A stretch of 64,000 bases of DNA from assembly GCA_017991595.1 (NCBI GenBank), contig JAGOQJ010000001.1, forward strand, positions 124,001-188,000. The letters are read 5' to 3'. Positions within the stretch are counted from its first letter, which is position 1, and each line of letters begins with the position of its first letter. Made by a program: the position numbers and the translations under genes. The notes below the pieces were generated by a model that was not told where the DNA came from, searched no databases, and was given only the letters and a program-made list of their open reading frames with translations. Source of the DNA: Candidatus Didemnitutus sp. GTDB taxonomy: Bacteria; Verrucomicrobiota; Verrucomicrobiia; Opitutales; Opitutaceae. This document shows, piece by piece, positions 1-64,000 of the stretch.

Positions 1-3000
1 TCGCCCATCGCCACGCCGCTCGATCTCGTGGGCCAGCGGATCGCGCTCGATCCCCGCTCGCTGAACGCTGAGTTGCGGGCGGTCTTCCTGCTCGAGGGCA
101 TCAAACCCGGGCAATACGTGGAGGTGCCGAATCTGCCGGACCGCAACGAGCTCATCACGGGCGAGGCGGATGCCATCCCGGCGTGGGTGACGGATCTGCC
201 CTTCGACACGGAGCGTGCAGGGGTGCGTTATCGCCTGATCCGGCCGGCGGATTACGGCGCGGATTTTTACGGTGACACGCTGTTCACCACCGAGGAGGAA
301 TTGCGCCGCGCGCCGGCTCGGGTGGAGGCGATGCACCGGGCCATCGTGCGCGGGTGGGAATACGCGCTCGCGCACCCGCAGGAATTCGTCGAGTGGATCT
401 TGCGCGAGCACAGCCACACGCATCCGAACTTGTCGCGCGAGCGTCTGCGTTTCGAGGCGGCGGCGATCGAGCGGCTGGCGCAACCGGACGTGGTGGCGAT
501 CGGCCACATGAATCCCGGCCGCTGGCGCAAGCTCGCCGAGTTGGTGGTCGGGCTTTCGCTCGCAGGCGAGGCGCAACGCGTGGAGGGTTTCGTCTGGAGC
601 CGTCCGCAGGAGGAGCGTGTGCCCGCCTGGACGCGCTGGGTCGTGATCGCGGCCGGCACAGCGCTGGCGGTGGCGTTGCTCGTGATGCTGGCGAACTGGC
701 GCCTGAAGCGCCTCGTGGACCGGCGCACGCGCGAGTTGCAGGTGTCGGAGAAGAAGCAGCGCGAGTATTTCGACCTCGCGCCGACTCCGATCGTGGTCGC
801 CGATGTGCAGGCGATCGCCGACCGGCTGGAGGCGTGGCGGCGTGAAGGCGTGACCGATCTGCGCGCGCGGCTCGCGCAGGAGCCGGGGCAGGTGGAGGAA
901 TTGTTCCGGTTGAAGCGGCTGGTGGCGGCCAACCGCTGTGCGCTCGAGCATTCGAATTTCGGCAGCACCGAGGAGATGGACGCGCGCCTGCGCGAGGTGA
1001 TGACGGAGCAGGCGCTGGACGGTTTCGTCGGCGAGCTGGAGGCGATCTGGGAAGGGCGCGACACGCTCACGCAGGAGAAGGTCTATCGCATGCTCGATGG
1101 CCGCATTGTGCACATGCTCCTGCGCTGGTCGCTGGAGCGGGTGGACGGGCGGCCCGATTACCGGCATGTGCGGCTCGTGTTCACCGACATCACGGCGATC
1201 CGGGCGGCGCAGCAGGCGTTGCAGGAGAGCGAGGCGCGTTACCGCAACCTGTTCGAGATGACGCCGAATCCGATGTATATCTTCGACACGGAGACGCTGC
1301 GCATCGTGATGGTGAACGAGGCGGCGGTGCAGCGCTACGGCTACACGCGCGAGGAATTCCTGGCGATGACCGTGCTCGACCTTCGACCGGGCGAGGAGGC
1401 TAACCGCCTGCGTCAATCCATGGAGACCTATCGCGGGCAGACGGCACAGGCGACGGGGGCGCACTCCGCGGGCTTGTGGCGGCATCGCTGCAAGGACGGC
1501 ACGATCCTGATCGTCGAGGTCTACACGCACGGCCTCAGCCTGAACGGGCGTCCGTGCGTGCTTTCGCTGCCCTTCGACATGACCGCCAAGCTCGCCACGG
1601 AGCAGGCGCTGCGGGAGAGCGAGGCACGTTATCGCGAGTTGTTCGAGAACGCCGTCGGCGGCGTTTACCGGGCGACGCCCGAAGGACGTTTCATCGCCGT
1701 GAACCCCGCGATGGCGCGCCTCCATGGCTTCGATTCGCCTGAGGAGATGTTGGCGTGGAACCAGCGCGAGCGCGGCGGCATCGCCTACGCGCACGCGGAG
1801 GAGCACCAGCGCTTCATTGAGCTGCTGCAGCGCCAGGGCAAGGTGGAGAACTTCGAGTCGCGCATCATCGACCGCCACGGGCACACGCTGTGGATCTCCG
1901 AGACCTCGCGCGCCGTGCACGACGAGCAGCAGCGCCTGCTTTACTACGAAGGCTTTGTGACCGACATCACGGCGCGCCGCCGCCTTGAGGCGGAGCTGAT
2001 GCGTGCGTCGAAACTGGAAGCGGTGGGCATCCTCGCCGGCGGCATCGCGCATGATTTCAACAACATCCTCACGGTCGTGCTCGGCAACGTGACGCTCGCG
2101 GAGATGGACACGGCGACGGATTCCTCCGTGCGTCGGATGTTGCACGATGCCAAGCGCGCCACGATGCGTGCGCGCGATCTCACGCAGCAGCTGCTGACCT
2201 TCGCGAAAGGCGGCGATCCGGTGCGCACCGCGGTGTCGTTGCCGGAGCTGTTGCGCGAATCCGTGGAATTCGCGATGCACGGCTCGAAGTCGCGCAGCGT
2301 CTTCGAACTGGCCGAAGGTCTCTGGCAGGCGAACGCCGACAAGGGGCAGCTCGGGCAGGTTGTGCAGAATCTCGCGATCAACGCCGTGCAATCGATGCCG
2401 CAGGGCGGCACGGTGCGCATCCGCGCGGCCAACGCGCGGCTGGCGGCGGGCGCGGTGGGGCGGTTGCCGGCTGGGGATTATGTGGAGATCAGCGTGGCCG
2501 ACACGGGCACCGGTATCGCGACCGATCACCTGACGAAAATCTTCGATCCGTATTTCACCACCAAGCAACAGGGCAGCGGGCTCGGTCTCGCGACGGTCTA
2601 TTCCATCGTGCGCAAGCACCAGGGACACATCGAGGTCGAGTCGAAGCTCGGCGAAGGAGCGATGTTCCGACTCTGGTTGCCGGCGGTGCGCCAGCCGGAG
2701 CCGGTGATCCCCGTGGAGCCTGCGCCCCTGGCGGCGCTGCGCGTGCGGGTGTTGTTCATGGACGACGAGCAACCCATCCGCGAGATGGCCCGGTTGTTCA
2801 TGGAGCGTATCGGGGCGGATTGTGTGGGCGCACCCGATGGCCAGTCGGCCGTGCAGGCTTACCGCGAGGCGCTGGCGGCGGGCACGCCCTTCGACGTGGT
2901 GGTGATGGATCTTACCGTGCCCGGAGGCATGGGCGGGCGCGAGGCGATGGAGCAACTGCGCCAGATTGATCCGCAGGTCCGCGCCGTGGTTTCCAGCGGC

Positions 3001-3138
3001 TACTCGCGCGACCCGGTGCTGGCTCGTTACCGGGAGCACGGGTTTTGCGCAGTCCTGCCCAAACCCTACGGATTGGAGCAGTTGCGTAAGGTGCTCGATC
3101 AAGCCGCGGCGAAGCCCCGCAGCGCGCCGCCCGCCTGA
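1..3138 (+). CDS. Hybrid sensor histidine kinase with NMT1-like sensor, PAS domains and C-terminal receiver (5' partial)
   Basis: The reading frame is open from base 1, so the start lies outside the window; a GTG at 28 is only an internal possibility. Numbering from base 1: residues 1-200 resemble the C-terminal part of an NMT1/THI5-type periplasmic substrate-binding domain. One membrane helix lies near 213-233. PAS-type segments follow near 254, 413 and 543. The kinase core has the H-box AGGIAHDFNN (His684), then an N-box, DTGTGIA and GSGLGLA. A receiver domain starts near 916 with DD acid residues, phospho-acceptor Asp970 in MDLTVPGGMGG, and a KPY switch Lys. It should sense a small molecule outside the cytoplasm and phosphorylate its own receiver; no separate response regulator is adjacent. 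The ligand is unknown. Confidence 0.9.
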   Translation, partial: SPIATPLDLVGQRIALDPRSLNAELRAVFLLEGIKPGQYVEVPNLPDRNELITGEADAIPAWVTDLPFDTERAGVRYRLIRPADYGADFYGDTLFTTEEELRRAPARVEAMHRAIVRGWEYALAHPQEFVEWILREHSHTHPNLSRERLRFEAAAIERLAQPDVVAIGHMNPGRWRKLAELVVGLSLAGEAQRVEGFVWSRPQEERVPAWTRWVVIAAGTALAVALLVMLANWRLKRLVDRRTRELQVSEKKQREYFDLAPTPIVVADVQAIADRLEAWRREGVTDLRARLAQEPGQVEELFRLKRLVAANRCALEHSNFGSTEEMDARLREVMTEQALDGFVGELEAIWEGRDTLTQEKVYRMLDGRIVHMLLRWSLERVDGRPDYRHVRLVFTDITAIRAAQQALQESEARYRNLFEMTPNPMYIFDTETLRIVMVNEAAVQRYGYTREEFLAMTVLDLRPGEEANRLRQSMETYRGQTAQATGAHSAGLWRHRCKDGTILIVEVYTHGLSLNGRPCVLSLPFDMTAKLATEQALRESEARYRELFENAVGGVYRATPEGRFIAVNPAMARLHGFDSPEEMLAWNQRERGGIAYAHAEEHQRFIELLQRQGKVENFESRIIDRHGHTLWISETSRAVHDEQQRLLYYEGFVTDITARRRLEAELMRASKLEAVGILAGGIAHDFNNILTVVLGNVTLAEMDTATDSSVRRMLHDAKRATMRARDLTQQLLTFAKGGDPVRTAVSLPELLRESVEFAMHGSKSRSVFELAEGLWQANADKGQLGQVVQNLAINAVQSMPQGGTVRIRAANARLAAGAVGRLPAGDYVEISVADTGTGIATDHLTKIFDPYFTTKQQGSGLGLATVYSIVRKHQGHIEVESKLGEGAMFRLWLPAVRQPEPVIPVEPAPLAALRVRVLFMDDEQPIREMARLFMERIGADCVGAPDGQSAVQAYREALAAGTPFDVVVMDLTVPGGMGGREAMEQLRQIDPQVRAVVSSGYSRDPVLARYREHGFCAVLPKPYGLEQLRKVLDQAAAKPRSAPPA

Positions 3139-3206
3139 CGGATTGGCCGGGAGCAATTTCCCGGCCCCGGTGTCAAGAGGACCACACAACCTCATCCCAT
3201 CCACCT

Positions 3207-3626
3207 ATGAACACCTCCCGCTCAACCTCCCTGTCCCTCCTTTTTCAACCGCGCGTGTGGCTCGCCGTGCTGGCGTTGGGTGTCGGCACTTTGCTCTCCG
3301 GCTGCGTCGCTGTGGCGGCGGCTGGCGCGGCCACCGCCGGCGTCGTCTGGGTGCGCGGCGCGTTGGAGACGCATCACGAACGCGATCTCGCCCGGGTGCA
3401 CCGCGCCACGCAGGCTGCGTTGAAGGAGCTCGAATTCGCCATCATCACCGATCGCAAGAGTGCCATCGACGCCGAGGTGATCGCCCGCACGGCGTTGGAC
3501 AAGAAGGTGACCATCACCCTCAAGCAGGTCACGCCCAACACCACCAAGATGTCGATCCGCGTCGGGTTGATGGGCGACGAGGCCATGTCGAACCTCATAC
3601 TGGCCCGCATCCGCGAGAAACTCTGA
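3207..3626 (+). CDS. DUF3568-type lipoprotein
   Basis: Small secreted protein of 139 residues. The N-terminus is basic, then hydrophobic, and ends in the lipobox LSGC near residue 35, so it is probably lipid-anchored. After an Ala/Gly-rich stretch come two alpha/beta halves that fit DUF3568, a family of unknown function common in Gram-negative bacteria. It follows the sensor kinase by 68 bp and is closed by a hairpin terminator at 3670-3702, so it may be a separate short transcript or the end of the kinase operon. The family call is from sequence pattern memory; the lipobox is seen directly. Confidence 0.75.
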   Translation: MNTSRSTSLSLLFQPRVWLAVLALGVGTLLSGCVAVAAAGAATAGVVWVRGALETHHERDLARVHRATQAALKELEFAIITDRKSAIDAEVIARTALDKKVTITLKQVTPNTTKMSIRVGLMGDEAMSNLILARIREKL

Positions 3627-3669
3627 GCCGTGCGCCCTTCGGGGCCGTGGCTGTCCGATTCTCTCCCTC

Positions 3670-3702
3670 CGCTCCGGCCGCAACGCTGGAGCGCGTTTTT
3701 TT
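3670..3702 (+). terminator. Rho-independent terminator after the lipoprotein gene
   Basis: CGCTCC (3670-3675) pairs with GGAGCG (3688-3693), followed by CG and a run of seven T. It ends the transcript of the lipoprotein gene and argues against any helicase start codon upstream of about 3703. Confidence 0.75.
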
Positions 3703-3752
3703 GCGGGGTTGCAATGCGGGTGCTTCACAGCGATAAGCCCGGCTCCGATTAC

Positions 3753-5252
3753 ATGCTCCGCAAGCTCATCACCAAGATTAAGCAGACTTTCAAAGGCGAC
3801 AAGAAGAGCGCTGAAACGAAGTCCACCACCGCTCACCGCCACCCGAAACCCACCGGCAAGCACGAATCCCGCGGCCAGCGCCCTGCGCCCGGCCCCCACG
3901 GACACAAACCAGCCGGCAAGGGCGGTCACGCCCCCGCGGGTGGGGAACGCCGCGGCCACTCGTCTCACCGCGGCTCCGCCCCCGCTGTTGCCGGCTCTCC
4001 GGCTCCCCGCAGTGCGCCCAAGCCGCTGCCGGAAGTGCCGAAGATGGACACCGCGTTCACCGCGCTCGGCCTGAACGATCGCCTCGCCTACGCCGTCCAG
4101 CAGATGGGTTATGAGAGCCCGACGCCCATCCAAGCGCAGGCCATCCCGCAGGTGCTCGCGGGCAAGGACGTCATCGGCTCCGCCCAGACCGGCACGGGCA
4201 AGACCGCGGCCTTCGCCCTGCCCATCCTGCAGAAGCTTGGCCAGCGCGGCGCCTTGCGCTGCCTCATCCTCGAACCGACGCGCGAACTCGCGGTGCAGGT
4301 CGAGGAAGCCTTCAAGAATTTCTCCAAGTTCACCGATCTGCGCGTGACGGTGGTCTATGGCGGCGTCGGCTACGGCAAGCAGCGCGAGGACCTTGCGCGC
4401 GGCATCGACGTGCTCGCTGCCACGCCGGGTCGCCTGCTCGATTACATGGAGCAGGGCGAGATTCGCCTCGATCAGGTCGACATCCTCGTGCTCGACGAGG
4501 TCGACCGCATGCTCGACATGGGCTTCCTGCCCGATGTGAAGCGCATCGTGGCGAAGGTGCCGAAGAATCGTCAGACGCTCTTCTTCACCGCCACGCTGCC
4601 GCCCGAGATCGAGCAGCTCGCCTCCTGGGCGCTGCGCGATCCGTTCAAGATCTCCGTCAGCCGCGAACGCTCCACCGCCGAGACCATCACGCACGCGTTC
4701 TACCCGGTAGTGCAGGCGCAGAAGTTCGACCTGCTCGCGCACCTGCTCGAGCAGACGCAGTATCACAGCGTCATCATCTTCTCGCGCACCAAGAGCGGCG
4801 CCGATTACGTCGCCAACCGCCTCAAGCATGCCGGCCACACCTGCGCCGTGATGCACGCCGACCGCAGCCAGCAGGAGCGCATGGAGGCGTTGAAGGGATT
4901 CAAGTCCGGCAAATACGAGGTGCTCGTGGCGACGGATCTCGTCGCCCGCGGCCTCGACATCGCCGACGTGTCGCACGTGATCAATTTCGACGTCCCGGAA
5001 AATCCCGAGGACTACGTCCACCGCATCGGCCGCACCGGCCGCGCGCAGAAGACCGGCGACGCTTTCACGCTCGTCACCGAGGAGACCTGGCGCGACGCGC
5101 GCAGCATCGAACGCTTCATCGGCCAGAACATCGAGTGGAAGAAGGTCGAGGGCTTCAACTACACCTACTCCGGCATCTTCGACGGCGGCGGCATGCCGCA
5201 GGTCGCACCGGAAAAGCCGAAGAGCCGCCTCACGCGCGGCGGACGGCGCTGA
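3753..5252 (+). CDS. DEAD-box RNA helicase (RhlE-like) with DEVD motif II
   Basis: ATP-dependent RNA helicase of 499 residues. I chose ATG 3753 (MLRKLITKIKQ) because the frame also opens upstream through the terminator at 3670-3702; ATG 3714 is the alternative. Residues 1-90 are a basic Lys/His/Gly/Pro-rich tail. The helicase core shows the Q-motif (SPTPIQ), Walker A AQTGTGKT near 145, PTRELAVQ, TPGRLLD, motif II DEVD at 248-251 in place of DEAD, motif III FTA, ATDLVARGLDI, and HRIGRTGR. It probably remodels structured RNA in ribosome assembly or decay, as RhlE-type proteins do. It stands alone between two terminators. Confidence 0.92.
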   Translation: MLRKLITKIKQTFKGDKKSAETKSTTAHRHPKPTGKHESRGQRPAPGPHGHKPAGKGGHAPAGGERRGHSSHRGSAPAVAGSPAPRSAPKPLPEVPKMDTAFTALGLNDRLAYAVQQMGYESPTPIQAQAIPQVLAGKDVIGSAQTGTGKTAAFALPILQKLGQRGALRCLILEPTRELAVQVEEAFKNFSKFTDLRVTVVYGGVGYGKQREDLARGIDVLAATPGRLLDYMEQGEIRLDQVDILVLDEVDRMLDMGFLPDVKRIVAKVPKNRQTLFFTATLPPEIEQLASWALRDPFKISVSRERSTAETITHAFYPVVQAQKFDLLAHLLEQTQYHSVIIFSRTKSGADYVANRLKHAGHTCAVMHADRSQQERMEALKGFKSGKYEVLVATDLVARGLDIADVSHVINFDVPENPEDYVHRIGRTGRAQKTGDAFTLVTEETWRDARSIERFIGQNIEWKKVEGFNYTYSGIFDGGGMPQVAPEKPKSRLTRGGRR

Positions 5253-5260
5253 AACTCCCG

Positions 5261-5290
5261 AGGCCCCGCTGACGCGGGGCCTTTGTTGTG
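5261..5290 (+). terminator. Hairpin terminator after the DEAD-box helicase gene
   Basis: AGGCCCCGC and GCGGGGCCT form a 9-bp perfect stem around TGAC, followed by TTGTTGTG. It lies between the convergent helicase and SDR genes and may work in both directions, though no T-run is visible on the minus side. Confidence 0.7.
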
Positions 5291-5330
5291 GGTGCGCGCA
5301 GCCTGCGGGCGGCCGGCGCGTGCGATGCGA

Positions 5331-6104
5331 TCAACAGGAGTAGACGCCGCCGTTGATGTCGAGCGTGGCGCCGGTGATGAAACCGTCGTATTCGCTCGCG
5401 AGATAGACGGCGGCGCGGGCGACGTCCTCGGCCTGACCGGCGCGGCCGAGCGGGATGCCGGCGATGGTGGCGCGGGCGGATTCCTCGGTCGTGTGGGTGT
5501 TGTGGAAGCTCGTGCCGAGGATCAGGCCGGGGGCGAGGGCGTTCACGCGGATGCCCTGCGGGCCGAGTTCGCCGGCGAGGGAGCGCGTGAAGGTGAGGAC
5601 GGCGCCTTTGGCGGTGGAGTAGGCGAGGGAGCCGGCGTGTCCGCCCTTGCGGCCGGCGAGGGAGGAGAGGTTGACGATGCTTGCGCCGCCGTTGACGCGG
5701 GCGGAGGCGGCGAGGTGCGGTGCGGCGGCGCGGGTGACGCGGCGCAGGGAATCGACATTGAGCGCCATGACTTCGGTCCAGAACGCGTCGTCGGCCTCCG
5801 CGAGGCTGCGGCGCGCGACGAGGGAACCGGCGTTGTTGATGAGCACATCGAGTCCGCCGAGGCATTGCACCGCGGCGGCGACGAGTTCGGCGGCACCGTC
5901 GGGCGTGGTGAGGTCCGCGGCGGCGGAGCCGGCGCGACGACCGAGGTTTTGAGCCTCGGCGGCGAAGGCCTGCGCGCCGTCGGCGCTGGAGCGGTAATGC
6001 ACGAAGACGTCGCAACCGGCGGCCGCCAGCTGGCGGGAGATGGCGAGGCCGATGCCTTGGGCGCCGGCGGTGACGAGGGCGCGTTTGCCGAGAAGTTTGC
6101 TCAT
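5331..6104 (-). CDS. SDR-family oxidoreductase
   Basis: Classical short-chain dehydrogenase/reductase of 257 residues, the usual size. It has the nucleotide-binding motif TAGAQGIG at the N-terminus, NNAG near residue 90, a catalytic Ser segment, YSTAKG with the Tyr and Lys, and a C-terminal 'DINGG' end typical of FabG-like enzymes. It would use NAD(P)H to interconvert a ketone and an alcohol; the substrate cannot be read from sequence. It is transcribed away from the HAD phosphatase gene, with about 115 bp between the starts. Confidence 0.9.
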   Translation of the reverse strand: MSKLLGKRALVTAGAQGIGLAISRQLAAAGCDVFVHYRSSADGAQAFAAEAQNLGRRAGSAAADLTTPDGAAELVAAAVQCLGGLDVLINNAGSLVARRSLAEADDAFWTEVMALNVDSLRRVTRAAAPHLAASARVNGGASIVNLSSLAGRKGGHAGSLAYSTAKGAVLTFTRSLAGELGPQGIRVNALAPGLILGTSFHNTHTTEESARATIAGIPLGRAGQAEDVARAAVYLASEYDGFITGATLDINGGVYSC

Positions 6105-6220
6105 GATTATTAAATGCGAGCGGCGGAGCGGCGGGTCAATGCCGGTGTCGGCGCGGGCGCGGGTGATGCCGGAGATTGCGGTTGCCGGGACGGAGGGCGT
6201 TGGTTCGCTGGCCGTTTCCC

Positions 6221-6820
6221 ATGCAACTCGACATTCCCGCGGGGCCGTTTGCCGGCTACATCTTCGACTGCGACGGCACGCTGGTGGACACGATGCCGTT
6301 GCACTACCGGGCTTGGAATGTGGCGATGCAACGGGCCGGGATGAAGGGTGAGTTGAGCGAGGAACTGTTCTACTCGCTGGGCGGGGTGCCGACGCGGCGC
6401 GTGGCGGAGTTGCTGGGGGAACACTACGGGCTGGCGGTCGATGCGGACCGGATGTTCGTGGAGAAGGAGGAGATTTTTCTCGAGATGGAGGGCGAGTTGC
6501 GTGTCATCCCGGCGGTGGTGGATTTTGCGCGGGAGATCGCGCGGCGCGCCCCGGTGAGCGTGGCCTCGGGAGGGCCGAAGCCGATCGTGCGCCGGACGCT
6601 CGAGCGCGTGGGCTTGGCGGAACTTTTCCCCGTGGTGGTGACGCCGGAGGATGTGCGGCATGGCAAGCCGGCGCCGGATATGTTCCTGCTGGCGGCGGCG
6701 AAGATGGGTGTGCCGCCGACGGAGTGCCTCGTGTTCGAGGATGCCGATCCCGGCTTCCGGGCGGCGGAGGCGGCGGGCATGCGCTGGGTGCGCGTGCCGA
6801 GTCGCGGCTGGCAGCGCTGA
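6221..6820 (+). CDS. HAD-superfamily phosphatase, beta-phosphoglucomutase-like
   Basis: Cytoplasmic HAD hydrolase of 199 residues from ATG 6221; the frame extends 45 bases upstream but that part has no family character. Motif I is DCDGTLVDT (nucleophile Asp and acid Asp), motif II is the Ser in VASGGPK, motif III the Lys in HGKPAPD, and motif IV is EDADPG. The helical cap between motifs I and II is the subfamily I type found in beta-phosphoglucomutase and sugar-phosphate phosphatases. It ends 57 bp before hisC on the same strand, so they may be co-transcribed, but a link to histidine synthesis is only a guess. Confidence 0.88.
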   Translation: MQLDIPAGPFAGYIFDCDGTLVDTMPLHYRAWNVAMQRAGMKGELSEELFYSLGGVPTRRVAELLGEHYGLAVDADRMFVEKEEIFLEMEGELRVIPAVVDFAREIARRAPVSVASGGPKPIVRRTLERVGLAELFPVVVTPEDVRHGKPAPDMFLLAAAKMGVPPTECLVFEDADPGFRAAEAAGMRWVRVPSRGWQR

Positions 6821-6877
6821 AGCGGCGGGCGGGTTTTGATTTGCGACCTCGCGCGCGGAAGCGTGGGATGCCGCATC

Positions 6878-7975
6878 ATGACTTACGCGGAGCTGGCGAA
6901 TCAGGGCATCCTCACGCAGCCGGTGTATGAGGCCGGCAAGCCGATCGATCAGGTGGCGCGCGAGCTGGGGCTGGACCCGGCAGGCATCGTCAAGTTGGCG
7001 TCGAACGAGAATCCGCTCGGGCCGTCGCCCAAGGCTCTCGCGGCTGCGAAGCGTGCGCTGGATGAGGCGCAGCTCTACCCCGATGGCGGCTATTACGTGC
7101 TGCGCGAGCGGTTGGCGCGCAAGTGGGGGTTGGGGATGGATCAGTTCATCATCGGAGATGGTTCGAACGAGATCCTCGAATTGTTGGGGCATGCGTTTCT
7201 GGCGCCGGGCGTCGAGTGCGTGATGCACCGGTCGTCTTTCATCGTCTACAAGCTCGTCACGCTGATGTTCGGTGCCACGCCGGTGGAGGTGCCGCTCGGG
7301 CCGGGGTTGCGGCAGGATCTGAAGGCGCTGGCGGCGGCGGTCACACCGCGCACGCGGTTGGTGTTCCTCGCCAGCCCGGCCAATCCGGTGGGCGTGGCCA
7401 ACACGGAGGATGAAATCGCGACTTTGGTGCGGGCCTTGCCGCCTCAGGTGATTTTGGTCTTCGACGAGGCTTACGCGGAATATCTGGAGCGGGCGCCGGA
7501 TATGCGGCCGTTGATCGCGGAAGGGCGGAAGGTTATTGCGCTGCGCACCTTTTCAAAGATCTACGGGCTGGCGTCACTGCGCGTGGGCTACGGCTATGCG
7601 GCGCGGGAGTTGATCGCCGTGGTGCAGCGGGCGCGGCAGCCGTTCAACGTCAACGGTGTGGCGGCGGCGGCAGCGACGGCGGCGTTGGACGACGAGGAAT
7701 TCGTGACGCGTTGTCGGGCGGCTAACCGGGCGGGCATGGCGCAACTGGAGGAGGGTCTGGCGCGGCTGGGCGTGGAATTCGTGCCGGGGCAGGGCAATTT
7801 CATCCTCACCAAGGTGGGTGACGGGGTGGCGGTGTTCGATGCCTTGCAGCGGTTGGGGCTGATCACGCGGCCGGTGAAGGGCTATGGTTTGCCCGAGTGG
7901 TTGCGCATCAGCGTGGGCACGCCGGAGCAGAATGCGCGGCTGCTGACGGCGCTGGCGCAGGTGTTGGGGCGCTGA
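6878..7975 (+). CDS. hisC: Histidinol-phosphate aminotransferase
   Basis: PLP-dependent fold-type I aminotransferase of 365 residues, a normal HisC length. It would convert imidazole-acetol phosphate and glutamate to histidinol phosphate. Visible features are the KLASNENPLGPSP start block, the DGSNEILE loop, ASPANPVG, FDEAYAEY, Lys227 in TFSKIYGLASLRVGYG as the Schiff-base residue, and the C-terminal LRISVG arginine. ATG 6878 is preferred because homology begins at MTYAELAN. No other his genes are nearby. Related broad-specificity enzymes that act on aromatic amino acids share these motifs, so the substrate is likely but not certain. Confidence 0.88.
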   Translation: MTYAELANQGILTQPVYEAGKPIDQVARELGLDPAGIVKLASNENPLGPSPKALAAAKRALDEAQLYPDGGYYVLRERLARKWGLGMDQFIIGDGSNEILELLGHAFLAPGVECVMHRSSFIVYKLVTLMFGATPVEVPLGPGLRQDLKALAAAVTPRTRLVFLASPANPVGVANTEDEIATLVRALPPQVILVFDEAYAEYLERAPDMRPLIAEGRKVIALRTFSKIYGLASLRVGYGYAARELIAVVQRARQPFNVNGVAAAAATAALDDEEFVTRCRAANRAGMAQLEEGLARLGVEFVPGQGNFILTKVGDGVAVFDALQRLGLITRPVKGYGLPEWLRISVGTPEQNARLLTALAQVLGR

Positions 7976-7981
7976 GAGGCG

Positions 7982-9573
7982 TCAGTTCGCGGCGCGCGGA
8001 GCCACGCTGGCGCGTCGGATCGCGGCGAGCAGGGGAGCTTGCTCGGGATGCAGGAGGTTCAAGTCACTGCCGAACCGACCGGCGACCTGGTTCAGGACAT
8101 GCGCGGAGGGCTTGCGCATGGCCAGCAGGCGGTGGACGAAGGCGGGCAAGGTGTCGAAGTGGCCTTGCGCGGCCTCGAGTTCCACTAGTTGGGTAAGCGC
8201 GGCTTGGTTGAGCGGGTCGATTTGGACGGCGTGGGTGAGGATCGCCCGGGCTTGCGGGGCTTTTGGGAGCCCGATGAGGCGGGTGGCGACGGCTTGAAGG
8301 TTATCTGCGCGGAGGTTGGGCTGGCCGAGGAGGTGGTCGAGGTGGAGTTGGGCTTCGTCGGCCCGGCCCAACCCGAAGAGGGCAATGGAACGCAGGCTGT
8401 CGAGCACCGGGGCGGCCGAGCGGCTGTTGGCGCCAGGTTGTCGAGCAAGCGCTTCCAAGACGGTTAGGCCTTGCTGGTATTCGCCGGCGGCCAAGTGGGC
8501 TTCGGCCAGCATCAGCTCGGCGGGCTCGGGCGACCAGTTTTGGCGCAGGAAGCGATCGCGAATGAGGCGTGCAAGGTCGGGCAGGCCGGCATTGGCGGCG
8601 AAATCGCCCAAGAAGAGCAGGGCGGTCTGATTCTCACCGAAGTGGGTGAGGTAGGAATTTATCTCCTTTTTCAGGGCCGTTTGGTCGCCGCGTTCGTGGT
8701 GCAAACGCAGAAAATCCAGCCGCGGGAGCGGAGAGAGCGGATCGGCAGCCAAGCGCAGGGCGGCTGTGCGCTCGATCTCTTGGGTTCGCCCGAGTTTCTG
8801 GCGCAAGTCGCGCAAGAGCGGGTAGCATTCATCCAAGGAGGCGCCTTGGTTTACAAGCGCTTCCAAGCTGGCGAGCGCGAGTTCGGGAAACCCACGCTCG
8901 GATTCGATGCGGGCGAGGAGGAGGAGGCCTTCGGGATGTTGGGTCAGCTTGTGCTGACGCAGGAGCGATTCTGCGCGATCATAATTGCCGCGGAGGTAGG
9001 CGATTTGGGCGGCAAAGTAGGCCGGAAGGACATGGTCCAGCGTCTCTAAGGGGAGCAGATCGTCGCAAATCTTGGCCAATTCGGCGTCGTAATGAAAATC
9101 GAGAAGGAATTGCAGGGTTGCTCGCAGATATTCCGCGTCGCGGGCGAAAAGCTCCGGACGTTCGACGAGCAATTGCTGAGCGAGGTCCGGACGGCGATTG
9201 GCTAAGTAAAGAGCGCACAGGTCCAGGCGCGCGCGGGGGTGCAGGGGGGAGCGCGCCAGTCCCGCGCGCAATTGCACAAAGGCGCCCCGGTAGTCGCCCC
9301 GGCGCAGGGCCGATTGGCCTTCGGCAACACATAGTGATCGCCGATGGCACGCCGCGCCTCGGGCCAACGCGGTGGCAGGAGCAAATCGACGTAGTTCACG
9401 CCCATCACTCCACGGATGTGCCGGAGAAAGATCCATGCGCTGGCAGCGAAGAGGGTTGCGCTTAGCACGCAACACACGACGATTGCAGCCATGATCCGGC
9501 CCCACCGCAGACGAAGCACGGTGGCCCCATTGCGAGGCGACCGCTCGGCGAAAAAGGGCAACAGGGGCCTCAT
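7982..9573 (-). CDS. Membrane-anchored TPR protein, interrupted by a frameshift near 9330
   Basis: Two minus-strand frames join into one protein. From ATG 9573 the first frame gives a basic N-terminus, one membrane helix (about residues 28-46) and a segment ending GDHYVL. From about 9330 the second frame continues with AEGQSALRRGDYRGAF and then helix-pair repeats rich in Ala/Leu to the stop at 7982. Neither frame alone makes a sensible protein: the C-terminal frame lacks the membrane anchor. A single-base loss in the TGTGTTGCCG stretch would explain it. The gene diverges from the polysaccharide export genes, so it may help assembly of that machinery, as TPR proteins often do. It may be a real pseudogene or a sequencing error. 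Confidence 0.7.
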
Positions 9574-9736
9574 CTGGCCGCAGATAGTCTCGGGCGGGCC
9601 AGTTGTCTACGTAGAAGTCCGGATAAGAACCTTTGTCAGGTGCCGGTAAAAGTGCTTGCTCACGTTAATCCTTTGCATCTTGCTCTCGGGCTGTAGCCGC
9701 CGAACTGACCTATTATACCTTGCCCCCTATTCACGT

Positions 9737-10873
9737 ATGAAATCCTACGGACGAATCCTCGCGCTGACCGCTTTGCTTGGCGCGAACCAACTCACCGCCG
9801 CGCCTTCTTTGGCCATGGGCGATAACGCCGAAATCTTCCTGACGGCCGCCGTTGGCGTCACCATTGACGATAACATCTATCTCCGCAACGGGGCGAATCG
9901 CGTGGATGACATGATTCTCACGTTCTCGCCGGGCGTGGACATGGTGTTCGGTCGTAATTCGATGACGACGGGCAACCTCTACTACCGCCACGACATCCTG
10001 CGCTACTCGGACAATTCCTCCCAAGATACCGATTTGGCCAACGTCGGCCTGAATACGCTCTACAGCAACGGCAAGACGAAGGTCGATTTCGGTGCCTCGT
10101 TCATCGAGACCGCCCAGAACGAGCCTTCAGTCGCGGGTTTGATTGTCCAACGTGACACCACCCGCGCGCGTGCCATGATGGAAGTCGGCGCGACCGAGAA
10201 GAGCACCGTCAGCTTTGGCGTTCGCTACGATGACAACGACTATGTGCAGACCACTCTGCGCGACAGTGACACATGGACCGTTCCTCTCGATGTCTACTTC
10301 GAGTATTCTCCCAAGATGCAGGTCAGCTTGGGTTATCGTTATCGCAGCACCGATGTGCGTGGCGTTGGCACCACCGACAACAAGGATCATTTCTTCAACA
10401 TCGGCGCTCGTGGTGAATTCACGCCGAAGCTGAGTGGTCAAGTTCGCGTGGGCTACACGAATCGTGACGTTGATGGGGCGGGTTCGGACGGCAGCTTCGG
10501 CATGGACGCCAGCCTCAATTACGCGCACTCGGCCAAGACCTCGGTTTATATCGGCCTAAGCAATGACTATGGAACTTCCGCATTGGGTGATTCAACCGAG
10601 GACCTGACTGCCTCTATCGGTCTCAATTCTCGTTTCGACGATCAATGGAGTTGGAACGTTCAACTCGGTTATCGCATTACGGAGTATTCGATTCGCGAAG
10701 ACGACTATTTCCAAGGCTCGGTCGGTCTTTCTTATCGCCACAATGAATACCTGAGCTTCTCGGCCAGCTACACCTACCGTAACAATGGCTCGGAGAGCGC
10801 TGTGATTCCGGCCGCTTTGCTCCCGACGTTCAGCAACAACGTGTTCGGTCTGACGGCTAACTTCCGTTACTGA
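9737..10873 (+). CDS. Outer-membrane beta-barrel protein of the exopolysaccharide cluster (BBP2-like)
   Basis: Predicted outer-membrane protein of 378 residues. ATG 9737 gives a clean signal peptide ending near ALGANQLTAAPS. The rest alternates polar and aromatic residues in many short beta strands with turns rich in Asp/Asn/Gly, and ends TANFRY, an aromatic end typical of BAM substrates. It resembles putative beta-barrel porin 2 proteins that sit beside Wza/Wzc genes. The next genes encode a Wza-like and a Wzc-like protein, so it probably takes part in secretion or surface display of the polysaccharide. A possible -10 box TATTAT lies at 9711. Family naming is from pattern, not a search. Confidence 0.75.
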   Translation: MKSYGRILALTALLGANQLTAAPSLAMGDNAEIFLTAAVGVTIDDNIYLRNGANRVDDMILTFSPGVDMVFGRNSMTTGNLYYRHDILRYSDNSSQDTDLANVGLNTLYSNGKTKVDFGASFIETAQNEPSVAGLIVQRDTTRARAMMEVGATEKSTVSFGVRYDDNDYVQTTLRDSDTWTVPLDVYFEYSPKMQVSLGYRYRSTDVRGVGTTDNKDHFFNIGARGEFTPKLSGQVRVGYTNRDVDGAGSDGSFGMDASLNYAHSAKTSVYIGLSNDYGTSALGDSTEDLTASIGLNSRFDDQWSWNVQLGYRITEYSIREDDYFQGSVGLSYRHNEYLSFSASYTYRNNGSESAVIPAALLPTFSNNVFGLTANFRY

Positions 10874-10892
10874 GCCCGCGGTGTTCCATTTG

Positions 10893-10933
10893 ACGGAAGA
10901 AGGTCGTAAGCGATCTTCTTCCGTTTTTATTTT
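10893..10933 (+). terminator. Strong terminator between the beta-barrel and Wza-like genes
   Basis: A 14-bp stem (10893-10906 with 10911-10924, one G-T pair) closes a TAAG loop and is followed by TTTTTATTTT. It lies inside the export cluster, so it would lower transcription of the Wza/Wzc pair relative to the barrel gene, or separate the two transcripts. Confidence 0.9.
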
Positions 10934-10939
10934 CCGTCC

Positions 10940-11530
10940 ATGAATCTGTTTCGCTGCCGCTTTCTCCTGCTGGCGAGTCTGACTGTGGCACTTGGTGCCG
11001 CGTCTTTCCTGCGAGCGCAGGTGCCTACCGATTATGTTTTGCAGCCTTCCGATCTGCTCCGGGTAGTTGTTTTTCAAGAGCCGGATCTATTCCGGGAGGT
11101 GCGCATTTCCCAGGAATCGACCATCAATCTGCCCTTGATTGGCACGCTTGACCTCAAGGGGAAGACGGTTCGCCAGACGGAGGAGATGATTCGCGAGCTA
11201 TACGATCGGGATTATCTCAAAAACCCTCAGATTACTATCACCGTGGCCGAGTATACCCCGCGCACGGTGCAAGTTTTAGGTTCGGTCAATCAGCCCGGGG
11301 CCATCCCATTCACCCCCGAGCAAAACATGACCCTGCTTGAGGCGATCGCCCGGGCGGGCAGCTTCAATCGATTGGCTGATCGGCGTCGAGTCCGGCTCAC
11401 GCGCACGACGGAAGATGGACAGACAAAAAATGAAACCATCAACGCGGACGATTTGATTCAGGGGAATTCCGTCGAACAATGGTTCCTTCGCAAAGGCGAC
11501 ATCATCTTCGTTCCGGAACGCATCCTTTAA
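10940..11530 (+). CDS. Polysaccharide export protein, Wza/GumB-like
   Basis: Secreted protein of 196 residues with a signal peptide that ends around ASFLRAQ. Residues 30-115 match the Poly_export domain (YVLQPSDLLRVVVFQEPDL, then VSQEST-type strand and LPLIGTLDLKGKT). Residues 118-190 form one SLBB domain (VQVLGSVNQPGAIPF, LLEAIARAGSF, KGDIIFVPE). It lacks the C-terminal helix of E. coli Wza and has no lipobox Cys, so it fits the short GumB-like class. It should act as the periplasmic/outer-membrane part of the export channel. The gene for the tyrosine kinase starts 8 bp after its stop, so the two are one operon. Confidence 0.9.
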   Translation: MNLFRCRFLLLASLTVALGAASFLRAQVPTDYVLQPSDLLRVVVFQEPDLFREVRISQESTINLPLIGTLDLKGKTVRQTEEMIRELYDRDYLKNPQITITVAEYTPRTVQVLGSVNQPGAIPFTPEQNMTLLEAIARAGSFNRLADRRRVRLTRTTEDGQTKNETINADDLIQGNSVEQWFLRKGDIIFVPERIL

Positions 11531-11538
11531 GGTAAGCA

Positions 11539-13755
11539 ATGGAAACCACCAAATTTGAAAAAGGCTCCGGATCAGGCGCCTACCCTTACACCTACTACGG
11601 TAACAATTACGGCGCGTATGGTGCGAATGCTGGCTCTGCGGATACCGCAGTGCAGCGCGGCTTTCAGGACTATGTCCTCATTCTCCGCGAGCGCGTTTGG
11701 TATATCGTGGTCGTGTTCCTGTTGGTTTTCAGTTCCGCGCTGATCTACACCTTCACGAAGACCAAGGATTACATGTCGGTCTCGAGCGTGCAGGTCTTCC
11801 GGCGTGATCCGGTGATCATGCAGGTCCAAGGCGTGATGGATAATGAGATTCGCTCTGCGGAAGATTTGAATACGCAAGTCAAGGTGTTGGAGAGTTTGGC
11901 AATCGTCCAAGCCGTCGCCGACCGTCTCACGGGCGAGGACTTGCGCCAGTTCATGGCGCCCTACGCCGGCGAGATGGAAGGAGACGAGCCGATCACCCCG
12001 GCCACGGTCATCTACGAGAACCGCAAGATCGTCCCGATCCGGTTGTCGTTGATCATCCAAGTTCAATATCGTCACCCGGACAAGTTCATCGCCGCCAAGG
12101 TGGCCAACTTGTTCATCGACGAATTCATCGCTCATAATTCCCGCTTACGCATCGAGGAGTCGATGAAGGCCGTCGATGAACTCAAGGTTCGGGCCGACCA
12201 GCAGCGCCGGCGCGTCGAGGAAATCGCGATTAGCCTTCAAAGCTATCGCGAGAAGAACAATTTGGTCTCGCTCGATCAGCGCAAGGACATCGTCACCGAA
12301 AAGCTGAAGGCTCTCAGCGCCTACGTCACGCAGACGACCGCCAAACTCAACGATGCCGAAGTGCGCTGGAAGCAAGTCCAAGAGCGCCGCTCCTCTCTGG
12401 CCGCCCTGATTGATCTTCCCTTCATTTCCAGCCAGCAACTGATCGCTCAGCTTGTGCAGCAGGTTTCCTCCCAGAAGATTCTGATCGCCCAGCTCCGCGA
12501 GCGCTACCGCGACAAGCACCCCAAGATGATCGAGGCGGTGAACTCGCTCACGCAGACCGAAATGGAACTGACGCGGGCGTTGAATACCGCTGCTGCGACC
12601 ATCGAGGCCGAATACCAGACCGCCCTTCGCAACGATCAGGAGGCTCGCTCACTTCTCGCGAAACAGGAAGCCGAGTCGCTCGAACTTGATCGAGCCGCGG
12701 TGGAATACACCAATCTCGATCGCGATCTCCGCATCAGCGAGCAGCTCCTGCAGGCCACCTTGGCTCGTATGAAGGAGACGTCCGTCACGAGCACGATCGA
12801 AACCCAGAACGCCCGTTGGGTTGATCGCGCCACGCCGGCGCTCCGGCACTATTCCCCGAACATTCCGCTTAATCTCGCACTCGGTATCTTGGGCGGTTTG
12901 GCCCTCGGCACTGCCTTTGCGTTCTTCGTCGCCTACATCGACGATCGCGTGAAGAGCTCCTACGACATCGAGGGCGTAATCGGCCTGCCGCTCGTCGGCA
13001 TTATCCCGGAGATCAAGCGTCTCGAACAGCCGGAGAAGGCTCAGATTGTCGTCAACAACCAGGACAAGCAGGTCGCTGAGGCCTTTCTGGCGCTGCACTC
13101 CAGCCTCCGGTTGAAGGACGAGAGCAAGAACGCCCAAGCTCTCTTGGTGACCTCCACGGTTCCCGGTGAAGGCAAATCCTTCGTCTCCACGAATCTCGCG
13201 CTGACCTTTGCGGCGCACGGCGAACGCGTGATCATCATCGATTGCGACCTCCGCAAACCGAATGTCCACAAATCGTTCCGCATCGAGAATCTGAAGGGCG
13301 TCATCGATATCTGCGCGGGCTCCGCCTCCATCGAGGAAACCTTGGTGAAGGGCATCCACCCGAATCTCGACGTCATCCCTGCCGGCGGACGAGCTAAGAA
13401 CCCCACGCAGATCCTCAACAGCAAGGGCTTCGAGGTCATGATTGCCGATCTCCGGAAGCGCTACGATCGCATCTTCATCGACACGCCGCCGCTCGCGGCG
13501 GTGAGCGATTCGTTGATCATCCTACCGCTGGTCGATGGCTCGGTGTTCACGATCTACTTCAATCGCGTGCGGCGTAAAGCGGCGCAGTTCGCGGCCCGTC
13601 GCCTCCTTGAGGTCAATGTGCCCTGCTTCGGCGCGGTGCTCAACGGTCTGAATCTCGCCGTCTCCGGTTACTACTACGCCCAGTATTACGACAAGTCCTA
13701 CAAGGACTATTACATCACGATGGCCCGCAAAGAGGGCGAGGAACCGGCCCGCTGA
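11539..13755 (+). CDS. Polysaccharide co-polymerase / tyrosine autokinase, Wzc-like
   Basis: Inner-membrane protein of 738 residues combining a Wzz chain-length domain and a BY-kinase. A Tyr/Gly/Asn-rich N-terminal tail (residues 10-32) precedes membrane helix 1 near 55-75. The periplasmic part is a long coiled coil (about 210-430). Helix 2 lies near 450-470. The kinase has Walker A GEGKS (543-547), Walker A' IIIDCDLRKP and Walker B FIDTPP. The C-terminus is a Tyr cluster (GYYYAQYYDKSYKDYY), the expected autophosphorylation tail. It is translated 8 bp after the Wza-like gene. No glycosyltransferases follow; the gene to the right is convergent, so the synthesis genes must be elsewhere. Confidence 0.93.
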   Translation: METTKFEKGSGSGAYPYTYYGNNYGAYGANAGSADTAVQRGFQDYVLILRERVWYIVVVFLLVFSSALIYTFTKTKDYMSVSSVQVFRRDPVIMQVQGVMDNEIRSAEDLNTQVKVLESLAIVQAVADRLTGEDLRQFMAPYAGEMEGDEPITPATVIYENRKIVPIRLSLIIQVQYRHPDKFIAAKVANLFIDEFIAHNSRLRIEESMKAVDELKVRADQQRRRVEEIAISLQSYREKNNLVSLDQRKDIVTEKLKALSAYVTQTTAKLNDAEVRWKQVQERRSSLAALIDLPFISSQQLIAQLVQQVSSQKILIAQLRERYRDKHPKMIEAVNSLTQTEMELTRALNTAAATIEAEYQTALRNDQEARSLLAKQEAESLELDRAAVEYTNLDRDLRISEQLLQATLARMKETSVTSTIETQNARWVDRATPALRHYSPNIPLNLALGILGGLALGTAFAFFVAYIDDRVKSSYDIEGVIGLPLVGIIPEIKRLEQPEKAQIVVNNQDKQVAEAFLALHSSLRLKDESKNAQALLVTSTVPGEGKSFVSTNLALTFAAHGERVIIIDCDLRKPNVHKSFRIENLKGVIDICAGSASIEETLVKGIHPNLDVIPAGGRAKNPTQILNSKGFEVMIADLRKRYDRIFIDTPPLAAVSDSLIILPLVDGSVFTIYFNRVRRKAAQFAARRLLEVNVPCFGAVLNGLNLAVSGYYYAQYYDKSYKDYYITMARKEGEEPAR

Positions 13756-13757
13756 GG

Positions 13758-14747
13758 TCAGCGGTGCGTTTTGGCTGCTGCGCGAGTGAGGCGATCATTG
13801 ATCGCTTCACCCAGCGGCCCCGCGCTGGCCGGAGCGCGATCGCAATAGAGTTGATTGAATCCGGCGGCATCCATCCGGCGCAGCACCGCGTAGAGCGTGT
13901 GCGCCGCCTCGGTGACGTCACCGCGTTGGCTCAACCAGTCATCGTTGGCGCGCGGGCGCTTGGGTTTCCGCCAGTGAATCACGCCGTGGTTGTCCTCTGG
14001 TGCGCGCTGGCTGCGCGGTGCCTTGTCCAGACTCAGCGGCGTGCGCGGACTGTAATGCTGCGGGAGGGTCCCTGGAGCCAGCACCGTGCGACGGCGCGCC
14101 GTGGAGACCCGCAGCCGCAGCCCATGCTTGGCCAACGCCTTTCGCAGATCTCCGGCTGAAATCGCGCCGGGACGCAAAATGACCGCCCGGCCCGGATGTG
14201 AAAGATCGACAATCGTCGATTCGAGGCCGACTCCGCACTCGCCGCCGTCCAGCACGTGAGGGATTCGGTTCTTCAGCCCATCCAGCACATGCGCGGCCGT
14301 GGTCGGGCTGACATAGCCGAAGGGATTCGCGCTGGGCGCCGCGAGCGGCACTCCGGCCAGCGCGATCAATTGCCGGGCAAGCGGGTGGGCAGGTGAGCGC
14401 AAGGCGACCGTGGGTTGCTGCGAGGTGACGATGCCAGGCACCACCGATTTCTTGGGCAGCACCAGCGTCAACGGTCCAGGCCAGAAGGTCCGGGCCAGCG
14501 CGCGGGCCGGAGCGGAGAAGTCGGCCAGGCGTCGCGCCGCGGTTACGTTGAGGACATGGACGATCAATGGATCGTTCGCCGGGCGTCGCTTCGCCGTGAA
14601 AATCCGTCGGCAGGCACCGGCATCGAGCGCGTTGGCCGCCAATCCGTAGACGGTTTCGGTCGGCATCGCCACTAACTCTCCCCGTCGCAGCGCGGCTGCC
14701 AGTCGGCGCAGGCTCGTCGAGGAGGGCGTGTGGACGCGGGTTTTCAT
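13758..14747 (-). CDS. L-threonylcarbamoyladenylate synthase (Sua5 type)
   Basis: Makes threonylcarbamoyl-AMP from threonine, bicarbonate and ATP for the t6A37 modification of ANN-decoding tRNAs. The 329-residue protein has the YrdC domain (residues 10-200: GELVAMPTETVYGLAANAL, KRRPANDPLIVHV, FWPGPLTLVLPK, SANPFG, STIVDL, LRPGAIS) followed by a linker and a Sua5 C-terminal domain beginning near PGTLPQHYSPRTPL. The start is ATG 14747, which the family block supports; a longer frame runs into the rpsR terminator. It is convergent with the Wzc-like gene, with only 2 bp between the stops. Confidence 0.93.
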   Translation of the reverse strand: MKTRVHTPSSTSLRRLAAALRRGELVAMPTETVYGLAANALDAGACRRIFTAKRRPANDPLIVHVLNVTAARRLADFSAPARALARTFWPGPLTLVLPKKSVVPGIVTSQQPTVALRSPAHPLARQLIALAGVPLAAPSANPFGYVSPTTAAHVLDGLKNRIPHVLDGGECGVGLESTIVDLSHPGRAVILRPGAISAGDLRKALAKHGLRLRVSTARRRTVLAPGTLPQHYSPRTPLSLDKAPRSQRAPEDNHGVIHWRKPKRPRANDDWLSQRGDVTEAAHTLYAVLRRMDAAGFNQLYCDRAPASAGPLGEAINDRLTRAAAKTHR

Positions 14748-14751
14748 GCGG

Positions 14752-14783
14752 AAAAACAAAAAGCCGGAGCGTGTGCTCCGGCT
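14752..14783 (-). terminator. Terminator after rpsR
   Basis: On the minus strand AGCCGGAGC and GCTCCGGCT form a 9-bp stem around ACAC, followed by TTTTTGTTTTT. It separates rpsR from the sua5-type gene that follows on the same strand. Confidence 0.9.
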
Positions 14784-14810
14784 CAATGAGAAAGGAGGTC
14801 GAGCTCCGGC

Positions 14811-15002
14811 TTACTGCATCACCAGCATGGTGCGTGCGCGCTTGATCTGCTTGGTGACGGAGCGCTGCTGCTTGGCCGACATGCCGGTGTATTTGCGCGG
14901 GAGAATCTTGCCCGTGTCCGTGATGTAGCGGGACATCAGCTGGGGTTGGGTCATCGGAATCTCCTCCGGCTTGAGGCTCTGTTGCTTCGGTTCGGTGCTC
15001 AT
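14811..15002 (-). CDS. rpsR: Small ribosomal subunit protein bS18
   Basis: Protein of 63 residues from the ATG at 15002 (MSTEPKQQ). The core [20 protein letters not shown] followed by [17 protein letters not shown] is the bS18 signature: the '[12 protein letters not shown]' block and the basic C-terminal helix. It binds 16S rRNA with bS6 in the platform of the 30S subunit. The N-terminus lacks the Cys residues present in many bS18 proteins, so this is the zinc-free type. A longer frame reaching 15077 has no family support. The usual partner rpsF is not next to it, which is less common. It diverges from the tRNA-Arg fragment at 15110. Confidence 0.92.
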
Positions 15003-15106
15003 GAGAATTGGAAAAGGGGACGAGATGTTGCTTCCGGGCCCTGACCTGTCAACGGGCATTTTTAGTTTGCGTCCCACCGGGGTGCGGCGGTGATTGGCGG
15101 AGAAGG

Positions 15107-15148
15107 TTAGTCCCCGTAGCTCAACTGGATAGAGCAGCGGTTTCCTAA
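15107..15148 (+). repeat. Left attachment repeat: truncated 5' half of tRNA-Arg
   Basis: Identical over 42 bp to 16800-16841. It contains tRNA positions 1-39 (acceptor 5' strand, D arm, anticodon 5' strand and loop) and then breaks off into unrelated sequence. It keeps the original chromosomal upstream region, so a short aborted RNA may still be made from it. Confidence 0.9.
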
Positions 15149-15454
15149 TTATCCCGGGCGTTTTTTCCTAAATTCGCTCATGTCGGCTGGATTGATCATC
15201 CGCTTTGCTATCAGCGGAATTCTGATTTCGACCGTGTGCTGATGCTGTCTGTAAACGGCCTGAATTTTGGCACCGGGTGACAAAAACGGGTTACAACGTT
15301 CACGCTCGCGATGCAACGTGAGCCGCATTGCCTGTCGCGGCAGACTGCCACTTTTCGGCGGACAGTTATTGGCCATAGAAACAAGGAAAGGCGGCACGGG
15401 CACCGGCGCGCGCTCCGCGCGCGGCCGTTGCCCCTCGCCGCCCATCAATGTCAA
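15149..15454 (-). CDS. Doubtful small ORF inside the integrase element
   Basis: A 101-residue frame lies downstream of the integrase gene on the same strand, and its stop codon falls exactly at the left attachment junction. The second half (about residues 60-101, with [18 protein letters not shown]) has a protein-like composition; the first half is Pro/Arg-rich and looks like frame noise from a G+C-rich hairpin. I recognise no family. It may be a remnant of a cargo gene truncated by deletion, or chance. The rest of 15455-15622 holds the hairpin and no other gene that I can support. Confidence 0.2.
15275..15296 (+). repeat. Direct repeat 1 of the integrase element (possible arm-type site)
   Basis: A 22-bp sequence containing GTGACAAAAACGGGTTACAA occurs here and, identically, at 16737-16758. 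The ends GTGAC and GTTAC make it an imperfect inverted repeat. The two copies sit on either side of the integrase gene, one just upstream of its start, which fits recombinase arm sites or an operator. Confidence 0.7.
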
Positions 15455-15622
15455 ATGAGCGAGCGCGCTGTCGCCGCGTGGAAGCGTCCTAGATTGCTGG
15501 GAAAGGGAGGGTGTTTTCCGGTGGCCCGTTGCGTCGTGCTTGCCTGCAACGCGTGGCTGCGTGTTGCCGCTTCGGGTTCTACGGCCTGCGGCCTATCTGG
15601 GGTCGATTCGACCCCAGCCCCC

Positions 15623-16714
15623 TCACTTGTTCTCGGAAGCTGTAGAGCTGGCCGCAAACGTCATGCGCTTTGCCATCTCAACCGAATGCGTATCGCGGAG
15701 GTGCCCGTATGTCTTGGCGACGAGCAAGCCGCCGTCCTTGTGGCCAACCCATGCGGCGATGGTCTTGAAGTCGACACCCGCCTCAATGGCGTTGCTCACG
15801 AAGTAGTGCCGCATGCAGTGATGAGTGAAAGCAGGCAGTCCGGCGCGTTCGCAGGCCTGTTCGAGTCCCTTGGACGTTCGATCAATGGGAATGATTCGCT
15901 GCCCTGGTGCACTGTCGCCAGTTGCGCGCAACCTCGAGAGGAATTCGCGCATGGCCGGAAAGAGTGGGACGCTGCGGGCCTCGTTATTCTTGGTTCCCAG
16001 TTCGCCGCCCGTCACAACAAAGCGGCCACTGGCGAAATCCACGTCGCTCCAAAGAATGGAGGTCGCCTCGGCCAACCTCATGCCCGAGTAGGCGAGCAGT
16101 TCAATGAGGTTCGCTCCATGGTCATAACGGACACCCAGCCCCCGCATCGTCGTGACCAGCTTTTGAAACTCTTGGTGGGATGGTATCAGGATATTCGACT
16201 TCCCGAGTTTGCGGCGGCGAAGCACCAGCGCGGGGTTGTCCATCAACATGCCTTCGCGTTTAGCGTAGTTGAGAATCGCAATGATGGTGTCGCGCTCGTT
16301 GTTGTAGGTCGACGCTGAGATCGCCGGGCCGCGTTTTGCTACCCATCCCTCGCAAGTGCTGGAGGTGATATTGCGGACGAGCAGTGGACCGAGGTGAGGG
16401 AGAAGTTGGGCAACGCTAGTTTCGCGGCGGCGGGCCGATGACGCCTTCATGTGGGGTGTCACTGTGCCGAGCCATTGCTGGGCGCACTCCGCGAAGGTCA
16501 GCGTGGAGCTGACTTTGGCGTGGTCGAGGCGGTCGACCTTTTGGCGAAACTCGGCCAAGCGTCGCTCAGCCAGCTTGCGGTCAGTGGTCTTGAGGGAGCG
16601 CCGATACTGCTTGCCCGACCTTTTGACCAAGCCGTAATACGTCCCCGATGACCTGTGACGATACAGGCACTCGGCAACCTTCTGAAATGCACCAGCTTTC
16701 GGCTCCTCAGGCAT
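15623..16714 (-). CDS. Tyrosine recombinase / phage-type integrase
   Basis: Site-specific recombinase of 363 residues. An SAM-like N-terminal core-binding domain lies at about 60-165 (LTFAECAQQWL onward). The catalytic domain has all expected residues: Arg213 in YSGMRLAEA, a Lys in the beta-hairpin near 242, His299 and Arg302 in THHCMRHYF, His325 in WVGHKDGG, and Tyr336 in KTYGHL. It appears intact. It should act at the 42-bp identity in tRNA-Arg. It reads away from the intact tRNA, starting 86 bp from the right repeat, with a 22-bp direct repeat just upstream of its start codon. It is the only clear gene of the element. Confidence 0.93.
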   Translation of the reverse strand: MPEEPKAGAFQKVAECLYRHRSSGTYYGLVKRSGKQYRRSLKTTDRKLAERRLAEFRQKVDRLDHAKVSSTLTFAECAQQWLGTVTPHMKASSARRRETSVAQLLPHLGPLLVRNITSSTCEGWVAKRGPAISASTYNNERDTIIAILNYAKREGMLMDNPALVLRRRKLGKSNILIPSHQEFQKLVTTMRGLGVRYDHGANLIELLAYSGMRLAEATSILWSDVDFASGRFVVTGGELGTKNNEARSVPLFPAMREFLSRLRATGDSAPGQRIIPIDRTSKGLEQACERAGLPAFTHHCMRHYFVSNAIEAGVDFKTIAAWVGHKDGGLLVAKTYGHLRDTHSVEMAKRMTFAASSTASENK

Positions 16715-16736
16715 GCCGAAACTCTAGGGTGACAAA

Positions 16737-16758
16737 AACGGGTTACAAGCCGCTTTTC
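16737..16758 (+). repeat. Direct repeat 2 of the integrase element (possible arm-type site or operator)
   Basis: Second copy of the 22-bp repeat at 15275-15296. It lies 23 bp upstream of the integrase start codon, so binding here could also repress the integrase gene. Confidence 0.7.
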
Positions 16759-16799
16759 GTCCTCGATTTTATATCGCGCAACTCTTTATTGGCCAATAA

Positions 16800-16841
16800 T
16801 TAGTCCCCGTAGCTCAACTGGATAGAGCAGCGGTTTCCTAA
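16800..16841 (+). repeat. Right attachment repeat: 5' half of the intact tRNA-Arg
   Basis: 42-bp perfect match to 15107-15148. The strand exchange point must lie inside this identity, which ends in the anticodon loop. Confidence 0.9.
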
Positions 16842-16878
16842 ACCGCGCATCCCGGTTCAAGTCCGGGCGGGGGCGCCA
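16803..16878 (+). tRNA. tRNA-Arg (anticodon CCT)
   Basis: A full cloverleaf of 76 bases can be drawn: acceptor GTCCCCG with CGGGGGC (one T-G pair), D arm GCTC/GAGC, anticodon stem GCGGT/ACCGC with loop TTCCTAA and anticodon CCT, T stem CCCGG/CCGGG with TTCAAGT loop, discriminator G and encoded CCA. It reads AGG. The first 39 bases are duplicated at 15110-15148 by the integrase element, so the promoter of this tRNA now comes from the element. Confidence 0.95.
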
Positions 16879-16889
16879 ATTGGCCTCGC

Positions 16890-17498
16890 CTACATGCCGT
16901 TGCGGAACTGCCGGTGGTCCACCACACCGCTCGCGCGCACGGAACGCAGGGCCTTGGCGTATTCCGCGAGCAGACGCAGCGCGTAGCGCAGACGTTGCCG
17001 GATGGCTGTGTCATCTTTCGCCAGCTCCGGCGTCCCGTCGGGCGTGTTCAGACTGCTCTCAACGTGCTGCACGATCACGTGCTCGGGCAACCACGCGAGG
17101 CGGTTGTTCTTGGTGCCGCTCATGCGCAGTTCGGCCACCGGGTAAGCGCCGCCTCGTCCGGCCGATACCGTGACGATGAGACCGGGTTTGTGGCCGACTT
17201 CCTGGGTTGTGCAATTCAGCAGGAAATTCTTCACGCCCGGCGTGGCCATGCCACTCCATTCGGGACTGATGACGATCAACGCGTCCGCGGCCTGCAAGTC
17301 ACGCGAGATCGGCGCCCAGATTTCTTCCGGTGCACCGCCGCTGGCCTCATCCCAGAGCGGCAGCGGATTACCGCTCAAGCTGTGGACGATGGCCTCCGCG
17401 CCGGGGACCTCTTGCGGCAGGGCCTGCGCGAGGTAGCGGGCCACTTTCAGCGATTGCGCCTCGGCGCGATGACTCCCGCTGAGCACGAAAAATTTCAT
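16890..17498 (-). CDS. NADPH-dependent FMN reductase family protein
   Basis: Flavodoxin-like protein of 202 residues from ATG 17498 ([11 protein letters not shown]). The phosphate-binding loop GSHRAEAQS and the second flavin block [17 protein letters not shown] match NAD(P)H:FMN/quinone reductases of the WrbA/ChrR-like fold. It would reduce FMN or quinones in the cytoplasm. A much longer frame on this strand (to 18689) is only the antisense of aroC and is not real. Its start is 60 bp from the divergent aroC start. Its stop lies 12 bp from the tRNA-Arg 3' end. Confidence 0.85.
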
Positions 17499-17558
17499 GT
17501 GACGGACGATGCGGAGGCCAAGCTTGCTTGCAAGCGGCCTTCGCCCAACCATGCGACC

Positions 17559-18650
17559 GTGGCCAATTCGTTCGGCAAACTGTTCACCATTTCTACTTGG
17601 GGCGAGAGTCATGGACCCAGCGTTGGCGTCGTCATCGACGGTTGCCCGCCGCGGCTGCCTCTGACCGCCGCCGAGATCCAAGCGGAGCTGGATCGTCGCC
17701 GTCCCGGACAGAGCGACATCACCACGCCGCGCCAGGAAGAGGACCGCGTCGAGTTTCTCTCGGGTCTCTTCGAGGGGCACACCACCGGCCAACCGCTGGC
17801 CATGCTCGTCCGCAACGCCGATGCGCGACCCGAGGCCTACGCGGAGATGAAGGAGAAATTCCGCCCGTCCCACGCCGATTTCACCTATCAGGCCAAATTC
17901 GGCATCCGCGACCATCGCGGTGGCGGCCGCTCCTCTGCCCGCGAGACCATCGGCCGGGTCGCGGCCGGCGCGGTGGCCCGCAAGATCCTCGCGCAGGCGG
18001 CTGGCATCGAGATCCGCGCCTTCGTGACGCGCATCCATCAAGTCGCAGCGCCGTGGCTCGATCATTTTCCGACTCTCGCCGAGGTGGAGGCCAACGCCGT
18101 GCGCTGTCCGCACGGCCCGACGGCCGAGAAGATGATCGAATGTATCAAGCAGGTTCGCAGCGAGGGCGACTCGGTCGGCGGCGCCATCGAGTGTCGCATC
18201 CGCAACGTCCCGCCGGGATTGGGCGAGCCGGTCTTCGACCGGCTCGACGCCGATCTGGCCAAGGCGATGCTTTCCCTGCCGGCCACGAAGGCGTTCGAAT
18301 TGGGCAGCGGTTTTGCCGGCACGCTCCTGAAAGGCTCGCAGCACAACGACGCCTTTGTCGCGGCCGACGATCGCGTGACGACCGCCACCAACAAATCCGG
18401 CGGAGTCCAGGGCGGCATCAGCAACGGCGCCGAGATCGTTTTTCGCGTCGGGTTCAAGCCCACCGCGACCATCATGCAGTCCCAACCGACCGTCGACTTG
18501 CAGGGTGTGCCCACGGAGCTGAAAGGGCGTGGCCGCCACGATCCCTGCGTGGTGCCCCGCGCGGTGGTGATTGTCGAAGCGATGGCCGCGCTCGTCCTCG
18601 TCGACCACTGGATGCGCCACGCCGCCCAGAACCAGACATTCAAGTTCTGA
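17559..18650 (+). CDS. aroC: Chorismate synthase
   Basis: Final step of the shikimate pathway: anti-1,4 elimination of phosphate from EPSP to give chorismate, needing reduced FMN. The 363-residue protein has the signature blocks [57 protein letters not shown] and the [11 protein letters not shown] region. Start is GTG 17559 (VANSFGKLF), the exact start of family homology; the frame is open upstream only as an antisense shadow. The divergent neighbour encodes an FMN reductase. That is suggestive because this enzyme needs reduced flavin, but the link is inference. Confidence 0.96.
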
Positions 18651-18653
18651 CTT

Positions 18654-18673
18654 GTCCGGCCCTCGGGCCGGAC
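18654..18673 (+). terminator. Possible hairpin after aroC
   Basis: GTCCGGCCC and GGGCCGGAC form a tight 9-bp stem with a 2-base loop, followed by TTCCTTC rather than a real T-run. It lies 4 bp after the aroC stop and 15 bp before the next start, so it may attenuate or be only structure. Confidence 0.45.
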
Positions 18674-18687
18674 TTCCTTCGCACGTC

Positions 18688-19443
18688 ATGAATCCATCGG
18701 CCCCTTCCGTTTACTTCGTGCTCGGCACCCCGCGCTCGGGCCGCCGCGCGCTGGTGCTCGATCTGGTGAAAAACGGGATCACCCCGGACCAGCCGGTGCT
18801 CGTGCTGGTCGCGACGAGCGAACACGAGGATGCGGCCGAGCAGACTTTGGCGCAGCGTCCGCAGGTCGAGGTCCGTCGCTGGACTTGGGATGGAACCAAC
18901 CTTCCCGCGCAAGACCTGCCGCCGGGCGGCACGGTCTTCTTCGTGGGCGACGCGCACGGCGATACGATGACCCAGCTGGAGGCGCTCAAAGGTTGGCTCG
19001 TCCAGCATCAGGCGGAGCTGGCTCGCGTGTTCTGCGTCGTGGATTGCCAGCTCTCCGAGAAACACGCGCCGCTCATGCAGTGGCTCGATGCGTGCATCCA
19101 TTTCTCTGATGTCGTCTTCCTCACCAAGCGCGACGGCGTGGCCAACAAATGGCTCAGCACCTTCATCCGTCGCTATGAAGACCAGTTCTTCCCTTGTCAT
19201 TTCATTCAGGTGAAGAAAACCGGGCTGCAAAATCCCGCTCTGGTGCTCGATCCGCAGCCGCGCCGGGTGTCGCAGTATTTCGACGAGGATCAGGAGTTCC
19301 CGCCGGTGCCGATCGAGACCGACGACGAGGATGATGGCGAGGAAGACGAGGACGCCGTCCAACCGGAGCCCTACTTTGAGCGCAATCGCAGTGGGCGCCG
19401 CGTGAAGGAGCTGCCCGACATCCGGCCGTTTCTGGCGGATTGA
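18688..19443 (+). CDS. P-loop-derived protein resembling CobW/G3E GTPases, function unknown
   Basis: Protein of 251 residues from ATG 18688. The N-terminus VYFVLGTPRSGRRALVLDLV is placed like a Walker A loop but lacks the GKT/S core. Near the middle VFCVVDCQLSEKH and FSDVVFLTKRDGV resemble the Walker B and N/TKxD guanine-recognition regions of the CobW/UreG family (usually NKTD/NKxD). The C-terminal third is very acidic (ETDDEDDGEEDEDA) and ends with a basic patch. The key phosphate-binding residues are therefore missing or altered. It follows aroC closely and is convergent with, and 0 bp from, the cytidine deaminase stop. I would not assign metal chaperone activity. Confidence 0.55.
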   Translation: MNPSAPSVYFVLGTPRSGRRALVLDLVKNGITPDQPVLVLVATSEHEDAAEQTLAQRPQVEVRRWTWDGTNLPAQDLPPGGTVFFVGDAHGDTMTQLEALKGWLVQHQAELARVFCVVDCQLSEKHAPLMQWLDACIHFSDVVFLTKRDGVANKWLSTFIRRYEDQFFPCHFIQVKKTGLQNPALVLDPQPRRVSQYFDEDQEFPPVPIETDDEDDGEEDEDAVQPEPYFERNRSGRRVKELPDIRPFLAD

Positions 19444-20427
19444 TCAGCGGCGCGCCGTCCGTCCGGGGCGCGCGGCATGATATTCCAACTTCACGCCGGG
19501 CGCGCAGGCGGCCAGCACCGCTTCGGTCGCGCTGCGCTGGCTGGCCAAGGTCGGCACCTCGACGAGAGCGCACCGCCGGATGTCCGCCGCGCGGTCGGGC
19601 GGCCCGCTCATGCGCATGAAAGCCAAGGCCGACTCGAGCGGCGAAAGGCTGGGATTGTAGGCGGCGTTGCCCGCATAGCGTCCTGGGAAAATCTGCCCGC
19701 TCGCGGCCTGCAGCGCGACGCCCGCGAATTGGCCAGCCCGGTCGGTGGGGTAGGGCGCGTAACTCTGCCGCGCGGCCGCGAGGGCGGCGGCGGCGAGTTC
19801 GTCCTTGGCCGCGGCGTCGTCGATTGCGAGGCGCGGCGCGGCCAGCATCGGATCCATCAACCCGCCCTGCACGCCGAGATCCACCGGACCGAAGGCCTGC
19901 GGCAACAGTTGCGCGAGGGGCGTCACGGTGTAGCCGGCCTTGTTGCCCGACGGCAGCAGCAACGACAGGGTGTGCGCCGTGCTCAATTCGTGCAGGAATT
20001 GCCGGCAATAACCGCACGGCGCCGCGCTCACCGCGAGGGCGGAGAGGCCCGGTTCCCCGTGCAACCAGGCGTGATTTGTCGCCGATTGCTCCGCGTGCAC
20101 GGTGAAGCTCAGCGCCACGCCCGCGATCTCGAGGTTGGCGCCGAGATAGAGATTGGGACAGCGTTCGCCGCGCGCGAGGAGTCCGGCAGCGACGGCGCCG
20201 ACCGGATAGTGCGAGACGGGCACCTGCGCGTAGGCTTGGGCCACCGGCAGCAATCGCAGCATCAGCGTGCCCGTGTCGACTTTCAGCTCCGTGAGGAGCC
20301 GCGCCACGGTCTCGGCGGGCAGCATGCCGCCGGTCTCCCACATCCGCTCAAGCTCCCGACGCGCTGGAGCGGGGAAGCGCGTGAACGCACGTTGCCAGGC
20401 GACAGGACGGGAAGTCGGACGCTGCAT
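19444..20427 (-). CDS. cdd: Cytidine deaminase, long homodimeric type
   Basis: Pyrimidine salvage enzyme that deaminates cytidine/deoxycytidine to uridine. The 327-residue length and two-domain layout match the E. coli-type dimeric enzyme (catalytic domain about 60-185, broken second domain about 210-320). The zinc site is HAEQS plus PCGYCRQF (one His-type and two Cys ligands with the catalytic Glu). Substrate loop NLYLGANLEIAG is present. ATG 20427 is supported by the helical N-terminal extension typical of the long form. The thymidine phosphorylase gene 1.4 kb away belongs to the same pathway, but the genes are not in one operon. Confidence 0.93.
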   Translation of the reverse strand: MQRPTSRPVAWQRAFTRFPAPARRELERMWETGGMLPAETVARLLTELKVDTGTLMLRLLPVAQAYAQVPVSHYPVGAVAAGLLARGERCPNLYLGANLEIAGVALSFTVHAEQSATNHAWLHGEPGLSALAVSAAPCGYCRQFLHELSTAHTLSLLLPSGNKAGYTVTPLAQLLPQAFGPVDLGVQGGLMDPMLAAPRLAIDDAAAKDELAAAALAAARQSYAPYPTDRAGQFAGVALQAASGQIFPGRYAGNAAYNPSLSPLESALAFMRMSGPPDRAADIRRCALVEVPTLASQRSATEAVLAACAPGVKLEYHAARPGRTARR

Positions 20428-20532
20428 GATTGCTACTCAATCCGGCCTCAGCAGCGCGGTCAATGGTGGGGCGGAAATTCCCTGCCCGGAAATCGGCGGA
20501 ATCCTTGCCCCGGTTCCGGATAGACTGTCAGC

Positions 20533-21621
20533 ATGATCCAGCCCGATTTAACCATGTCTGACGCCCGTCCGCGCCTGCCGCAATTCCGCACGATGTATCA
20601 GGCGCTCTCGCAGCGCGACGCCGCCTACGAGGGCGTGTTTTTCACCGGCGTGAAGACCACCGGCGTGTTCTGCCGGCCCACCTGCAAGGCGAAGAAACCC
20701 AAGGTGGAGAACGTCGAGTTCTTCGCCACGGTGAGCGAGGCCTTGCACGGCGGCTATCGCCCATGCCGGCTCTGCCGGCCGATGGACGCCACCAAGCCCG
20801 TGCCGCCCTTGGTCGAGCGCCTGCGCCGTGCCGCGGAGGACGCCGAGGACGGCCGCGTGAGCGACAAGGAACTCGTTGCCCTGGGCATCGATCCCTCCAC
20901 CGCGCGGCGGCAATTCAAAGCCTATCACGGCATGACGTTCCACGCCTTTCAACGCGCCCGGCGCATGGGACTGGCCTTGCGCGACGTGAAGGCCGGCAAG
21001 CCCGTCATCGAGGTGCAACTCGAGCGCGGTTACGAATCGACCAGCGGTTTTCGCGAGGCGTTCGCGCGCATCTTCGGCCAGCCGCCGCTCGGCGCCAAGC
21101 AACGCACTTGCCTCCTCGCCCGCCGGATCGAGACGCCGCTCGGCACCATGCTCGCCTTGGCCGACGATGCCGGCCTGCGGCTGCTCGAATTCGTGGATCG
21201 GCGCGGCCTGGAGCGCGAGATCGCCGTCCTCCGCCGCCGCCTTAAATGCTCGGTGGTGCCGGGCAATCACGCCACGCTCGACGCCGTGGCGGCGCAGTTG
21301 GAGCGCTATTTTGCCGGACGTTTGACGCGGTTCGAGTTGCCGCTGGCCCCGGTCGGTTCGGCCTTCCAGTTGAAGGTCTGGGCGGAGTTGCAGCGCATCC
21401 CGCCCGGGCGCACGCGGAGTTACCTCGAGATGGCGCGCGCGGTCGGCGTGCCCAAGGCGGCACGCGCCATCGGACGCGCAAACGGCTCCAACATGATCGC
21501 GATCGTCATCCCGTGTCATCGGGTGATCAAGGCGGACGGCTCGCTCTGCGGCTACGCTGGTGGCCTGTGGCGCAAGCAGCGCCTGCTCGATCTCGAGCGC
21601 CAGCACACGCCGGCAGGTTGA
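20533..21621 (+). CDS. ada: Ada-type regulator and O6-methylguanine-DNA methyltransferase
   Basis: Adaptive response protein of 362 residues. The N-terminal zinc domain has FCRPTC (first Cys at 47) and YRPCRLCRP, which accepts methyl groups from phosphotriesters and turns the protein into an activator. An AraC-type helix-turn-helix follows (residues 90-190, GYESTSGFREAFARIFG). The C-terminal methyltransferase domain has IPCHRVI with acceptor Cys328 and the NGSNMIAIVIP block. ATG 20533 or 20554 (MSDARPR) could be the start. It stands alone, diverging from cdd with about 105 bp between starts; no alkB or other repair gene is adjacent. Confidence 0.95.
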   Translation: MIQPDLTMSDARPRLPQFRTMYQALSQRDAAYEGVFFTGVKTTGVFCRPTCKAKKPKVENVEFFATVSEALHGGYRPCRLCRPMDATKPVPPLVERLRRAAEDAEDGRVSDKELVALGIDPSTARRQFKAYHGMTFHAFQRARRMGLALRDVKAGKPVIEVQLERGYESTSGFREAFARIFGQPPLGAKQRTCLLARRIETPLGTMLALADDAGLRLLEFVDRRGLEREIAVLRRRLKCSVVPGNHATLDAVAAQLERYFAGRLTRFELPLAPVGSAFQLKVWAELQRIPPGRTRSYLEMARAVGVPKAARAIGRANGSNMIAIVIPCHRVIKADGSLCGYAGGLWRKQRLLDLERQHTPAG

Positions 21622-21627
21622 CGAAGT

Positions 21628-21712
21628 TGGTGCTCAGGGGGGGACTCGAACCCCCATGCGGTTAGGCACAGGCTTCTGAGACCTGCGTGTCTACCAATTC
21701 CACCACCTGAGC
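21628..21712 (-). tRNA. tRNA-Leu (anticodon CAG)
   Basis: Class II tRNA of 85 bases on the minus strand: acceptor GCTCAGG with CCTGAGC, discriminator A and encoded CCA; D arm with GGTAGACAC; anticodon stem CAGGT/GCCTG and loop CTCAGAA with anticodon CAG; a variable arm; and T stem GGGGG with the GTTCGAG loop. It decodes CTG, the main Leu codon of this G+C-rich genome. Confidence 0.95.
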
Positions 21713-21834
21713 AAACAACGGAACGGCTAGGGATACGTCCGGCACGGGTCGGCGCAAGGCTTTTGTTGGCCCGTCCAGAGGAGCGGCAAACCGGATCGCC
21801 CGAAGGCTCCGCCGGAGCGGAAAGCCAAGCGAAA

Positions 21835-23160
21835 TCAGGCCACCAAATCCTGGATCAGCGCCTCCGGAGCGGGCGGCTCCGGCGAGAGCGTGATGGCGGC
21901 GCGGATCAATTCCTCCGCCCGTGCGGCCTTTGCTTCGTCGTTCGCGTGCAGGGTGCAGAGGCGGGTGCCGGGCTCGACGCTTTCGCCGATCTTGATCAGG
22001 TCCGAGAGACCCACGGCGTGGTCGACCTTGTCGGTGACCGCAGCGCGTCCGCCGCCGAGCGCCATGATGGCGTGGCCGCACTTGAGGGCGTCGACCGCGC
22101 TGACGAAACCGCTCGCGCCCGCCGGTGCGGCGAGGGCGCGGATCTGTTTCGCGGCGGGCAGGAGCGAGTAATCGTCCACCACGCGCGGGTCGCCGCCTTG
22201 GGCGACGCACATCTCGCGGAATTTCTGGAGCGCGCTGCCGTTGGCGATGGCGGCTGCCATCTTCGCGCGGGCATCGGCTTCGTCCGTCGCGGCGCCGCCG
22301 AGGATGAGCATGTGGCCGGTGAGAGCGTAGGTGACCTCCATGAGATCGGCCGGACCACGGCCTTTCAGGCATTCGATGGACTCGATGACTTCCGTCGTGT
22401 GACCGGCGCAGCGGCCGAGCGGCTGGTTCATCGCGGTGAGGAGCGCGCGGACCGGTTTGCCGCCGGCCTTGCCGACGGCGACCATCGCACGCGCGAGCGC
22501 GAGCGCGTCCTCCTTTTTCTTCATGAACGCGCCCTTGCCGAACTTCACGTCGAGCACGAGTGAGTCGATGCCTTCGGCGAGTTTCTTGGACATGATGCTG
22601 GCGCAGATGAGCGGGATGCACTCGACGGTGCCGGTGACGTCGCGGAGCGAGTAGAGTTTGCGGTCGGCGGGCACGACTTTCGGCGTCTGGCCGATCATGG
22701 CCATGCCGACCTGCTGGAGGATCGCGCGGAATTCCGGCACGTCGAGCATCACGCGGAAACCGGGGATGGCCTCGAGCTTGTCGAGCGTGCCGCCGGTGTG
22801 GCCGAGGCCGCGGCCGGACATCATCGGGACCTTCACGCCGCAGGCCGCGGCGAGCGGGGCGAGGATGAGCGAGACCTTGTCGCCCACGCCGCCGGTCGAG
22901 TGCTTGTCGACCTTGGCGCCGGGCAGGTCGCGCAGGTCGATCACGTCGCCGGAGCGCATCATCGCGTCGGTGAGCCAGGCGACTTCCTGCGCCGTCATGC
23001 CGCGCCAGAAAATGGCCATGAGCAGGGCGGTCGCTTGGTAGTCGGCGAAGCGGCCGTCCACCACGCCGCGGGCGAAGAACTCGATTTCCTCCTTCGACAA
23101 CGCGCCGCCGTCGCGCTTCTTGATGATGATGTCTTGGGGGAAAAAGGAAGGGGTGCTCAT
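21835..23160 (-). CDS. deoA: Thymidine / pyrimidine-nucleoside phosphorylase
   Basis: Splits thymidine or other pyrimidine nucleosides with phosphate into base and (deoxy)ribose 1-phosphate. The 441-residue length and three-part layout (alpha domain split around the alpha/beta domain, C-terminal beta domain) are normal. Motifs: DKHSTGGVGDKVSL for phosphate, SGRGLGHTGGTLDKLE, the catalytic Lys/Ser region SIMSKKLAEGIDSLVLDVK with FGKGAF, and the C-terminal HxxDG-free beta domain. ATG 23160 matches the family start (FFPQDIIIKKRDG). The 180-residue membrane protein gene starts upstream and ends 54 bp before, so both may be one transcript. Confidence 0.93.
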   Translation of the reverse strand: MSTPSFFPQDIIIKKRDGGALSKEEIEFFARGVVDGRFADYQATALLMAIFWRGMTAQEVAWLTDAMMRSGDVIDLRDLPGAKVDKHSTGGVGDKVSLILAPLAAACGVKVPMMSGRGLGHTGGTLDKLEAIPGFRVMLDVPEFRAILQQVGMAMIGQTPKVVPADRKLYSLRDVTGTVECIPLICASIMSKKLAEGIDSLVLDVKFGKGAFMKKKEDALALARAMVAVGKAGGKPVRALLTAMNQPLGRCAGHTTEVIESIECLKGRGPADLMEVTYALTGHMLILGGAATDEADARAKMAAAIANGSALQKFREMCVAQGGDPRVVDDYSLLPAAKQIRALAAPAGASGFVSAVDALKCGHAIMALGGGRAAVTDKVDHAVGLSDLIKIGESVEPGTRLCTLHANDEAKAARAEELIRAAITLSPEPPAPEALIQDLVA

Positions 23161-23214
23161 GCACTCCCGACTCAATTCCCTGCGCGGCTGGGGCGCAAGG
23201 GCGGAGCGGACACC

Positions 23215-23757
23215 TCAGGTGCGGGGCGCTTCGTAGCCCAGCGCCGCCAGCACCGCCGCCCGCTGGCGCGAATACCAGAAGGCGAGGCCGCCTTGGTAGA
23301 GCGTGCTCACGACCAGCAGGACCGAGCAGACGAGGAAATTCACAAACGCGAGGAGCTGCGCGCGGTCGGCGACGGGATCGAGTCCCGCCTCGCGCATCTT
23401 GACGTCGAACTGCTCGCGCGCGGGCGCGGGCACCTGCTCCCAATACGCCGTGGCATCGAAGAAATTCAGCCGCCACAGCGCATACCCCACCACGACGGTG
23501 TAAAGGCAGCCCTGCGCCCCCGTCAGCCACTGCAACCCCTCCGGCCCACCTTCGCGGAGGCGGCGGTGTCCGTGCGCCTCCATGCCGCCGGCCGCCAGGG
23601 CCAGCGCGGAGAACAGGGCGAAGGTCGCATCGCCGGCCAGCAGGCTGAGCAACAGGCTGCTGCCGGAGCACACCAGCACGCCGATGCTGTCGGCGCGGGA
23701 GATGGTCAACACACGTTGCAGCTTGCGTTCCGGGAGGGTCGGCGGGGATTTTGTCAT
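23215..23757 (-). CDS. Uncharacterised membrane protein
   Basis: Protein of 180 residues from ATG 23757. Three hydrophobic segments are visible: about 25-60 (GVLVCSGSSLLLSLLAG then FALFSALALAAG, probably two helices), 85-100 (GCLYTVVVGYALW) and 140-160 (FVNFLVCSVLLVVSTL). A soluble amphipathic part lies between. No motif that I recognise. It precedes deoA on the same strand by 54 bp and diverges from hrpA, whose start is 47 bp away, so the two share a compact promoter region. Confidence 0.7.
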   Translation of the reverse strand: MTKSPPTLPERKLQRVLTISRADSIGVLVCSGSSLLLSLLAGDATFALFSALALAAGGMEAHGHRRLREGGPEGLQWLTGAQGCLYTVVVGYALWRLNFFDATAYWEQVPAPAREQFDVKMREAGLDPVADRAQLLAFVNFLVCSVLLVVSTLYQGGLAFWYSRQRAAVLAALGYEAPRT

Positions 23758-23804
23758 TTCCGAATCAGCCTGATTGGCTTGCTTACGCTGCCACGCCAAG
23801 CGCG

Positions 23805-26800
23805 ATGTCGTCACGTCCCAAACCAACGCCTCAATTCCGCATCGAGTTCCCGCCGGAACTGCCGATCAGCGCGCGCGCGGACGAGATCATCGGCCTGCTG
23901 CTGAAACACCAAGTCATCATCCTCGCAGGCGAGACCGGCTCGGGCAAGACCACGCAGATCCCTAAGATGGTGTTGGCGGCCGGTGGCGGCACTCGCGGCA
24001 AGATCGCCTGCACCCAGCCGCGCCGCGTGGCCGCCGCCTCGGTTTCACGCCGCGTGGCCGAGGAGCTCAACGTCGACTACGGGCGCGAGGTGGGCTGCAA
24101 GATCCGCTTCGCCGACCAGACCTCGCCGCAAACCGTCGTGAAGTTCATGACCGACGGCATGCTCCTCGCCGAGTTGCAGGGCGACCCTGAGCTGCGCGAA
24201 TACGACACCATCATCGTCGACGAAGCGCACGAACGTTCGCTCAACATCGATTTCATCCTCGGCCACCTGCGCCGGCTGCGTCTGCGCCGGCCGGACCTGA
24301 AAATCGTCATCACCTCGGCCACGATCGACACGCAGGCCTTTTCCGAGGCCTTCGACGGTGCCCCGATCGTCGAGGTCTCGGGCCGCACGTATCCGGTGGA
24401 GGTCATCTGGTGGCCGTTGGAAGAGATGGCCGATCCGCAGGGTAGGGCGAGTTCTCCGAACGAGCCGAATGGATCCACGCGGCGCGAAGCGGCTCGTGCG
24501 GAGAACTCGCCCTACCAGCCCAACCGCAACGACGAGTTCACCTACATCGACGGCGCCGTGGAGGCGGTCGAACGTGTGCTGCGCGAAAGCTCGGGCGGCG
24601 ACGTGCTCGTCTTCCTGCCCACCGAGCGCGACATCCGCGAGATGCGCGACCTGCTCGAGGGCCGCCGCAGCCGCGACGTCGAAGTCGTGCCGCTCTTCGG
24701 TCGCCTGACCAACGCGGAGCAGCAGCGCGTGTTCGCCCCTACGCAGAAGCGCAAGGTCGTCGTCGCGACGAACATCGCCGAGACCTCGCTCACCATCCCC
24801 GGCATCCGCTTCGTGATCGACACCGGCCTCGCGCGCATCAGCCGCTACGTGCCGCAGAGCCGCACGCGGCGCCTGCCGGTGGAGCCGGTCGCGCAGAGCA
24901 GCGCCGATCAGCGCAAGGGCCGTTGCGGCCGCGTGAGCAACGGCGTCTGCATCCGCCTCTACTCGGAGCAGGATTACAACGACCGCCCGCGCTTCGCCCA
25001 GCCGGAGATCCAGCGCGCCAACCTCGCCGACGTCATCCTGCGCATGAAGGCCTTCGGCCTCGGCGACATCGAGGAGTTCCCGTTCCTCAATGCCCCGCCG
25101 GCGAAGGGCATTCGCGCGGGCTATGCGTTGCTGCACGAACTCGGCGCGATCGACGAGGCGGGCGTGCTCACTGATCTCGGCCGCGATCTTGCTCACCTGC
25201 CGGTCGACCCAACCGTCGGACGGATGGTGCTGCAGGCGCGGGCGGAGAAATGCATGCGCGAGGCGCTCGTCATCGCCGCCGCGCTCAGCATCCAGGACCC
25301 GCGCGAGCGTCCGCTCGACCAGCAGCAAAAGGCCGATGCGGCGCACCGGCGCTTCACGCACCCCGATTCGGATTTCCTGACGCTGCTCGCGATCTGGGAG
25401 GCGTATCACGACGAGTTCGAAGCGATGACGCTGGGCAAGCTGCGGAAGTTCTGCACGGCGCACTTCCTCTCCTTCATGCGCATGCGCGAGTGGCGCGACG
25501 TGCACGCGCAGCTGATCGACACGATCGAGGGCGGCGAGGGTTTCGAGGACACGTCGGTCTTCGACGGCGACGGCGCCGACCCGCGCGACGCCGGCCGGGC
25601 CGCACGGCGCAAGGCCGCTGCCACGCCCGAGTCGGTGCGCGATCTCGCCTTCGGCACGCCGGGTTACCGGGCGATTCACCGCTCCATCCTCGCGGGGCTG
25701 CTCGGCAACATCGCTACGCGCGCCGACGACGGCACCTACCACGCCGCGCACGATCGCAAGGTCGCGGTCTTCCCCGGCTCGGCGCTGTTCGAGCGCGCGG
25801 TGCGCGAGAAGCCGGTTGCGCCCCGCAAGCAGGCTCCCGCCAAACCGAAGGTGGCGCGCTGGCTGATGGCGTCGGAGATCATGGAGACGGGCCGCGTTTA
25901 CGCCCGCACCTGCGCGCGCATCGATCCCACGTGGGCGCTCGATCTCGGCGCGCACCTGCTGCGCGTGTCGCACAGCGAACCGTTCTGGAGCGTCGAGAGC
26001 GGCCGCGTGCTCGTGAAGGAACGCCGCCGGCTCTACAACCTCGAGCTCGAGACCCGCTCGGTCGGCTACGGCAAGATCGATCCGGTGCACGCGACGCAGA
26101 TCTTCATTCGCGAAGGTTTGGTGGGCGATACCGTCACGTGGCCCTTCGATTTCATCCGACACAATCGCCAGCTGCGCGAAAAGGCCGAGAGCGTCCTCAC
26201 GCGCCTGCGCGCGGCCGGTTACATGAACCTCGACGAGGCGGTCTATCGTTTCTACGCCGCGCGGCTCCTGCCGCCGGCAGGTAGGGCGAGTTCTCCGAAC
26301 GAGCCGCCAAGCGTTGCGCGTCCGGTTGCGGCTCGTTCGGAGAACTCGCCCTACCAGGCCATCAGCAGCGTGCCGGAACTGGTCGATTTCGTGCGGCACC
26401 GCCAGATGACGGAGCCGAAGTTCCTCTTCCTCGGCGAGGATGACCTGAAGCCTGACGAGGAGCCGCACGATCCCGCCGTGTTTCCCGATGCCGTGCCGCT
26501 GGAGAACCGGGCGCTGCCACTCAATTATGCCTACAAGCCCGGCGCGGACGACGATGGCGTGACGTTGCGCGTGAGCCTCGCCGAAGCGGCCGAGCTCGAC
26601 CAAGCCACGCTCGATTGGGCGGTGCCGGGGCATCTGGCGGAGAAAGTGGAGATTCTCCTCAAGGCGCTGCCGAAGGACCAGCGCCGCGCGTTGATCCCGC
26701 TCGCCGAAACGGCGCGCCGCATCCTTGGCGAACTCCGGTTGCTCGCCGGGCGTTCGCCCCGGCCCACGCTGGTGCGCGCCCTCGCGGAGGTGCTGACGAA

Positions 26801-27953
26801 CAAGCTCGGCGTGCGCATCGATCCGCAGGGCTGGAGCGAGCGGACGCTGCCGGAGCATTTGCGCGTGCGCGTGGAAGTCGTCGACCAGCGCGGCACCGTG
26901 CTCGGGGCCAGCCGCGATCTCGCCGAGCTCCAACACCAACTCGGCTCGAAGGAGCGCGAAGTGAGTCGGCAAGCCGCCACCACGGACAACGCCGCCTGGC
27001 GTGCCGCGCGCGCCCAGTGGGAGCGCGAGCCCGCGCTCGAGTGGAAATTCGGCGATCTGCCGGAGGACATCGTCATCAGCGCGCAGGCCGGCGTGCCGGT
27101 GCGTGCATTCCCGGGTTTGCAGGCGGTGCCGGCCGGCGTGGCGGTGCGCTTGTTCGCCGCGCCGGAGCAGGCGCAGGCCGCGACGCGCGAGGGCGTGCGG
27201 CGGTTGCTCGCGTCGCATTTGCGCCATGACATCGGCTGGTTGGAGAAGGATCTGCGCGGGCTCCGCGCGCTCGGCGTGCTGGCGGCGGGGATCGCCCCGT
27301 TGGAAAAATTGCAGCAGCAGGCGCTGGTCTCGATCGAGCACTGGCTGACCGGGCGCGAGGTGCGGCCGCTCACGGCGGCGCGTTTCGCGGCGGTGGTGGA
27401 GGCGGCGAAGGCCGACAGCCGCGGCCTCGTGCCGCGCCTCACCGACCTGCTGCGCGAGATCCTGACGCTGCGGCTCGCGCTGCAGACGCACAAGACTCCG
27501 TATCCGGGTTTGGAAAACGATCTCGCGGCGCTGGTGCCGCCCGATTTCGTGGCGCGCATCCCGTTCGCGCGGTTGAAGCATCTGCCGCGTTACCTCAAGG
27601 GCATGCAGGCCCGCGCCGAGCGTTGGAAGCGCGACCCGGCGAAGGACTCGGCACGAGCGCGCGAATTGCAGCCTTTCGTGCAGGCGGTGACGCGGCTCGG
27701 CGAGCGTGCGGGTGAGTTCCGCTGGCTCGTGGAGGAGTTGCGCGTGAGCCTGTTCGCGCAGGAATTGGGCACGGACGGACCGGTCTCCGCGGTGCGGCTT
27801 GAACGGGCCTTGCGCGATCTGGCGGCGGGTCGCGAGATCGCGGGCGAGGCACCGGCGTCCGCCCCTCCGCCGAAGCCACCGGCCGCGGCGCTGCCGGTGA
27901 AGGGACGGACCGTGCTCAAGAGTCTCGACGCGCTCGGCAATCTGCCGCGCTGA
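23805..27953 (+). CDS. hrpA: ATP-dependent RNA helicase HrpA with two in-frame palindromic insertions
   Basis: DEAH-box helicase of 1382 residues from ATG 23805 (the upstream ATG at 23751 would overlap the divergent gene). RecA1 has Walker A GETGSGKTTQ, TQPRRVAA, DEAHERS and SATID; RecA2 has ETSLTIPGI and the QRKGRCGR motif VI. The winged-helix/ratchet/OB part and the DUF3418 C-terminal region follow, as in E. coli HrpA (1300 residues). It acts on mRNA and stalled ribosomes. Residues about 213-238 and 826-851 are encoded by two copies of a palindromic DNA repeat (GRASSPNEP...ENSPYQ). Both lie in linkers, outside the motifs, so the enzyme may tolerate them. Confidence 0.93.
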   Translation: MSSRPKPTPQFRIEFPPELPISARADEIIGLLLKHQVIILAGETGSGKTTQIPKMVLAAGGGTRGKIACTQPRRVAAASVSRRVAEELNVDYGREVGCKIRFADQTSPQTVVKFMTDGMLLAELQGDPELREYDTIIVDEAHERSLNIDFILGHLRRLRLRRPDLKIVITSATIDTQAFSEAFDGAPIVEVSGRTYPVEVIWWPLEEMADPQGRASSPNEPNGSTRREAARAENSPYQPNRNDEFTYIDGAVEAVERVLRESSGGDVLVFLPTERDIREMRDLLEGRRSRDVEVVPLFGRLTNAEQQRVFAPTQKRKVVVATNIAETSLTIPGIRFVIDTGLARISRYVPQSRTRRLPVEPVAQSSADQRKGRCGRVSNGVCIRLYSEQDYNDRPRFAQPEIQRANLADVILRMKAFGLGDIEEFPFLNAPPAKGIRAGYALLHELGAIDEAGVLTDLGRDLAHLPVDPTVGRMVLQARAEKCMREALVIAAALSIQDPRERPLDQQQKADAAHRRFTHPDSDFLTLLAIWEAYHDEFEAMTLGKLRKFCTAHFLSFMRMREWRDVHAQLIDTIEGGEGFEDTSVFDGDGADPRDAGRAARRKAAATPESVRDLAFGTPGYRAIHRSILAGLLGNIATRADDGTYHAAHDRKVAVFPGSALFERAVREKPVAPRKQAPAKPKVARWLMASEIMETGRVYARTCARIDPTWALDLGAHLLRVSHSEPFWSVESGRVLVKERRRLYNLELETRSVGYGKIDPVHATQIFIREGLVGDTVTWPFDFIRHNRQLREKAESVLTRLRAAGYMNLDEAVYRFYAARLLPPAGRASSPNEPPSVARPVAARSENSPYQAISSVPELVDFVRHRQMTEPKFLFLGEDDLKPDEEPHDPAVFPDAVPLENRALPLNYAYKPGADDDGVTLRVSLAEAAELDQATLDWAVPGHLAEKVEILLKALPKDQRRALIPLAETARRILGELRLLAGRSPRPTLVRALAEVLTNKLGVRIDPQGWSERTLPEHLRVRVEVVDQRGTVLGASRDLAELQHQLGSKEREVSRQAATTDNAAWRAARAQWEREPALEWKFGDLPEDIVISAQAGVPVRAFPGLQAVPAGVAVRLFAAPEQAQAATREGVRRLLASHLRHDIGWLEKDLRGLRALGVLAAGIAPLEKLQQQALVSIEHWLTGREVRPLTAARFAAVVEAAKADSRGLVPRLTDLLREILTLRLALQTHKTPYPGLENDLAALVPPDFVARIPFARLKHLPRYLKGMQARAERWKRDPAKDSARARELQPFVQAVTRLGERAGEFRWLVEELRVSLFAQELGTDGPVSAVRLERALRDLAAGREIAGEAPASAPPPKPPAAALPVKGRTVLKSLDALGNLPR
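24441..24516 (+). repeat. 76-bp palindromic repeat, copy 1, inside hrpA
   Basis: Arms of 27 bp (24441-24467 and 24490-24516, one mismatch) starting GGTAGGGCGAGTTCTC surround a 22-base loop. It adds 26 codons in frame between RecA1 and RecA2. The arms are the same as in copy 2 while the loops are unrelated. Confidence 0.95.
26280..26355 (+). repeat. 76-bp palindromic repeat, copy 2, inside hrpA
   Basis: Perfect 27-bp arms (26280-26306 and 26329-26355) around a 22-base loop, same orientation and same reading frame as copy 1. CAG trinucleotides flank the inner GTAGGG...CCCTAC part on both sides, which could be a target duplication. Confidence 0.95.
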
Positions 27954-28026
27954 GGCCGCCGTGCAGGCTTTGGGATTGCTGCGCCCCGGAGCGACGGTAG
28001 GGTCCCGGCCAACCCCAAACTACCCC

Positions 28027-28470
28027 ATGAACACCTCGATTTCCACGTTGCTGGAACACAAAGGGGGAGCGGTGAAAACGGTGGCTGCCACCGTTTCCGT
28101 TTCCGATGCGGTCCAGGAGATGAACCGGCACAAAATCGGCTCCGTGCTCGTGATGGAAGGCGAGCGGGTGGCCGGCATCTTCACCGAGCGCGATGTGCTC
28201 ACGCGCGTCGTGGCGGCGGAGCGCGACCCGAAGACGACGCCGGTGGCCGCGGTCATGACCGGCAACGTCCTCACGATCGGGCCGGAGACGACGGTGCAGC
28301 AGACGATGGAGATTTTCACGGCCCAGCGCTGCCGCCACCTGCCCGTGCTCAAGGAGGGCAAATTGCTCGGCTTGATTTCGATCGGCGACGTATCGCGTTG
28401 GGTGGCCAGCATGCATCGCGCCGAGGCGGAGTCGCTACGGCAATACATCGGGGGCGGACTGTCCCCGTGA
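28027..28470 (+). CDS. Protein with two CBS domains
   Basis: Protein of 147 residues made almost only of a Bateman module. CBS1 spans about 10-70 (TVSVSDAVQEMNRHKIGSVLVMEGERVAGIFTERD split by a short linker) and CBS2 about 75-135 (VLTIGPETTVQQTMEIF, RCRHLPVLKEGKLLGLISIGDV). Both keep the GIFTERD/GLISIGD turns that hold adenine nucleotides. Such stand-alone proteins usually sense AMP/ATP or c-di-AMP and act on partners, but no partner can be named here. ATG 28027 begins the family homology. The next gene starts inside its stop codon (GTG 28467), implying coupled translation. Confidence 0.88.
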   Translation: MNTSISTLLEHKGGAVKTVAATVSVSDAVQEMNRHKIGSVLVMEGERVAGIFTERDVLTRVVAAERDPKTTPVAAVMTGNVLTIGPETTVQQTMEIFTAQRCRHLPVLKEGKLLGLISIGDVSRWVASMHRAEAESLRQYIGGGLSP

Positions 28471-28950
28471 GTTGCCGCTGGGTGGGCGCAGGATTGGCGT
28501 TGGTGCTGGCGGTCTCCGGGGGGCGGTTGCGCGGCCGTCGTCGCGACGGCCGGAGTGGCGAGCTCGGTGACGGCGGCGAGCGTCAAGGCCGCCGGGCAGG
28601 TCACCGTCGCGACCGTGAAGACTTCGGGCAAGGTGGTCTCGTCCGCCGTGACCTCGTCGGGCGATGTCACGGCCTTGACGATGGAGTCCGCCGCCGCGCT
28701 CGCGCGGGCCGGCATGGTCGTCGTGGTCGACGGCCAGACGGGGGCAGTGAGCGAACTCCCTTGGCGCGAAGGGTTGCGCCTCTACACGCTGGCCCGTTCC
28801 GATCCGGTGGGCCGGGCGGCGGACCTGGCCGCGATCTTCCGCGGCGGACGGCGCGTGGAGCTGGACTTGAAGCGCGTGCGCAAGGGCCGCGACGACCTGA
28901 AGCTCGCCGCAGGTGACGTGATTGAGTTCCGGAACAAGATGCGGCGATGA
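28467..28950 (+). CDS. Probable lipoprotein gene broken by a frameshift in a G-run
   Basis: The clear frame runs from GTG 28555 to 28950 (131 residues) and has no signal. Upstream, another frame from GTG 28467 encodes a good signal sequence ([14 protein letters not shown]). Removing one G from the six-G run at 28518-28523 joins the two and places a Cys right after the hydrophobic part ([14 protein letters not shown]), like a lipoprotein. The body has Thr/Ser/Val repeats and a C-terminal basic part. I do not recognise a family. The run may be a sequencing error, a phase-variable site, or a true mutation. The hybrid kinase gene follows about 40 bp later. Confidence 0.55.
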
Positions 28951-28990
28951 ACTCATTGCGCCCCGGCGCGGCATCCCTTTGACTCTTCCA

Positions 28991-30787
28991 GTGCAAGCAA
29001 CCCCGCCACGCAATGCTGCCGACGTCGCGCGCGAAATTGATGCGCGCGTCGAGGCCGAGATGACACGGCTGCTCTACCGCTCGGCGGGCTTCGGGTTGTT
29101 CTCGAATTTCGTGCTCGCGGCCGTGATGACGGCGGGCGTCTGGAGCTATTTCCCTGCGGCGCAATGCGCGCTTTGGTTTGCGGCGGTGGTCGTGGTTTCC
29201 TGCGTGCGACTGGGCACGAATCTCGCCTTCGCCCGGCGGTCGCGCAGTGACGGTGAACTGCCGTTCTGGCGCCGCATCTTCTTCCTCGAACTTGTGGCGG
29301 CCGGCCTCGTCTGGGGCGCGGGCGCCTGGATGTTCCTCGATACCGACGCGCTGCTGCCGCGTTGCCTCGCGGTGTTTATCGTCGGTGGCATGAACGCTGG
29401 TGCGGCCCGCTCGCTCGCGTCCGTGCGCTACTGTTACGGATTCTACCTGGTGGTGACGCTGGCGCCGGCGGTCGCGCGCTTCCTGCAGCTCGGCGAGACC
29501 GGCTCGTGGACGCTCGCCGCGATCACGGTGACGTATGCGCTGTTCCTGCTCAACACGGCCAAGCTCCACCACGCCGACCTGCGCAAGCTCTACCGGCTCA
29601 TTTACGAGAACGACGAGCTGGTCGGCACCCTGAGCGACGCCAAACGGCGCGCCGAGGCGGCGAACCAGGCCAAGAGCGAGTTCCTCGCCACGATGAGCCA
29701 TGAAATCCGCACGCCGATGAACGGCATCATCGGCATGCTCCAGCTGCTCGGAGATTCCCCGCTCACGCCGGACCAACGGCAGCACATCGCCATCGCGGGC
29801 AAATCGGCCGACACGCTGTTGCACCTCCTCAACGACATTCTCGACCTCTCGAAGATCGAGAGCGGCAAGCTGGTGTTCGAGGAGATCGATTTTTCGCCCG
29901 CGGAAGTGGCGGAAGAGGTGGTGGCGCTTTTCCAGACCCGAGCATCGGCCAAGGGCGTGACGCTCTCCCTGCACACCGGCCCGAATCTGCCGCCCACCGT
30001 GCGCGGCGATTCCATGCGGCTGCGTCAGGTGCTGCTCAATCTGCTCGGCAATGCGGTGAAATTCACCGAGGCCGGACGCGTCGACATGCGGGTGGAGTTG
30101 CTGCGGGTGACGGACGGCGTGGCGACGCTCGCGTTCCGCGTGGCGGACACCGGTATCGGCATCGACGACGCGACGCAGCAGCGGCTGTTCGAGAAATTCA
30201 CCCAAGGCGACAGCTCCACGACGCGGCGCTACGGCGGTTCCGGCCTGGGGTTGGCCATTTCGCGGAGCCTGGTGCGGCGCATGGGCGGCGAGGTCCATTT
30301 GCGCAGCACGCCGGGGCAGGGGAGCGAGTTTTGGTTCGAACTGCCGCTGCCCGTGGGCGGCCAGCGACCGGCGGCTGCGCCGGAGGCCTCCGCGACCGGA
30401 CGCGTCCAGTTCAAGGGGCGTGTGCTCGTAGCTGAGGACGACTGGGGCAACCAGCGCGTCATCGAAGTCATGTTGCGGCGCATGGGCCTCGACGTGGAGA
30501 TCGTCGACAACGGCGCCGACGCTCTGAAGCGCGCGCTCGCGCCCGGACTCTCGCTCGTGCTCATGGACATGCAGATGCCCGGCATGGACGGCATGGAGGC
30601 GGTGCGGAAAATCCGTCAGCAATTGGGCGGACGGGCGCTGCCGATCGTAGCCTTGACCGCCAATGCGCGGGCGGAAGATCGCGAGGCCTGTCTCGCCGCG
30701 GGCATGGACGCATTTCTGACCAAGCCGGTGCGGCTGGAAGAGCTGCGGACCTGCCTCCGGCAGTGGCTAACCGTGCGGCACGAGTGA
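28991..30787 (+). CDS. Membrane hybrid histidine kinase with receiver domain
   Basis: About 598 residues if GTG 28991 is used; TTG 28979 and ATG 29063 are alternatives. Five or six membrane helices fill residues 20-185, with no recognised sensor fold. A short coiled coil leads to the HisKA domain with His237 in [13 protein letters not shown]. The ATPase domain shows [17 protein letters not shown] and [10 protein letters not shown]. The receiver (about 475-590) has the phospho-acceptor Asp526 in [10 protein letters not shown] and the Lys in FLTKPV. It should pass phosphate to its own receiver and then to an unknown phosphotransfer partner; no Hpt domain is attached. Confidence 0.9.
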
Positions 30788-30867
30788 GCGCCTGACCGAG
30801 TTTCGCGCGCGCGGCGGGTGCGCGCCGGCGGCGTTGCGCTTTCGCGGCGGGCCGTTTTGCTGGTGGT

Positions 30868-31416
30868 ATGCAACCCTCGCGCATCGAGGTGCGGTTGCGG
30901 GAATTGCCGCAGCTCTTCAACTCGCTCGACCCTTCGCCGCTCATCGATCGCGATCTGGATGCGGCGGTCGAGAGTTTCATTGTCGGCTGGGCGCGCGAGT
31001 TGCCTCACTACGGCGGCTTCGAGCTGCTGGTGCATGTCGCGGCGCCGCCCTCCGAGCAGACCCTCGCGGGCCTCGAACACGCGGTGCAGCACTACTTCGC
31101 GAACCGGGCCGACCTGAAGCGCAGCGAGTTGCGCCTCCTGCTGCGCCGAGGGCGGGCCAATCTCGTGATCGGGTTGCTGTTCCTCGGTTTCTGTTTCGGC
31201 TTGGGCGTGCTGGTGCGCGATGCCGTGCCCGATCCTTGGGGCGAATTCGTCGAACTCGGCTTGCACATTGTCGGTTGGGTGGCGATGTGGCGGCCGGTGG
31301 AAATCTACCTCTACGATTGGTGGCCGGTGCGCGCCGACCTGAAATTGCTGCGCTTGCTGGCGCGCATGCCGGTGCGGGTGCAGCAAAGCCCGCAGGAATC
31401 GCCGGGAAAACTGTAA
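30868..31416 (+). CDS. Conserved hypothetical protein with two membrane helices
   Basis: Protein of 182 residues from ATG 30868. The first 95 residues are soluble (LPQLFNSLDPSPLIDRDLD, with many acidic and aromatic residues). Two helices follow near 105-123 (ANLVIGLLFLGFCFGLGVLV) and 130-150 (ELGLHIVGWVAMWRPVEIYL), then a short basic tail. I know no function for this type. The DUF4097 gene starts 38 bp later on the same strand, so they may be co-transcribed. Confidence 0.75.
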   Translation: MQPSRIEVRLRELPQLFNSLDPSPLIDRDLDAAVESFIVGWARELPHYGGFELLVHVAAPPSEQTLAGLEHAVQHYFANRADLKRSELRLLLRRGRANLVIGLLFLGFCFGLGVLVRDAVPDPWGEFVELGLHIVGWVAMWRPVEIYLYDWWPVRADLKLLRLLARMPVRVQQSPQESPGKL

Positions 31417-31454
31417 CTTCGGCCGCCGTGGCGGGGTTATCCGGAGAACTGACC

Positions 31455-32342
31455 ATGAAAATCCTCCCTTCCATGCTGGCAGCGGGCTTGCTGACGCTCG
31501 CGCCTCTCGCCCTGTCCGCGAAGATCGTCCGCACTGTCGAGCGCAGCTTCACCGTGCAGCCAGGCGGCAACCTCACCGTCGTCACCCAAGGCGGCGACAT
31601 CGTTGTGCACACCGCCGACACCCCCGAGGTGCGCGTCGTGGCTCGGCAGACAGTCCGCGCCAACACCGACACCGAAGCGGACAAGCTGCTGGCCGACCAG
31701 CGTCTCCGCATCGAGCAAGAGGGCAACGACGTGGTCGCGGAGGCCAAGTATGAGCGGTCGAAATCGGGCTTGGTGTGGAAGAGCTGGCCGCCGGTCACCG
31801 TGGATTTCACGGTCACTGTGCCGCGCAGCTACAACCTCGGCCTGACGACTTCGGGCGGCGACATCGGCGTGGAATCCCTGCAAGGGCAGGTGAAGGCCCG
31901 CACGTCCGGCGGCGATTTGAATTTTGCCCGGATCGACGGCGAGTTGGAGGCCCGGACCTCGGGCGGCGACATCGAGGTCGAGAGCGCCCGCGGACCGACC
32001 GAAGTCTCCACGTCCGGCGGCAACATTCGCATCGAGGCCGCCACGGAACTCGTCAGCGCGACGACTTCCGGGGGCAACGTGCGCGTCTCGCTCGCCGGGC
32101 CGCTCCAGCGCGACGCTTTCGTGAGCACGTCTGGCGGCAACGTCGTCGTGCGCGTGCCGGCTGCGGCCGGCTTCCAGCTCGATGCCCGCACGTCGGGCGG
32201 CAACGTGAAGGCCGCGGGCCTCACGTTGCAGATCGGCGACGGCGGCATCGGCAAGAGTCGCCTCGCCGGCGCGGTGAACGGCGGCGGGCCGGTGCTGAAA
32301 CTCCGCACCTCGGGCGGCGACATCACGCTGAAGACCGAGTGA
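31455..32342 (+). CDS. DUF4097 secreted beta-repeat protein
   Basis: Secreted protein of 295 residues with signal peptide MKILPSMLAAGLLTLAPLALSA ended near 22 (written here only as its key parts: basic MK, hydrophobic core, ALSA). From residue 130 on it has eight TSGGD/N motifs spaced about 18-25 residues (TSGGDIGVES, TSGGDLNFAR, TSGGNVRVSL and others), which should build a right-handed beta-helix as in DUF4097. It probably acts at the cell envelope; no enzymatic motif is visible. ATG 31455 is preferred because a much longer frame upstream is an antisense or overlapping shadow. Confidence 0.82.
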   Translation: MKILPSMLAAGLLTLAPLALSAKIVRTVERSFTVQPGGNLTVVTQGGDIVVHTADTPEVRVVARQTVRANTDTEADKLLADQRLRIEQEGNDVVAEAKYERSKSGLVWKSWPPVTVDFTVTVPRSYNLGLTTSGGDIGVESLQGQVKARTSGGDLNFARIDGELEARTSGGDIEVESARGPTEVSTSGGNIRIEAATELVSATTSGGNVRVSLAGPLQRDAFVSTSGGNVVVRVPAAAGFQLDARTSGGNVKAAGLTLQIGDGGIGKSRLAGAVNGGGPVLKLRTSGGDITLKTE

Positions 32343-32433
32343 CCCTTTCGCCGCCGCCAGCCGGCGGCCAGATCAGAGGAGGCCGGCGCGAAAGCGCTGG
32401 CTTCCGCGTTTTTCGGGGCTTCAACTGCGTCTC

Positions 32434-33240
32434 ATGGGCCTGATCGACACCCACACGCATCTGGAATCGTTTGCGCGCCGCGGCGAAGCGGACGCGATCC
32501 TGCAACGCGCGCGCGCGGCCGGATTGGAGGCCTTGGTAACCATCGGCACCGATGCGGACGATTGGGGGCTTTACCGGGAACTCGCCGCTGCGCACCCCGG
32601 TTTCGTCCACTACACCGCCGGCATCCATCCGTGCAGCGTCGACGAGCGTTGGCGGGAGCGGTTCGCCACGTTGGCGTCGTTCTGGACCGGATCTGCCGGG
32701 CCCAAGCCGGTCGGGTTGGGGGAAATCGGTCTCGATCGCTTCCATCTGCCGAAGGACGACGCGGAGGCGGCGGCCCGGATTTTTGCCCATCAGCGCGAGG
32801 CGTTCGCGGCGGGGCTGGCGCTGGCCAAGGAGCTGGGTTGCGCCGTCGTGGTGCACTCGCGCGGGGCGTTCCAAGAATGCGTGGACATGGTCGATGCGAG
32901 CGGCGTCGACTGGTGCAAGGTGGTGTTCCACTGCTTCACGGAAGGCGTGGTCGAGATGGCTGAACTGCAGCGGCGGGGCGGGTGGGGGTCTTTCACCGGT
33001 ATCATCACCTACAAGACGGCGGAGAATCTGCGGCAGGCGGCCAAGGTCCAAGGCTTGGAGCGGCTGATGCTGGAGACAGATGCTCCCTACCTCACGCCGG
33101 TGCCGCACCGCGGGAAGCCCAACGAGCCTGCCTACCTGAGCCACACCGCGGATTTCTGCGCGGAGCTGTTCGGCGTGAGCCGCGAACGGCTGGCGGAGAT
33201 CACGACTGCGAACGCACGGCGGTTCTACAGCCTCGTTTGA
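32434..33240 (+). CDS. TatD-family metal-dependent DNase
   Basis: Metal hydrolase of 268 residues. The TatD signature is complete: LIDTHTHL at the N-terminus (two His ligands), GIHP, GEIGLDRF with the bridging Glu, VVVHSRGAF with His, VVFHCFTEG with His, and LETDAPYLTP with Asp near the C-terminus. It would act as a 3'-5' exonuclease on DNA or RNA or as a D-aminoacyl-tRNA deacylase, both reported for the family. It stands alone before a hairpin shared with the convergent HPr gene. Confidence 0.92.
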   Translation: MGLIDTHTHLESFARRGEADAILQRARAAGLEALVTIGTDADDWGLYRELAAAHPGFVHYTAGIHPCSVDERWRERFATLASFWTGSAGPKPVGLGEIGLDRFHLPKDDAEAAARIFAHQREAFAAGLALAKELGCAVVVHSRGAFQECVDMVDASGVDWCKVVFHCFTEGVVEMAELQRRGGWGSFTGIITYKTAENLRQAAKVQGLERLMLETDAPYLTPVPHRGKPNEPAYLSHTADFCAELFGVSRERLAEITTANARRFYSLV

Positions 33241-33297
33241 GGCTTAAAAGGGAGGCGCGCGCACCGTCGGTGAGATCGGCTGCCGGCCTCCGCCCAC

Positions 33298-33322
33298 AAA
33301 AAAGGCCGGCTTCAGGCCGGCC
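33298..33322 (-). terminator. Terminator of the HPr gene
   Basis: On the minus strand GGCCGGC and GCCGGCC pair around CTGAA, followed by TTTTTTTG. It also lies just after the convergent tatD gene. Confidence 0.88.
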
Positions 33323-33377
33323 CGCTGGGGAGTGGCGACGTGATTCGATCTTTGTTCCTGCGCGCCGTCCGGTGCGC

Positions 33378-33674
33378 TCAGGCCTCGTCGAATTTCTTGG
33401 CGAAGAGCGCTTCGAGCTCGTTCAGCATGCCTTCGGCGTCCTCGCCGGTGGCCACGAACTTGATTTTCGAGCCCTTGGCGGCCGCCAGCATCATGAGGCC
33501 CATGATGCTCTTGCCGTTCACCTGCTCGTCGTCCTTCTCCACGAAGACCTCGGCTTTGAACTTGTTGGTGACACGCACGATCATCGCGGCCGGGCGGGCG
33601 TGGATGCCCATCTTGTTTTGCACAAGAAGTTCCCGGACGTGGGTGGCGGCAGTATTGGTGTCACTCTTTTCCAT
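33378..33674 (-). CDS. HPr-family phosphocarrier protein
   Basis: Small PTS phosphocarrier of 98 residues. His25 in MGIHARPAAM is the site phosphorylated by enzyme I. Ser56 in VNGKSIMGLMMLAA aligns with the regulatory Ser of HPr, although the HPr kinase is not in this window. The protein is slightly longer at the N-terminus than classical HPr (85-90). No enzyme I or EIIA is adjacent, so it may serve a nitrogen-type or regulatory PTS. It diverges from kdsB with 78 bp between starts. Confidence 0.93.
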   Translation of the reverse strand: MEKSDTNTAATHVRELLVQNKMGIHARPAAMIVRVTNKFKAEVFVEKDDEQVNGKSIMGLMMLAAAKGSKIKFVATGEDAEGMLNELEALFAKKFDEA

Positions 33675-33752
33675 TGCGGGTCGTTATCGGCTGAAAATAA
33701 AGGGTAATGCAAAAAGCCCTAAGCGCCCGGGCTTGCAATCACATTCCCCTTT

Positions 33753-34502
33753 ATGCCCGCCCTAGCAGTGATCGTGCCCTGTCGGTTGGAGTCGACTCGT
33801 TTTCCGCGTAAGCTGCTCCATGTCATTAAGGGGAAACCGCTTGTGATTTGGGTGGCGGAGCGGATCACGGCCGAGGCGCCGGATTTTCCACTTTGGTTCG
33901 CCGTCGACCATCCGCTGCTCGCCGAGTGCCTCGAGTCGGCGGGTTTCCGGACGATTTTCACCGATGCCCGGCATCCCAGCGGCACCGACCGGCTGGCCGA
34001 GGCCAACCGCACCGTGCGCGCCAGCTACGTCATCAACGTCCAAGCCGACGAGCCGCTGGTATCCGGCGCCCAGCTCCATGCGCTGGCCAAGCTCATCCAA
34101 GGTGATGCCCCGATGGCGACCCTGTGCACGCCGTTCAAGCGCGTGGAGGATTTCCACAACCCGAACCAGGTGAAGGTCGTCCGCACGAACACGAACCGCG
34201 CCCTCTACTTCTCGCGTTCGCCCATGCCCTACGCGCGCGACCTCGGCGGCAAGGTCGACGAGGCTTGGCTCGCCGCCCACGGTTGTTACAAGCACCTCGG
34301 GCTCTACGCCTACAAGGGCGACTTCCTCGAACAATTCGTCCGCCTGGCCCCGGGCAAGCTGGAGCAGATCGAGCGGCTCGAACAACTGCGCGTGCTGGAG
34401 AACGGCTACCCGATCGCGATCGACGTGACCGAGGATCCGACCATCGGCGTCGACACCGCGGAGGATGCGGCGCGCTTCGAGCAGGCGCTCGAGGGCCGCT
34501 GA
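33753..34502 (+). CDS. kdsB: 3-deoxy-manno-octulosonate cytidylyltransferase
   Basis: Activates KDO with CTP to CMP-KDO for the inner core of lipopolysaccharide; this shows the cell makes LPS. The 249-residue protein has the nucleotide-binding [14 protein letters not shown] loop, [36 protein letters not shown] and KHLGLYAYK. The C-terminal [16 protein letters not shown] and [12 protein letters not shown] blocks are typical. Start ATG 33753 is exact for the family. The gene seems to stand alone; the PEPCK candidate follows after about 340 bp. Confidence 0.96.
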
Positions 34503-34846
34503 GCGCCCGTCTCCGCTGAGCCGGCGGCTGGGTGGTGGGCGGCGTCGCATCACCGTCGCGCGGCGAGTTGACACACACAAATCGCGCCCGCGCGTCCGGA
34601 CTTTGGCGGCGCGTGGATGCGGCAAGCTCCGGAGCGCCCGCGAGAAGCGCGGCCGAAACAGGTTCCGGCGCGCGCGCCGGGCCGTGCGCTTAGTAGAAAC
34701 CGCTGTGACCGAATAACAATTAATGCAAAAGGCCGCGCGGTCGACTTGATGACTGCAAAAGGCGTCGCGGGAGCCTCGCGCGCGCTTTCATGCTGCTGGT
34801 TCACTCCGTCAGCTTCCGGTCTCCGATGCCTTCTTCCCCCCTTCCC
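34503..34846. other. Intergenic region between kdsB and the PEPCK candidate
   Basis: About 340 bp without a gene I can support. The last 150 bp are less G+C-rich, with AATAACAATTAATGCAAAAG near 34713, and probably hold the promoter of the next gene. ATG codons at 34790 and 34826 are alternative starts for that gene. No riboswitch or repeat seen. Confidence 0.4.
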
Positions 34847-37800
34847 ATGTCCGATCAACGCGCCACCCTCCACCAAGCGATCAACTTGCGTCTCACGATG
34901 CTCGGTCACGTCCCCGTCGGCGACCCGAGCAGCGTGGAATGGGCGCACCTCGCCGCGCCTTTGATCGCCCGCCAGCACGAGCGCACCCGCGCCCAGCCCG
35001 CCCAGCCTTGCCCGGCCGATACCCGCCTCCAAGCCTTCCTCGACCGCGCCTTTGGTGCCGTGGGCACCGTGCCGCGCCTGCCGGCCCAGACCCTCGTGCT
35101 CGACCGCCCGGGCCTCGCGCGCGAGCTTTCGCTGCCCTTCGACCGCGACGAGCACACGACCCCGCTCCTCAAGAGTTACCGCCTGCGCAACGGCGTGCTG
35201 CACAACCCGGTGAACGACCGCCGCACCACGAAGGGCGTCTTCCACATCGTCGGCGGCAGCGGCCTCGCCGTGCCGGACGACAAGCTCGAGGTGCCGCCGC
35301 AGGCCTTCCTCGGCCTGCTCGATCGCGCGCTGCGTCCGCCGCCGGAGTTGCAGGCGCTGCCCTTCACCGCCGGCAGCGGCCACGAGGCCCACTGCTTCGT
35401 CTCGCTCCTGCTCCGGCCGCTCGTCGTGCCCGCCGTGCCGGGCTTCATCGGCGAGAAACGCATGGAGATCCGCTTCTTCGCCCCCGGCTCGCTCGTCGCC
35501 AACCTCGATTTTGTCGAGTCCATCTTCGGCAACGGCGGCGATCCTTACCTGCCCGACAACGACGCCGCGCTCAACCCCGCCGGCTGGACCGGCCACACCG
35601 GTTGCGTCATCCTCGCCCCGCACCTCACCGGCGTCACCAAACGCGAACTCGGTCTCCCGCACTACGACGCGGCCACGCCGCGCCAGCGCCGCGACGGCAT
35701 GTGCTGGCAGAAGCCGGACGAGCGCTACAACGGCGGCTCCGCCTTCAAGGTCTGCGCCCGCGACGCCAGCGGCGTCATTGTCACGCTCATCGCCGACAAC
35801 TATTTCGGTTACTGCAAGAAGGAGGTGAAGACCCAGATCAGCTACTCCGCCAACCTCTACGGCCTCGCCGAGGAGGAGCACGCGGGCGGTGCGCTGGTGT
35901 TCCCGTCCTACGACCAGGGCGACGGCGTTTCCGGCAACCGTTACGTGAAGCAGAAGGGCTACTCTTTCGCCGATGTCGCCCGCGACTACACCGCGCTCGT
36001 CGACGTCCAGCCCGAGGGCTATGGCATCGACCGCAAGTATCCCGATATTTTCTACGTCGCCGAGCACACCCAGTTCGACCTCGCCGCCCAGCGCCTCACC
36101 TGGCAGCACGCCGGCCGCGACTACAGCCTGCCGCTGCGCGCCGGTTGCACCTATGTGCGGCCCTCGGGCTACAAGATCGCTCTCGAACGCCAGCCCGCGC
36201 AGAACACCTGGCGCCTCATCGGCACGCTCGCCGAGGTCACGCTCTGCCACAAGCCCTGCACCGTCTCCGGCGGCGGCAAATCCGAGATCTCCAAGGCCAT
36301 CTCCGACGCGATCCTGCCCGGCCCGGTCTTCATCGCCGACTTCGAGCGCGACATGCAGCGCGTCGCCGACCTCATCGGCCGCGACTACTCCGACCGCTTC
36401 CGCGATCCCGCCCGCCGCGGCACCGACAGCCGCCCCATCCTCAGCACCGAGCGCTCCCTCGGCTCCGTCATCAAGCTCCTGACGCCCTCCGACGATTACA
36501 GCGACGCCTACAACGAGTGGCTGCGCTCCATTCCGCATTACCTGCGCGAGATCGTCTTCGTCGTGAAACGCCACTACGTCCCCGCCTGGGGCGACCGCTG
36601 GCGCGAGCACTTCTCGGCCGACGTCATCAACGGCAACCCCGGCAACGAGCTGAAGTGCGACAACCGCAAGCTCGTCGCCAGCTACCTCCGCGTCGGCTAC
36701 GAGACCGACGGCACGTGGCGCGTCTTCGGTCTCCGCGAGGATTTCCACCCCGCCGCCAAGGTGCAGATGGAGGACGACATCACCGCCTCCGTCGTCGTGC
36801 CCGCGCCGGCCCTCGGCCGCAGCGCGCCCGCCCGCGGCGAGCTCTCGCAGAAATTCGTGGAGAACTGCGAGCAACGTCTCTTCCAGCGTCCCGACGAGGC
36901 CATCCATCGCGGTTACGACCGCTTCACCGAGAGCCAGCTCTCCGAGCCCGGCAACTTCATCTCCAACTTCGAGCCCCTCACCCGCACCGACGCGCAGAAG
37001 CTGATGGACGATGCCATCGGCTACACCCAATACACCGCGCCGATGCAGGACCTCGTGCGCCGCGCTGCCACCGCCGAGTCCGGCCCGGCCTACTTCGTCT
37101 CCTCCGCCCACCCGCGCCTCGTCGACGGCAAGCCCTCGAAGAACCCGCGCTACCTCCAGCTCCGCTCCGACCTCGCCGACGCGCGCAGCGTGCACCTCGC
37201 CGAGATGTGCACCCGCCTCTACCGCCGCCTGCCCGTCGATGTGCCGGTGCTCATGCCGGTTGACGCGCAAGTGCCCGGCCGCCGCAACAACCCGCCCGAG
37301 CCGCAGGCCGCCATCCGCTCGCTCGCCGTCTTCAACCCGCTGCACTACTTCGAGCTGCCCGAGCTCTTCATGGAATTCATCAGCTCCATGACCGGCAAGT
37401 CGCCCTCCACCACCGGCGCCGGCTCCGAAGGCGCGCTGACCAAGGGCCCGTTCAACGCGCTGCCCGCGATCATCGACCTCAACGCCGCGCTCGTCTCCAA
37501 CATCCTCACCGGCCTGCCCTCGTTCGTTTCCGCCGCCGGCTACGTCGGTCCGCACTGCCGCGTCGACCACGACATCAGCCTCCTCATCCCCGAGATCTGG
37601 TCGCGCATGAAGCCCGAGGTCCGCGAGCCCGCCTACCTCATCCGCGAGGGCTACCTCGAGAAGTGCGAGGACTTCGTCCACGCCGGTCGCCCCGTGCAGG
37701 CCAGCCGCCTCGGCTACCGCATCACCGAGAAATTCGCCCGCGAATTCCTCGCCCGCATGTTCACGCACCCGCACTCGGTCTTCACCGAGGCCATGCTGCG

Positions 37801-38257
37801 CCCCGAGACGCAGGACGCCGCCCTCTTCGCCGACGGCATGGACAACATCTGCTCCACCCACCAGCGCGTGGCGCAGAGCTACTTCGACGACGGCACCATC
37901 GCGCTCGCCTGCCCACCGCTCCGCGCCCTGCTTGAGATCATGACGCAGGGCGTCTCCGCCGAGGGTTGGACGCTCGATTCGCCCGCCTTCCGCGCACTCT
38001 TCACCCGCGACAACCTGCTCGCCAGCGACTGGTATCGCGCCCGGCTCGACGCCAAGCAGGCGCTCGACGTCCGCACCTGGCAGCGCCACGTGCAGACGCT
38101 CGAAGCCTACGTCGCCGTGCCGGTCAACGCCGACATCGTCGAGCGCCTCGGCCTGCGCACGCGGCTTGAAGCTGCGCGCGCCGAGTCCGCCCGCGTCGCC
38201 TCGCCCGCCTACCGCGCCGCCCTCGTCGGCACGCTCGGCGTGCAACCGCTCGGCTGA
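34847..38257 (+). CDS. Probable phosphoenolpyruvate carboxykinase (diphosphate type)
   Basis: Very large soluble protein of 1136 residues from ATG 34847 (34826 and 34790 are in frame upstream). It resembles the pyrophosphate-dependent PEP carboxykinases known from Propionibacterium and Entamoeba, also about 1100-1150 residues, which interconvert oxaloacetate plus PPi and PEP plus phosphate plus CO2. A P-loop-like VSGGGKSEISKAI lies near 490, and TGKSPSTTGAGSEGALTKGP near 855. It is unrelated to ATP- or GTP-PEPCK by these motifs. Codon use is strongly biased to C/G third positions, suggesting high expression. The family assignment is from memory of the sequence type and should be confirmed. 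A terminator follows directly. Confidence 0.65.
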   Translation: MSDQRATLHQAINLRLTMLGHVPVGDPSSVEWAHLAAPLIARQHERTRAQPAQPCPADTRLQAFLDRAFGAVGTVPRLPAQTLVLDRPGLARELSLPFDRDEHTTPLLKSYRLRNGVLHNPVNDRRTTKGVFHIVGGSGLAVPDDKLEVPPQAFLGLLDRALRPPPELQALPFTAGSGHEAHCFVSLLLRPLVVPAVPGFIGEKRMEIRFFAPGSLVANLDFVESIFGNGGDPYLPDNDAALNPAGWTGHTGCVILAPHLTGVTKRELGLPHYDAATPRQRRDGMCWQKPDERYNGGSAFKVCARDASGVIVTLIADNYFGYCKKEVKTQISYSANLYGLAEEEHAGGALVFPSYDQGDGVSGNRYVKQKGYSFADVARDYTALVDVQPEGYGIDRKYPDIFYVAEHTQFDLAAQRLTWQHAGRDYSLPLRAGCTYVRPSGYKIALERQPAQNTWRLIGTLAEVTLCHKPCTVSGGGKSEISKAISDAILPGPVFIADFERDMQRVADLIGRDYSDRFRDPARRGTDSRPILSTERSLGSVIKLLTPSDDYSDAYNEWLRSIPHYLREIVFVVKRHYVPAWGDRWREHFSADVINGNPGNELKCDNRKLVASYLRVGYETDGTWRVFGLREDFHPAAKVQMEDDITASVVVPAPALGRSAPARGELSQKFVENCEQRLFQRPDEAIHRGYDRFTESQLSEPGNFISNFEPLTRTDAQKLMDDAIGYTQYTAPMQDLVRRAATAESGPAYFVSSAHPRLVDGKPSKNPRYLQLRSDLADARSVHLAEMCTRLYRRLPVDVPVLMPVDAQVPGRRNNPPEPQAAIRSLAVFNPLHYFELPELFMEFISSMTGKSPSTTGAGSEGALTKGPFNALPAIIDLNAALVSNILTGLPSFVSAAGYVGPHCRVDHDISLLIPEIWSRMKPEVREPAYLIREGYLEKCEDFVHAGRPVQASRLGYRITEKFAREFLARMFTHPHSVFTEAMLRPETQDAALFADGMDNICSTHQRVAQSYFDDGTIALACPPLRALLEIMTQGVSAEGWTLDSPAFRALFTRDNLLASDWYRARLDAKQALDVRTWQRHVQTLEAYVAVPVNADIVERLGLRTRLEAARAESARVASPAYRAALVGTLGVQPLG

Positions 38258-38266
38258 TCGATCGTG

Positions 38267-38299
38267 CGGGCGGCGGTCACCCCGCCGCCCGGAGTTTTC
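38267..38299 (+). terminator. Terminator after the PEPCK candidate
   Basis: CGGGCGGCGG (38267-38276) pairs with CCGCCGCCCG, closing a loop of about five bases, followed by GAGTTTTC. The stem is strong but the T-run is short. Confidence 0.7.
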
Positions 38300-38661
38300 A
38301 TGCACTTTACAGACGGCTTTCTGGGACGTCTCATCCAACTCTATGGCAAATAGCAGGGCGCATCGGGTTGAAGCGTCTTGCTACGAAAAAGCATTTAGGC
38401 GCAATCATTCCCCAGTTTGAGATAATCTCCGTCAATTCTCGGCACAGTTCCAATCTGCGCAGCAATAGTCCCATACGTGGTGGCTAGTCACAGCTCAGAA
38501 TTATCAATTTCTAAGGGATGGCAGTTGTCAGAGAAGAGTCTTGTCCGCAGCTTCCCAGCACAACGGGAAATCCTTCCCAGGCGATTCTGACGTAATCTCA
38601 AAGGCGAAATGTTCTCGGCCTTGCCATATCTCGCGTGGGCAAATGAAGACTAATCCTGTCA
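38300..38661. other. AT-richer intergenic border of the methylase/nuclease island
   Basis: About 360 bp with clearly lower G+C than the neighbours and no convincing ORF in either strand. It probably carries the promoter of the methylase gene. No tRNA, integrase or direct repeat marks the border. I see no palindrome long enough to call an operator. Confidence 0.5.
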
Positions 38662-40863
38662 ATGATTGAAGACTGTTTCAATGTGTCGTTTGTGGCGCGG
38701 CTGGCTCTGAAGGAGAAACAAATCCAACAGAACATCCGACCGATCATCGGCGTGCACAAATGGTTTGCCCGCCGCCCCGGCACACTGTTCCGAGCGCTCA
38801 TGCTGGCCGAGTTTCTCGGCCGGCCGGTGGCGCAGACCTACTACCAATCGCATCGTCTGTCGGGCCGAAAGGTGGCCGATCCCTTCATGGGCGGGGGCAC
38901 GCCCATTCTCGAGGCGAACCGGCTCGGCTGTGATGTGACCGGGTTCGACATCAACCCGATGGCGTGGTGGGTGGTGAACGAGGAGATCACGCATCTCGAT
39001 CTTGCAGCCTATCAGGCGGAGGTGGCCCGGCTGCAAAAATACCTTCAGAAGGAACTGGGCGATTTTTATACCACGCAGTGCGTGGTCGATGGAAAAGCTG
39101 GCTGCCCGGTGAAGACCTTTCTCTGGGTCAAGACCTGCGCCTGTTCGGGGTGCGGACACATCAACGATCTTTTCCCGGGCCGCTTGCTGGCGGAAAACGA
39201 CCGCCATCCGCGGCCTGTGCTCATCTGCTCCGATTGCGGCGAATTGAACGAAGTGGATGATGTGGCCGGGAAAAAGCTGCCCGGCTGCCGCGCTTGCGGC
39301 ACGCAGCTGAGCAACGAACCCGTGGTCACACGGGGGCGCTTCAAGTGTGTCAGCTGTCATACGGAACAGCGTATCCCGCAGCACCAGCCGGAGCCGCTCG
39401 CGCACCGGATGTTCGCGATCGAGTATCACAACCCGGCGTGCAGCCGGCCGCACCAGGGGCGGTTCTTCAAGAAGCCGGACAAGGACGATCTGGCCAAGGC
39501 GCAGCAGGCGGAGCAACGTTTCGCGAAACTGGATACGCGGTTTGTGCCCGACGATCTCATCCCGTCAGGAGATGAAAGCACCCGGCTTCATCGCTGGGGC
39601 TACCAGCGGTGGAGCCAGCTGTTTCATCCGCGCCAGTTGTTGGGCTTGGAACTCAGCGCTCGCTTCATTGCGAAGCTATCCGACAACCGCATCAAATCCG
39701 CACTGAGCACCAATCTCAGTGATCTTCTGCGTTATCAGAACAGTCTTTGCCGCTACGACACCCGTGCGCTGAAGGTGCTGGATATTTTTTCCGTCCACGG
39801 GTTCCCGGTCGGGTTGATCAGCGCCGAAGCCAACCTGCTGGGATTCACCAACGCCGACGGGCTGCCGGTCGGCAGCGGCGGCTGGGTCAACATCACCGCC
39901 AAATATGCCAAGGCCAAGGCGTATTGCGACGCGCCGTTCGAGGTCCGCTACGAAGGCCGCCGCAAGCACCTCGTGCCGACGACCGAATGGATCGGCGAGC
40001 ATCGCAACGGCGTGAATCCGCCCGAGTCACGCCGCGTGGTGCTGAAGTGCGATGATTCCTCCCGGTCGGTCCTGCCGCGGCGGTCCTTGGACGCGGTTTT
40101 CACGGATCCGCCCTATTTCGGCAACGTGCAGTATTCCGAGCTGATGGATTTCTGCTATGTGTGGCTGCGCAAACTGGTCGGCGACCAGCACGCCTGTTTC
40201 AAAACACCCAGCACGCGTCACGATGACGAAGTGGTGGGTAACGAAACCGCGGGCCGCGGACTGGCTGTTTTTGCCGATCGCCTGGGCAAGGTCTGGCGCG
40301 TAATGGGCGGCGCGCTCAAGGACGAGGCGCCGCTGACCTTCACTTTCCATCACAATGATATCGCCGCGTATGCCGCCGTGGCGGTGGCGATTCTCGATGC
40401 GGGGCTGGTATGTTCTGCGTCGCTCCCGTGTCCGGCGGAAATGGGCGGTTCCATTCACATCAGCGGCACCGGCTCGTCCATCATCGATACGGTGTTTGTC
40501 TGCCGGAAACATGGTCGCACCCGGCGGAGCTGGCTGGTTTCGGATGTCACCCGGCTGCTCGATCTCGTGACCGCCGATTTGCAGGCGCTGGCCGATGCGG
40601 AGGTGAAGCCCACCTTGGGCGACGCACGCTGCGTCCTGATGGGGCACCTGACGCGCATGGCCGTGTGGCACCTGCGTGAGTCGTGGAGCCGGGAAGGCGG
40701 GCCGGAAGGGCGACTCGAAAGAGTGAAAGCTTGGTTCACAACCTTTGGCCCGTGGGAAGAGCGCCTGCGGGCGTTCGATTTGAAGCGCTTGCGCCTTCCC
40801 GACGAAACTGTCTCGTTGGTCGCCGAAGAACCGCTCCCCAAGGAGGAATATGCAGCCTTTTGA
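38662..40863 (+). CDS. Zn-ribbon DNA adenine methylase (COG1743/DUF1156-like)
   Basis: DNA methyltransferase of 733 residues. HKWFARRPGTLFRA (32-45) resembles the WWARRP block of DUF1156 proteins. AdoMet motif I is ADPFMGGGT (72-80), followed by GFDIN. The catalytic motif is DPPY at 482-485. Between them lie four CxxC knuckles (CSGCG, CSDCG, CRACG, CVSCH; about 155-235), likely two zinc ribbons that could read DNA. The order motif I, then target region, then DPPY fits an alpha-like N6-adenine enzyme with a large insert. The nuclease gene overlaps its end by 14 bp, so both are translationally coupled; this is the modification half of a probable R-M pair. Confidence 0.85.
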   Translation: MIEDCFNVSFVARLALKEKQIQQNIRPIIGVHKWFARRPGTLFRALMLAEFLGRPVAQTYYQSHRLSGRKVADPFMGGGTPILEANRLGCDVTGFDINPMAWWVVNEEITHLDLAAYQAEVARLQKYLQKELGDFYTTQCVVDGKAGCPVKTFLWVKTCACSGCGHINDLFPGRLLAENDRHPRPVLICSDCGELNEVDDVAGKKLPGCRACGTQLSNEPVVTRGRFKCVSCHTEQRIPQHQPEPLAHRMFAIEYHNPACSRPHQGRFFKKPDKDDLAKAQQAEQRFAKLDTRFVPDDLIPSGDESTRLHRWGYQRWSQLFHPRQLLGLELSARFIAKLSDNRIKSALSTNLSDLLRYQNSLCRYDTRALKVLDIFSVHGFPVGLISAEANLLGFTNADGLPVGSGGWVNITAKYAKAKAYCDAPFEVRYEGRRKHLVPTTEWIGEHRNGVNPPESRRVVLKCDDSSRSVLPRRSLDAVFTDPPYFGNVQYSELMDFCYVWLRKLVGDQHACFKTPSTRHDDEVVGNETAGRGLAVFADRLGKVWRVMGGALKDEAPLTFTFHHNDIAAYAAVAVAILDAGLVCSASLPCPAEMGGSIHISGTGSSIIDTVFVCRKHGRTRRSWLVSDVTRLLDLVTADLQALADAEVKPTLGDARCVLMGHLTRMAVWHLRESWSREGGPEGRLERVKAWFTTFGPWEERLRAFDLKRLRLPDETVSLVAEEPLPKEEYAAF

Positions 40864-41854
40864 AGCCACGCCCCGGCAGCTGTCACAGGACGCCGACCAT
40901 TTCATCGATGCAGTCTTCGCCGATTTGGGCTCCGAGTTCCTGACCATGCCGCGGGGCGATGGTTTTGTGGACTACGATCAGTTCGCGGAGGCGTATGAAC
41001 ATCTCAAACTCGTCACACGTTCCTTCTCGGTCCTCGATTCCGAGGCGGCGTTCGGCGAACTGTGCAAACTGCCGTTGAGCTTGCTGGTCGTGCGGTCTGT
41101 GCTGGGTTTCACGCCCTCGGAATGGGCTTACGTCGCATCTGAAAGGACTGGCGAGGTGGTTTCCCAGGGGTTTGCTCGCACCTTGGACAGGGATGTCCGG
41201 CTGAGTCCCAAGGGGCCTTTTCAACCGTCACAGCTTCAGGAGCGGAGAATGCGCGCCATGCTCCGGGCGGCGTTCGACCTTATCCGTGAAGGCGCACCGA
41301 AACCGGTGAAAGGATCGGTTCATCGCCTGCACAAGGCGGACACCGCGAGCGGTCTGGCCGGCGTCGCGCATCTGGCGGCCATGGGCGCACCCTACGCGAT
41401 GCTGCTCTACGAGCGTTTTCTTGGCCGGCCGTTCGCCGGGCACCGGGATTCGGTGAGCGAACTGGTGGGTGACGTGCTGGAGAGCGCGATCGAGGCCACA
41501 CTGACGGACCGGAAGATTTCATTCCGAAAAACCAAGCGGGCGGAACGGCTGCCAGGGTTCGACCAGGCTCCTGACTTCATCATTCCCGATGAATTTAATC
41601 CCCGCGTCGTCATCGAGGCAAAGATCACCGAGGACGATGGCACCGCGCGGGACAAGGTTACGAGAGTGCAGCATCTGGCCGCGATCAGTCGTCGGAAGGG
41701 CTTTCAACTGGTGGCCTGCATTGGCGGTCGCGGCTTCAAGGTAAGAAGGGAGGATATGCGCAAGCTGCTCATCGCGACGCAGGGAAAAGTGTTTACCGCC
41801 CGAACGCTCGATAGGTTAGTTCAACATACGATGCTCCGGAAATTCCGTATTTAG
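40850..41854 (+). CDS. Putative restriction endonuclease with PD-(D/E)xK site
   Basis: Protein of 334 residues starting at ATG 40850, inside the methylase gene. The first 220 residues are mainly helical with no known domain. The C-terminal third has GFDQAPDFIIPDE...VVIEAKITEDDG: Asp242 after Pro, then Glu256-Ala-Lys258, the spacing of a PD-(D/E)xK nuclease, followed by a helix DKVTRVQHLAAISR that fits the conserved alpha helix after the active site. Together with the coupled methylase it most likely cuts unmodified DNA. I recognise no named restriction enzyme; the target sequence is unknown. Confidence 0.72.
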   Translation: MQPFEATPRQLSQDADHFIDAVFADLGSEFLTMPRGDGFVDYDQFAEAYEHLKLVTRSFSVLDSEAAFGELCKLPLSLLVVRSVLGFTPSEWAYVASERTGEVVSQGFARTLDRDVRLSPKGPFQPSQLQERRMRAMLRAAFDLIREGAPKPVKGSVHRLHKADTASGLAGVAHLAAMGAPYAMLLYERFLGRPFAGHRDSVSELVGDVLESAIEATLTDRKISFRKTKRAERLPGFDQAPDFIIPDEFNPRVVIEAKITEDDGTARDKVTRVQHLAAISRRKGFQLVACIGGRGFKVRREDMRKLLIATQGKVFTARTLDRLVQHTMLRKFRI

Positions 41855-41953
41855 CTTTAGCTCCGATCCAACATCCCCGGCCTCGCAGTTGGTGACCAGA
41901 GCCTGGAGGTTCTCGAAAAAGAGGGGAGAGCTGTTGTAACTGCAAGGTTGCGC

Positions 41954-43477
41954 TCAATGCGCGGTCAGCGCTGCGGTTTCCGAGCGTGCCGCTTCTAACG
42001 TTGCGAGGACTTCACGCAGCGTCTTGCCCTGCTCCCGTTGGGCGGAGAGGTAATCGCGCAACACACCGGCGAGACTCGCGTCGACGCGCTGCGCCCGCTC
42101 TTTGAGCGGGGTTGTCGTCGGACCTCTGCCGGACGAGCTCAGCTGCCGTTGCACCAGCCCCCATTCGCGTTTGGGCATCACCACGCGGTAGGTGCGCGTC
42201 GGTTCGAGCTCGGGTTGGAGCAGGCCGCCGCGCTTGGTGCGACGAGCGCTGAAGCCGGACCACTCCGGCTTTTCCTTTCCTGCGCGTTGCAGGCCCGTGA
42301 AATAGGTGGCGATCTCCGTGCCAGTCAGTTCCGCGGCGACGAGGTTGGCGCCGATCAGGCCGACGGCGCGGTAGAGCGAATTGTAGTCCAGCCGACCGGA
42401 GGGGAGCACGTCGCGGACGACTTGCGACGGCAGGCAGAAACCGATCTCGGCTCCGGTCTGCGTGCGCAGGGCCTCCGCGCCGAGCCGGCCGATCTCGGAT
42501 GCGGTGAGGAGCGTCTCGTTCTCGATCACGAAGTCGCCGGCTTCCGGAGCGGCCGCACACTCCGCCGCGGCGACGAGTTCCATCATGGCTGGGTCGGGCG
42601 CGCATGCGGTGCCAGTCATCTCCACCAGCGAACCGCCATAGCGCACGATGCGCCCGGTGCGACGGTCGATCTCGAGTTTGATCAGGCCCGCCCAACGCGC
42701 GTAGGAGCCGGCTTGCACGACCAAGGCCTCGGTGCCGGGCACGACGATGGGGGCGCGGACGATCTCGTGCGTATGCGCGGAGACGAAGAGCGCGACTTCC
42801 GGGGCCAGCTGCGAAAGTTCCGCGCATGGCTTCGTGCCTTCGTGGCAGACCGCCACGACCACGTCCGCTCCGGCGGCGCGCAGCGCGCGGGCTTCCTGCG
42901 CTAGCCGGCGACCGCTCGCGCGGAGGTCGAGCAGGCCCTCGCGCGTCCGGCCGTCCCGCGCTGCCAAGGTCAACCCCACCAAGCCGACTTGCACCTCGCC
43001 GATCCGCACCAGACGCGCCGGCTCGAATAGTGGCTGGCCATCGGTGCCGAGGATATTCGCGCATAGCAGCCGCTGGCCGAGCGCCTCCTCGTGACGCCGC
43101 AGGCGCTCGAGCGGCACGCGATCCAGATCGTGATTGCCGATTGCCACCGCGTGATAACCGATGCGCCGCATGGCCTCGTAAGTGATCAGCCCTTGGGTGC
43201 GCGCGCCGATCAGGTCGCCTTTCTCGGTGAGATCGCCGGCGTCCACGACCAGCACGTCGCCGCACTCCCGGCGCAATTGCGCGACAAATCCCGCCACATA
43301 CGGGAGGCCGCCGGCGCCGTCCTCCCGTGCCCGCACATGGTCATGGATGTCGTTCGTGTGCACGACGACCAGCTGTGCGAGCGGCGCGTCTGGCTCCGGG
43401 CGCGCGGTCGCCGCAATCGGCAGCGCGACGACGAGCAACCACAGCCGCAGGAAAAAGGAGGGTTTGGTTTTCATCAT
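41954..43477 (-). CDS. Secreted 5'-nucleotidase / 2',3'-cyclic phosphodiesterase family protein
   Basis: Protein of 507 residues from ATG 43477 (or 43474) with a signal peptide (KTKPSFFLRLWLLVVALP then IAATA). The metallophosphatase domain has the two-metal motifs HTNDIHDH, DAGDL, GNHDLD, CHEG and SAHTHE. The C-terminal 5'-nucleotidase domain starts near 320 and holds the substrate NSLYRAVG-type stretch and GFSARR. It would hydrolyse nucleotides in the periplasm. It is a single gene after the methylase/nuclease island, on the opposite strand. Confidence 0.9.
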   Translation of the reverse strand: MMKTKPSFFLRLWLLVVALPIAATARPEPDAPLAQLVVVHTNDIHDHVRAREDGAGGLPYVAGFVAQLRRECGDVLVVDAGDLTEKGDLIGARTQGLITYEAMRRIGYHAVAIGNHDLDRVPLERLRRHEEALGQRLLCANILGTDGQPLFEPARLVRIGEVQVGLVGLTLAARDGRTREGLLDLRASGRRLAQEARALRAAGADVVVAVCHEGTKPCAELSQLAPEVALFVSAHTHEIVRAPIVVPGTEALVVQAGSYARWAGLIKLEIDRRTGRIVRYGGSLVEMTGTACAPDPAMMELVAAAECAAAPEAGDFVIENETLLTASEIGRLGAEALRTQTGAEIGFCLPSQVVRDVLPSGRLDYNSLYRAVGLIGANLVAAELTGTEIATYFTGLQRAGKEKPEWSGFSARRTKRGGLLQPELEPTRTYRVVMPKREWGLVQRQLSSSGRGPTTTPLKERAQRVDASLAGVLRDYLSAQREQGKTLREVLATLEAARSETAALTAH

Positions 43478-43607
43478 GGGGAAGGCGAGATTCGGACAGC
43501 GCGATGCTCGAGTCATTCGAAATATATATTCATGGCACGGCGCGAAAGCCGCACTTGGAGCTTGAGCAGGCTGAAGGTGCGCAGTGCCACGGCGTCTGGC
43601 GGGGGCA

Positions 43608-43633
43608 CGAAAAAGGCCGGTCGTGAGACCGGC
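43608..43633 (-). terminator. Terminator of carA
   Basis: On the minus strand GGCCGGTC and GACCGGCC pair around TCAC and are followed by TTTTTCG. It lies about 65 bp after the carA stop. Confidence 0.85.
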
Positions 43634-43699
43634 CCGACTTGGCGCCTTTTACCTGAATCTGACCCCCTCGCGCGCGGCGTCTCGCGGCGTGCGCGCAGC

Positions 43700-44872
43700 T
43701 CAGATCTTGCCGGCCTTGCGCTTGGCGACGAGGGCGTAGAAGTCCTCGAAGAGCGGGTCGGCGTCGTTCGGGCCGGGGGCGGCTTCGGGGTGATACTGCA
43801 CGGAGAAGACCGGCAGCTCCTTGTGGCGGAGGCCCTCGACGGTGTTGTCGTTGAGGTTGATCTCCGTGACCACGGCGCTGCGGGCTTCGAGCGATTTCGG
43901 GTCGGTGGCGAAGCCGTGGTTCTGCGCGGTGATGGAGACCTTGCCGGTTTCGAGGTTTTTCACCGGCTGGTTGCCGCCGCGGTGGCCGAACTTGAGCTTG
44001 AAGGTCGTGCCGCCGAGGGCGTGCGTGATCATCTGGTGGCCGAGGCAGATGCCGAAGGTCGGGTAATCGGGCAGGAGCGCGCTGACGGTTTTGTGGATGT
44101 AGGGCAGCGCGGCCGGGTCGCCCGGGCCGTTGGAGAGGAAGAGGCAGTCGACGCCGGCCTCGCGCACCTGTTCGGCGGTGGCGGTGGCGGGGAAGACGTG
44201 GACGTCGAACCCGTGGCGGACGAGCTTGCGGAAGATGGTGTATTTCGCGCCGTAGTCGAAGGCGGCGACCTTGAACCGCGTGGCGTGCGGGGGCTTCGCG
44301 CCGAGGGTGGTGCCGACGGGGAGGTAGGCGGCGTTGAAGCGCGAGGCGTCGTCGGTGCCCCAGACGTAGGGGGCCTTGCAGGTGGTGTCCTTGACGTAGT
44401 CGGAGCCGGCCATGTCCTGCCAATTCTTGGCGCGGGCGACGGCGTCGGCTTCGGAAATGGGCTGCGTGCTGAGGCAGCACTTCATGGCGCCGGTGACGCG
44501 GAGCTTCTTGGTCAGGGCGCGGGTGTCGACCTCGCTGATGCCCGGGATGCCGTGTTTCGCGAGGTAGGCGTCGAGCGACATCTGGCTGCGCCAGTTGCTG
44601 ACGATGGGGGAGACCTCGCGCACGACGAAGCCGGAGGCCTTGGGGCCGGCGTGTTCCTCGTCCTCCTCGTTGATGCCGTAATTGCCGATCTGGACCGCGG
44701 TCATCGTGACGATCTGCCCGAAGTAGGACGGGTCGGTCAGGATTTCCTGATAACCGGTCATCGAGGTGTTGAAGACACACTCGCCGGCGATGGTTGCCTC
44801 GGCGCCAAAAGCGGCGCCGCGGAACACACTGCCATCTTCAAGGGCCAAAATCGCGGGTTTGGGAGCGGACAT
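43700..44872 (-). CDS. carA: Carbamoyl-phosphate synthase small subunit
   Basis: Glutaminase subunit of 390 residues that delivers ammonia to CarB for arginine and pyrimidine synthesis. The N-terminal domain starts ALLALEDGSVFRG-like (here ILALEDGSVFRG) with FNTSMTGYQEILTDPSY. The class I glutaminase part has FLSNGPGDP, the nucleophile Cys in FGICLGHQM, and HPEA with the catalytic His. ATG 44872 (MSAPKPAIL) is the family start; a frame running on to 46294 is only overlap with the ktrB region. carB is not adjacent. A terminator follows. Confidence 0.96.
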   Translation of the reverse strand: MSAPKPAILALEDGSVFRGAAFGAEATIAGECVFNTSMTGYQEILTDPSYFGQIVTMTAVQIGNYGINEEDEEHAGPKASGFVVREVSPIVSNWRSQMSLDAYLAKHGIPGISEVDTRALTKKLRVTGAMKCCLSTQPISEADAVARAKNWQDMAGSDYVKDTTCKAPYVWGTDDASRFNAAYLPVGTTLGAKPPHATRFKVAAFDYGAKYTIFRKLVRHGFDVHVFPATATAEQVREAGVDCLFLSNGPGDPAALPYIHKTVSALLPDYPTFGICLGHQMITHALGGTTFKLKFGHRGGNQPVKNLETGKVSITAQNHGFATDPKSLEARSAVVTEINLNDNTVEGLRHKELPVFSVQYHPEAAPGPNDADPLFEDFYALVAKRKAGKI

Positions 44873-45048
44873 TAAAGAGGCACGAAAAGCAGTTCGCCCG
44901 GGGGTGTCTAGCGAGATTCCGAGAAACTGCGGGGCATAATTCCAACTGGGCGGCGCGGTGGGACTTCCGCCGCGCCGGCGACGCCTTCGCTCGCGGTGGT
45001 TGCCGATGATCGGCTCAATCCGGAAAGGCACAGGCCGACGGTCTGGCC

Positions 45049-46395
45049 TCAGAGGGCGACATCCTCCTCCGGGTGATTCGTGTCGTCCAGGGTGGAGCGG
45101 CTGACCAAGGCCATACCGAGCGCCAGCGGACCGACGCGCCCGAGGAACATCAGGGCAATGAGGATGAATTTGCCGGTGGCGGACAGCGCTCCGGTGATGC
45201 CGCGGCTGAGGCCGACCGTGCCGAGGGCGGAGGCGCCTTCGAAGACCAGATCGGCCACGGGTGCCGTTTCTACGAGGGTCAACGCGTAGATGCCGGCGCA
45301 GAGGGTGAGGCTGTAGAGCGTCACATTGGCCACGGCCGCGCGCACGCGGGCGTCGGGCACCTCGCGGTGGAGAAACCGCACTTGCGAGCGTCGCCGCGCG
45401 ACAGCCAGCATCACCGCCCAGAGTGCGGTCAGGCTCGTGGTCTTGATGCCGCCGCCGGTGCCGGAAGGAGAGGCGCCGATGATCATGGCGATCGTCAGCA
45501 GCAGCACCGAGCTGGCGGACAGCGCGCCGATCGGCACCGTGTTGAAGCCCACCGTGGTGCTGGCGCTCATCACTTGGAAGAACGCGGTCATCCAGCGTTC
45601 GCCCGGCGGCAGGGCCGCGATGCTCGGTTCCGTCGTGGCGAAGAGCAGCGTGCCGATGACGACGATCCACGCCGTGCTGACGAGGATGATCTTCGAGGTC
45701 AGGGTCAGCCAGGCCTTCCGTCCGCGCACGAACGCCCAGCAGTCCGCGGCCACGATGAAGCCGATGGCGCCGAGATAGCTCAGGATCGAGATGACGGTGT
45801 TGAGCCAGAGGTCGCCGCGGAAGCTCTCGAAACTGTCGCCATAGAGCCCGAAGCCCGCGGTGCAGAACGCGGACACGCTGTGGAACACCGCCTCCCACAC
45901 CGGGTGCTCGACGCCGCGTGCCGCGAACACCGGGGTGAGCGTCAAGGCGCCGAGGGCTTCGATCCCGAGAGAAAACAGGACCACCACGCGCAGGAACGAG
46001 CCCACGGCAAAGCCGTCCGGCAGGCTGAGCGCCGTGGCCCCGACTTTCTCGCGCAGCGCCGGCAGCCGTCCGGTGACCGACAGCACGGTGAACGACCCGA
46101 GCGTCATGTAGCCCAAGCCTCCCAGTTGCATGAGGAGGAGAATCACGAACTGCCCGGCTCCCGTGTAGGCGGTTCCGGTGGGCACCGTGACGAGGCCAGT
46201 CGTCGACACGGCCGATACCGTCGTGAAGAGGTGATCGAGCCAAGTGGTGACCGCCCCTTCGCGTTGAGATAGGGGCAGCAGCAACAGTCCCCAACCGAGG
46301 GTGACGTAGAAGGCGTAACCGAGCGGCACAAGCCGCACCGGATCGGAAAACAGCCGTTCGAGCCGGGCGCGAACGACGGCAAGCAGTGGAGTCAT
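45049..46395 (-). CDS. ktrB: KtrB/TrkH-type potassium transporter membrane subunit
   Basis: Integral membrane protein of 448 residues from ATG 46395, close to the usual KtrB size; GTG 46485 and ATG 46479 lie in frame upstream. Four repeats of the membrane-pore-membrane fold carry the filter Gly residues: VSTTGLVTV, CTAGFGLYG, TVGFNTVP and GTVGLSRG. The intramembrane gate loop SGTGGGIKTTS is present. It moves K+ (perhaps with Na+) inward. The usual cytoplasmic RCK partner (KtrA/TrkA) is not next to it. A c-di-AMP riboswitch precedes it. Confidence 0.93.
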   Translation of the reverse strand: MTPLLAVVRARLERLFSDPVRLVPLGYAFYVTLGWGLLLLPLSQREGAVTTWLDHLFTTVSAVSTTGLVTVPTGTAYTGAGQFVILLLMQLGGLGYMTLGSFTVLSVTGRLPALREKVGATALSLPDGFAVGSFLRVVVLFSLGIEALGALTLTPVFAARGVEHPVWEAVFHSVSAFCTAGFGLYGDSFESFRGDLWLNTVISILSYLGAIGFIVAADCWAFVRGRKAWLTLTSKIILVSTAWIVVIGTLLFATTEPSIAALPPGERWMTAFFQVMSASTTVGFNTVPIGALSASSVLLLTIAMIIGASPSGTGGGIKTTSLTALWAVMLAVARRRSQVRFLHREVPDARVRAAVANVTLYSLTLCAGIYALTLVETAPVADLVFEGASALGTVGLSRGITGALSATGKFILIALMFLGRVGPLALGMALVSRSTLDDTNHPEEDVAL

Positions 46396-46520
46396 GGAGA
46401 TCGACCTGAAACCCGCATCCGGCGGCGCGAACCGTTTCTCTCGCGTCGTGGCGGCAGGGGATGTTGGTGGAGTGACCATGGGCACTGCGCTTGCAGGCTC
46501 AGAGGATCGCCCTTCCCGAG

Positions 46521-46660
46521 GCCGACGAGGTTAGCTGACGGGCTCGGCCAGAGAAGTGGCCTGGTGGCGGGTTACCCCGTCGCGTGCGCCCCGTCCCGGC
46601 TCGCGCCGGGAAGTTGGTTCCCCCGCGCACCTGTCGAGGAAGCGACGGGTGCTTAGGCTG
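46521..46660 (-). promoter_or_regulatory. Cyclic di-AMP riboswitch (ydaO/yuaA type) upstream of ktrB
   Basis: Read on the minus strand, the leader has the conserved blocks in order: GCCTAA, a hairpin GCACC/GGTGC, GCGGGGGAACC, a hairpin CCCGGC/GCCGGG, GGGGCGCA, then CCGAGCCCGTCAGCTAAC and CTCGTCGGC, whose GGC pairs with the first GCC to close the aptamer. This is the ydaO consensus. It ends about 125 bases before the chosen ktrB start. c-di-AMP riboswitches are known to repress K+ uptake genes, which fits exactly. No T-run terminator is obvious after it, so it may act on translation. Confidence 0.92.
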
Positions 46661-46876
46661 CAATCACCGACAAAGAACGTGGGCGCGAAAAAATCCCTCC
46701 GCGCCACATCGGTCAATCCAACCCCCGGATGTGCGATGCAAGTGGCCTGACGTGGCCTGTTTGCACCGGGAATTTAACCCAGGCTGTGTCGGGGCGACGC
46801 GCCGGTGATTGTTCTGGAGCGTCGGCGAACCCCCGTTTGACACCCCGCGCCAACCGGATAGCCGTTTTCCACTTCA

Positions 46877-48067
46877 ATGTCCTATTCTGAAGACCGCGCC
46901 ACCTGGTTCGAGGGCCAGGGCCTTTGGCAACACATCCCGGAAGCCGATTGGCGCGACTGGACGTGGCAGCTCAAGAACCGCATCACCACCGTCGAGCAGC
47001 TCGAGCGCCTGATGACGCTGACGCCGGAGGAGAAGGCCGGCTGCCTTTTCGCGGCCCACAAGCTGGCACTGGCGATCACGCCCTACTTTTTCAACCTGAT
47101 CGACCGCGACAACCCGGCCTGCCCGATCCGCAAGCAGGTCATCCCGCGGATCGACGAGAGCATCGTGTCGGCCGAGGAGATGCTGGATTCGCTGGGCGAG
47201 GACGAACACTCGCCCGTGCCCGGCCTCGTGCACCGCTACCCGGATCGCGTGCTCTTCCTCGTGACCGATCGGTGCGCGAGCTATTGCCGTTACTGCACGC
47301 GCAGCCGGCTGGTCTCGAACGCGCAGGACTACAATTTTCACCCGGAATACGAGCAAGGCCTCCGCTACATCGAAGCCCACCCGGAGATCCGCGACGTGCT
47401 GCTCTCGGGCGGCGATCCGCTGCTGCTCTCGGACAAGAAGCTCGATCACCTGCTCGGCCGCCTCCGCGCGATCCCGCACGTGGAGTTCATCCGCATCGGG
47501 TCGCGCATCCCGGTGTTCCTGCCGCAGCGGATCACGCCGGAGCTGTGCGAGGTGTTCAAGAAGCACGGGCCGATCTGGATGAGCATCCACGTCAACCACC
47601 CGAAGGAAGCCACGCAGGAATTGAAGGACGCCTGCGAGCGCCTCTCCTACGCCGGCGTGCCGCTGGGCAACCAGAGCGTGCTGCTCCGCGGGGTGAACGA
47701 CGACGCCGAGGTCATGAAGGCGCTCGTCCACCGCCTGCTGCGCATGCGGGTGCGACCGTATTACCTCTACCAGATGGACCTCATCACGGGCGGCGCGCAC
47801 TTCAAGGCCGACGTCCGGAAGGGCATCGAGATCATCCAGGCGTTGCGCGGCCACACGACCGGTTACGCCGTGCCGCAATACGTGATCGATGCGCCCGGCG
47901 GTGGCGGCAAGGTGCCGATCAACCCGGAGTATCTGGAGAAGATCACGGACGACGAGGTCGTCTTCCGGAACTTCGAGGGCCGCGAGTTCCGCTACCCGCT
48001 CAAGAACACGCCGATCGTCGAAAAGCAAAACGCCGGCAAGGTGCTGCCGGCGGAAGTGCATCTGTAA
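46877..48067 (+). CDS. kamA: Lysine 2,3-aminomutase
   Basis: Radical SAM and PLP enzyme of 396 residues that turns L-lysine into L-beta-lysine. The cluster motif is Cys133-x3-Cys137-x2-Cys140 in CASYCRYCTRSR. The GGDPLLL block and IGSRIPV follow; the PLP Lys should lie in the C-terminal PGGGGKVPI segment. Length and the VPGLVHRYPDRVLFLVTDRC block favour KamA over the shorter EF-P enzyme EpmB, but substrate class is inferred. No acetyltransferase (ablB) or epmA gene is next to it. A possible -35 box TTGACA lies at 46837. Confidence 0.9.
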   Translation: MSYSEDRATWFEGQGLWQHIPEADWRDWTWQLKNRITTVEQLERLMTLTPEEKAGCLFAAHKLALAITPYFFNLIDRDNPACPIRKQVIPRIDESIVSAEEMLDSLGEDEHSPVPGLVHRYPDRVLFLVTDRCASYCRYCTRSRLVSNAQDYNFHPEYEQGLRYIEAHPEIRDVLLSGGDPLLLSDKKLDHLLGRLRAIPHVEFIRIGSRIPVFLPQRITPELCEVFKKHGPIWMSIHVNHPKEATQELKDACERLSYAGVPLGNQSVLLRGVNDDAEVMKALVHRLLRMRVRPYYLYQMDLITGGAHFKADVRKGIEIIQALRGHTTGYAVPQYVIDAPGGGGKVPINPEYLEKITDDEVVFRNFEGREFRYPLKNTPIVEKQNAGKVLPAEVHL

Positions 48068-48196
48068 GGCGTGGCGCTGGTCAAGGCGGGGTGAGGAGGC
48101 GTAGATTTCGCGGCGGCAGGGAGTATGTTTGCCTGTTTTCGCCGCGTGCTCGCCGATTGCGTTTGGGCGTCGAGCGGGCGATGAACAGTCTCCGGT

Positions 48197-50494
48197 TTGG
48201 CTCATCGCCAAGCTGTCTTTTTGTCTTCCTTGCGCATTTCCGCTTCACGACGCGTCGGGTTTTATTTGGCCTTCACGTGCCAGCTGCTGGCGCTCGCCGT
48301 GCCGGCTTGGTCGGCGGTGACTGTGCCGGTTGGTCGGAGCGCGTTTGAGTTTGTCTGGTCGGGCAAAACGATCCCGGTCTGGACCTATCGCCCGGCGTCG
48401 GCGACCGCTGTGGACACGCCCCTCGTGTTCGTCTGCCACGGCACGAATCGCAACGCGTCGTTCTACCGCGATTCGTGGATTTCGCAGGCGGATGTGCGCG
48501 GCTGCATCATCGTCGCGCCGGAGTTCACGGATGCAGCTTTTCCGGGCACGAATGGCTACAACCTCGGTGGCATGCTCGGGCCCGATGGCTTGGCGCGGCC
48601 GCCGGCCGAATGGGCCTTCCATGTGATCGAGGCGATCTTCGACGAGGTGCGGGCTGGGCTCGGCTCGGATGCGCGGCCGACCTACCGGCTCTACGGACAC
48701 TCCGCCGGATCGCAATTCGTGCATCGGATGCTGCTGTTTGCGCCGGAAGCGCGGGTCGAGAAGGCCGTCGCGGCCAATGCCGGCTGGTATACCGTGCCGG
48801 AGTTGCCGACCGCGTTTCCCTTCGGGTTGGGCGGAAGCCAATATTCCCTGCCGCTCTTGCGGGAGCGACTCGCACAAGAGCATGTGATCCTGCTCGGCAC
48901 GGCGGACAACGACCCCGCCTCGACGGATCTCAGCCACAGCGCGGGTGCCGAGGCGCAGGGGCCGCATCGACTCGCGCGCGGCCAGTATTTTCACGCGCAT
49001 GCCACGGCGGCGGCGCCGGGACTCGGCACGACTTTCAACTGGCAGCTCAGTTACGCGCCGGGTGTCGGTCACGACACGTCGCGCATGACGCCTTATGCGT
49101 CGGCGCTGTTGTTTTCCGCGGAGCCGTATTTCCCGCCCGATGCGGAAATCGAGGAACCCGACTCGCCCGTGCTCACGCTCGAGAGCGCGGGTTACCGGGC
49201 GAGTTTCAATCACGCCTTCACGTCGAGTGCCGCGCCGGCGAGTCTCGCGTGGGAAGACGCGGTCACCGTGCCCGGCTGGTTCTTGCATCAAAATGCGCTG
49301 GGCACGCCGATCGCCGTGACGGTGCAGACGTCGTTGTCGGACACCGACTCCGGCTTTCTCGGCTTCCTCTCGGGCACTGATTTGCCGAACAACTTTCTCC
49401 TCGGCGTGCGACCGAGCGACACCACCGCCGGATCAGTCGGCACCGGTGCCGGCATCTATTTCGGCCTGCGTCTGCGCAACCAGACTGGCTTTACCATCAC
49501 GCAATTCTCGCTCGGCTACACCGCCGGGCAATTTTATCGCAGCACGGGCGCGAACAACAACACGATCGTCGTCGCCTACAACCACCAGCGTCTCAGCCAG
49601 TCGACGAGCCTCACGACTGGCACGTGGACGACGATTCCCGCGCTCAGCTACACCGCGCCGTTGAACGGCAACGGCCAATCATCCGGGACGACGGTGAATT
49701 TCAATCTCCCGGGCAACTCCACGGTGTTCGAGCCGGTGACGATCGGCGGTCTGGGTTTGGCTCCCGGCAACGATCTCTGGATTCGCTGGTATGTCGCCAA
49801 CATGTCGGGCGTCGATCAGGGCGTGGGCATCGACAACGTGACGTTCGCGGTCACCGGCTACGCGCCTGCGGCTCCGGTGATTCTCGGACAACCGCAGAGC
49901 CGCACTGCGGGCGTCGGTGAAACCGTGATGCTCGCCGTCGAGGCGGTGGGTGTCCCTTCGCCGACTTACCAATGGATGAAGGACGGCGCCGTCTTGCCGG
50001 GCGAGACGGGCGCGAGTCTCACGCTCTCGAACCTGATTTTCACCGCGGCGGGCAGCTACACGGTCGCGGTGACGAATCCCTCCGGCACCGTGCTCAGCCA
50101 GCCCGCGGCGCTGGCGGTGCGGCGGCCCTTCGAGTGGTGGGCCGAGAATGCCGGGCTGGCCGGCAACGCCGCCGCGGCGGACGCCGATCCGGACGCGGAT
50201 GGCCGGACGAACTTGGTCGAATATGCGCTGGGCGGTGATCCCGTGCGAGCCGAGGGTGGCGCGGCGACTTTCCTCGAACCCGGCGCGGAGGGCTTGATCT
50301 TTCGTTTCTATCGCGCCGCCGACAGCGCGGCGGATACGGAAGTCGAGGTGCAGGTGAGCGCGGATCTGCTGGAGTGGGCCACGTGGCGCGTGCTCGCCGA
50401 CGATGAAGTCGGCGAGCAGTCGATCGTCATCCCGGTCGGGCCGGAGGGGCGTCGATTCGTCCGGCTCCGAGTCACGCGGGCCGGCGCGCCATGA
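48197..50494 (+). CDS. Secreted alpha/beta hydrolase with Ig-like domain and DxDxDG C-terminal module
   Basis: Protein of 765 residues; the frame starts with TTG 48197 and no better start is visible. A signal peptide ends near LALAVPAWSA (about 40). Residues 60-310 form an alpha/beta hydrolase (VFVCHGTNRNA, nucleophile Ser in GHSAGSQ, late His in GVGHD). A beta-rich domain (330-560) and one Ig-like domain (565-650, AGVGETVML...YQWMKDG) follow. The end has ADPDADGRTNLVEYALGGDP and a 100-residue tail like that of the giant metalloprotease at 59.3 kb. It likely acts outside the cell on an ester, perhaps a polysaccharide decoration; substrate unknown. Confidence 0.78.
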   Translation: MAHRQAVFLSSLRISASRRVGFYLAFTCQLLALAVPAWSAVTVPVGRSAFEFVWSGKTIPVWTYRPASATAVDTPLVFVCHGTNRNASFYRDSWISQADVRGCIIVAPEFTDAAFPGTNGYNLGGMLGPDGLARPPAEWAFHVIEAIFDEVRAGLGSDARPTYRLYGHSAGSQFVHRMLLFAPEARVEKAVAANAGWYTVPELPTAFPFGLGGSQYSLPLLRERLAQEHVILLGTADNDPASTDLSHSAGAEAQGPHRLARGQYFHAHATAAAPGLGTTFNWQLSYAPGVGHDTSRMTPYASALLFSAEPYFPPDAEIEEPDSPVLTLESAGYRASFNHAFTSSAAPASLAWEDAVTVPGWFLHQNALGTPIAVTVQTSLSDTDSGFLGFLSGTDLPNNFLLGVRPSDTTAGSVGTGAGIYFGLRLRNQTGFTITQFSLGYTAGQFYRSTGANNNTIVVAYNHQRLSQSTSLTTGTWTTIPALSYTAPLNGNGQSSGTTVNFNLPGNSTVFEPVTIGGLGLAPGNDLWIRWYVANMSGVDQGVGIDNVTFAVTGYAPAAPVILGQPQSRTAGVGETVMLAVEAVGVPSPTYQWMKDGAVLPGETGASLTLSNLIFTAAGSYTVAVTNPSGTVLSQPAALAVRRPFEWWAENAGLAGNAAAADADPDADGRTNLVEYALGGDPVRAEGGAATFLEPGAEGLIFRFYRAADSAADTEVEVQVSADLLEWATWRVLADDEVGEQSIVIPVGPEGRRFVRLRVTRAGAP

Positions 50495-50560
50495 ACGCGC
50501 CAGCGGCGAAACGAGCCGGGTGAAGAGGGCTCTGCCCGGGACCGGACGGGCGGGCGATGT

Positions 50561-51301
50561 TCAGCGCAGGGAGAACACTGCGCTCACGGTTGCGGTGATG
50601 GTCTTGTCGAGCGCGCTGGTGTCGTTGTTGCCCTCCCAACTCGTGGCGTTCGAGTGCAGCGGGTTGATCTGCACGACGCCCATGCGTGCGGAGCGCAGCC
50701 CGGCGACTTCGCTGCCGCCTTGGCGGGCGATCTGGTCGGCGCGCGCGCGGGCGTCCTTCGTCGCCTCGGCCATCATCTCCACCTTCGCCTCGCCGGCCTT
50801 CGTGTAGATGAACTGAAATTCGTGCGCCGAGAACACGATGCCCTGCTCGATCAACGCGCTCGTGTCGGCCGCGAGCCGCGGCACGCGCTCGACGTCGGTC
50901 GAGCGGATCTCGAGCCGTTGCAAGAGCCGGTAGCCGACGCGGCGCACGGTGGCTTCTTCGCCGTCGGCATCGCGGGCGCGCACGGTGAGTTCCTGCACTT
51001 CCACGGGCGCGACCGCGACATCGGTGAGTCCGCTCTGGGCCAGATGCGCGGTGGCTTGGGCGAGCTGCTCCTGCAGTTGCCGCTGCGCGGCGGGCAGCGT
51101 GGCGGCGTCGACGTGGAAACAGGTGCGCCAGACGATCAGGTCGGAGCGCACGTTTTTGCGGGCGGAACCGGTGACGTTGACGACGTTGGTTTCGCTCAGA
51201 CGCGTCCAGGCGCGGGCGACAAGGAAGGCGGCGAGAACGAGACCGGTGGCGAGGAAAAGTCCGGCGAGGAGGCCGAACAGGTGGGGGCGGGCAGGAGGCA
51301 T
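50561..51301 (-). CDS. SIMPL (DUF541) domain protein
   Basis: Envelope protein of 246 residues. An N-terminal membrane helix (LFGLLAGLFLATGLVLAAF) works as anchor or uncleaved signal. The SIMPL fold follows: VTGSARKNVRSDLIVW at the start, a helical middle part (QRQLQEQLAQATAHLAQSG), and MMAEATKDARARADQIARQGG near the end. SIMPL proteins such as YggE are periplasmic and linked to oxidative stress; biochemical role is unclear. The short twin RNA genes lie on the opposite strand beyond its start. Confidence 0.88.
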   Translation of the reverse strand: MPPARPHLFGLLAGLFLATGLVLAAFLVARAWTRLSETNVVNVTGSARKNVRSDLIVWRTCFHVDAATLPAAQRQLQEQLAQATAHLAQSGLTDVAVAPVEVQELTVRARDADGEEATVRRVGYRLLQRLEIRSTDVERVPRLAADTSALIEQGIVFSAHEFQFIYTKAGEAKVEMMAEATKDARARADQIARQGGSEVAGLRSARMGVVQINPLHSNATSWEGNNDTSALDKTITATVSAVFSLR

Positions 51302-51448
51302 GATTTCGGGCGTTTATGACGAGGCGGGGCGCGTTGCCGCGCCCTGGAAACCGGAAATCAACCCGCGCGCAAATCACTGGAGCCCAGCGAACAAAGCCAG
51401 ACATTTTCCGAAGAAGTTATTCACCGCAGAAATCTCCGGGAATCTTTC

Positions 51449-51472
51449 AACGTTTCGCGGGGCAGGTGCGTC
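51449..51472 (+). promoter_or_regulatory. ECF-sigma-like promoter of RNA unit A
   Basis: AAC (51449-51451) and CGTC (51469-51472) are separated by exactly 17 bp, as between the -35 AAC and -10 CGTC of many ECF promoters. The same layout is found in unit B although the spacer sequences differ. Confidence 0.55.
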
Positions 51473-51477
51473 TATCT

Positions 51478-51586
51478 GGGTGTGTTCAGTGTGTCGTTCT
51501 TAACGAAACATTGCTTGTAGTTCTTACGGTTTGCTTGGTGTTAGGTCATGAAGGGGTCGCTCGCGAGGGCGGCCCCTTCACGTTTC
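51478..51586 (+). ncRNA. Candidate small RNA, unit A of a tandem pair
   Basis: About 109 bases that are nearly identical to unit B, 248 bp downstream. From 51493 to about 51560 the units differ at only a few bases (GTCGTTCTTAACGA, then CATTGCTTGTAGTTCTTACG, then GTTTGCTTGGTGTTAGGTCA). No shared ORF fits. The 3' end is a hairpin GAAGGGGTCGC / GCGGCCCCTTC with one T-G pair; the T-run after it is weak. I infer a structured RNA made from the ECF-like promoter just upstream. Exact ends are estimates. Confidence 0.55.
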
Positions 51587-51696
51587 TACGGGTGGCGCAG
51601 AAATCTCCCGGTGTGCGAGCGATCAGCGGATGGATTTCTCCAAAATGTTGAAAATCGCTGAGTTGGGAGGTGTGCAGATTTCTGCAAAAATCTTTC

Positions 51697-51720
51697 AACG
51701 TTTTCGAGGGACGTGACGTC
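51697..51720 (+). promoter_or_regulatory. ECF-sigma-like promoter of RNA unit B
   Basis: AAC (51697-51699) and CGTC (51717-51720) with 17 bp between, matching unit A. Flanking TCTTTCAACGTTT and CGTCTATCTG are also shared. Confidence 0.55.
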
Positions 51721-51725
51721 TATCT

Positions 51726-51834
51726 GAGTGACAACAGTGCGTCGTTCTTAACGAGACATTGCTTGTAGTTCTTACGGTTTGCTTGGTGTTAGGTCATGCA
51801 GGGGCCGCCTGAAAGGGCGGCCCCTTCATGTTTA
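51726..51834 (+). ncRNA. Candidate small RNA, unit B of a tandem pair
   Basis: Second unit, conserved with unit A as described there. Its end hairpin AGGGGCCGCC / GGCGGCCCCT replaces the T-G pair of unit A by C-G and swaps other stem-flanking bases, so the structure is kept while the sequence changes, a sign of selection on RNA. Ends are estimates from the promoter and hairpin. Confidence 0.55.
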
Positions 51835-51871
51835 TGGGGTCGGCGCCCGCCGGCGTCCCTTGGGCGGCCAA

Positions 51872-51898
51872 GCAAAACGGGCTCCGGTCGGAGCCCGT
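51872..51898 (-). terminator. Terminator of the aminotransferase-SDR-FAH operon
   Basis: On the minus strand ACGGGCTCC and GGAGCCCGT form a 9-bp stem around GACC, followed by TTTGCTTGG. It lies about 55 bp after the aminotransferase stop. Confidence 0.8.
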
Positions 51899-51953
51899 GA
51901 GAATGCGCCTCGCCACGCAAAGCGGCGCAGGCTGAACGAAGGAAGCGGGATCG

Positions 51954-53153
51954 TCAGCCTTGCGCGAGCGCGCGGGCGAAGAGATCGGCGACGGCAGTCT
52001 GGTTGCGGGGATTCAGACCGGCGACGTTGATGCGTCCGCTCTCGATCAGGTAGAGCTTGTGCTCCTGACGCAGCCAGCGCGCGCGTTCGCCGGAGAGTTC
52101 GGTGAGCGCGAACATGCCGTGCTGCTCCGCGAGCGGCGCGAACGCGGCGCCGAAGCCGCGCTCGGTCATGAGGCGCACGAGATCCTGGCGCATCTGCACG
52201 AGGCGGAGACGCATCGTCTCGAGTTCGCCCAGCCAGAGCGGACGCAGCTCGGCGTGCGTCATCACGGTCTCCGCGATGCGCGCGCCGTGGGCGGACGGGC
52301 TCGACCACGCGGTGCGCACGACGGCCTTGGCCTGACTGAGCGCGCGGCGCACGCCCTCGGCATCCGCGCCGACGAGCAGCAGGGCGCCGACGCGTTCGCC
52401 GTAGAGGCCGAGGTTCTTGGAGAACGAGACCGCGGCGAGGAAGCTGAGTCCCATCTCGGCGGCGAGGCGGATGGGGAACGCGTCCTGATCCGGTCCGCGC
52501 GCGAGCCCCTGATAAGCGGAGTCGAAGAGCGGCACGAGTCCGCGTTGCTGCACGGCGGTGAGCAGGGTGCGCCACTCGCTCTCGGAAGGATCGTCGCCGG
52601 TGGGGTTGTGGCAGCAACCGTGGAGCAACACGGTGTCGCCACGCGCGGCGGTCGCGAGGCTGGCGAGCACGGCGTCGAGGTCGCGGCGCTTGGTCTGCGC
52701 ATCGAAATAGCGATACTCCGCGGGTTTCAACCCGGCGGCGCGGCAGATGTTCGGGTGGTTCGGCCAGGTGGGGTTGCTGATCCACGCGGTGGCTGTGCCG
52801 TGCAGCAGGTGCACGATTTCGGCGGCGAGGCGCACGGCGCCGGTGCCGCCGGGCGTCTGCACCACGGCGACGCGCGGGCCGAGCTGGGCGCGCAGCGCAG
52901 GGCCGAGCACGAACTCGGCGACGGCCTCGTTGAACTTGGCGCTGCCGTCGATCGGCAGGTAGGTCTTTGGCGGCGCGGCTTGGAGCAACAGCTCCTCCGC
53001 GCGCCGCACGCAGGCGAGCGTGGGCGTGCGGCCGGCCTCGTCGAGGTAGATGCCTTGGGCGAGGTTGATCTTGGTGGAACTCGGGTCGCGGTTGAACGCG
53101 GCGGCGAGGCCGAGGATCGGATCCTCGGGAGCGAGGGCAAGGGCGTCGAACAT
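51954..53153 (-). CDS. Aspartate/aromatic aminotransferase family protein
   Basis: PLP enzyme of 399 residues, subgroup I-alpha like AspC/TyrB. Motifs: DPILGLAAAFNRD start block, INLAQGIYLDEAGRTP, TPGGTGAVRLAAE, SNPTWPNHPNI, CCHNPTGDDPS, FDSAYQGLARG, and the Schiff-base Lys in SFSKNLGLYGERVG. It would move amino groups between aspartate or aromatic amino acids and 2-oxoglutarate. It is the last gene of a minus-strand operon (8 bp after the SDR gene), so it may act in the same catabolic route rather than general metabolism. Confidence 0.92.
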   Translation of the reverse strand: MFDALALAPEDPILGLAAAFNRDPSSTKINLAQGIYLDEAGRTPTLACVRRAEELLLQAAPPKTYLPIDGSAKFNEAVAEFVLGPALRAQLGPRVAVVQTPGGTGAVRLAAEIVHLLHGTATAWISNPTWPNHPNICRAAGLKPAEYRYFDAQTKRRDLDAVLASLATAARGDTVLLHGCCHNPTGDDPSESEWRTLLTAVQQRGLVPLFDSAYQGLARGPDQDAFPIRLAAEMGLSFLAAVSFSKNLGLYGERVGALLLVGADAEGVRRALSQAKAVVRTAWSSPSAHGARIAETVMTHAELRPLWLGELETMRLRLVQMRQDLVRLMTERGFGAAFAPLAEQHGMFALTELSGERARWLRQEHKLYLIESGRINVAGLNPRNQTAVADLFARALAQG

Positions 53154-53161
53154 GGGCGGGG

Positions 53162-53950
53162 TCAGTAGGCCTTCACCATGCCGCCGTCGACGAGGAGCGT
53201 CTGGCCGCTGATGTAGGTGTTGGCGGGGGAACAGAGGAACACGGCGGTGCGCGCGAACTCCTCCGGTTCGCCGTAACGGCCGAGCGGGATCTGTTTCGAC
53301 ATGTCGGCGCGCACCTGTTCGGGCGTGGTGCCGGCCTTCTTGGCGCGGGCGCCGTCGAGCTGGGCGATGCGGTCGGTGTAGACGCGGCCGGGTCCGAGCG
53401 CGTTGACGAGGATGCCCTGCGGGCCGACCTCGCCAGCGAGCGTCTTCGTGAGGCCGATGACGCCCATGCGGAACGTGTTCGAGAGGAGCAGCAACTCGAG
53501 CGGCGCCTTCACTGAGGAGGAGACGAAATTGATGATCCAGCCGCGGCCGGCCTTGCGCAGGTGCGGCAACGCGGCGCGCGTGGAGCGCACGTAGCTGAGG
53601 AGCGTGAGCTCGTAGGCGGCTTGCCAGGTGGCGTCGTCGAACGCGTCGAACGTGCCCGCGGGCGGGCCGCCGCAGTTGTTCACGAGGATATCGAGGCGGC
53701 CGAACTTCGCGGCGGCTTCGTCGACCGCGCGCTGAATGTCGGCGGCCTTGGTGAGATCGCCGATGACGACATGCGCGTCGCGGCCGGTCTGCGTTTTGAT
53801 ATCCTGTTGGGCGGCGCGCGTCTCCGCCTCGCGGCGGGCGAAGAGCGTCACGTCAGCGCCTTCGCGCGCGAAGGCGAGCGCGGTGGCGCGGCCGAGGCCG
53901 CCGCTGGAAGCGAGCACGAGGGCGGATTTGCCGGTAAGTCCGAGGTCCAT
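53162..53950 (-). CDS. Atypical SDR oxidoreductase lacking the YxxxK motif
   Basis: Protein of 262 residues with an SDR fold: nucleotide motif ASSGGLGRA, GDLTKAADI, NNCGGPP (in place of NNAG) and a C-terminal LLVDGG. After the conserved Ser (VSSSVK) the position of the active Tyr and Lys holds LSNTFRMG, so Tyr and Lys are replaced by Asn and Arg. A subgroup of SDRs annotated as 3-oxoacyl-ACP reductase has the same change. Activity is uncertain. It lies 3 bp after the FAH gene and 8 bp before the aminotransferase gene in one operon. Confidence 0.88.
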   Translation of the reverse strand: MDLGLTGKSALVLASSGGLGRATALAFAREGADVTLFARREAETRAAQQDIKTQTGRDAHVVIGDLTKAADIQRAVDEAAAKFGRLDILVNNCGGPPAGTFDAFDDATWQAAYELTLLSYVRSTRAALPHLRKAGRGWIINFVSSSVKAPLELLLLSNTFRMGVIGLTKTLAGEVGPQGILVNALGPGRVYTDRIAQLDGARAKKAGTTPEQVRADMSKQIPLGRYGEPEEFARTAVFLCSPANTYISGQTLLVDGGMVKAY

Positions 53951-53953
53951 GGT

Positions 53954-54838
53954 TCAGGCGTTGGTGGTTTTGAGGTCGCTGACGAGATTGACGAGCGGCG
54001 GGAAGCCGTCGACGTGGCACTCCACCGTGTCGCCGTGCGCGAGCGGGGCCGCGCCGGGCGTGCCGGAGGAGATGAGGTCGCCGGGGAGCATCGTCATGAT
54101 CTGCGAGTGATAATGCACGAGGAAATCCGGCGGGAAAGTCATGTTCGCGACGACGTTCTCGGCGTGGATGCGGCCGTTGATGACGGTGCGCACGCGGACC
54201 TGGTTCACGTCGCGGATCTCGTCTTTCGTCACGAAGAACGGGCCGAAGCTGAAGAAGGTGTCGAACGATTTACTCTGGGTCAGGTTGCGCGGGTTGCGGC
54301 GGAGGATGTCCTCGGCCGTCATGTCGATGATGGTGCAGAAGCCGGCCACGACGTCGCGCCAGCGTTCGCGCGGCACGTCGCGGCAGGTGCGACCGAAGAC
54401 GATGCCGAGCTCGGCCTCGCCCGTGGTCTTGTGCGAGAGGCGCGGGAGCAGGATCGTGTCGCCGTGGCCGATGATGCTCGTGTCGGGCTTCATGAAGCTC
54501 GCGGGCTCGAGCGTGGGCGAGGTCTCGTTGAGGTCGGCGGCATGCGCGCGGTAGTTGAGGCCGATGCCCCAGATCTTGCGCGGGTGGCGGTAGAGCGGGG
54601 CAAACACCGCGGCGGACGGGGCGATCGCGGCCAGTTGCAACGCGGCGGGCAAGTCGCCGGCGAGGCCGTCGTGCCAGGCTTGCAGTTCGTCCAGCTTGTG
54701 CGTGGTCAGCAACCCGAGGAGGTCGGCGGGCCAGTCGCGTTGCAGGTGCCGGGCGATGGCGCGCACGGGCACGAAGCCCGCGGCAAACAGCACGCAGGCT
54801 TCTTCAAAGGAGGCGAGACGGAGGGTGGCGATTTTCAC
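53954..54838 (-). CDS. Fumarylacetoacetate hydrolase family protein
   Basis: Protein of 294 residues from GTG 54838 (VKIATLRLASFEEA). The FAH domain covers residues 85-290: IWGIGLNYRAHA, FMKPDTSIIGHGD, GEAELGIVFGR with metal-binding Glu residues, DMTAEDI with Asp, and the SGTPGAAPLAHGD loop. Family members cleave C-C bonds of diketo acids or decarboxylate/hydrate them. First gene of an operon with an SDR and an aminotransferase. FAH plus SDR pairs occur in non-phosphorylating sugar-acid routes; that role is only a suggestion. It diverges from the DapA-like gene. Confidence 0.9.
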   Translation of the reverse strand: MKIATLRLASFEEACVLFAAGFVPVRAIARHLQRDWPADLLGLLTTHKLDELQAWHDGLAGDLPAALQLAAIAPSAAVFAPLYRHPRKIWGIGLNYRAHAADLNETSPTLEPASFMKPDTSIIGHGDTILLPRLSHKTTGEAELGIVFGRTCRDVPRERWRDVVAGFCTIIDMTAEDILRRNPRNLTQSKSFDTFFSFGPFFVTKDEIRDVNQVRVRTVINGRIHAENVVANMTFPPDFLVHYHSQIMTMLPGDLISSGTPGAAPLAHGDTVECHVDGFPPLVNLVSDLKTTNA

Positions 54839-55171
54839 GGCGGCGAAGGCGGGAGGGCGACAGCGCGGCGAGCCTCGCACGCGGAGGCGTGTGGGGCAAA
54901 CCCGGATGGGCCGGCGCGCGTCACCGGGCGGTTCAGCACCCCTTGTGCCACCGGTCTTCGGCGGCGCTCTCGCTCTGGCGGACGCGTCCGGTCGCTGCCG
55001 AGCGTTGTGCATCCGGCAACAGAGCGTGGCAAAACGACAGCAGCGCGCACGCGCGGCGGGTGTCGGGCGTGGCGCGCCGCCCGGGAGAGGGCGCCGTTTC
55101 CGAGTCTGGCATCAATTCTGCAATTGCCCCGGCGCGCGCCTCCGTTTGCGGTGGCTTCGCCCCTTTCTCCC
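54839..55171. other. Divergent promoter region between the FAH operon and the DapA-like gene
   Basis: About 330 bp, G+C-rich, with overlapping frames on both strands but none with family character. It should contain both promoters. I find no clear palindrome or regulator site. Confidence 0.45.
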
Positions 55172-56098
55172 ATGTCTGCCTCCGCTTCCTTCACCGGTGT
55201 CATCCCCATTCTCGCGACGCCGTTTCACGACGACGAGTCTCCCGACCACGCTTCGCTGGACCGCCTGATCCGTTTCTTCGGCGAGCTCGGCGTCGACGGT
55301 TTCACTGTGCTCGGCGTGTTGGGCGAGTCCAACCGCCTCACCGACGCGGAGCGCACGGCGCTGATCAAGACCGCGGTCGCGGCGGCCGGCGGCCGGCCAG
55401 TCATCGTTGGCACGAGCCATACGGGCACGGCGGCGACGACCGCGCTCACCCGCGAGGCCGCGCAACTCGGCGCCGCGGCGGTGATGGTGGCGCCGTCGAA
55501 GCAGCCGGTGCCGAACGACGCGGTGGTCTTCGAGTATTATCGTCGCGTGATCGAGGCCTCGCCCGTGCCGGTGGTCGTGCAGGATCATCCGCTGTCGACG
55601 GAGGTGCACATGCCCTTGCCGTTGCTGCTGCGGCTGGCCAACGAGTTTCCGCGCGTGGTCTGCATCAAGGCCGAGGCGACGCCGAGCCCGAACAAGATCG
55701 CGGCGCTCAAGGCAGGTCTCGTGCGCAAGGAGGTCTCGGTGCTCACGGGGCTGGGCGCACTCTACGGATTCTTCGATCTCGAGCGCGGCTCCGACGGTTT
55801 CAACACCGGCTTCGCTTTCCCTGAAGTGTTGCAGGCCATGGTCGCGCGCATGCGCGCGGGCGACACGGAGGGCGCGCGCCGCGTCTTCACGCGCTACCTG
55901 CCGCTGATGGTGTTCGAGCAGCAACCCGGCGTGGCGATCCGCAAGGAAATCCTGCGGCGGCGCGGCTTGCTGGCGTCGAACCGCGTGCGCCACCCTGCCG
56001 GCAGCATCGACGCGGCGACGGCTGAGCAATTGCACCGCTTGCTCGAGGCGACTTTCCCGGGGCAAGACCTCACGCGCCCCGTGCGGATCGAGGCCTGA
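55172..56098 (+). CDS. DapA/NAL-superfamily aldolase or dehydratase
   Basis: TIM-barrel protein of 308 residues from ATG 55172. VIPILATPFHDD, TVLGVLGES and the Schiff-base Lys166 in VCIKAEATPSP mark the dihydrodipicolinate synthase / N-acetylneuraminate lyase superfamily. The usual YNxP segment that supplies the catalytic Tyr reads QDHP (VVVQDHPLS), so it is unlikely to be true DapA. It should condense or cleave a 2-keto acid. It diverges from the FAH operon and is convergent with the dehydratase gene, so a role in the same catabolic set is plausible. Confidence 0.88.
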   Translation: MSASASFTGVIPILATPFHDDESPDHASLDRLIRFFGELGVDGFTVLGVLGESNRLTDAERTALIKTAVAAAGGRPVIVGTSHTGTAATTALTREAAQLGAAAVMVAPSKQPVPNDAVVFEYYRRVIEASPVPVVVQDHPLSTEVHMPLPLLLRLANEFPRVVCIKAEATPSPNKIAALKAGLVRKEVSVLTGLGALYGFFDLERGSDGFNTGFAFPEVLQAMVARMRAGDTEGARRVFTRYLPLMVFEQQPGVAIRKEILRRRGLLASNRVRHPAGSIDAATAEQLHRLLEATFPGQDLTRPVRIEA

Positions 56099-56400
56099 GC
56101 GTCCTCGTGGGTTGAGGGCGACGCGGCTTGCCGGACGCCTGGATCATCCCGGCCAATGGCAGGCGGCGGCAACGAGTGCAGCCCGCGTCCACGCAAGCGC
56201 GACCCCGGCTTCAGGCCCGTTTGGTGCGGATTGTCCGCTCCAAGATGCCCCGCGGGTGACTGATTCGCCTCGTGCATGGACGTCATCGGGGGTGTTCGCT
56301 GGCCACGTCCGGGAGATGCCCGCGCGAGCCGAACCGGTCCCATTCCCCCGCCTGCAGCCCATCGCAGCGCCCGCCCTGCCAGGTCAGCGCGCCGGGTTGT

Positions 56401-56421
56401 TTGTAGTCTAATAGACTACAA
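56401..56421. promoter_or_regulatory. Perfect operator-like palindrome, site 1
   Basis: Arms TTGTAGTCTA and TAGACTACAA around a single A. Site 2, 66 bp away, is identical. The shape resembles operators of BlaI/MecI-type repressors, which are common in this phylum; that is inference. The wider convergent gap 56099-56533 holds these two sites and nothing else that I can support as a gene. Confidence 0.7.
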
Positions 56422-56466
56422 GTAACATCAGCACCTGTCCTCTGAAATCTCGGTTCAGGAAATCAT

Positions 56467-56487
56467 TTGTAGTCTAATAGACTACAA
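56467..56487. promoter_or_regulatory. Perfect operator-like palindrome, site 2
   Basis: Identical to site 1 over the 21-bp palindrome, with one more T/A pair on each side. Both lie between two convergent genes, so they do not sit in front of either gene. Confidence 0.7.
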
Positions 56488-56533
56488 ACGGATTGGAGAG
56501 CAAAGCGGGTGGGCACGGCGGCGCGGGGGCGTC

Positions 56534-57514
56534 TCACGCGCCGCGGAGGATGTCGGCGAACTGGGTGCGGTCCACGTTGGCGCCGGAGGCGATCGCCACG
56601 ATCGCGCCGTCGCCAGCAGGCACGCGGCCGTGCAGCGCCGCGGCGAGCGCGATGGCGCCGCCGGGCTCGAGCACGAGATGCAGGTGGTCGAAGGCGAGCC
56701 GCATCGCCGTGCGCACCTCGTCGTCGCTCGCCACCAAGCCGCGCACGCGACCGCGCATCACGGTGAAAGGCAGCTCCGCCGGGTAGAGCGCGGTGAGGGC
56801 GTCGCAGATCGTGGTCGCGCCGGGGGCGTTGCGCAGGCGATCGCCGGCGGCGAGCGAGCGCGTGACGTCGTCGAAGCCGACCGGTTCCACGGCGAAAAGC
56901 GGAGTCGCGGGACGCGTCTCGGCAATGATGGCGGTGATGCCGGCGGTCAGGCCGCCGCTGCCGCAGGGCACGACCAACGCGCCGATCGGCTCGGCATATT
57001 GTTCCAGCAACTCGGCGCCGACGGTGCCGTAGCCGGCGAGCACGTCGGTGTCGTTGCCGGGCGGGATGATCGTGCGTTGCTCGGCGCGGGCGATCTCCGC
57101 GGCCAGTTCCTCGCGCCGTCCGGGCACGGTGCGGTCGTAGAGCAGCAGCTCCGCCCCGAGTGCGCGGGTGCGGTCGCGTTTCACGGCGGGCGTATCATGC
57201 GGCACGATGATCTTGGCCGATACGCCCAGCGCCTGCGCCGCGGCGGCGACGGCCTGCGCGAAATTGCCGGTGGAATACGCCACGATGCCGCGCCGGCGCG
57301 CCTCGCGGTCGAGCAGGCGCAGGCGGTTCGCGGCGCCGCGGAATTTGTAGGAGCCCGTGTGTTGCAGCGTTTCGGCCTTCACGAGCAGGCGCGCACCGCA
57401 CCGCTCGCTCAGTGCGGCGGACTCGAGCAGTGGCGTGCGCACCACCTGGTGCCGGATGGCGGCGAGGGCCGCCTGGACGTCGGCGGCGCGCGGCGGACGC
57501 AGGGGCGTGGTCAT
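56534..57514 (-). CDS. Threonine/serine dehydratase-like PLP enzyme
   Basis: Fold-type II PLP enzyme of 326 residues, without the regulatory domain of biosynthetic IlvA. Lys57 in TGSYKFRGAAN binds PLP, and CGSGGLTAG is the phosphate loop (usually GGGGL). TPLLESAALS and YSTGNFAQ (usually S/TSGNHAQ) complete the site. It would deaminate serine/threonine or racemise an amino acid. It lies 16 bp after the D-aminoacylase gene, so it may deaminate an amino acid released by that enzyme, for example a D- or hydroxy-amino acid. Confidence 0.88.
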   Translation of the reverse strand: MTTPLRPPRAADVQAALAAIRHQVVRTPLLESAALSERCGARLLVKAETLQHTGSYKFRGAANRLRLLDREARRRGIVAYSTGNFAQAVAAAAQALGVSAKIIVPHDTPAVKRDRTRALGAELLLYDRTVPGRREELAAEIARAEQRTIIPPGNDTDVLAGYGTVGAELLEQYAEPIGALVVPCGSGGLTAGITAIIAETRPATPLFAVEPVGFDDVTRSLAAGDRLRNAPGATTICDALTALYPAELPFTVMRGRVRGLVASDDEVRTAMRLAFDHLHLVLEPGGAIALAAALHGRVPAGDGAIVAIASGANVDRTQFADILRGA

Positions 57515-57530
57515 GGCCGGCGGGGTGAAG

Positions 57531-59132
57531 TCAAGGAGTCGTGCGCGGCGTGCCGGGGCGGACGAGCACGCGGCCGGCGCGTTCGCCGGTGAACCGGCCG
57601 TCGCGGATGGCGGCGCGGCCGTTCACCAGCACGTGCACCATGCCCTCGGCGAGCTGCTGCGGTTGTTCGTAAGTGGCGAGGTCGCGCACGCGTGCGGCGT
57701 CGAAGACCACGATGTCCGCCCACTGGCCCGGTTGCAGGCGGCCGCGGTCGCGCAGGCGGAACGCATTCGCCGACAGGCCGGTCATTGAGTGGATGGCTTG
57801 CTCAAGCGTGATGGTGCCGCGCTCGAAGACGTGGCGGCGGATCTTGCGCGGGAACGTGCCGTAGGAGCGTGGGTGGGGCACGCCTTCGCCCGGCGCTTCG
57901 AGCGAACCGTCGGAGGCGGTCATCGTCCAGGGCTGTTGCATGAAGCGGGCGATGTCCTCCTCGGCCATGGCGAACATGACGACGGCGGCGCCGCCGCCGC
58001 GGATCATCCGCACGGCCATCTCCACGGGGCTCACGCCGGCCTCGGCCGCGATGTCGGCGAGGCGGCGGCCTTCGTAGCGCGGCTCGGGCTCGAAGCGGCG
58101 GATCTGCATGTTCGCGGCGCCGTTGCGCTTGGCGAGATTCGCCTCCATGCCGGCGCGGATGGCCGGGCCTTCCACCGGGTCGTCGAGCCGGCGCAACAGC
58201 GCAGTCCGGCCGCCGGCCTGCGCGGCGGGCGGCACGAGCGCGGCGGTGATGCTGGTGGAGCCGGCGTCGTAGGGATATTGGTCGGCGTAGATCTCGAGTC
58301 CGGCGGCGCGTGCGGCGTCGATGCGGGCGACGATGTCGGCGGAGGCGCCCCAGACGTCCGGTCCGAGCGCCTTGAGGTGCGTGACGACGCCGGTGACGCC
58401 GGAGCGGCGCGACACCTCGATCAGTTCGTCCACGGCGGCGCGCAGGCCGATGCCGAAGTTGCCCTCGTCGCGGATGTGGCTGCTGTGAAAACCGTCGACC
58501 TCGGCCACGGGGCGGGCGAGCGCGACGAGTTCGTCGGTCGTGGAGTAGCTGCCGGGGGTGTAATAGGGGCCGCTGGACAAGCCGAAGGCGCCGGCGTCGA
58601 GCGCGGCGTGCACCAGCTGCGTCATGCGGGCCAGCTCGGCGTCGGTCGGGGCGCGGTTCTCCATCTCCATGACGGCCAGGCGCACGGCGTTGTGGCCGAT
58701 CAGCTGCGCGACATTGATGCCCGGGCCGTGGCGTTCGAGCGCGGTGCGTTGCGCGCGGAGATCGACGGGGCCGCCGCCGTCGGGATTCACGAAGATCGTG
58801 GTGACGCCCTGAGCGAGTTGCGGTTCGGCGGCGGCGAGGCTCGCTTTCGCGAGTGCAGGGCCGGCGTGCGAATGGCCGTCGATGAAGCCCGGCGCGACGT
58901 AGAGGCCGGTGGCGTCGATCTCCTCGCGGGCGGTGCGGCCGGCGAGCGGTTCGACGGCGACGATGCGGCCGTCGCGGATGCCGATGTCGGCGCGGAACCA
59001 CGGGGCGCCGCTGCCGTCGAGCACGCGACCGTGGCGGATGATGAGGTCGAATTCCGGGGCCGCGGGAGCGGCCAGGCCGCTGACGGCGGCGACGAGGGAG
59101 AACAGGGCAGGCAGCAGACGACGCGCGCGCAT
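57531..59132 (-). CDS. Secreted N-acyl-D-amino-acid deacylase (D-aminoacylase family)
   Basis: Amidohydrolase of 533 residues from ATG 59132 (59159 is also possible), with a signal peptide (RRLLPALFSLVAAVSGLAAPA). Metal motifs: GFIDGHSHAGP, a Glu/Cys-type region around SSGPYYTPG, SHIRDEGN, VTHLKALG, and TASDGSLEAPG near 430. LRDRGRLQPGQWADIVVFD is the typical C-terminal block. It would release D-amino acids from N-acyl forms, perhaps from cell-wall material or other organic matter. It is the first gene of a two-gene operon with the PLP dehydratase. Confidence 0.9.
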   Translation of the reverse strand: MRARRLLPALFSLVAAVSGLAAPAAPEFDLIIRHGRVLDGSGAPWFRADIGIRDGRIVAVEPLAGRTAREEIDATGLYVAPGFIDGHSHAGPALAKASLAAAEPQLAQGVTTIFVNPDGGGPVDLRAQRTALERHGPGINVAQLIGHNAVRLAVMEMENRAPTDAELARMTQLVHAALDAGAFGLSSGPYYTPGSYSTTDELVALARPVAEVDGFHSSHIRDEGNFGIGLRAAVDELIEVSRRSGVTGVVTHLKALGPDVWGASADIVARIDAARAAGLEIYADQYPYDAGSTSITAALVPPAAQAGGRTALLRRLDDPVEGPAIRAGMEANLAKRNGAANMQIRRFEPEPRYEGRRLADIAAEAGVSPVEMAVRMIRGGGAAVVMFAMAEEDIARFMQQPWTMTASDGSLEAPGEGVPHPRSYGTFPRKIRRHVFERGTITLEQAIHSMTGLSANAFRLRDRGRLQPGQWADIVVFDAARVRDLATYEQPQQLAEGMVHVLVNGRAAIRDGRFTGERAGRVLVRPGTPRTTP

Positions 59133-59309
59133 GATAGAGGATTTTTCAGCAACCCTCATGCCGCGCGACTTTTTTCACCTCTCCGGCGAAAGATGCGCAA
59201 TGCCGCTTACGTGGTTTGACGAACGGGCGCGCTGCGAGGGTCGCGCTCGCGTGCTCGCATCTTCGCCGCGGAGAGCGCCGCTCAGTAGCCGGCGGCGTTG
59301 AGTCCGTGC

Positions 59310-62300
59310 TCAGCGGATCAGCTCGAGACGGGCGCGAAGGAAGCGACGGGCGGTGTCGAAATCGATCGTCCCGATGATTTCCTCCGGCGTCTCGATCACC
59401 ACGATGCCGGCATCGGTCCACGTGATGAGATCGGTGCTGGTCTCGAAGCGCACGAGCACATCGCTCACGTGAGCCGCGCGGGGCACGGCGAGGGTGATTT
59501 CGCCGGCGAGGATCGATGGTGCGAAGACGGGAGAGGCGGACGCGGAGAGCGGATCGGTGCCGGCGAGATACTCGGCGAGGTTGCTGGCGCCGTCGTGGTC
59601 GGCATCCGCGGTTGCCTCGCCGTCGGCCGGGCGGGCGGAGAAGCGAGCGGCCCGCCAGTTGTCGTAGCCGCCGGCTTCGGCGGGCGCGGGCGCGGACTGC
59701 CAGATTTCTCCATTCGCCCCGACGCTGAGAAAAGTGGTGCCCACGGCGATGACGGCGTAGCGTTCGCCGAAAGCGGGGGCGCTGACCGCGTTCCAGTTGA
59801 CGCCATCCTGGGACACGAGGCTGAGTGGCGCGGACGACTGGTTGCGATTGATGGCGGCCGCAAAGTAGAGGCCGTTGATGGTGGCGAAACCGGCGGCCTG
59901 GATCTCGAAAGCAGAGGCGGCGGTGAAGCGGCCGCCGCCATCGGTCGAATGGCGGATGCCGGTGTAGAAGCCGCTGACGAGAAAACGATCGCCGACATAA
60001 TCGGCCGTGGAAAGCCCCTGCGTTGTGCCGAGCCCCGCACTGCGGTTCGTCCAAGTCTCGCCATTCGTCGACGTCAGCACCGTGCCGTCGATGGAGGAAC
60101 TGTTGGCACCGACGGCAAGGAAGAGGCCTGCACCGAGAGTGACGGCATAGAGATGGTTGGTCGTGCCGGAGGAGATGGGCGTCCACGTGATGCCGTCGCC
60201 CGAGCGGTGGATGGTGCCGTCCAGTCCGACCGTGATGAATGCGCCGGCGCCATGGGTCACGGCCCGCAGTCCGGGGCCGGCGAACAGGCGACGCGTCCAG
60301 GCCAGTCCGTCGGTCGAGGTGTAGATCACGCCGCGCCAGGCGGAGACGCTGAAATCGTAGGTCTCGCCGACGGTCACGAAGAGGCAGGCGGCGTAATGCA
60401 CTCCAAACAGATAGGTATTCGTAGCGAGGGTGCCGCCGGATGGCCAAGTTGCGCCTCCGTCGGTAGAGACGCGAAAAGTGCCGCTGTTGCCCCCGACTGC
60501 GACGAGTCGACCCGAAGGGGCGAGGACGACGTCGCGCAGGGTGACGTTGGTGCCTGAACTGCGCTGGGTCCAAACCGAAAGAGGCTCGGTGACGGTGATG
60601 ATTTTTTCGATCGTGGCGAGGCCGCCGCGGGAGTCGGTGATGTGTAGTTTGACGGTGTAGGTGCCGCCGACGGCAAAGGTGTGGGAGGCACTGTTGCCTT
60701 CTTGATAGGCGGAGCCATCGCCGAAATCCCAGAGGTGGCGGAGCGGATCGCCATCGGGATCGGTCGAGGAGGAAGTGAAGGCGACGGGTTGGCGCGCGGC
60801 GGCGGTCGCAACCGATTGGAGCGTGATGGTCGTGGGAGGACGATTGCCGGTGACGAAGGGACCGCTGCGGCGAAACTCGCCGCCACTGCTTGAGCCGGAG
60901 TGGAACGCACCATCCGCGTAGACAAATGCGGAAGTGGCTGGGAACGGCGCGGCGGCGAGGGTGGAGGTCCACGTCAACCCGTCCATTGAGACGAGAAACG
61001 CCGGCGTGGTGACTGCGCCCGCATAGCGCATGGCGGTGGCGACGAGAATCCCGGGGCCGGCGGCGAGGCGCTGGATGCTGAAACCGGTGCTGTAGGGGGC
61101 GAACTTGGCCCGCGTCCAGGTCAGTCCGCCGTCGGTGGAGCGATCGATCGTGCCGGGCGTGGCGGCATACCAGATGCCGGCGACGTGCAGCACGTGGTTG
61201 AAGTAGTTTTGCGCGGCGGCGGGTGAGTTCTCCGACCAAGCGAGCCCGTCGGCGGAAGTGATGAGGCAGCGCTCTCCCGCCACCATGAAGAGGCCGCTGC
61301 CGTAAGCGATGGCTCGAAGCGCCGGGGCGCCGGCGGGCGCGGGCAGAATCGTCCACGTGGCTCCGGAGTCGCTGGAGCGGAGAAGTGTGCCACTGGCACC
61401 GACGGCGACGAAGGTCCCGTTGCCGTCCGCGGCGACGGCAGCGAGCTCGGCCACCGGTGCGGGCAGGGCGACCTTCTGCCAGGAACGCCCGTCGAGCGAG
61501 CGGTGGACGACGCCAAGCCAGCGCGAGGTGGAGAAGTCGTAGTCGATGCCGACGGCAACAAATGCCGCGGTATCGGCGGCGAAGGCATGCACACGATTGT
61601 TGTTCCCGAGAAAAACGCCGGACCAATTGGTGCGGTCGAGCGAGGCGTAGATGGATTGACTGCCGCCGAGAAAATGACGGCCGCGGAGGAAGGCGACGGC
61701 GTTGAAAGCTTGGGAAGGTGCCACCGTGGAGGTGTCCCACGTCAGCAGCGGGTCGGTGACGGTGATGGTTTTTTCGGTGGTGACGAGGCCGCCGCGGGAG
61801 TCGGTGATGTGTAGTTTGACGGTGTAGGTGCCGCCGACGGCAAAGGTGTGGGAGGCGGTGTTGCCTTCCTGATACGCGGAGCCGTCGCCGAAGTCCCAGA
61901 GGTGACGCAGGGAATCGCCATCGGGATCGGTTGCGGAGGAGGTGAAGGCGACGGGTTGGCGGGCGGCGGCAGTCGTAACCGATTGGAGCGTGATGGCCGC
62001 GGGAGAACGATTGCCGGTGACGAAGGACTCGCTGCGACGGAGGGAGCCGTCCGTGCCGGTGACAAATTGGAGGGCGCCGTCCGCGTAGGTGAGCGAACTC
62101 GTCGCTGGGATGGTGGTGCCGGGCGGAGTGGCTCCCCAAAACAGGCCATCCGTGGAGATGAGCCAGAAGGACGAACTGGTGGATCCTTCGTAGCGGATTG
62201 CGGTGGCGATGAGGATGCCCGGGCCGGCGGCGAGGCGTTGGATACTGAAGGAGCTGCCGGATAGGGCGAGGCTGGCTCGCGTCCAAGTCTGCCCACCGTC

Positions 62301-64000
62301 GGTGGATCGATGGATCGCGTTGAATGTGGCGGCATACCATACGCCGTCGGCATGGAGGAGGTGCATGACGGTGCCTTGTCCAATGGCAGCGGAGCGATCC
62401 GTCCACGTGAGGCCGTCGGTCGAGCTGAGGAGGGTATTGTTGTCGCCGGCGGTCATGAAAAGGCCAGCGCTGCAGGCGACGGTTCGAAGCGAAGGGGCGC
62501 CGGTAGGCGCGGGCAGAATCGTCCACGTGGCGCCGGAGTCACTGGAGCGCAGGAGCGTGCCGTTGTAGCCGACGGCGACGCATACGCCCGTGTCGCTCGC
62601 GGCAACGGAAGTGAGCTCGGCCACCTGCGCGGGAAGGGTGATTTGTTGCCATATCCGCCCATCGAGTGAGCGATTGATCGCTCCGATCCAGCGTGAGGTG
62701 GCGTAGTCGTAGTCCGCACCGACAGCGATGAACGCCGTGGTGTTGGCGGCGCAGGCGTTCATGCGGTTATTGTAACCGAGATTGGATACGGTCCAATTGA
62801 CGCGATCGAGGGAGGAATAAATGGACGAACTCTGGAAGACAAAGTGGCGGCCGCGCAGGTAAGTGACGGCGCTCAGGTTGCCCGATGCGGCCACCGTGGA
62901 GGAGTTCCAGGTCAGAAGCGGGTCGGTCACAGTCACGGTGGCGGTGCGGGTGGTGACGCCGCCCTTGCGGTCGCTGATGCGCACGGAGATGTCGTAAGTG
63001 CCTCCCGTGTTCCACGAGTGGGTGCGCGTGGCGGCGCTGAGGGGGGCGGAACCATCGCCCAGCTCCCAGTCGTAGGCGAGCGGGTCCCCATTGGGATCGG
63101 TGGCGACCACGGTGAGCGTGGTCGGGGTGCGGGCGGCGGTGCTGGCTGGGGGCGAGAACGTGGCGCTCGGGGGTTGGTTCGCGGGGAAAGTGCCCAGCTC
63201 GACGTGCAAATCCATCCAGGCGTCGGCGCCGGATCCGCCGGTGGCCAGCGGCGTCAGATGCACGCCGGCAGTCGTGTCGGAATAAGTCACGCCGACGCGC
63301 AGCGCCGCGTCCGTGAGGCCCGCGGATGAATTGGGCGTGGGGTCGAGCAGCGCGGCGTTGTCGATGCCGGGTCTTTCCCAAGTGAGGTAGGCTCCTTGCG
63401 AAAGGAACGTGTTGCCGGGAATACCGGGACGGTAACCGACCCAGTAGTAGCCGACTTGGTAGGCGGTGGCGGAAGGGTCCTTGATGACGCGCAAACCGCG
63501 GAGCGTCCCGGTCGTGTCGGCGTGGTCGAAGCGGTGGAGGCGGTAGGTGCCGGAGCCGCGAACGTTCGCGTCGACCCAGCCGGACGAGGTGATCCAGTTG
63601 AGCGCGACCTTGGCTTGAGAATGGAAATGCCCTTCGGGCGGAGAGCCGGAGCCCATCACGTCGAAAGGATCGCCGTATTCGACCAGTTCACCGGTCCCCA
63701 TGACGGAACCGTCCGACGTCTTCCACGCGTGGGCGTGGCCAATCCCGTAGTTGTGGCCGAATTCGTGCACGATCGTCTTGTCGGACGGATTGCCCTGCAG
63801 CCAATGACGGGAGCCTCCCATCGTCGCGAGCCCCGCGTAGACGATGCCGGAGGAGGCGCCGATGGACGGAAACTGCACGCCGATGATATCGTAGCCGTTG
63901 AGAGACTGCGCTCCGGCCAGCGCCCGGTAGGCGGCGAGAGCGTCGTCGTAAAGCAGGAAGCTGTTGGTTTTGTAGGCGGTGCTGGCCTGTGGCAGGCGCA
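59310..64000 (-). CDS. Giant secreted metalloprotease with PKD and propeller modules (5' partial)
   Basis: The minus-strand frame is open through base 64000, so the start is outside; about 1560 residues are visible. Near the visible N-terminus HEFGHNYGIGHAH (63740-63767) is a zinc site like that of M11 gametolysin-type proteases. Three modules follow, each a PKD domain (DPNGDPLAYDWELGDGS, DPDGDSLRHLWDFGDGS, DPDGDPLRHLWDFGDGS) plus BNR-like beta-propeller strands (SSDSGATWTILPAP, STDGLTWT). The last propeller is followed by ADADHDGASNLAEYLAGTDP and a tail like that of the hydrolase at 48.2 kb. It probably degrades extracellular protein or glycoprotein. Confidence 0.88.
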   Translation of the reverse strand, partial: RLPQASTAYKTNSFLLYDDALAAYRALAGAQSLNGYDIIGVQFPSIGASSGIVYAGLATMGGSRHWLQGNPSDKTIVHEFGHNYGIGHAHAWKTSDGSVMGTGELVEYGDPFDVMGSGSPPEGHFHSQAKVALNWITSSGWVDANVRGSGTYRLHRFDHADTTGTLRGLRVIKDPSATAYQVGYYWVGYRPGIPGNTFLSQGAYLTWERPGIDNAALLDPTPNSSAGLTDAALRVGVTYSDTTAGVHLTPLATGGSGADAWMDLHVELGTFPANQPPSATFSPPASTAARTPTTLTVVATDPNGDPLAYDWELGDGSAPLSAATRTHSWNTGGTYDISVRISDRKGGVTTRTATVTVTDPLLTWNSSTVAASGNLSAVTYLRGRHFVFQSSSIYSSLDRVNWTVSNLGYNNRMNACAANTTAFIAVGADYDYATSRWIGAINRSLDGRIWQQITLPAQVAELTSVAASDTGVCVAVGYNGTLLRSSDSGATWTILPAPTGAPSLRTVACSAGLFMTAGDNNTLLSSTDGLTWTDRSAAIGQGTVMHLLHADGVWYAATFNAIHRSTDGGQTWTRASLALSGSSFSIQRLAAGPGILIATAIRYEGSTSSSFWLISTDGLFWGATPPGTTIPATSSLTYADGALQFVTGTDGSLRRSESFVTGNRSPAAITLQSVTTAAARQPVAFTSSATDPDGDSLRHLWDFGDGSAYQEGNTASHTFAVGGTYTVKLHITDSRGGLVTTEKTITVTDPLLTWDTSTVAPSQAFNAVAFLRGRHFLGGSQSIYASLDRTNWSGVFLGNNNRVHAFAADTAAFVAVGIDYDFSTSRWLGVVHRSLDGRSWQKVALPAPVAELAAVAADGNGTFVAVGASGTLLRSSDSGATWTILPAPAGAPALRAIAYGSGLFMVAGERCLITSADGLAWSENSPAAAQNYFNHVLHVAGIWYAATPGTIDRSTDGGLTWTRAKFAPYSTGFSIQRLAAGPGILVATAMRYAGAVTTPAFLVSMDGLTWTSTLAAAPFPATSAFVYADGAFHSGSSSGGEFRRSGPFVTGNRPPTTITLQSVATAAARQPVAFTSSSTDPDGDPLRHLWDFGDGSAYQEGNSASHTFAVGGTYTVKLHITDSRGGLATIEKIITVTEPLSVWTQRSSGTNVTLRDVVLAPSGRLVAVGGNSGTFRVSTDGGATWPSGGTLATNTYLFGVHYAACLFVTVGETYDFSVSAWRGVIYTSTDGLAWTRRLFAGPGLRAVTHGAGAFITVGLDGTIHRSGDGITWTPISSGTTNHLYAVTLGAGLFLAVGANSSSIDGTVLTSTNGETWTNRSAGLGTTQGLSTADYVGDRFLVSGFYTGIRHSTDGGGRFTAASAFEIQAAGFATINGLYFAAAINRNQSSAPLSLVSQDGVNWNAVSAPAFGERYAVIAVGTTFLSVGANGEIWQSAPAPAEAGGYDNWRAARFSARPADGEATADADHDGASNLAEYLAGTDPLSASASPVFAPSILAGEITLAVPRAAHVSDVLVRFETSTDLITWTDAGIVVIETPEEIIGTIDFDTARRFLRARLELIR
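60583..62919 (-). repeat. Tandem duplication of a 389-codon PKD/propeller module
   Basis: The sequence starting near 60583 recurs 1167 bp further on at 61750 (exactly 389 codons) and again, less similar, at 62920 (1170 bp). The PKD-coding parts of the first two are almost identical at the DNA level, which shows recent duplication inside the protease gene. Confidence 0.85.

Follow-up and report, generated by a model that had tools for sequence, protein, structure and literature searches.

Twin units in an Opitutaceae genome belong to a conserved family of predicted sibling small RNAs with ECF-type promoter elements

Two like units on the + strand of a Candidatus Didemnitutus sp. genome (51446-51589 and 51694-51837, 248 bp apart) are members of a conserved RNA family of which no description was found in the literature and databases searched, and whose kind would be that of sibling small RNAs (sRNAs) controlled by an extracytoplasmic-function (ECF) sigma factor. 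Positions refer to the window, that is, the whole 64,000 nt stretch of DNA that was analysed, and the source genome (G000) is 2.88 Mb in size and 87% complete. We read the twins as genes of sibling trans-acting sRNAs with ECF-type promoters, which would pair through short seeds and act in repression under stress in an Hfq-independent manner, and we place the probability of this reading at roughly 55%.

Both units follow the same order, with TTCAACGTTT, 13 mostly differing bases, CGTCTATC, a small hairpin, a core stretch, and a GC-rich hairpin followed by a short T run. The promoter-like elements of unit 1 (51446..51476, +; TTCAACG...CGTCTATC; assigned by pattern match and family logo) and unit 2 (51694..51724, +; assigned by pattern match) share the form TTCAACGTTT-N13-CGTCTATC (AAC-17-CGTC), and a genome-wide pattern search returned the same two elements at G000:C12:175446-175476 and 175694-175724. 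The original prediction, which had described twin units 248 bp apart with AAC-17 bp-CGTC elements and freely varying spacers between them, was thus confirmed in both respects, the 13 bases of N13 being mostly different. With the 5′-end set 10 nt past the start of CGTC and the 3′-end after the T run, the predicted sRNAs of ~110 nt would span 51479..51589 (+) and 51727..51837 (+), and covariance model matches lie at 51517-51586 and 51765-51834, respectively. A 5′ hairpin is predicted at 51487..51513 (+) in unit 1, where the homologous hairpin covaries in 37 other class I copies, class I being that of the twins, and at 51735..51761 (+) in unit 2. Alignments place the conserved GU-rich core at 51515..51548 (+), mostly without strong structure, and at 51763..51796 (+), and the mean unpaired probabilities at its centre are 0.49 and 0.56, respectively. 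The core had been called near-invariant, and 51493-51550 indeed differs from its twin at 1 of 58 positions. Predicted folds and covariation locate the terminator hairpins at 51549..51580 (+), followed by the short T run, and at 51795..51830 (+); the folds of both units preserve the pairing despite base changes, as the original prediction had also noticed.

The twins are flanked by a SIMPL-domain (DUF541) gene (50561-51301, -), which stands between kamA and the RNAs and has the same place in part of the relatives, and by an aminotransferase gene (51954-53153, -). The kamA-type gene (46877..48067, +) encodes a radical SAM protein of the KamA family, close to lysine 2,3-aminomutase; this gene, whose position upstream of class I units is conserved, lies ~3.4 kb upstream of the twins. 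The Rfam search of the window also marked a c-di-AMP riboswitch (RF00379, 45.9 bits; 46506-46669, -) on the other strand immediately upstream of kamA, and two tRNA genes (16803-16875, +; 21631-21712, -).

The distribution of class I was determined by several searches. BLAST with unit 2 found homologues in 38 of 95 sampled relatives, which correspond to 38 of the 61 genomes of the same family and 0 of the 34 from other families, and the stretches fetched from these matches contained 50 copies. An exact 19-mer of the core was found in at least 118 stretches of GTDB contigs, and among the matches listed 117 came from Verrucomicrobia/Opitutaceae-type organisms and one was named just 'bacterium'. 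Class I units are present in Ereboglobus sp. PH5-10 (L155) and Opitutaceae bacterium EW11 (L165), both of which are cultured. Because these 118 stretches were chosen by the exact 19-mer, its invariance among them is given by construction; the 50 BLAST-found copies are free of this selection, and few exceptions to the 19-mer occur among them. The original prediction had called for a covariance model search of related genomes, and R1, a model of core plus terminator, matched 194 of 252 Opitutaceae genomes (E<=0.001), mostly 3′ of a kamA-type gene, a count that may include a few chance rows since one match in the twins' own genome (C12:758868, E 3.6e-4) looks like a terminator after a tRNA; the other 58 of the 252 gave no match. 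Among 387 genomes of the phylum, 76 were matched at E<=0.01, and the six out-of-family matches inspected (L258-L261, L273, L274) were rejected as chance terminators lacking the promoter (scores -9 to -29) or the core. In a set of 99 class I loci, the RNA lies 3′ of kamA on the same strand in 76, at a median of ~195 nt, and two or more copies are present in 19, although the set was split by script and includes at least four class II loci (L072, L074, L128, L129), and the twin counts miss diverged copies. In genus g45 (G117; L266, L267), the copies differ in their cores but have kept promoter and terminator, and one locus (L245, G014:C14:3613) is the sole core-like match with neither promoter nor visible terminator. 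The core had no match in the plasmids searched. Rfam 15, run on the whole window, gave no match to the units at gathering scores; the best sub-threshold match scored 19.5 bits where 72.2 would be needed, which agrees with the earlier statement that no described RNA family with this core was known.

Several lines of evidence speak for RNA genes. The twins fold better than dinucleotide shuffles, with z-scores of -3.73 and -4.05. In the 37 sequences with a plainly alignable 5′ part among 65 dereplicated class I copies, a set from which the window's own hairpin type is absent, 89.2% of the cells of the 5′ hairpin are paired and the covariation score is 0.408 versus 0.246 in shuffles. In the terminator, 11 of 11 pairs show changes on both sides (55 sequences), and the covariation of both hairpins exceeds that of shuffled and slid controls. 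The 5′ hairpin is short or missing in some copies, so the constant parts are the promoter, the core and the terminator. The core itself is only about half unpaired, with values of 0.39 to 0.59 in the single-sequence ensembles of six copies, and about 30 of its bases are fixed in class I, in an alignment that, like the reading-frame count below, takes most of its rows from the 19-mer-chosen stretches. In the 65 dereplicated copies, one reading frame is stopped within the core in all 65; the other two are each open in 58, but a start codon is present in just 39 and 31 copies, and in 47 and 42 the frame runs on past the terminator to the end of the stretch without a stop. A protein-coding reading was rejected on these grounds, there being no shared start and the open frames mostly overrunning the terminator. 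The earlier claim that no common ORF fits thus held: a conserved frame across the core, named beforehand as the observation that would speak against the RNA reading, was looked for in these 65 copies and is absent. That the units are not RNA genes at all but a DNA repeat element or a gene for a small protein could draw on their repeated occurrence and on the two frames open through the core in most copies; the compensatory changes in both hairpins, the synteny conserved at two loci and the frames without a common start that overrun the terminator make this extremely improbable. What is found is a free-standing intergenic unit with its own promoter-like element and terminator and without a conserved ORF, as is characteristic of an sRNA gene.

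A further copy was found in a 26 kb viral contig (L374, IMGVR_UViG_3300005529_000089), in which a 5′ hairpin, TTTGTAGTTCTACGGTTTGCTTGGTGTTAGGTC and a terminator-like hairpin lie at ~3975-4085 (-), one ORF after a major head protein (phrog_1328, E 9.2e-26). No match to the promoter pattern was found beside this unit. Retention of the hairpin-core-hairpin build in a phage, in the absence of the promoter, speaks for a use of the RNA as such. A 17-mer also matched two other viral sequences (L380, L381), which were set aside because they are built differently.

The promoter-like element recurs with the core. A bipartite pattern fits 149 of 160 core copies, although the regular expression itself fixed several columns of the resulting logo; the remaining 11 comprise eight variants recognised by eye, two cut by the record end, and one, L245, with none. 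In the 149 copies, the spacer to CGTC is 16 in 136, 17 in 12 and 18 in 1; 16 is thus usual across the family, and 17 is the variant carried by the window twins. About half of the -35 elements have AAC and the rest AGC (position 12: A 76, G 73). This layout, with AAC in the -35, CGTC in the -10 and, in 148 of 149 copies, a spacer of 16 or 17, is of the ECF type. When the strict pattern was applied to ten whole genomes, it gave 11 matches in 6 genomes, all at these sRNA genes, two of them revealing class II copies, versus 0 for the reversed control. Scanning 1.38 Mb of fetched DNA, in which sRNA loci are over-represented, with a matrix gave 166 matches, 162 of which were placed at such genes by script, three by eye and one elsewhere, and its control gave one match. 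The relaxed pattern gave 67 matches in 20 genomes versus 18 in the control, and its sRNA share rests on 25 placed by position as class I or II and 18 others that were read (11 sRNA-like, 1 unclear, 6 not), with 24 unfetched; at least six relaxed matches thus fall at places other than small RNA genes, and no common theme appeared among these on reading. The motif, its spacing and its recurrence at small RNA genes together suggest a promoter of the ECF sigma type. The original prediction of duplicated regulatory RNAs driven by an ECF sigma factor therefore stands in its RNA part on conservation, covariation, the promoter-like element and the lack of an Rfam match, while its ECF part is inferred from motif, spacing and recurrence.

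ECF regulons usually include an autoregulated sigma gene. The genome, which is 87% complete, has 28 loci with a sigma region-4 match, and the promoter motif is absent from all of them; their best promoter score is 10.2, as against 17.4 in the weakest of the known copies and 7.1 in the best control. This search, which yielded no ECF gene with the motif, and the partial likeness of the -35 TTGARC to TTGACA would suit real sRNAs transcribed by another sigma factor, or by sigma70 with an activator. We consider this unlikely given the strict AAC/AGC-16-CGTC layout (spacer 16 in 136 of 149, with some columns fixed by the regular expression), and TCTATC, judged by eye against the sigma70 consensus, makes a poor sigma70 -10. 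Moreover, excerpts of a study of ECF41 promoters describe CGTC as comparable to many ECF promoters, with a spacer of 16 +- 1 and a differing -35 (PMC3426412), so that the -10 CGTC and the spacing seen here also occur in ECF41 promoters. The -35 elements are distinct, TTGARCGTTT or TTCAACGTTT here versus TGTCACA in ECF41, and the ECF41 targets in these excerpts are COE protein genes (PMC3426412).

The same promoter type precedes further classes of RNA. Class II is compact and its copies are dispersed; the third copy in this genome, at C6:60016-60126 (-), belongs to it. In class II, the stems of the terminator vary but its loop reads GGGG in 14 of 15 rows (e.g. L211, L075, L093, L129), and this loop may offer a second contact site; the exception, L007, is in fact a short copy of class I, and GGG was found in L275, a later match. 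The 11 sRNA-like matches of the relaxed pattern are short GU-rich RNAs with a hairpin, eight of which form class III with a common AAGTCGGCAAGGGCGC-type end. The class III model (R2) matched 90 of 252 Opitutaceae genomes and 0 of 13 from the window's genus, and it exposed tandem arrays with the core GTTTGTAGTTTGATAAGTCG (class IV) in genera with no or marginal R1 matches, including five promoters in a row at L328. In 177 genomes of the order, a strict pattern gave six matches, namely four in the family, one without a terminator (L376) and one in family f11, where genome G716 (L382, G716:C14; reverse strand offsets 5415 and 6087) has two promoter units with GU-rich RNAs ending in terminators.

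Most class III loci (27 of 30) and class IV loci (13 of 15) contain an rsmE-type gene, which lies 3′ of the RNA in the rows displayed; this is what would be expected if the RNAs were cis-acting leaders or attenuators of the next gene. The same gene downstream on the same strand is, however, not found for class I, which is placed after kamA in 76 of 99 loci and whose next downstream gene in the window lies on the opposite strand; class II is dispersed, and classes III and IV precede rsmE, yet as tandem promoter-terminator units, one gene being preceded by five successive promoter copies. Start regions show no special pairing either, and the cis-acting explanation is very unlikely.

The leaders before the terminator are poor in C (15.3%) and rich in T (38.3%) across 215 distinct sequences. 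GUUUG occurs at least twice in 114 of the 215 leaders versus a mean of 8.1 in shuffles, and GUAGU in 78 versus 11.8, although the leaders are related and do not represent 215 independent cases. Hfq exceeded the cut-off in 0 of 26 Opitutaceae genomes, with one weak match at 20.3 bits against a cut-off of 27, whereas the E. coli and B. subtilis controls were positive. Near-perfect complements of the core were not enriched in 29 family genomes, with 5 non-sRNA sites compared with 16 for the reversed pattern, after 35 matches had been counted as sRNA genes, the uninspected G021:C34 among them; this deficit may reflect either composition or avoidance. The start regions of kamA, rsmE and SIMPL show no preference for the core over shuffled versions of it (for the class I core, 33, 27 and 26 of 60 shuffles, respectively, did equally well or better), and these flanking genes were dropped as targets. 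The start region of an SDR gene (four sequences) ranked 4 of 60 against shuffled cores. Cytochrome c, suggested as a target by a single match (L003, E 0.033), received no support from the complement searches and was likewise dropped.

CsrB and RsmZ are protein-sequestering RNAs that occur as sibling copies and carry a repeated GGA motif in hairpin loops. By the same logic, the GU-rich core with its repeated GUUUG could be a decoy that titrates an RNA-binding protein, the tandem copies raising the dose. The repetition of GUUUG and GUAGU in the related leaders far above shuffles, the tandem copies (up to five), the lack of enrichment of near-perfect complements and the absence of Hfq above the cut-off would all fit such a role, and sibling copies with a repeated short motif are what the two systems have in common. 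Yet the ~30 fixed bases of class I exceed the needs of a pentamer motif, and GUUUG lies in a linker instead of the repeated hairpin loops that hold GGA in CsrB and RsmZ, and the binding protein is hypothetical; we regard the decoy function as rather improbable, although it is the main rival. The first choice is short-seed pairing with CA-rich sites, a choice made by analogy with GU-rich sRNAs of GcvB-like behaviour.

Under the preferred reading of trans-acting siblings, each twin would have its own ECF-type promoter and an intrinsic terminator, whose hairpin is conserved and covarying and probably terminates transcription. In the ~110 nt RNA, a 5′ hairpin that can be replaced would be followed by the invariant core, which is C-poor and GU-rich and has little strong structure, and by the terminator hairpin; the core is the likely working part. 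Its most likely mode of action would be short-seed pairing with CA-rich sequences close to the ribosome-binding sites of several mRNAs. Stress would activate the sigma factor, and the RNAs would then repress these mRNAs, target, sign and stress being guesses based on sigmaE sRNAs already described. With the same promoter in front of copies both tandem and dispersed (classes I to IV), the dose would rise and the targets would be shared out. As Hfq is unrecognisable, such sRNA action would be independent of Hfq.

Among known systems, the RpoE/sigmaE sRNAs are alike in that several sRNAs belong to one regulon with an ECF-type promoter. They have no sequence relation to the present family as judged by Rfam, and here Hfq is not recognisable and near-identical siblings stand in tandem; RpoE also serves protein genes, whereas the strict promoter search in ten genomes matched sRNA genes only. 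Sibling sRNAs such as NgncR_162/163 and NmsR of Neisseria (PMC5362039, PMC9973317) come from adjacent, very similar genes with a common core, as found here, but those siblings belong to another phylum, and in the present family each copy has an ECF-type promoter that is common to further classes.

Among the open-access papers listed for small RNAs, ECF sigma factors and novel noncoding RNAs in Opitutaceae/Verrucomicrobia, no study of this kind appeared, and a term search of the main texts of two large surveys of ncRNAs (PMC11109978, PMC8632094) found no mention of Opitutus or Verrucomicrobia; regulatory RNAs of Verrucomicrobiota thus appear to be little described. What stands out in the present family is the apparent leaning of its promoter to sRNA genes, the missing Hfq and the phage copy. 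It is a tentative, and on balance doubtful, extension that one sigma factor serves mainly or only the GU-rich sRNAs of classes I-IV in Hfq-less Opitutaceae and their kin, and that a phage took a promoterless unit to steer its host during head-gene expression. A family of RNAs this strictly conserved, with a single promoter type, natural siblings and a copy in a phage, makes testable how sRNAs act without a recognisable Hfq, and likewise whether a sigma factor can have a regulon chiefly of RNAs. The recurrence of the family across Opitutaceae, together with the phage copy, points to an undescribed RNA-based control network.
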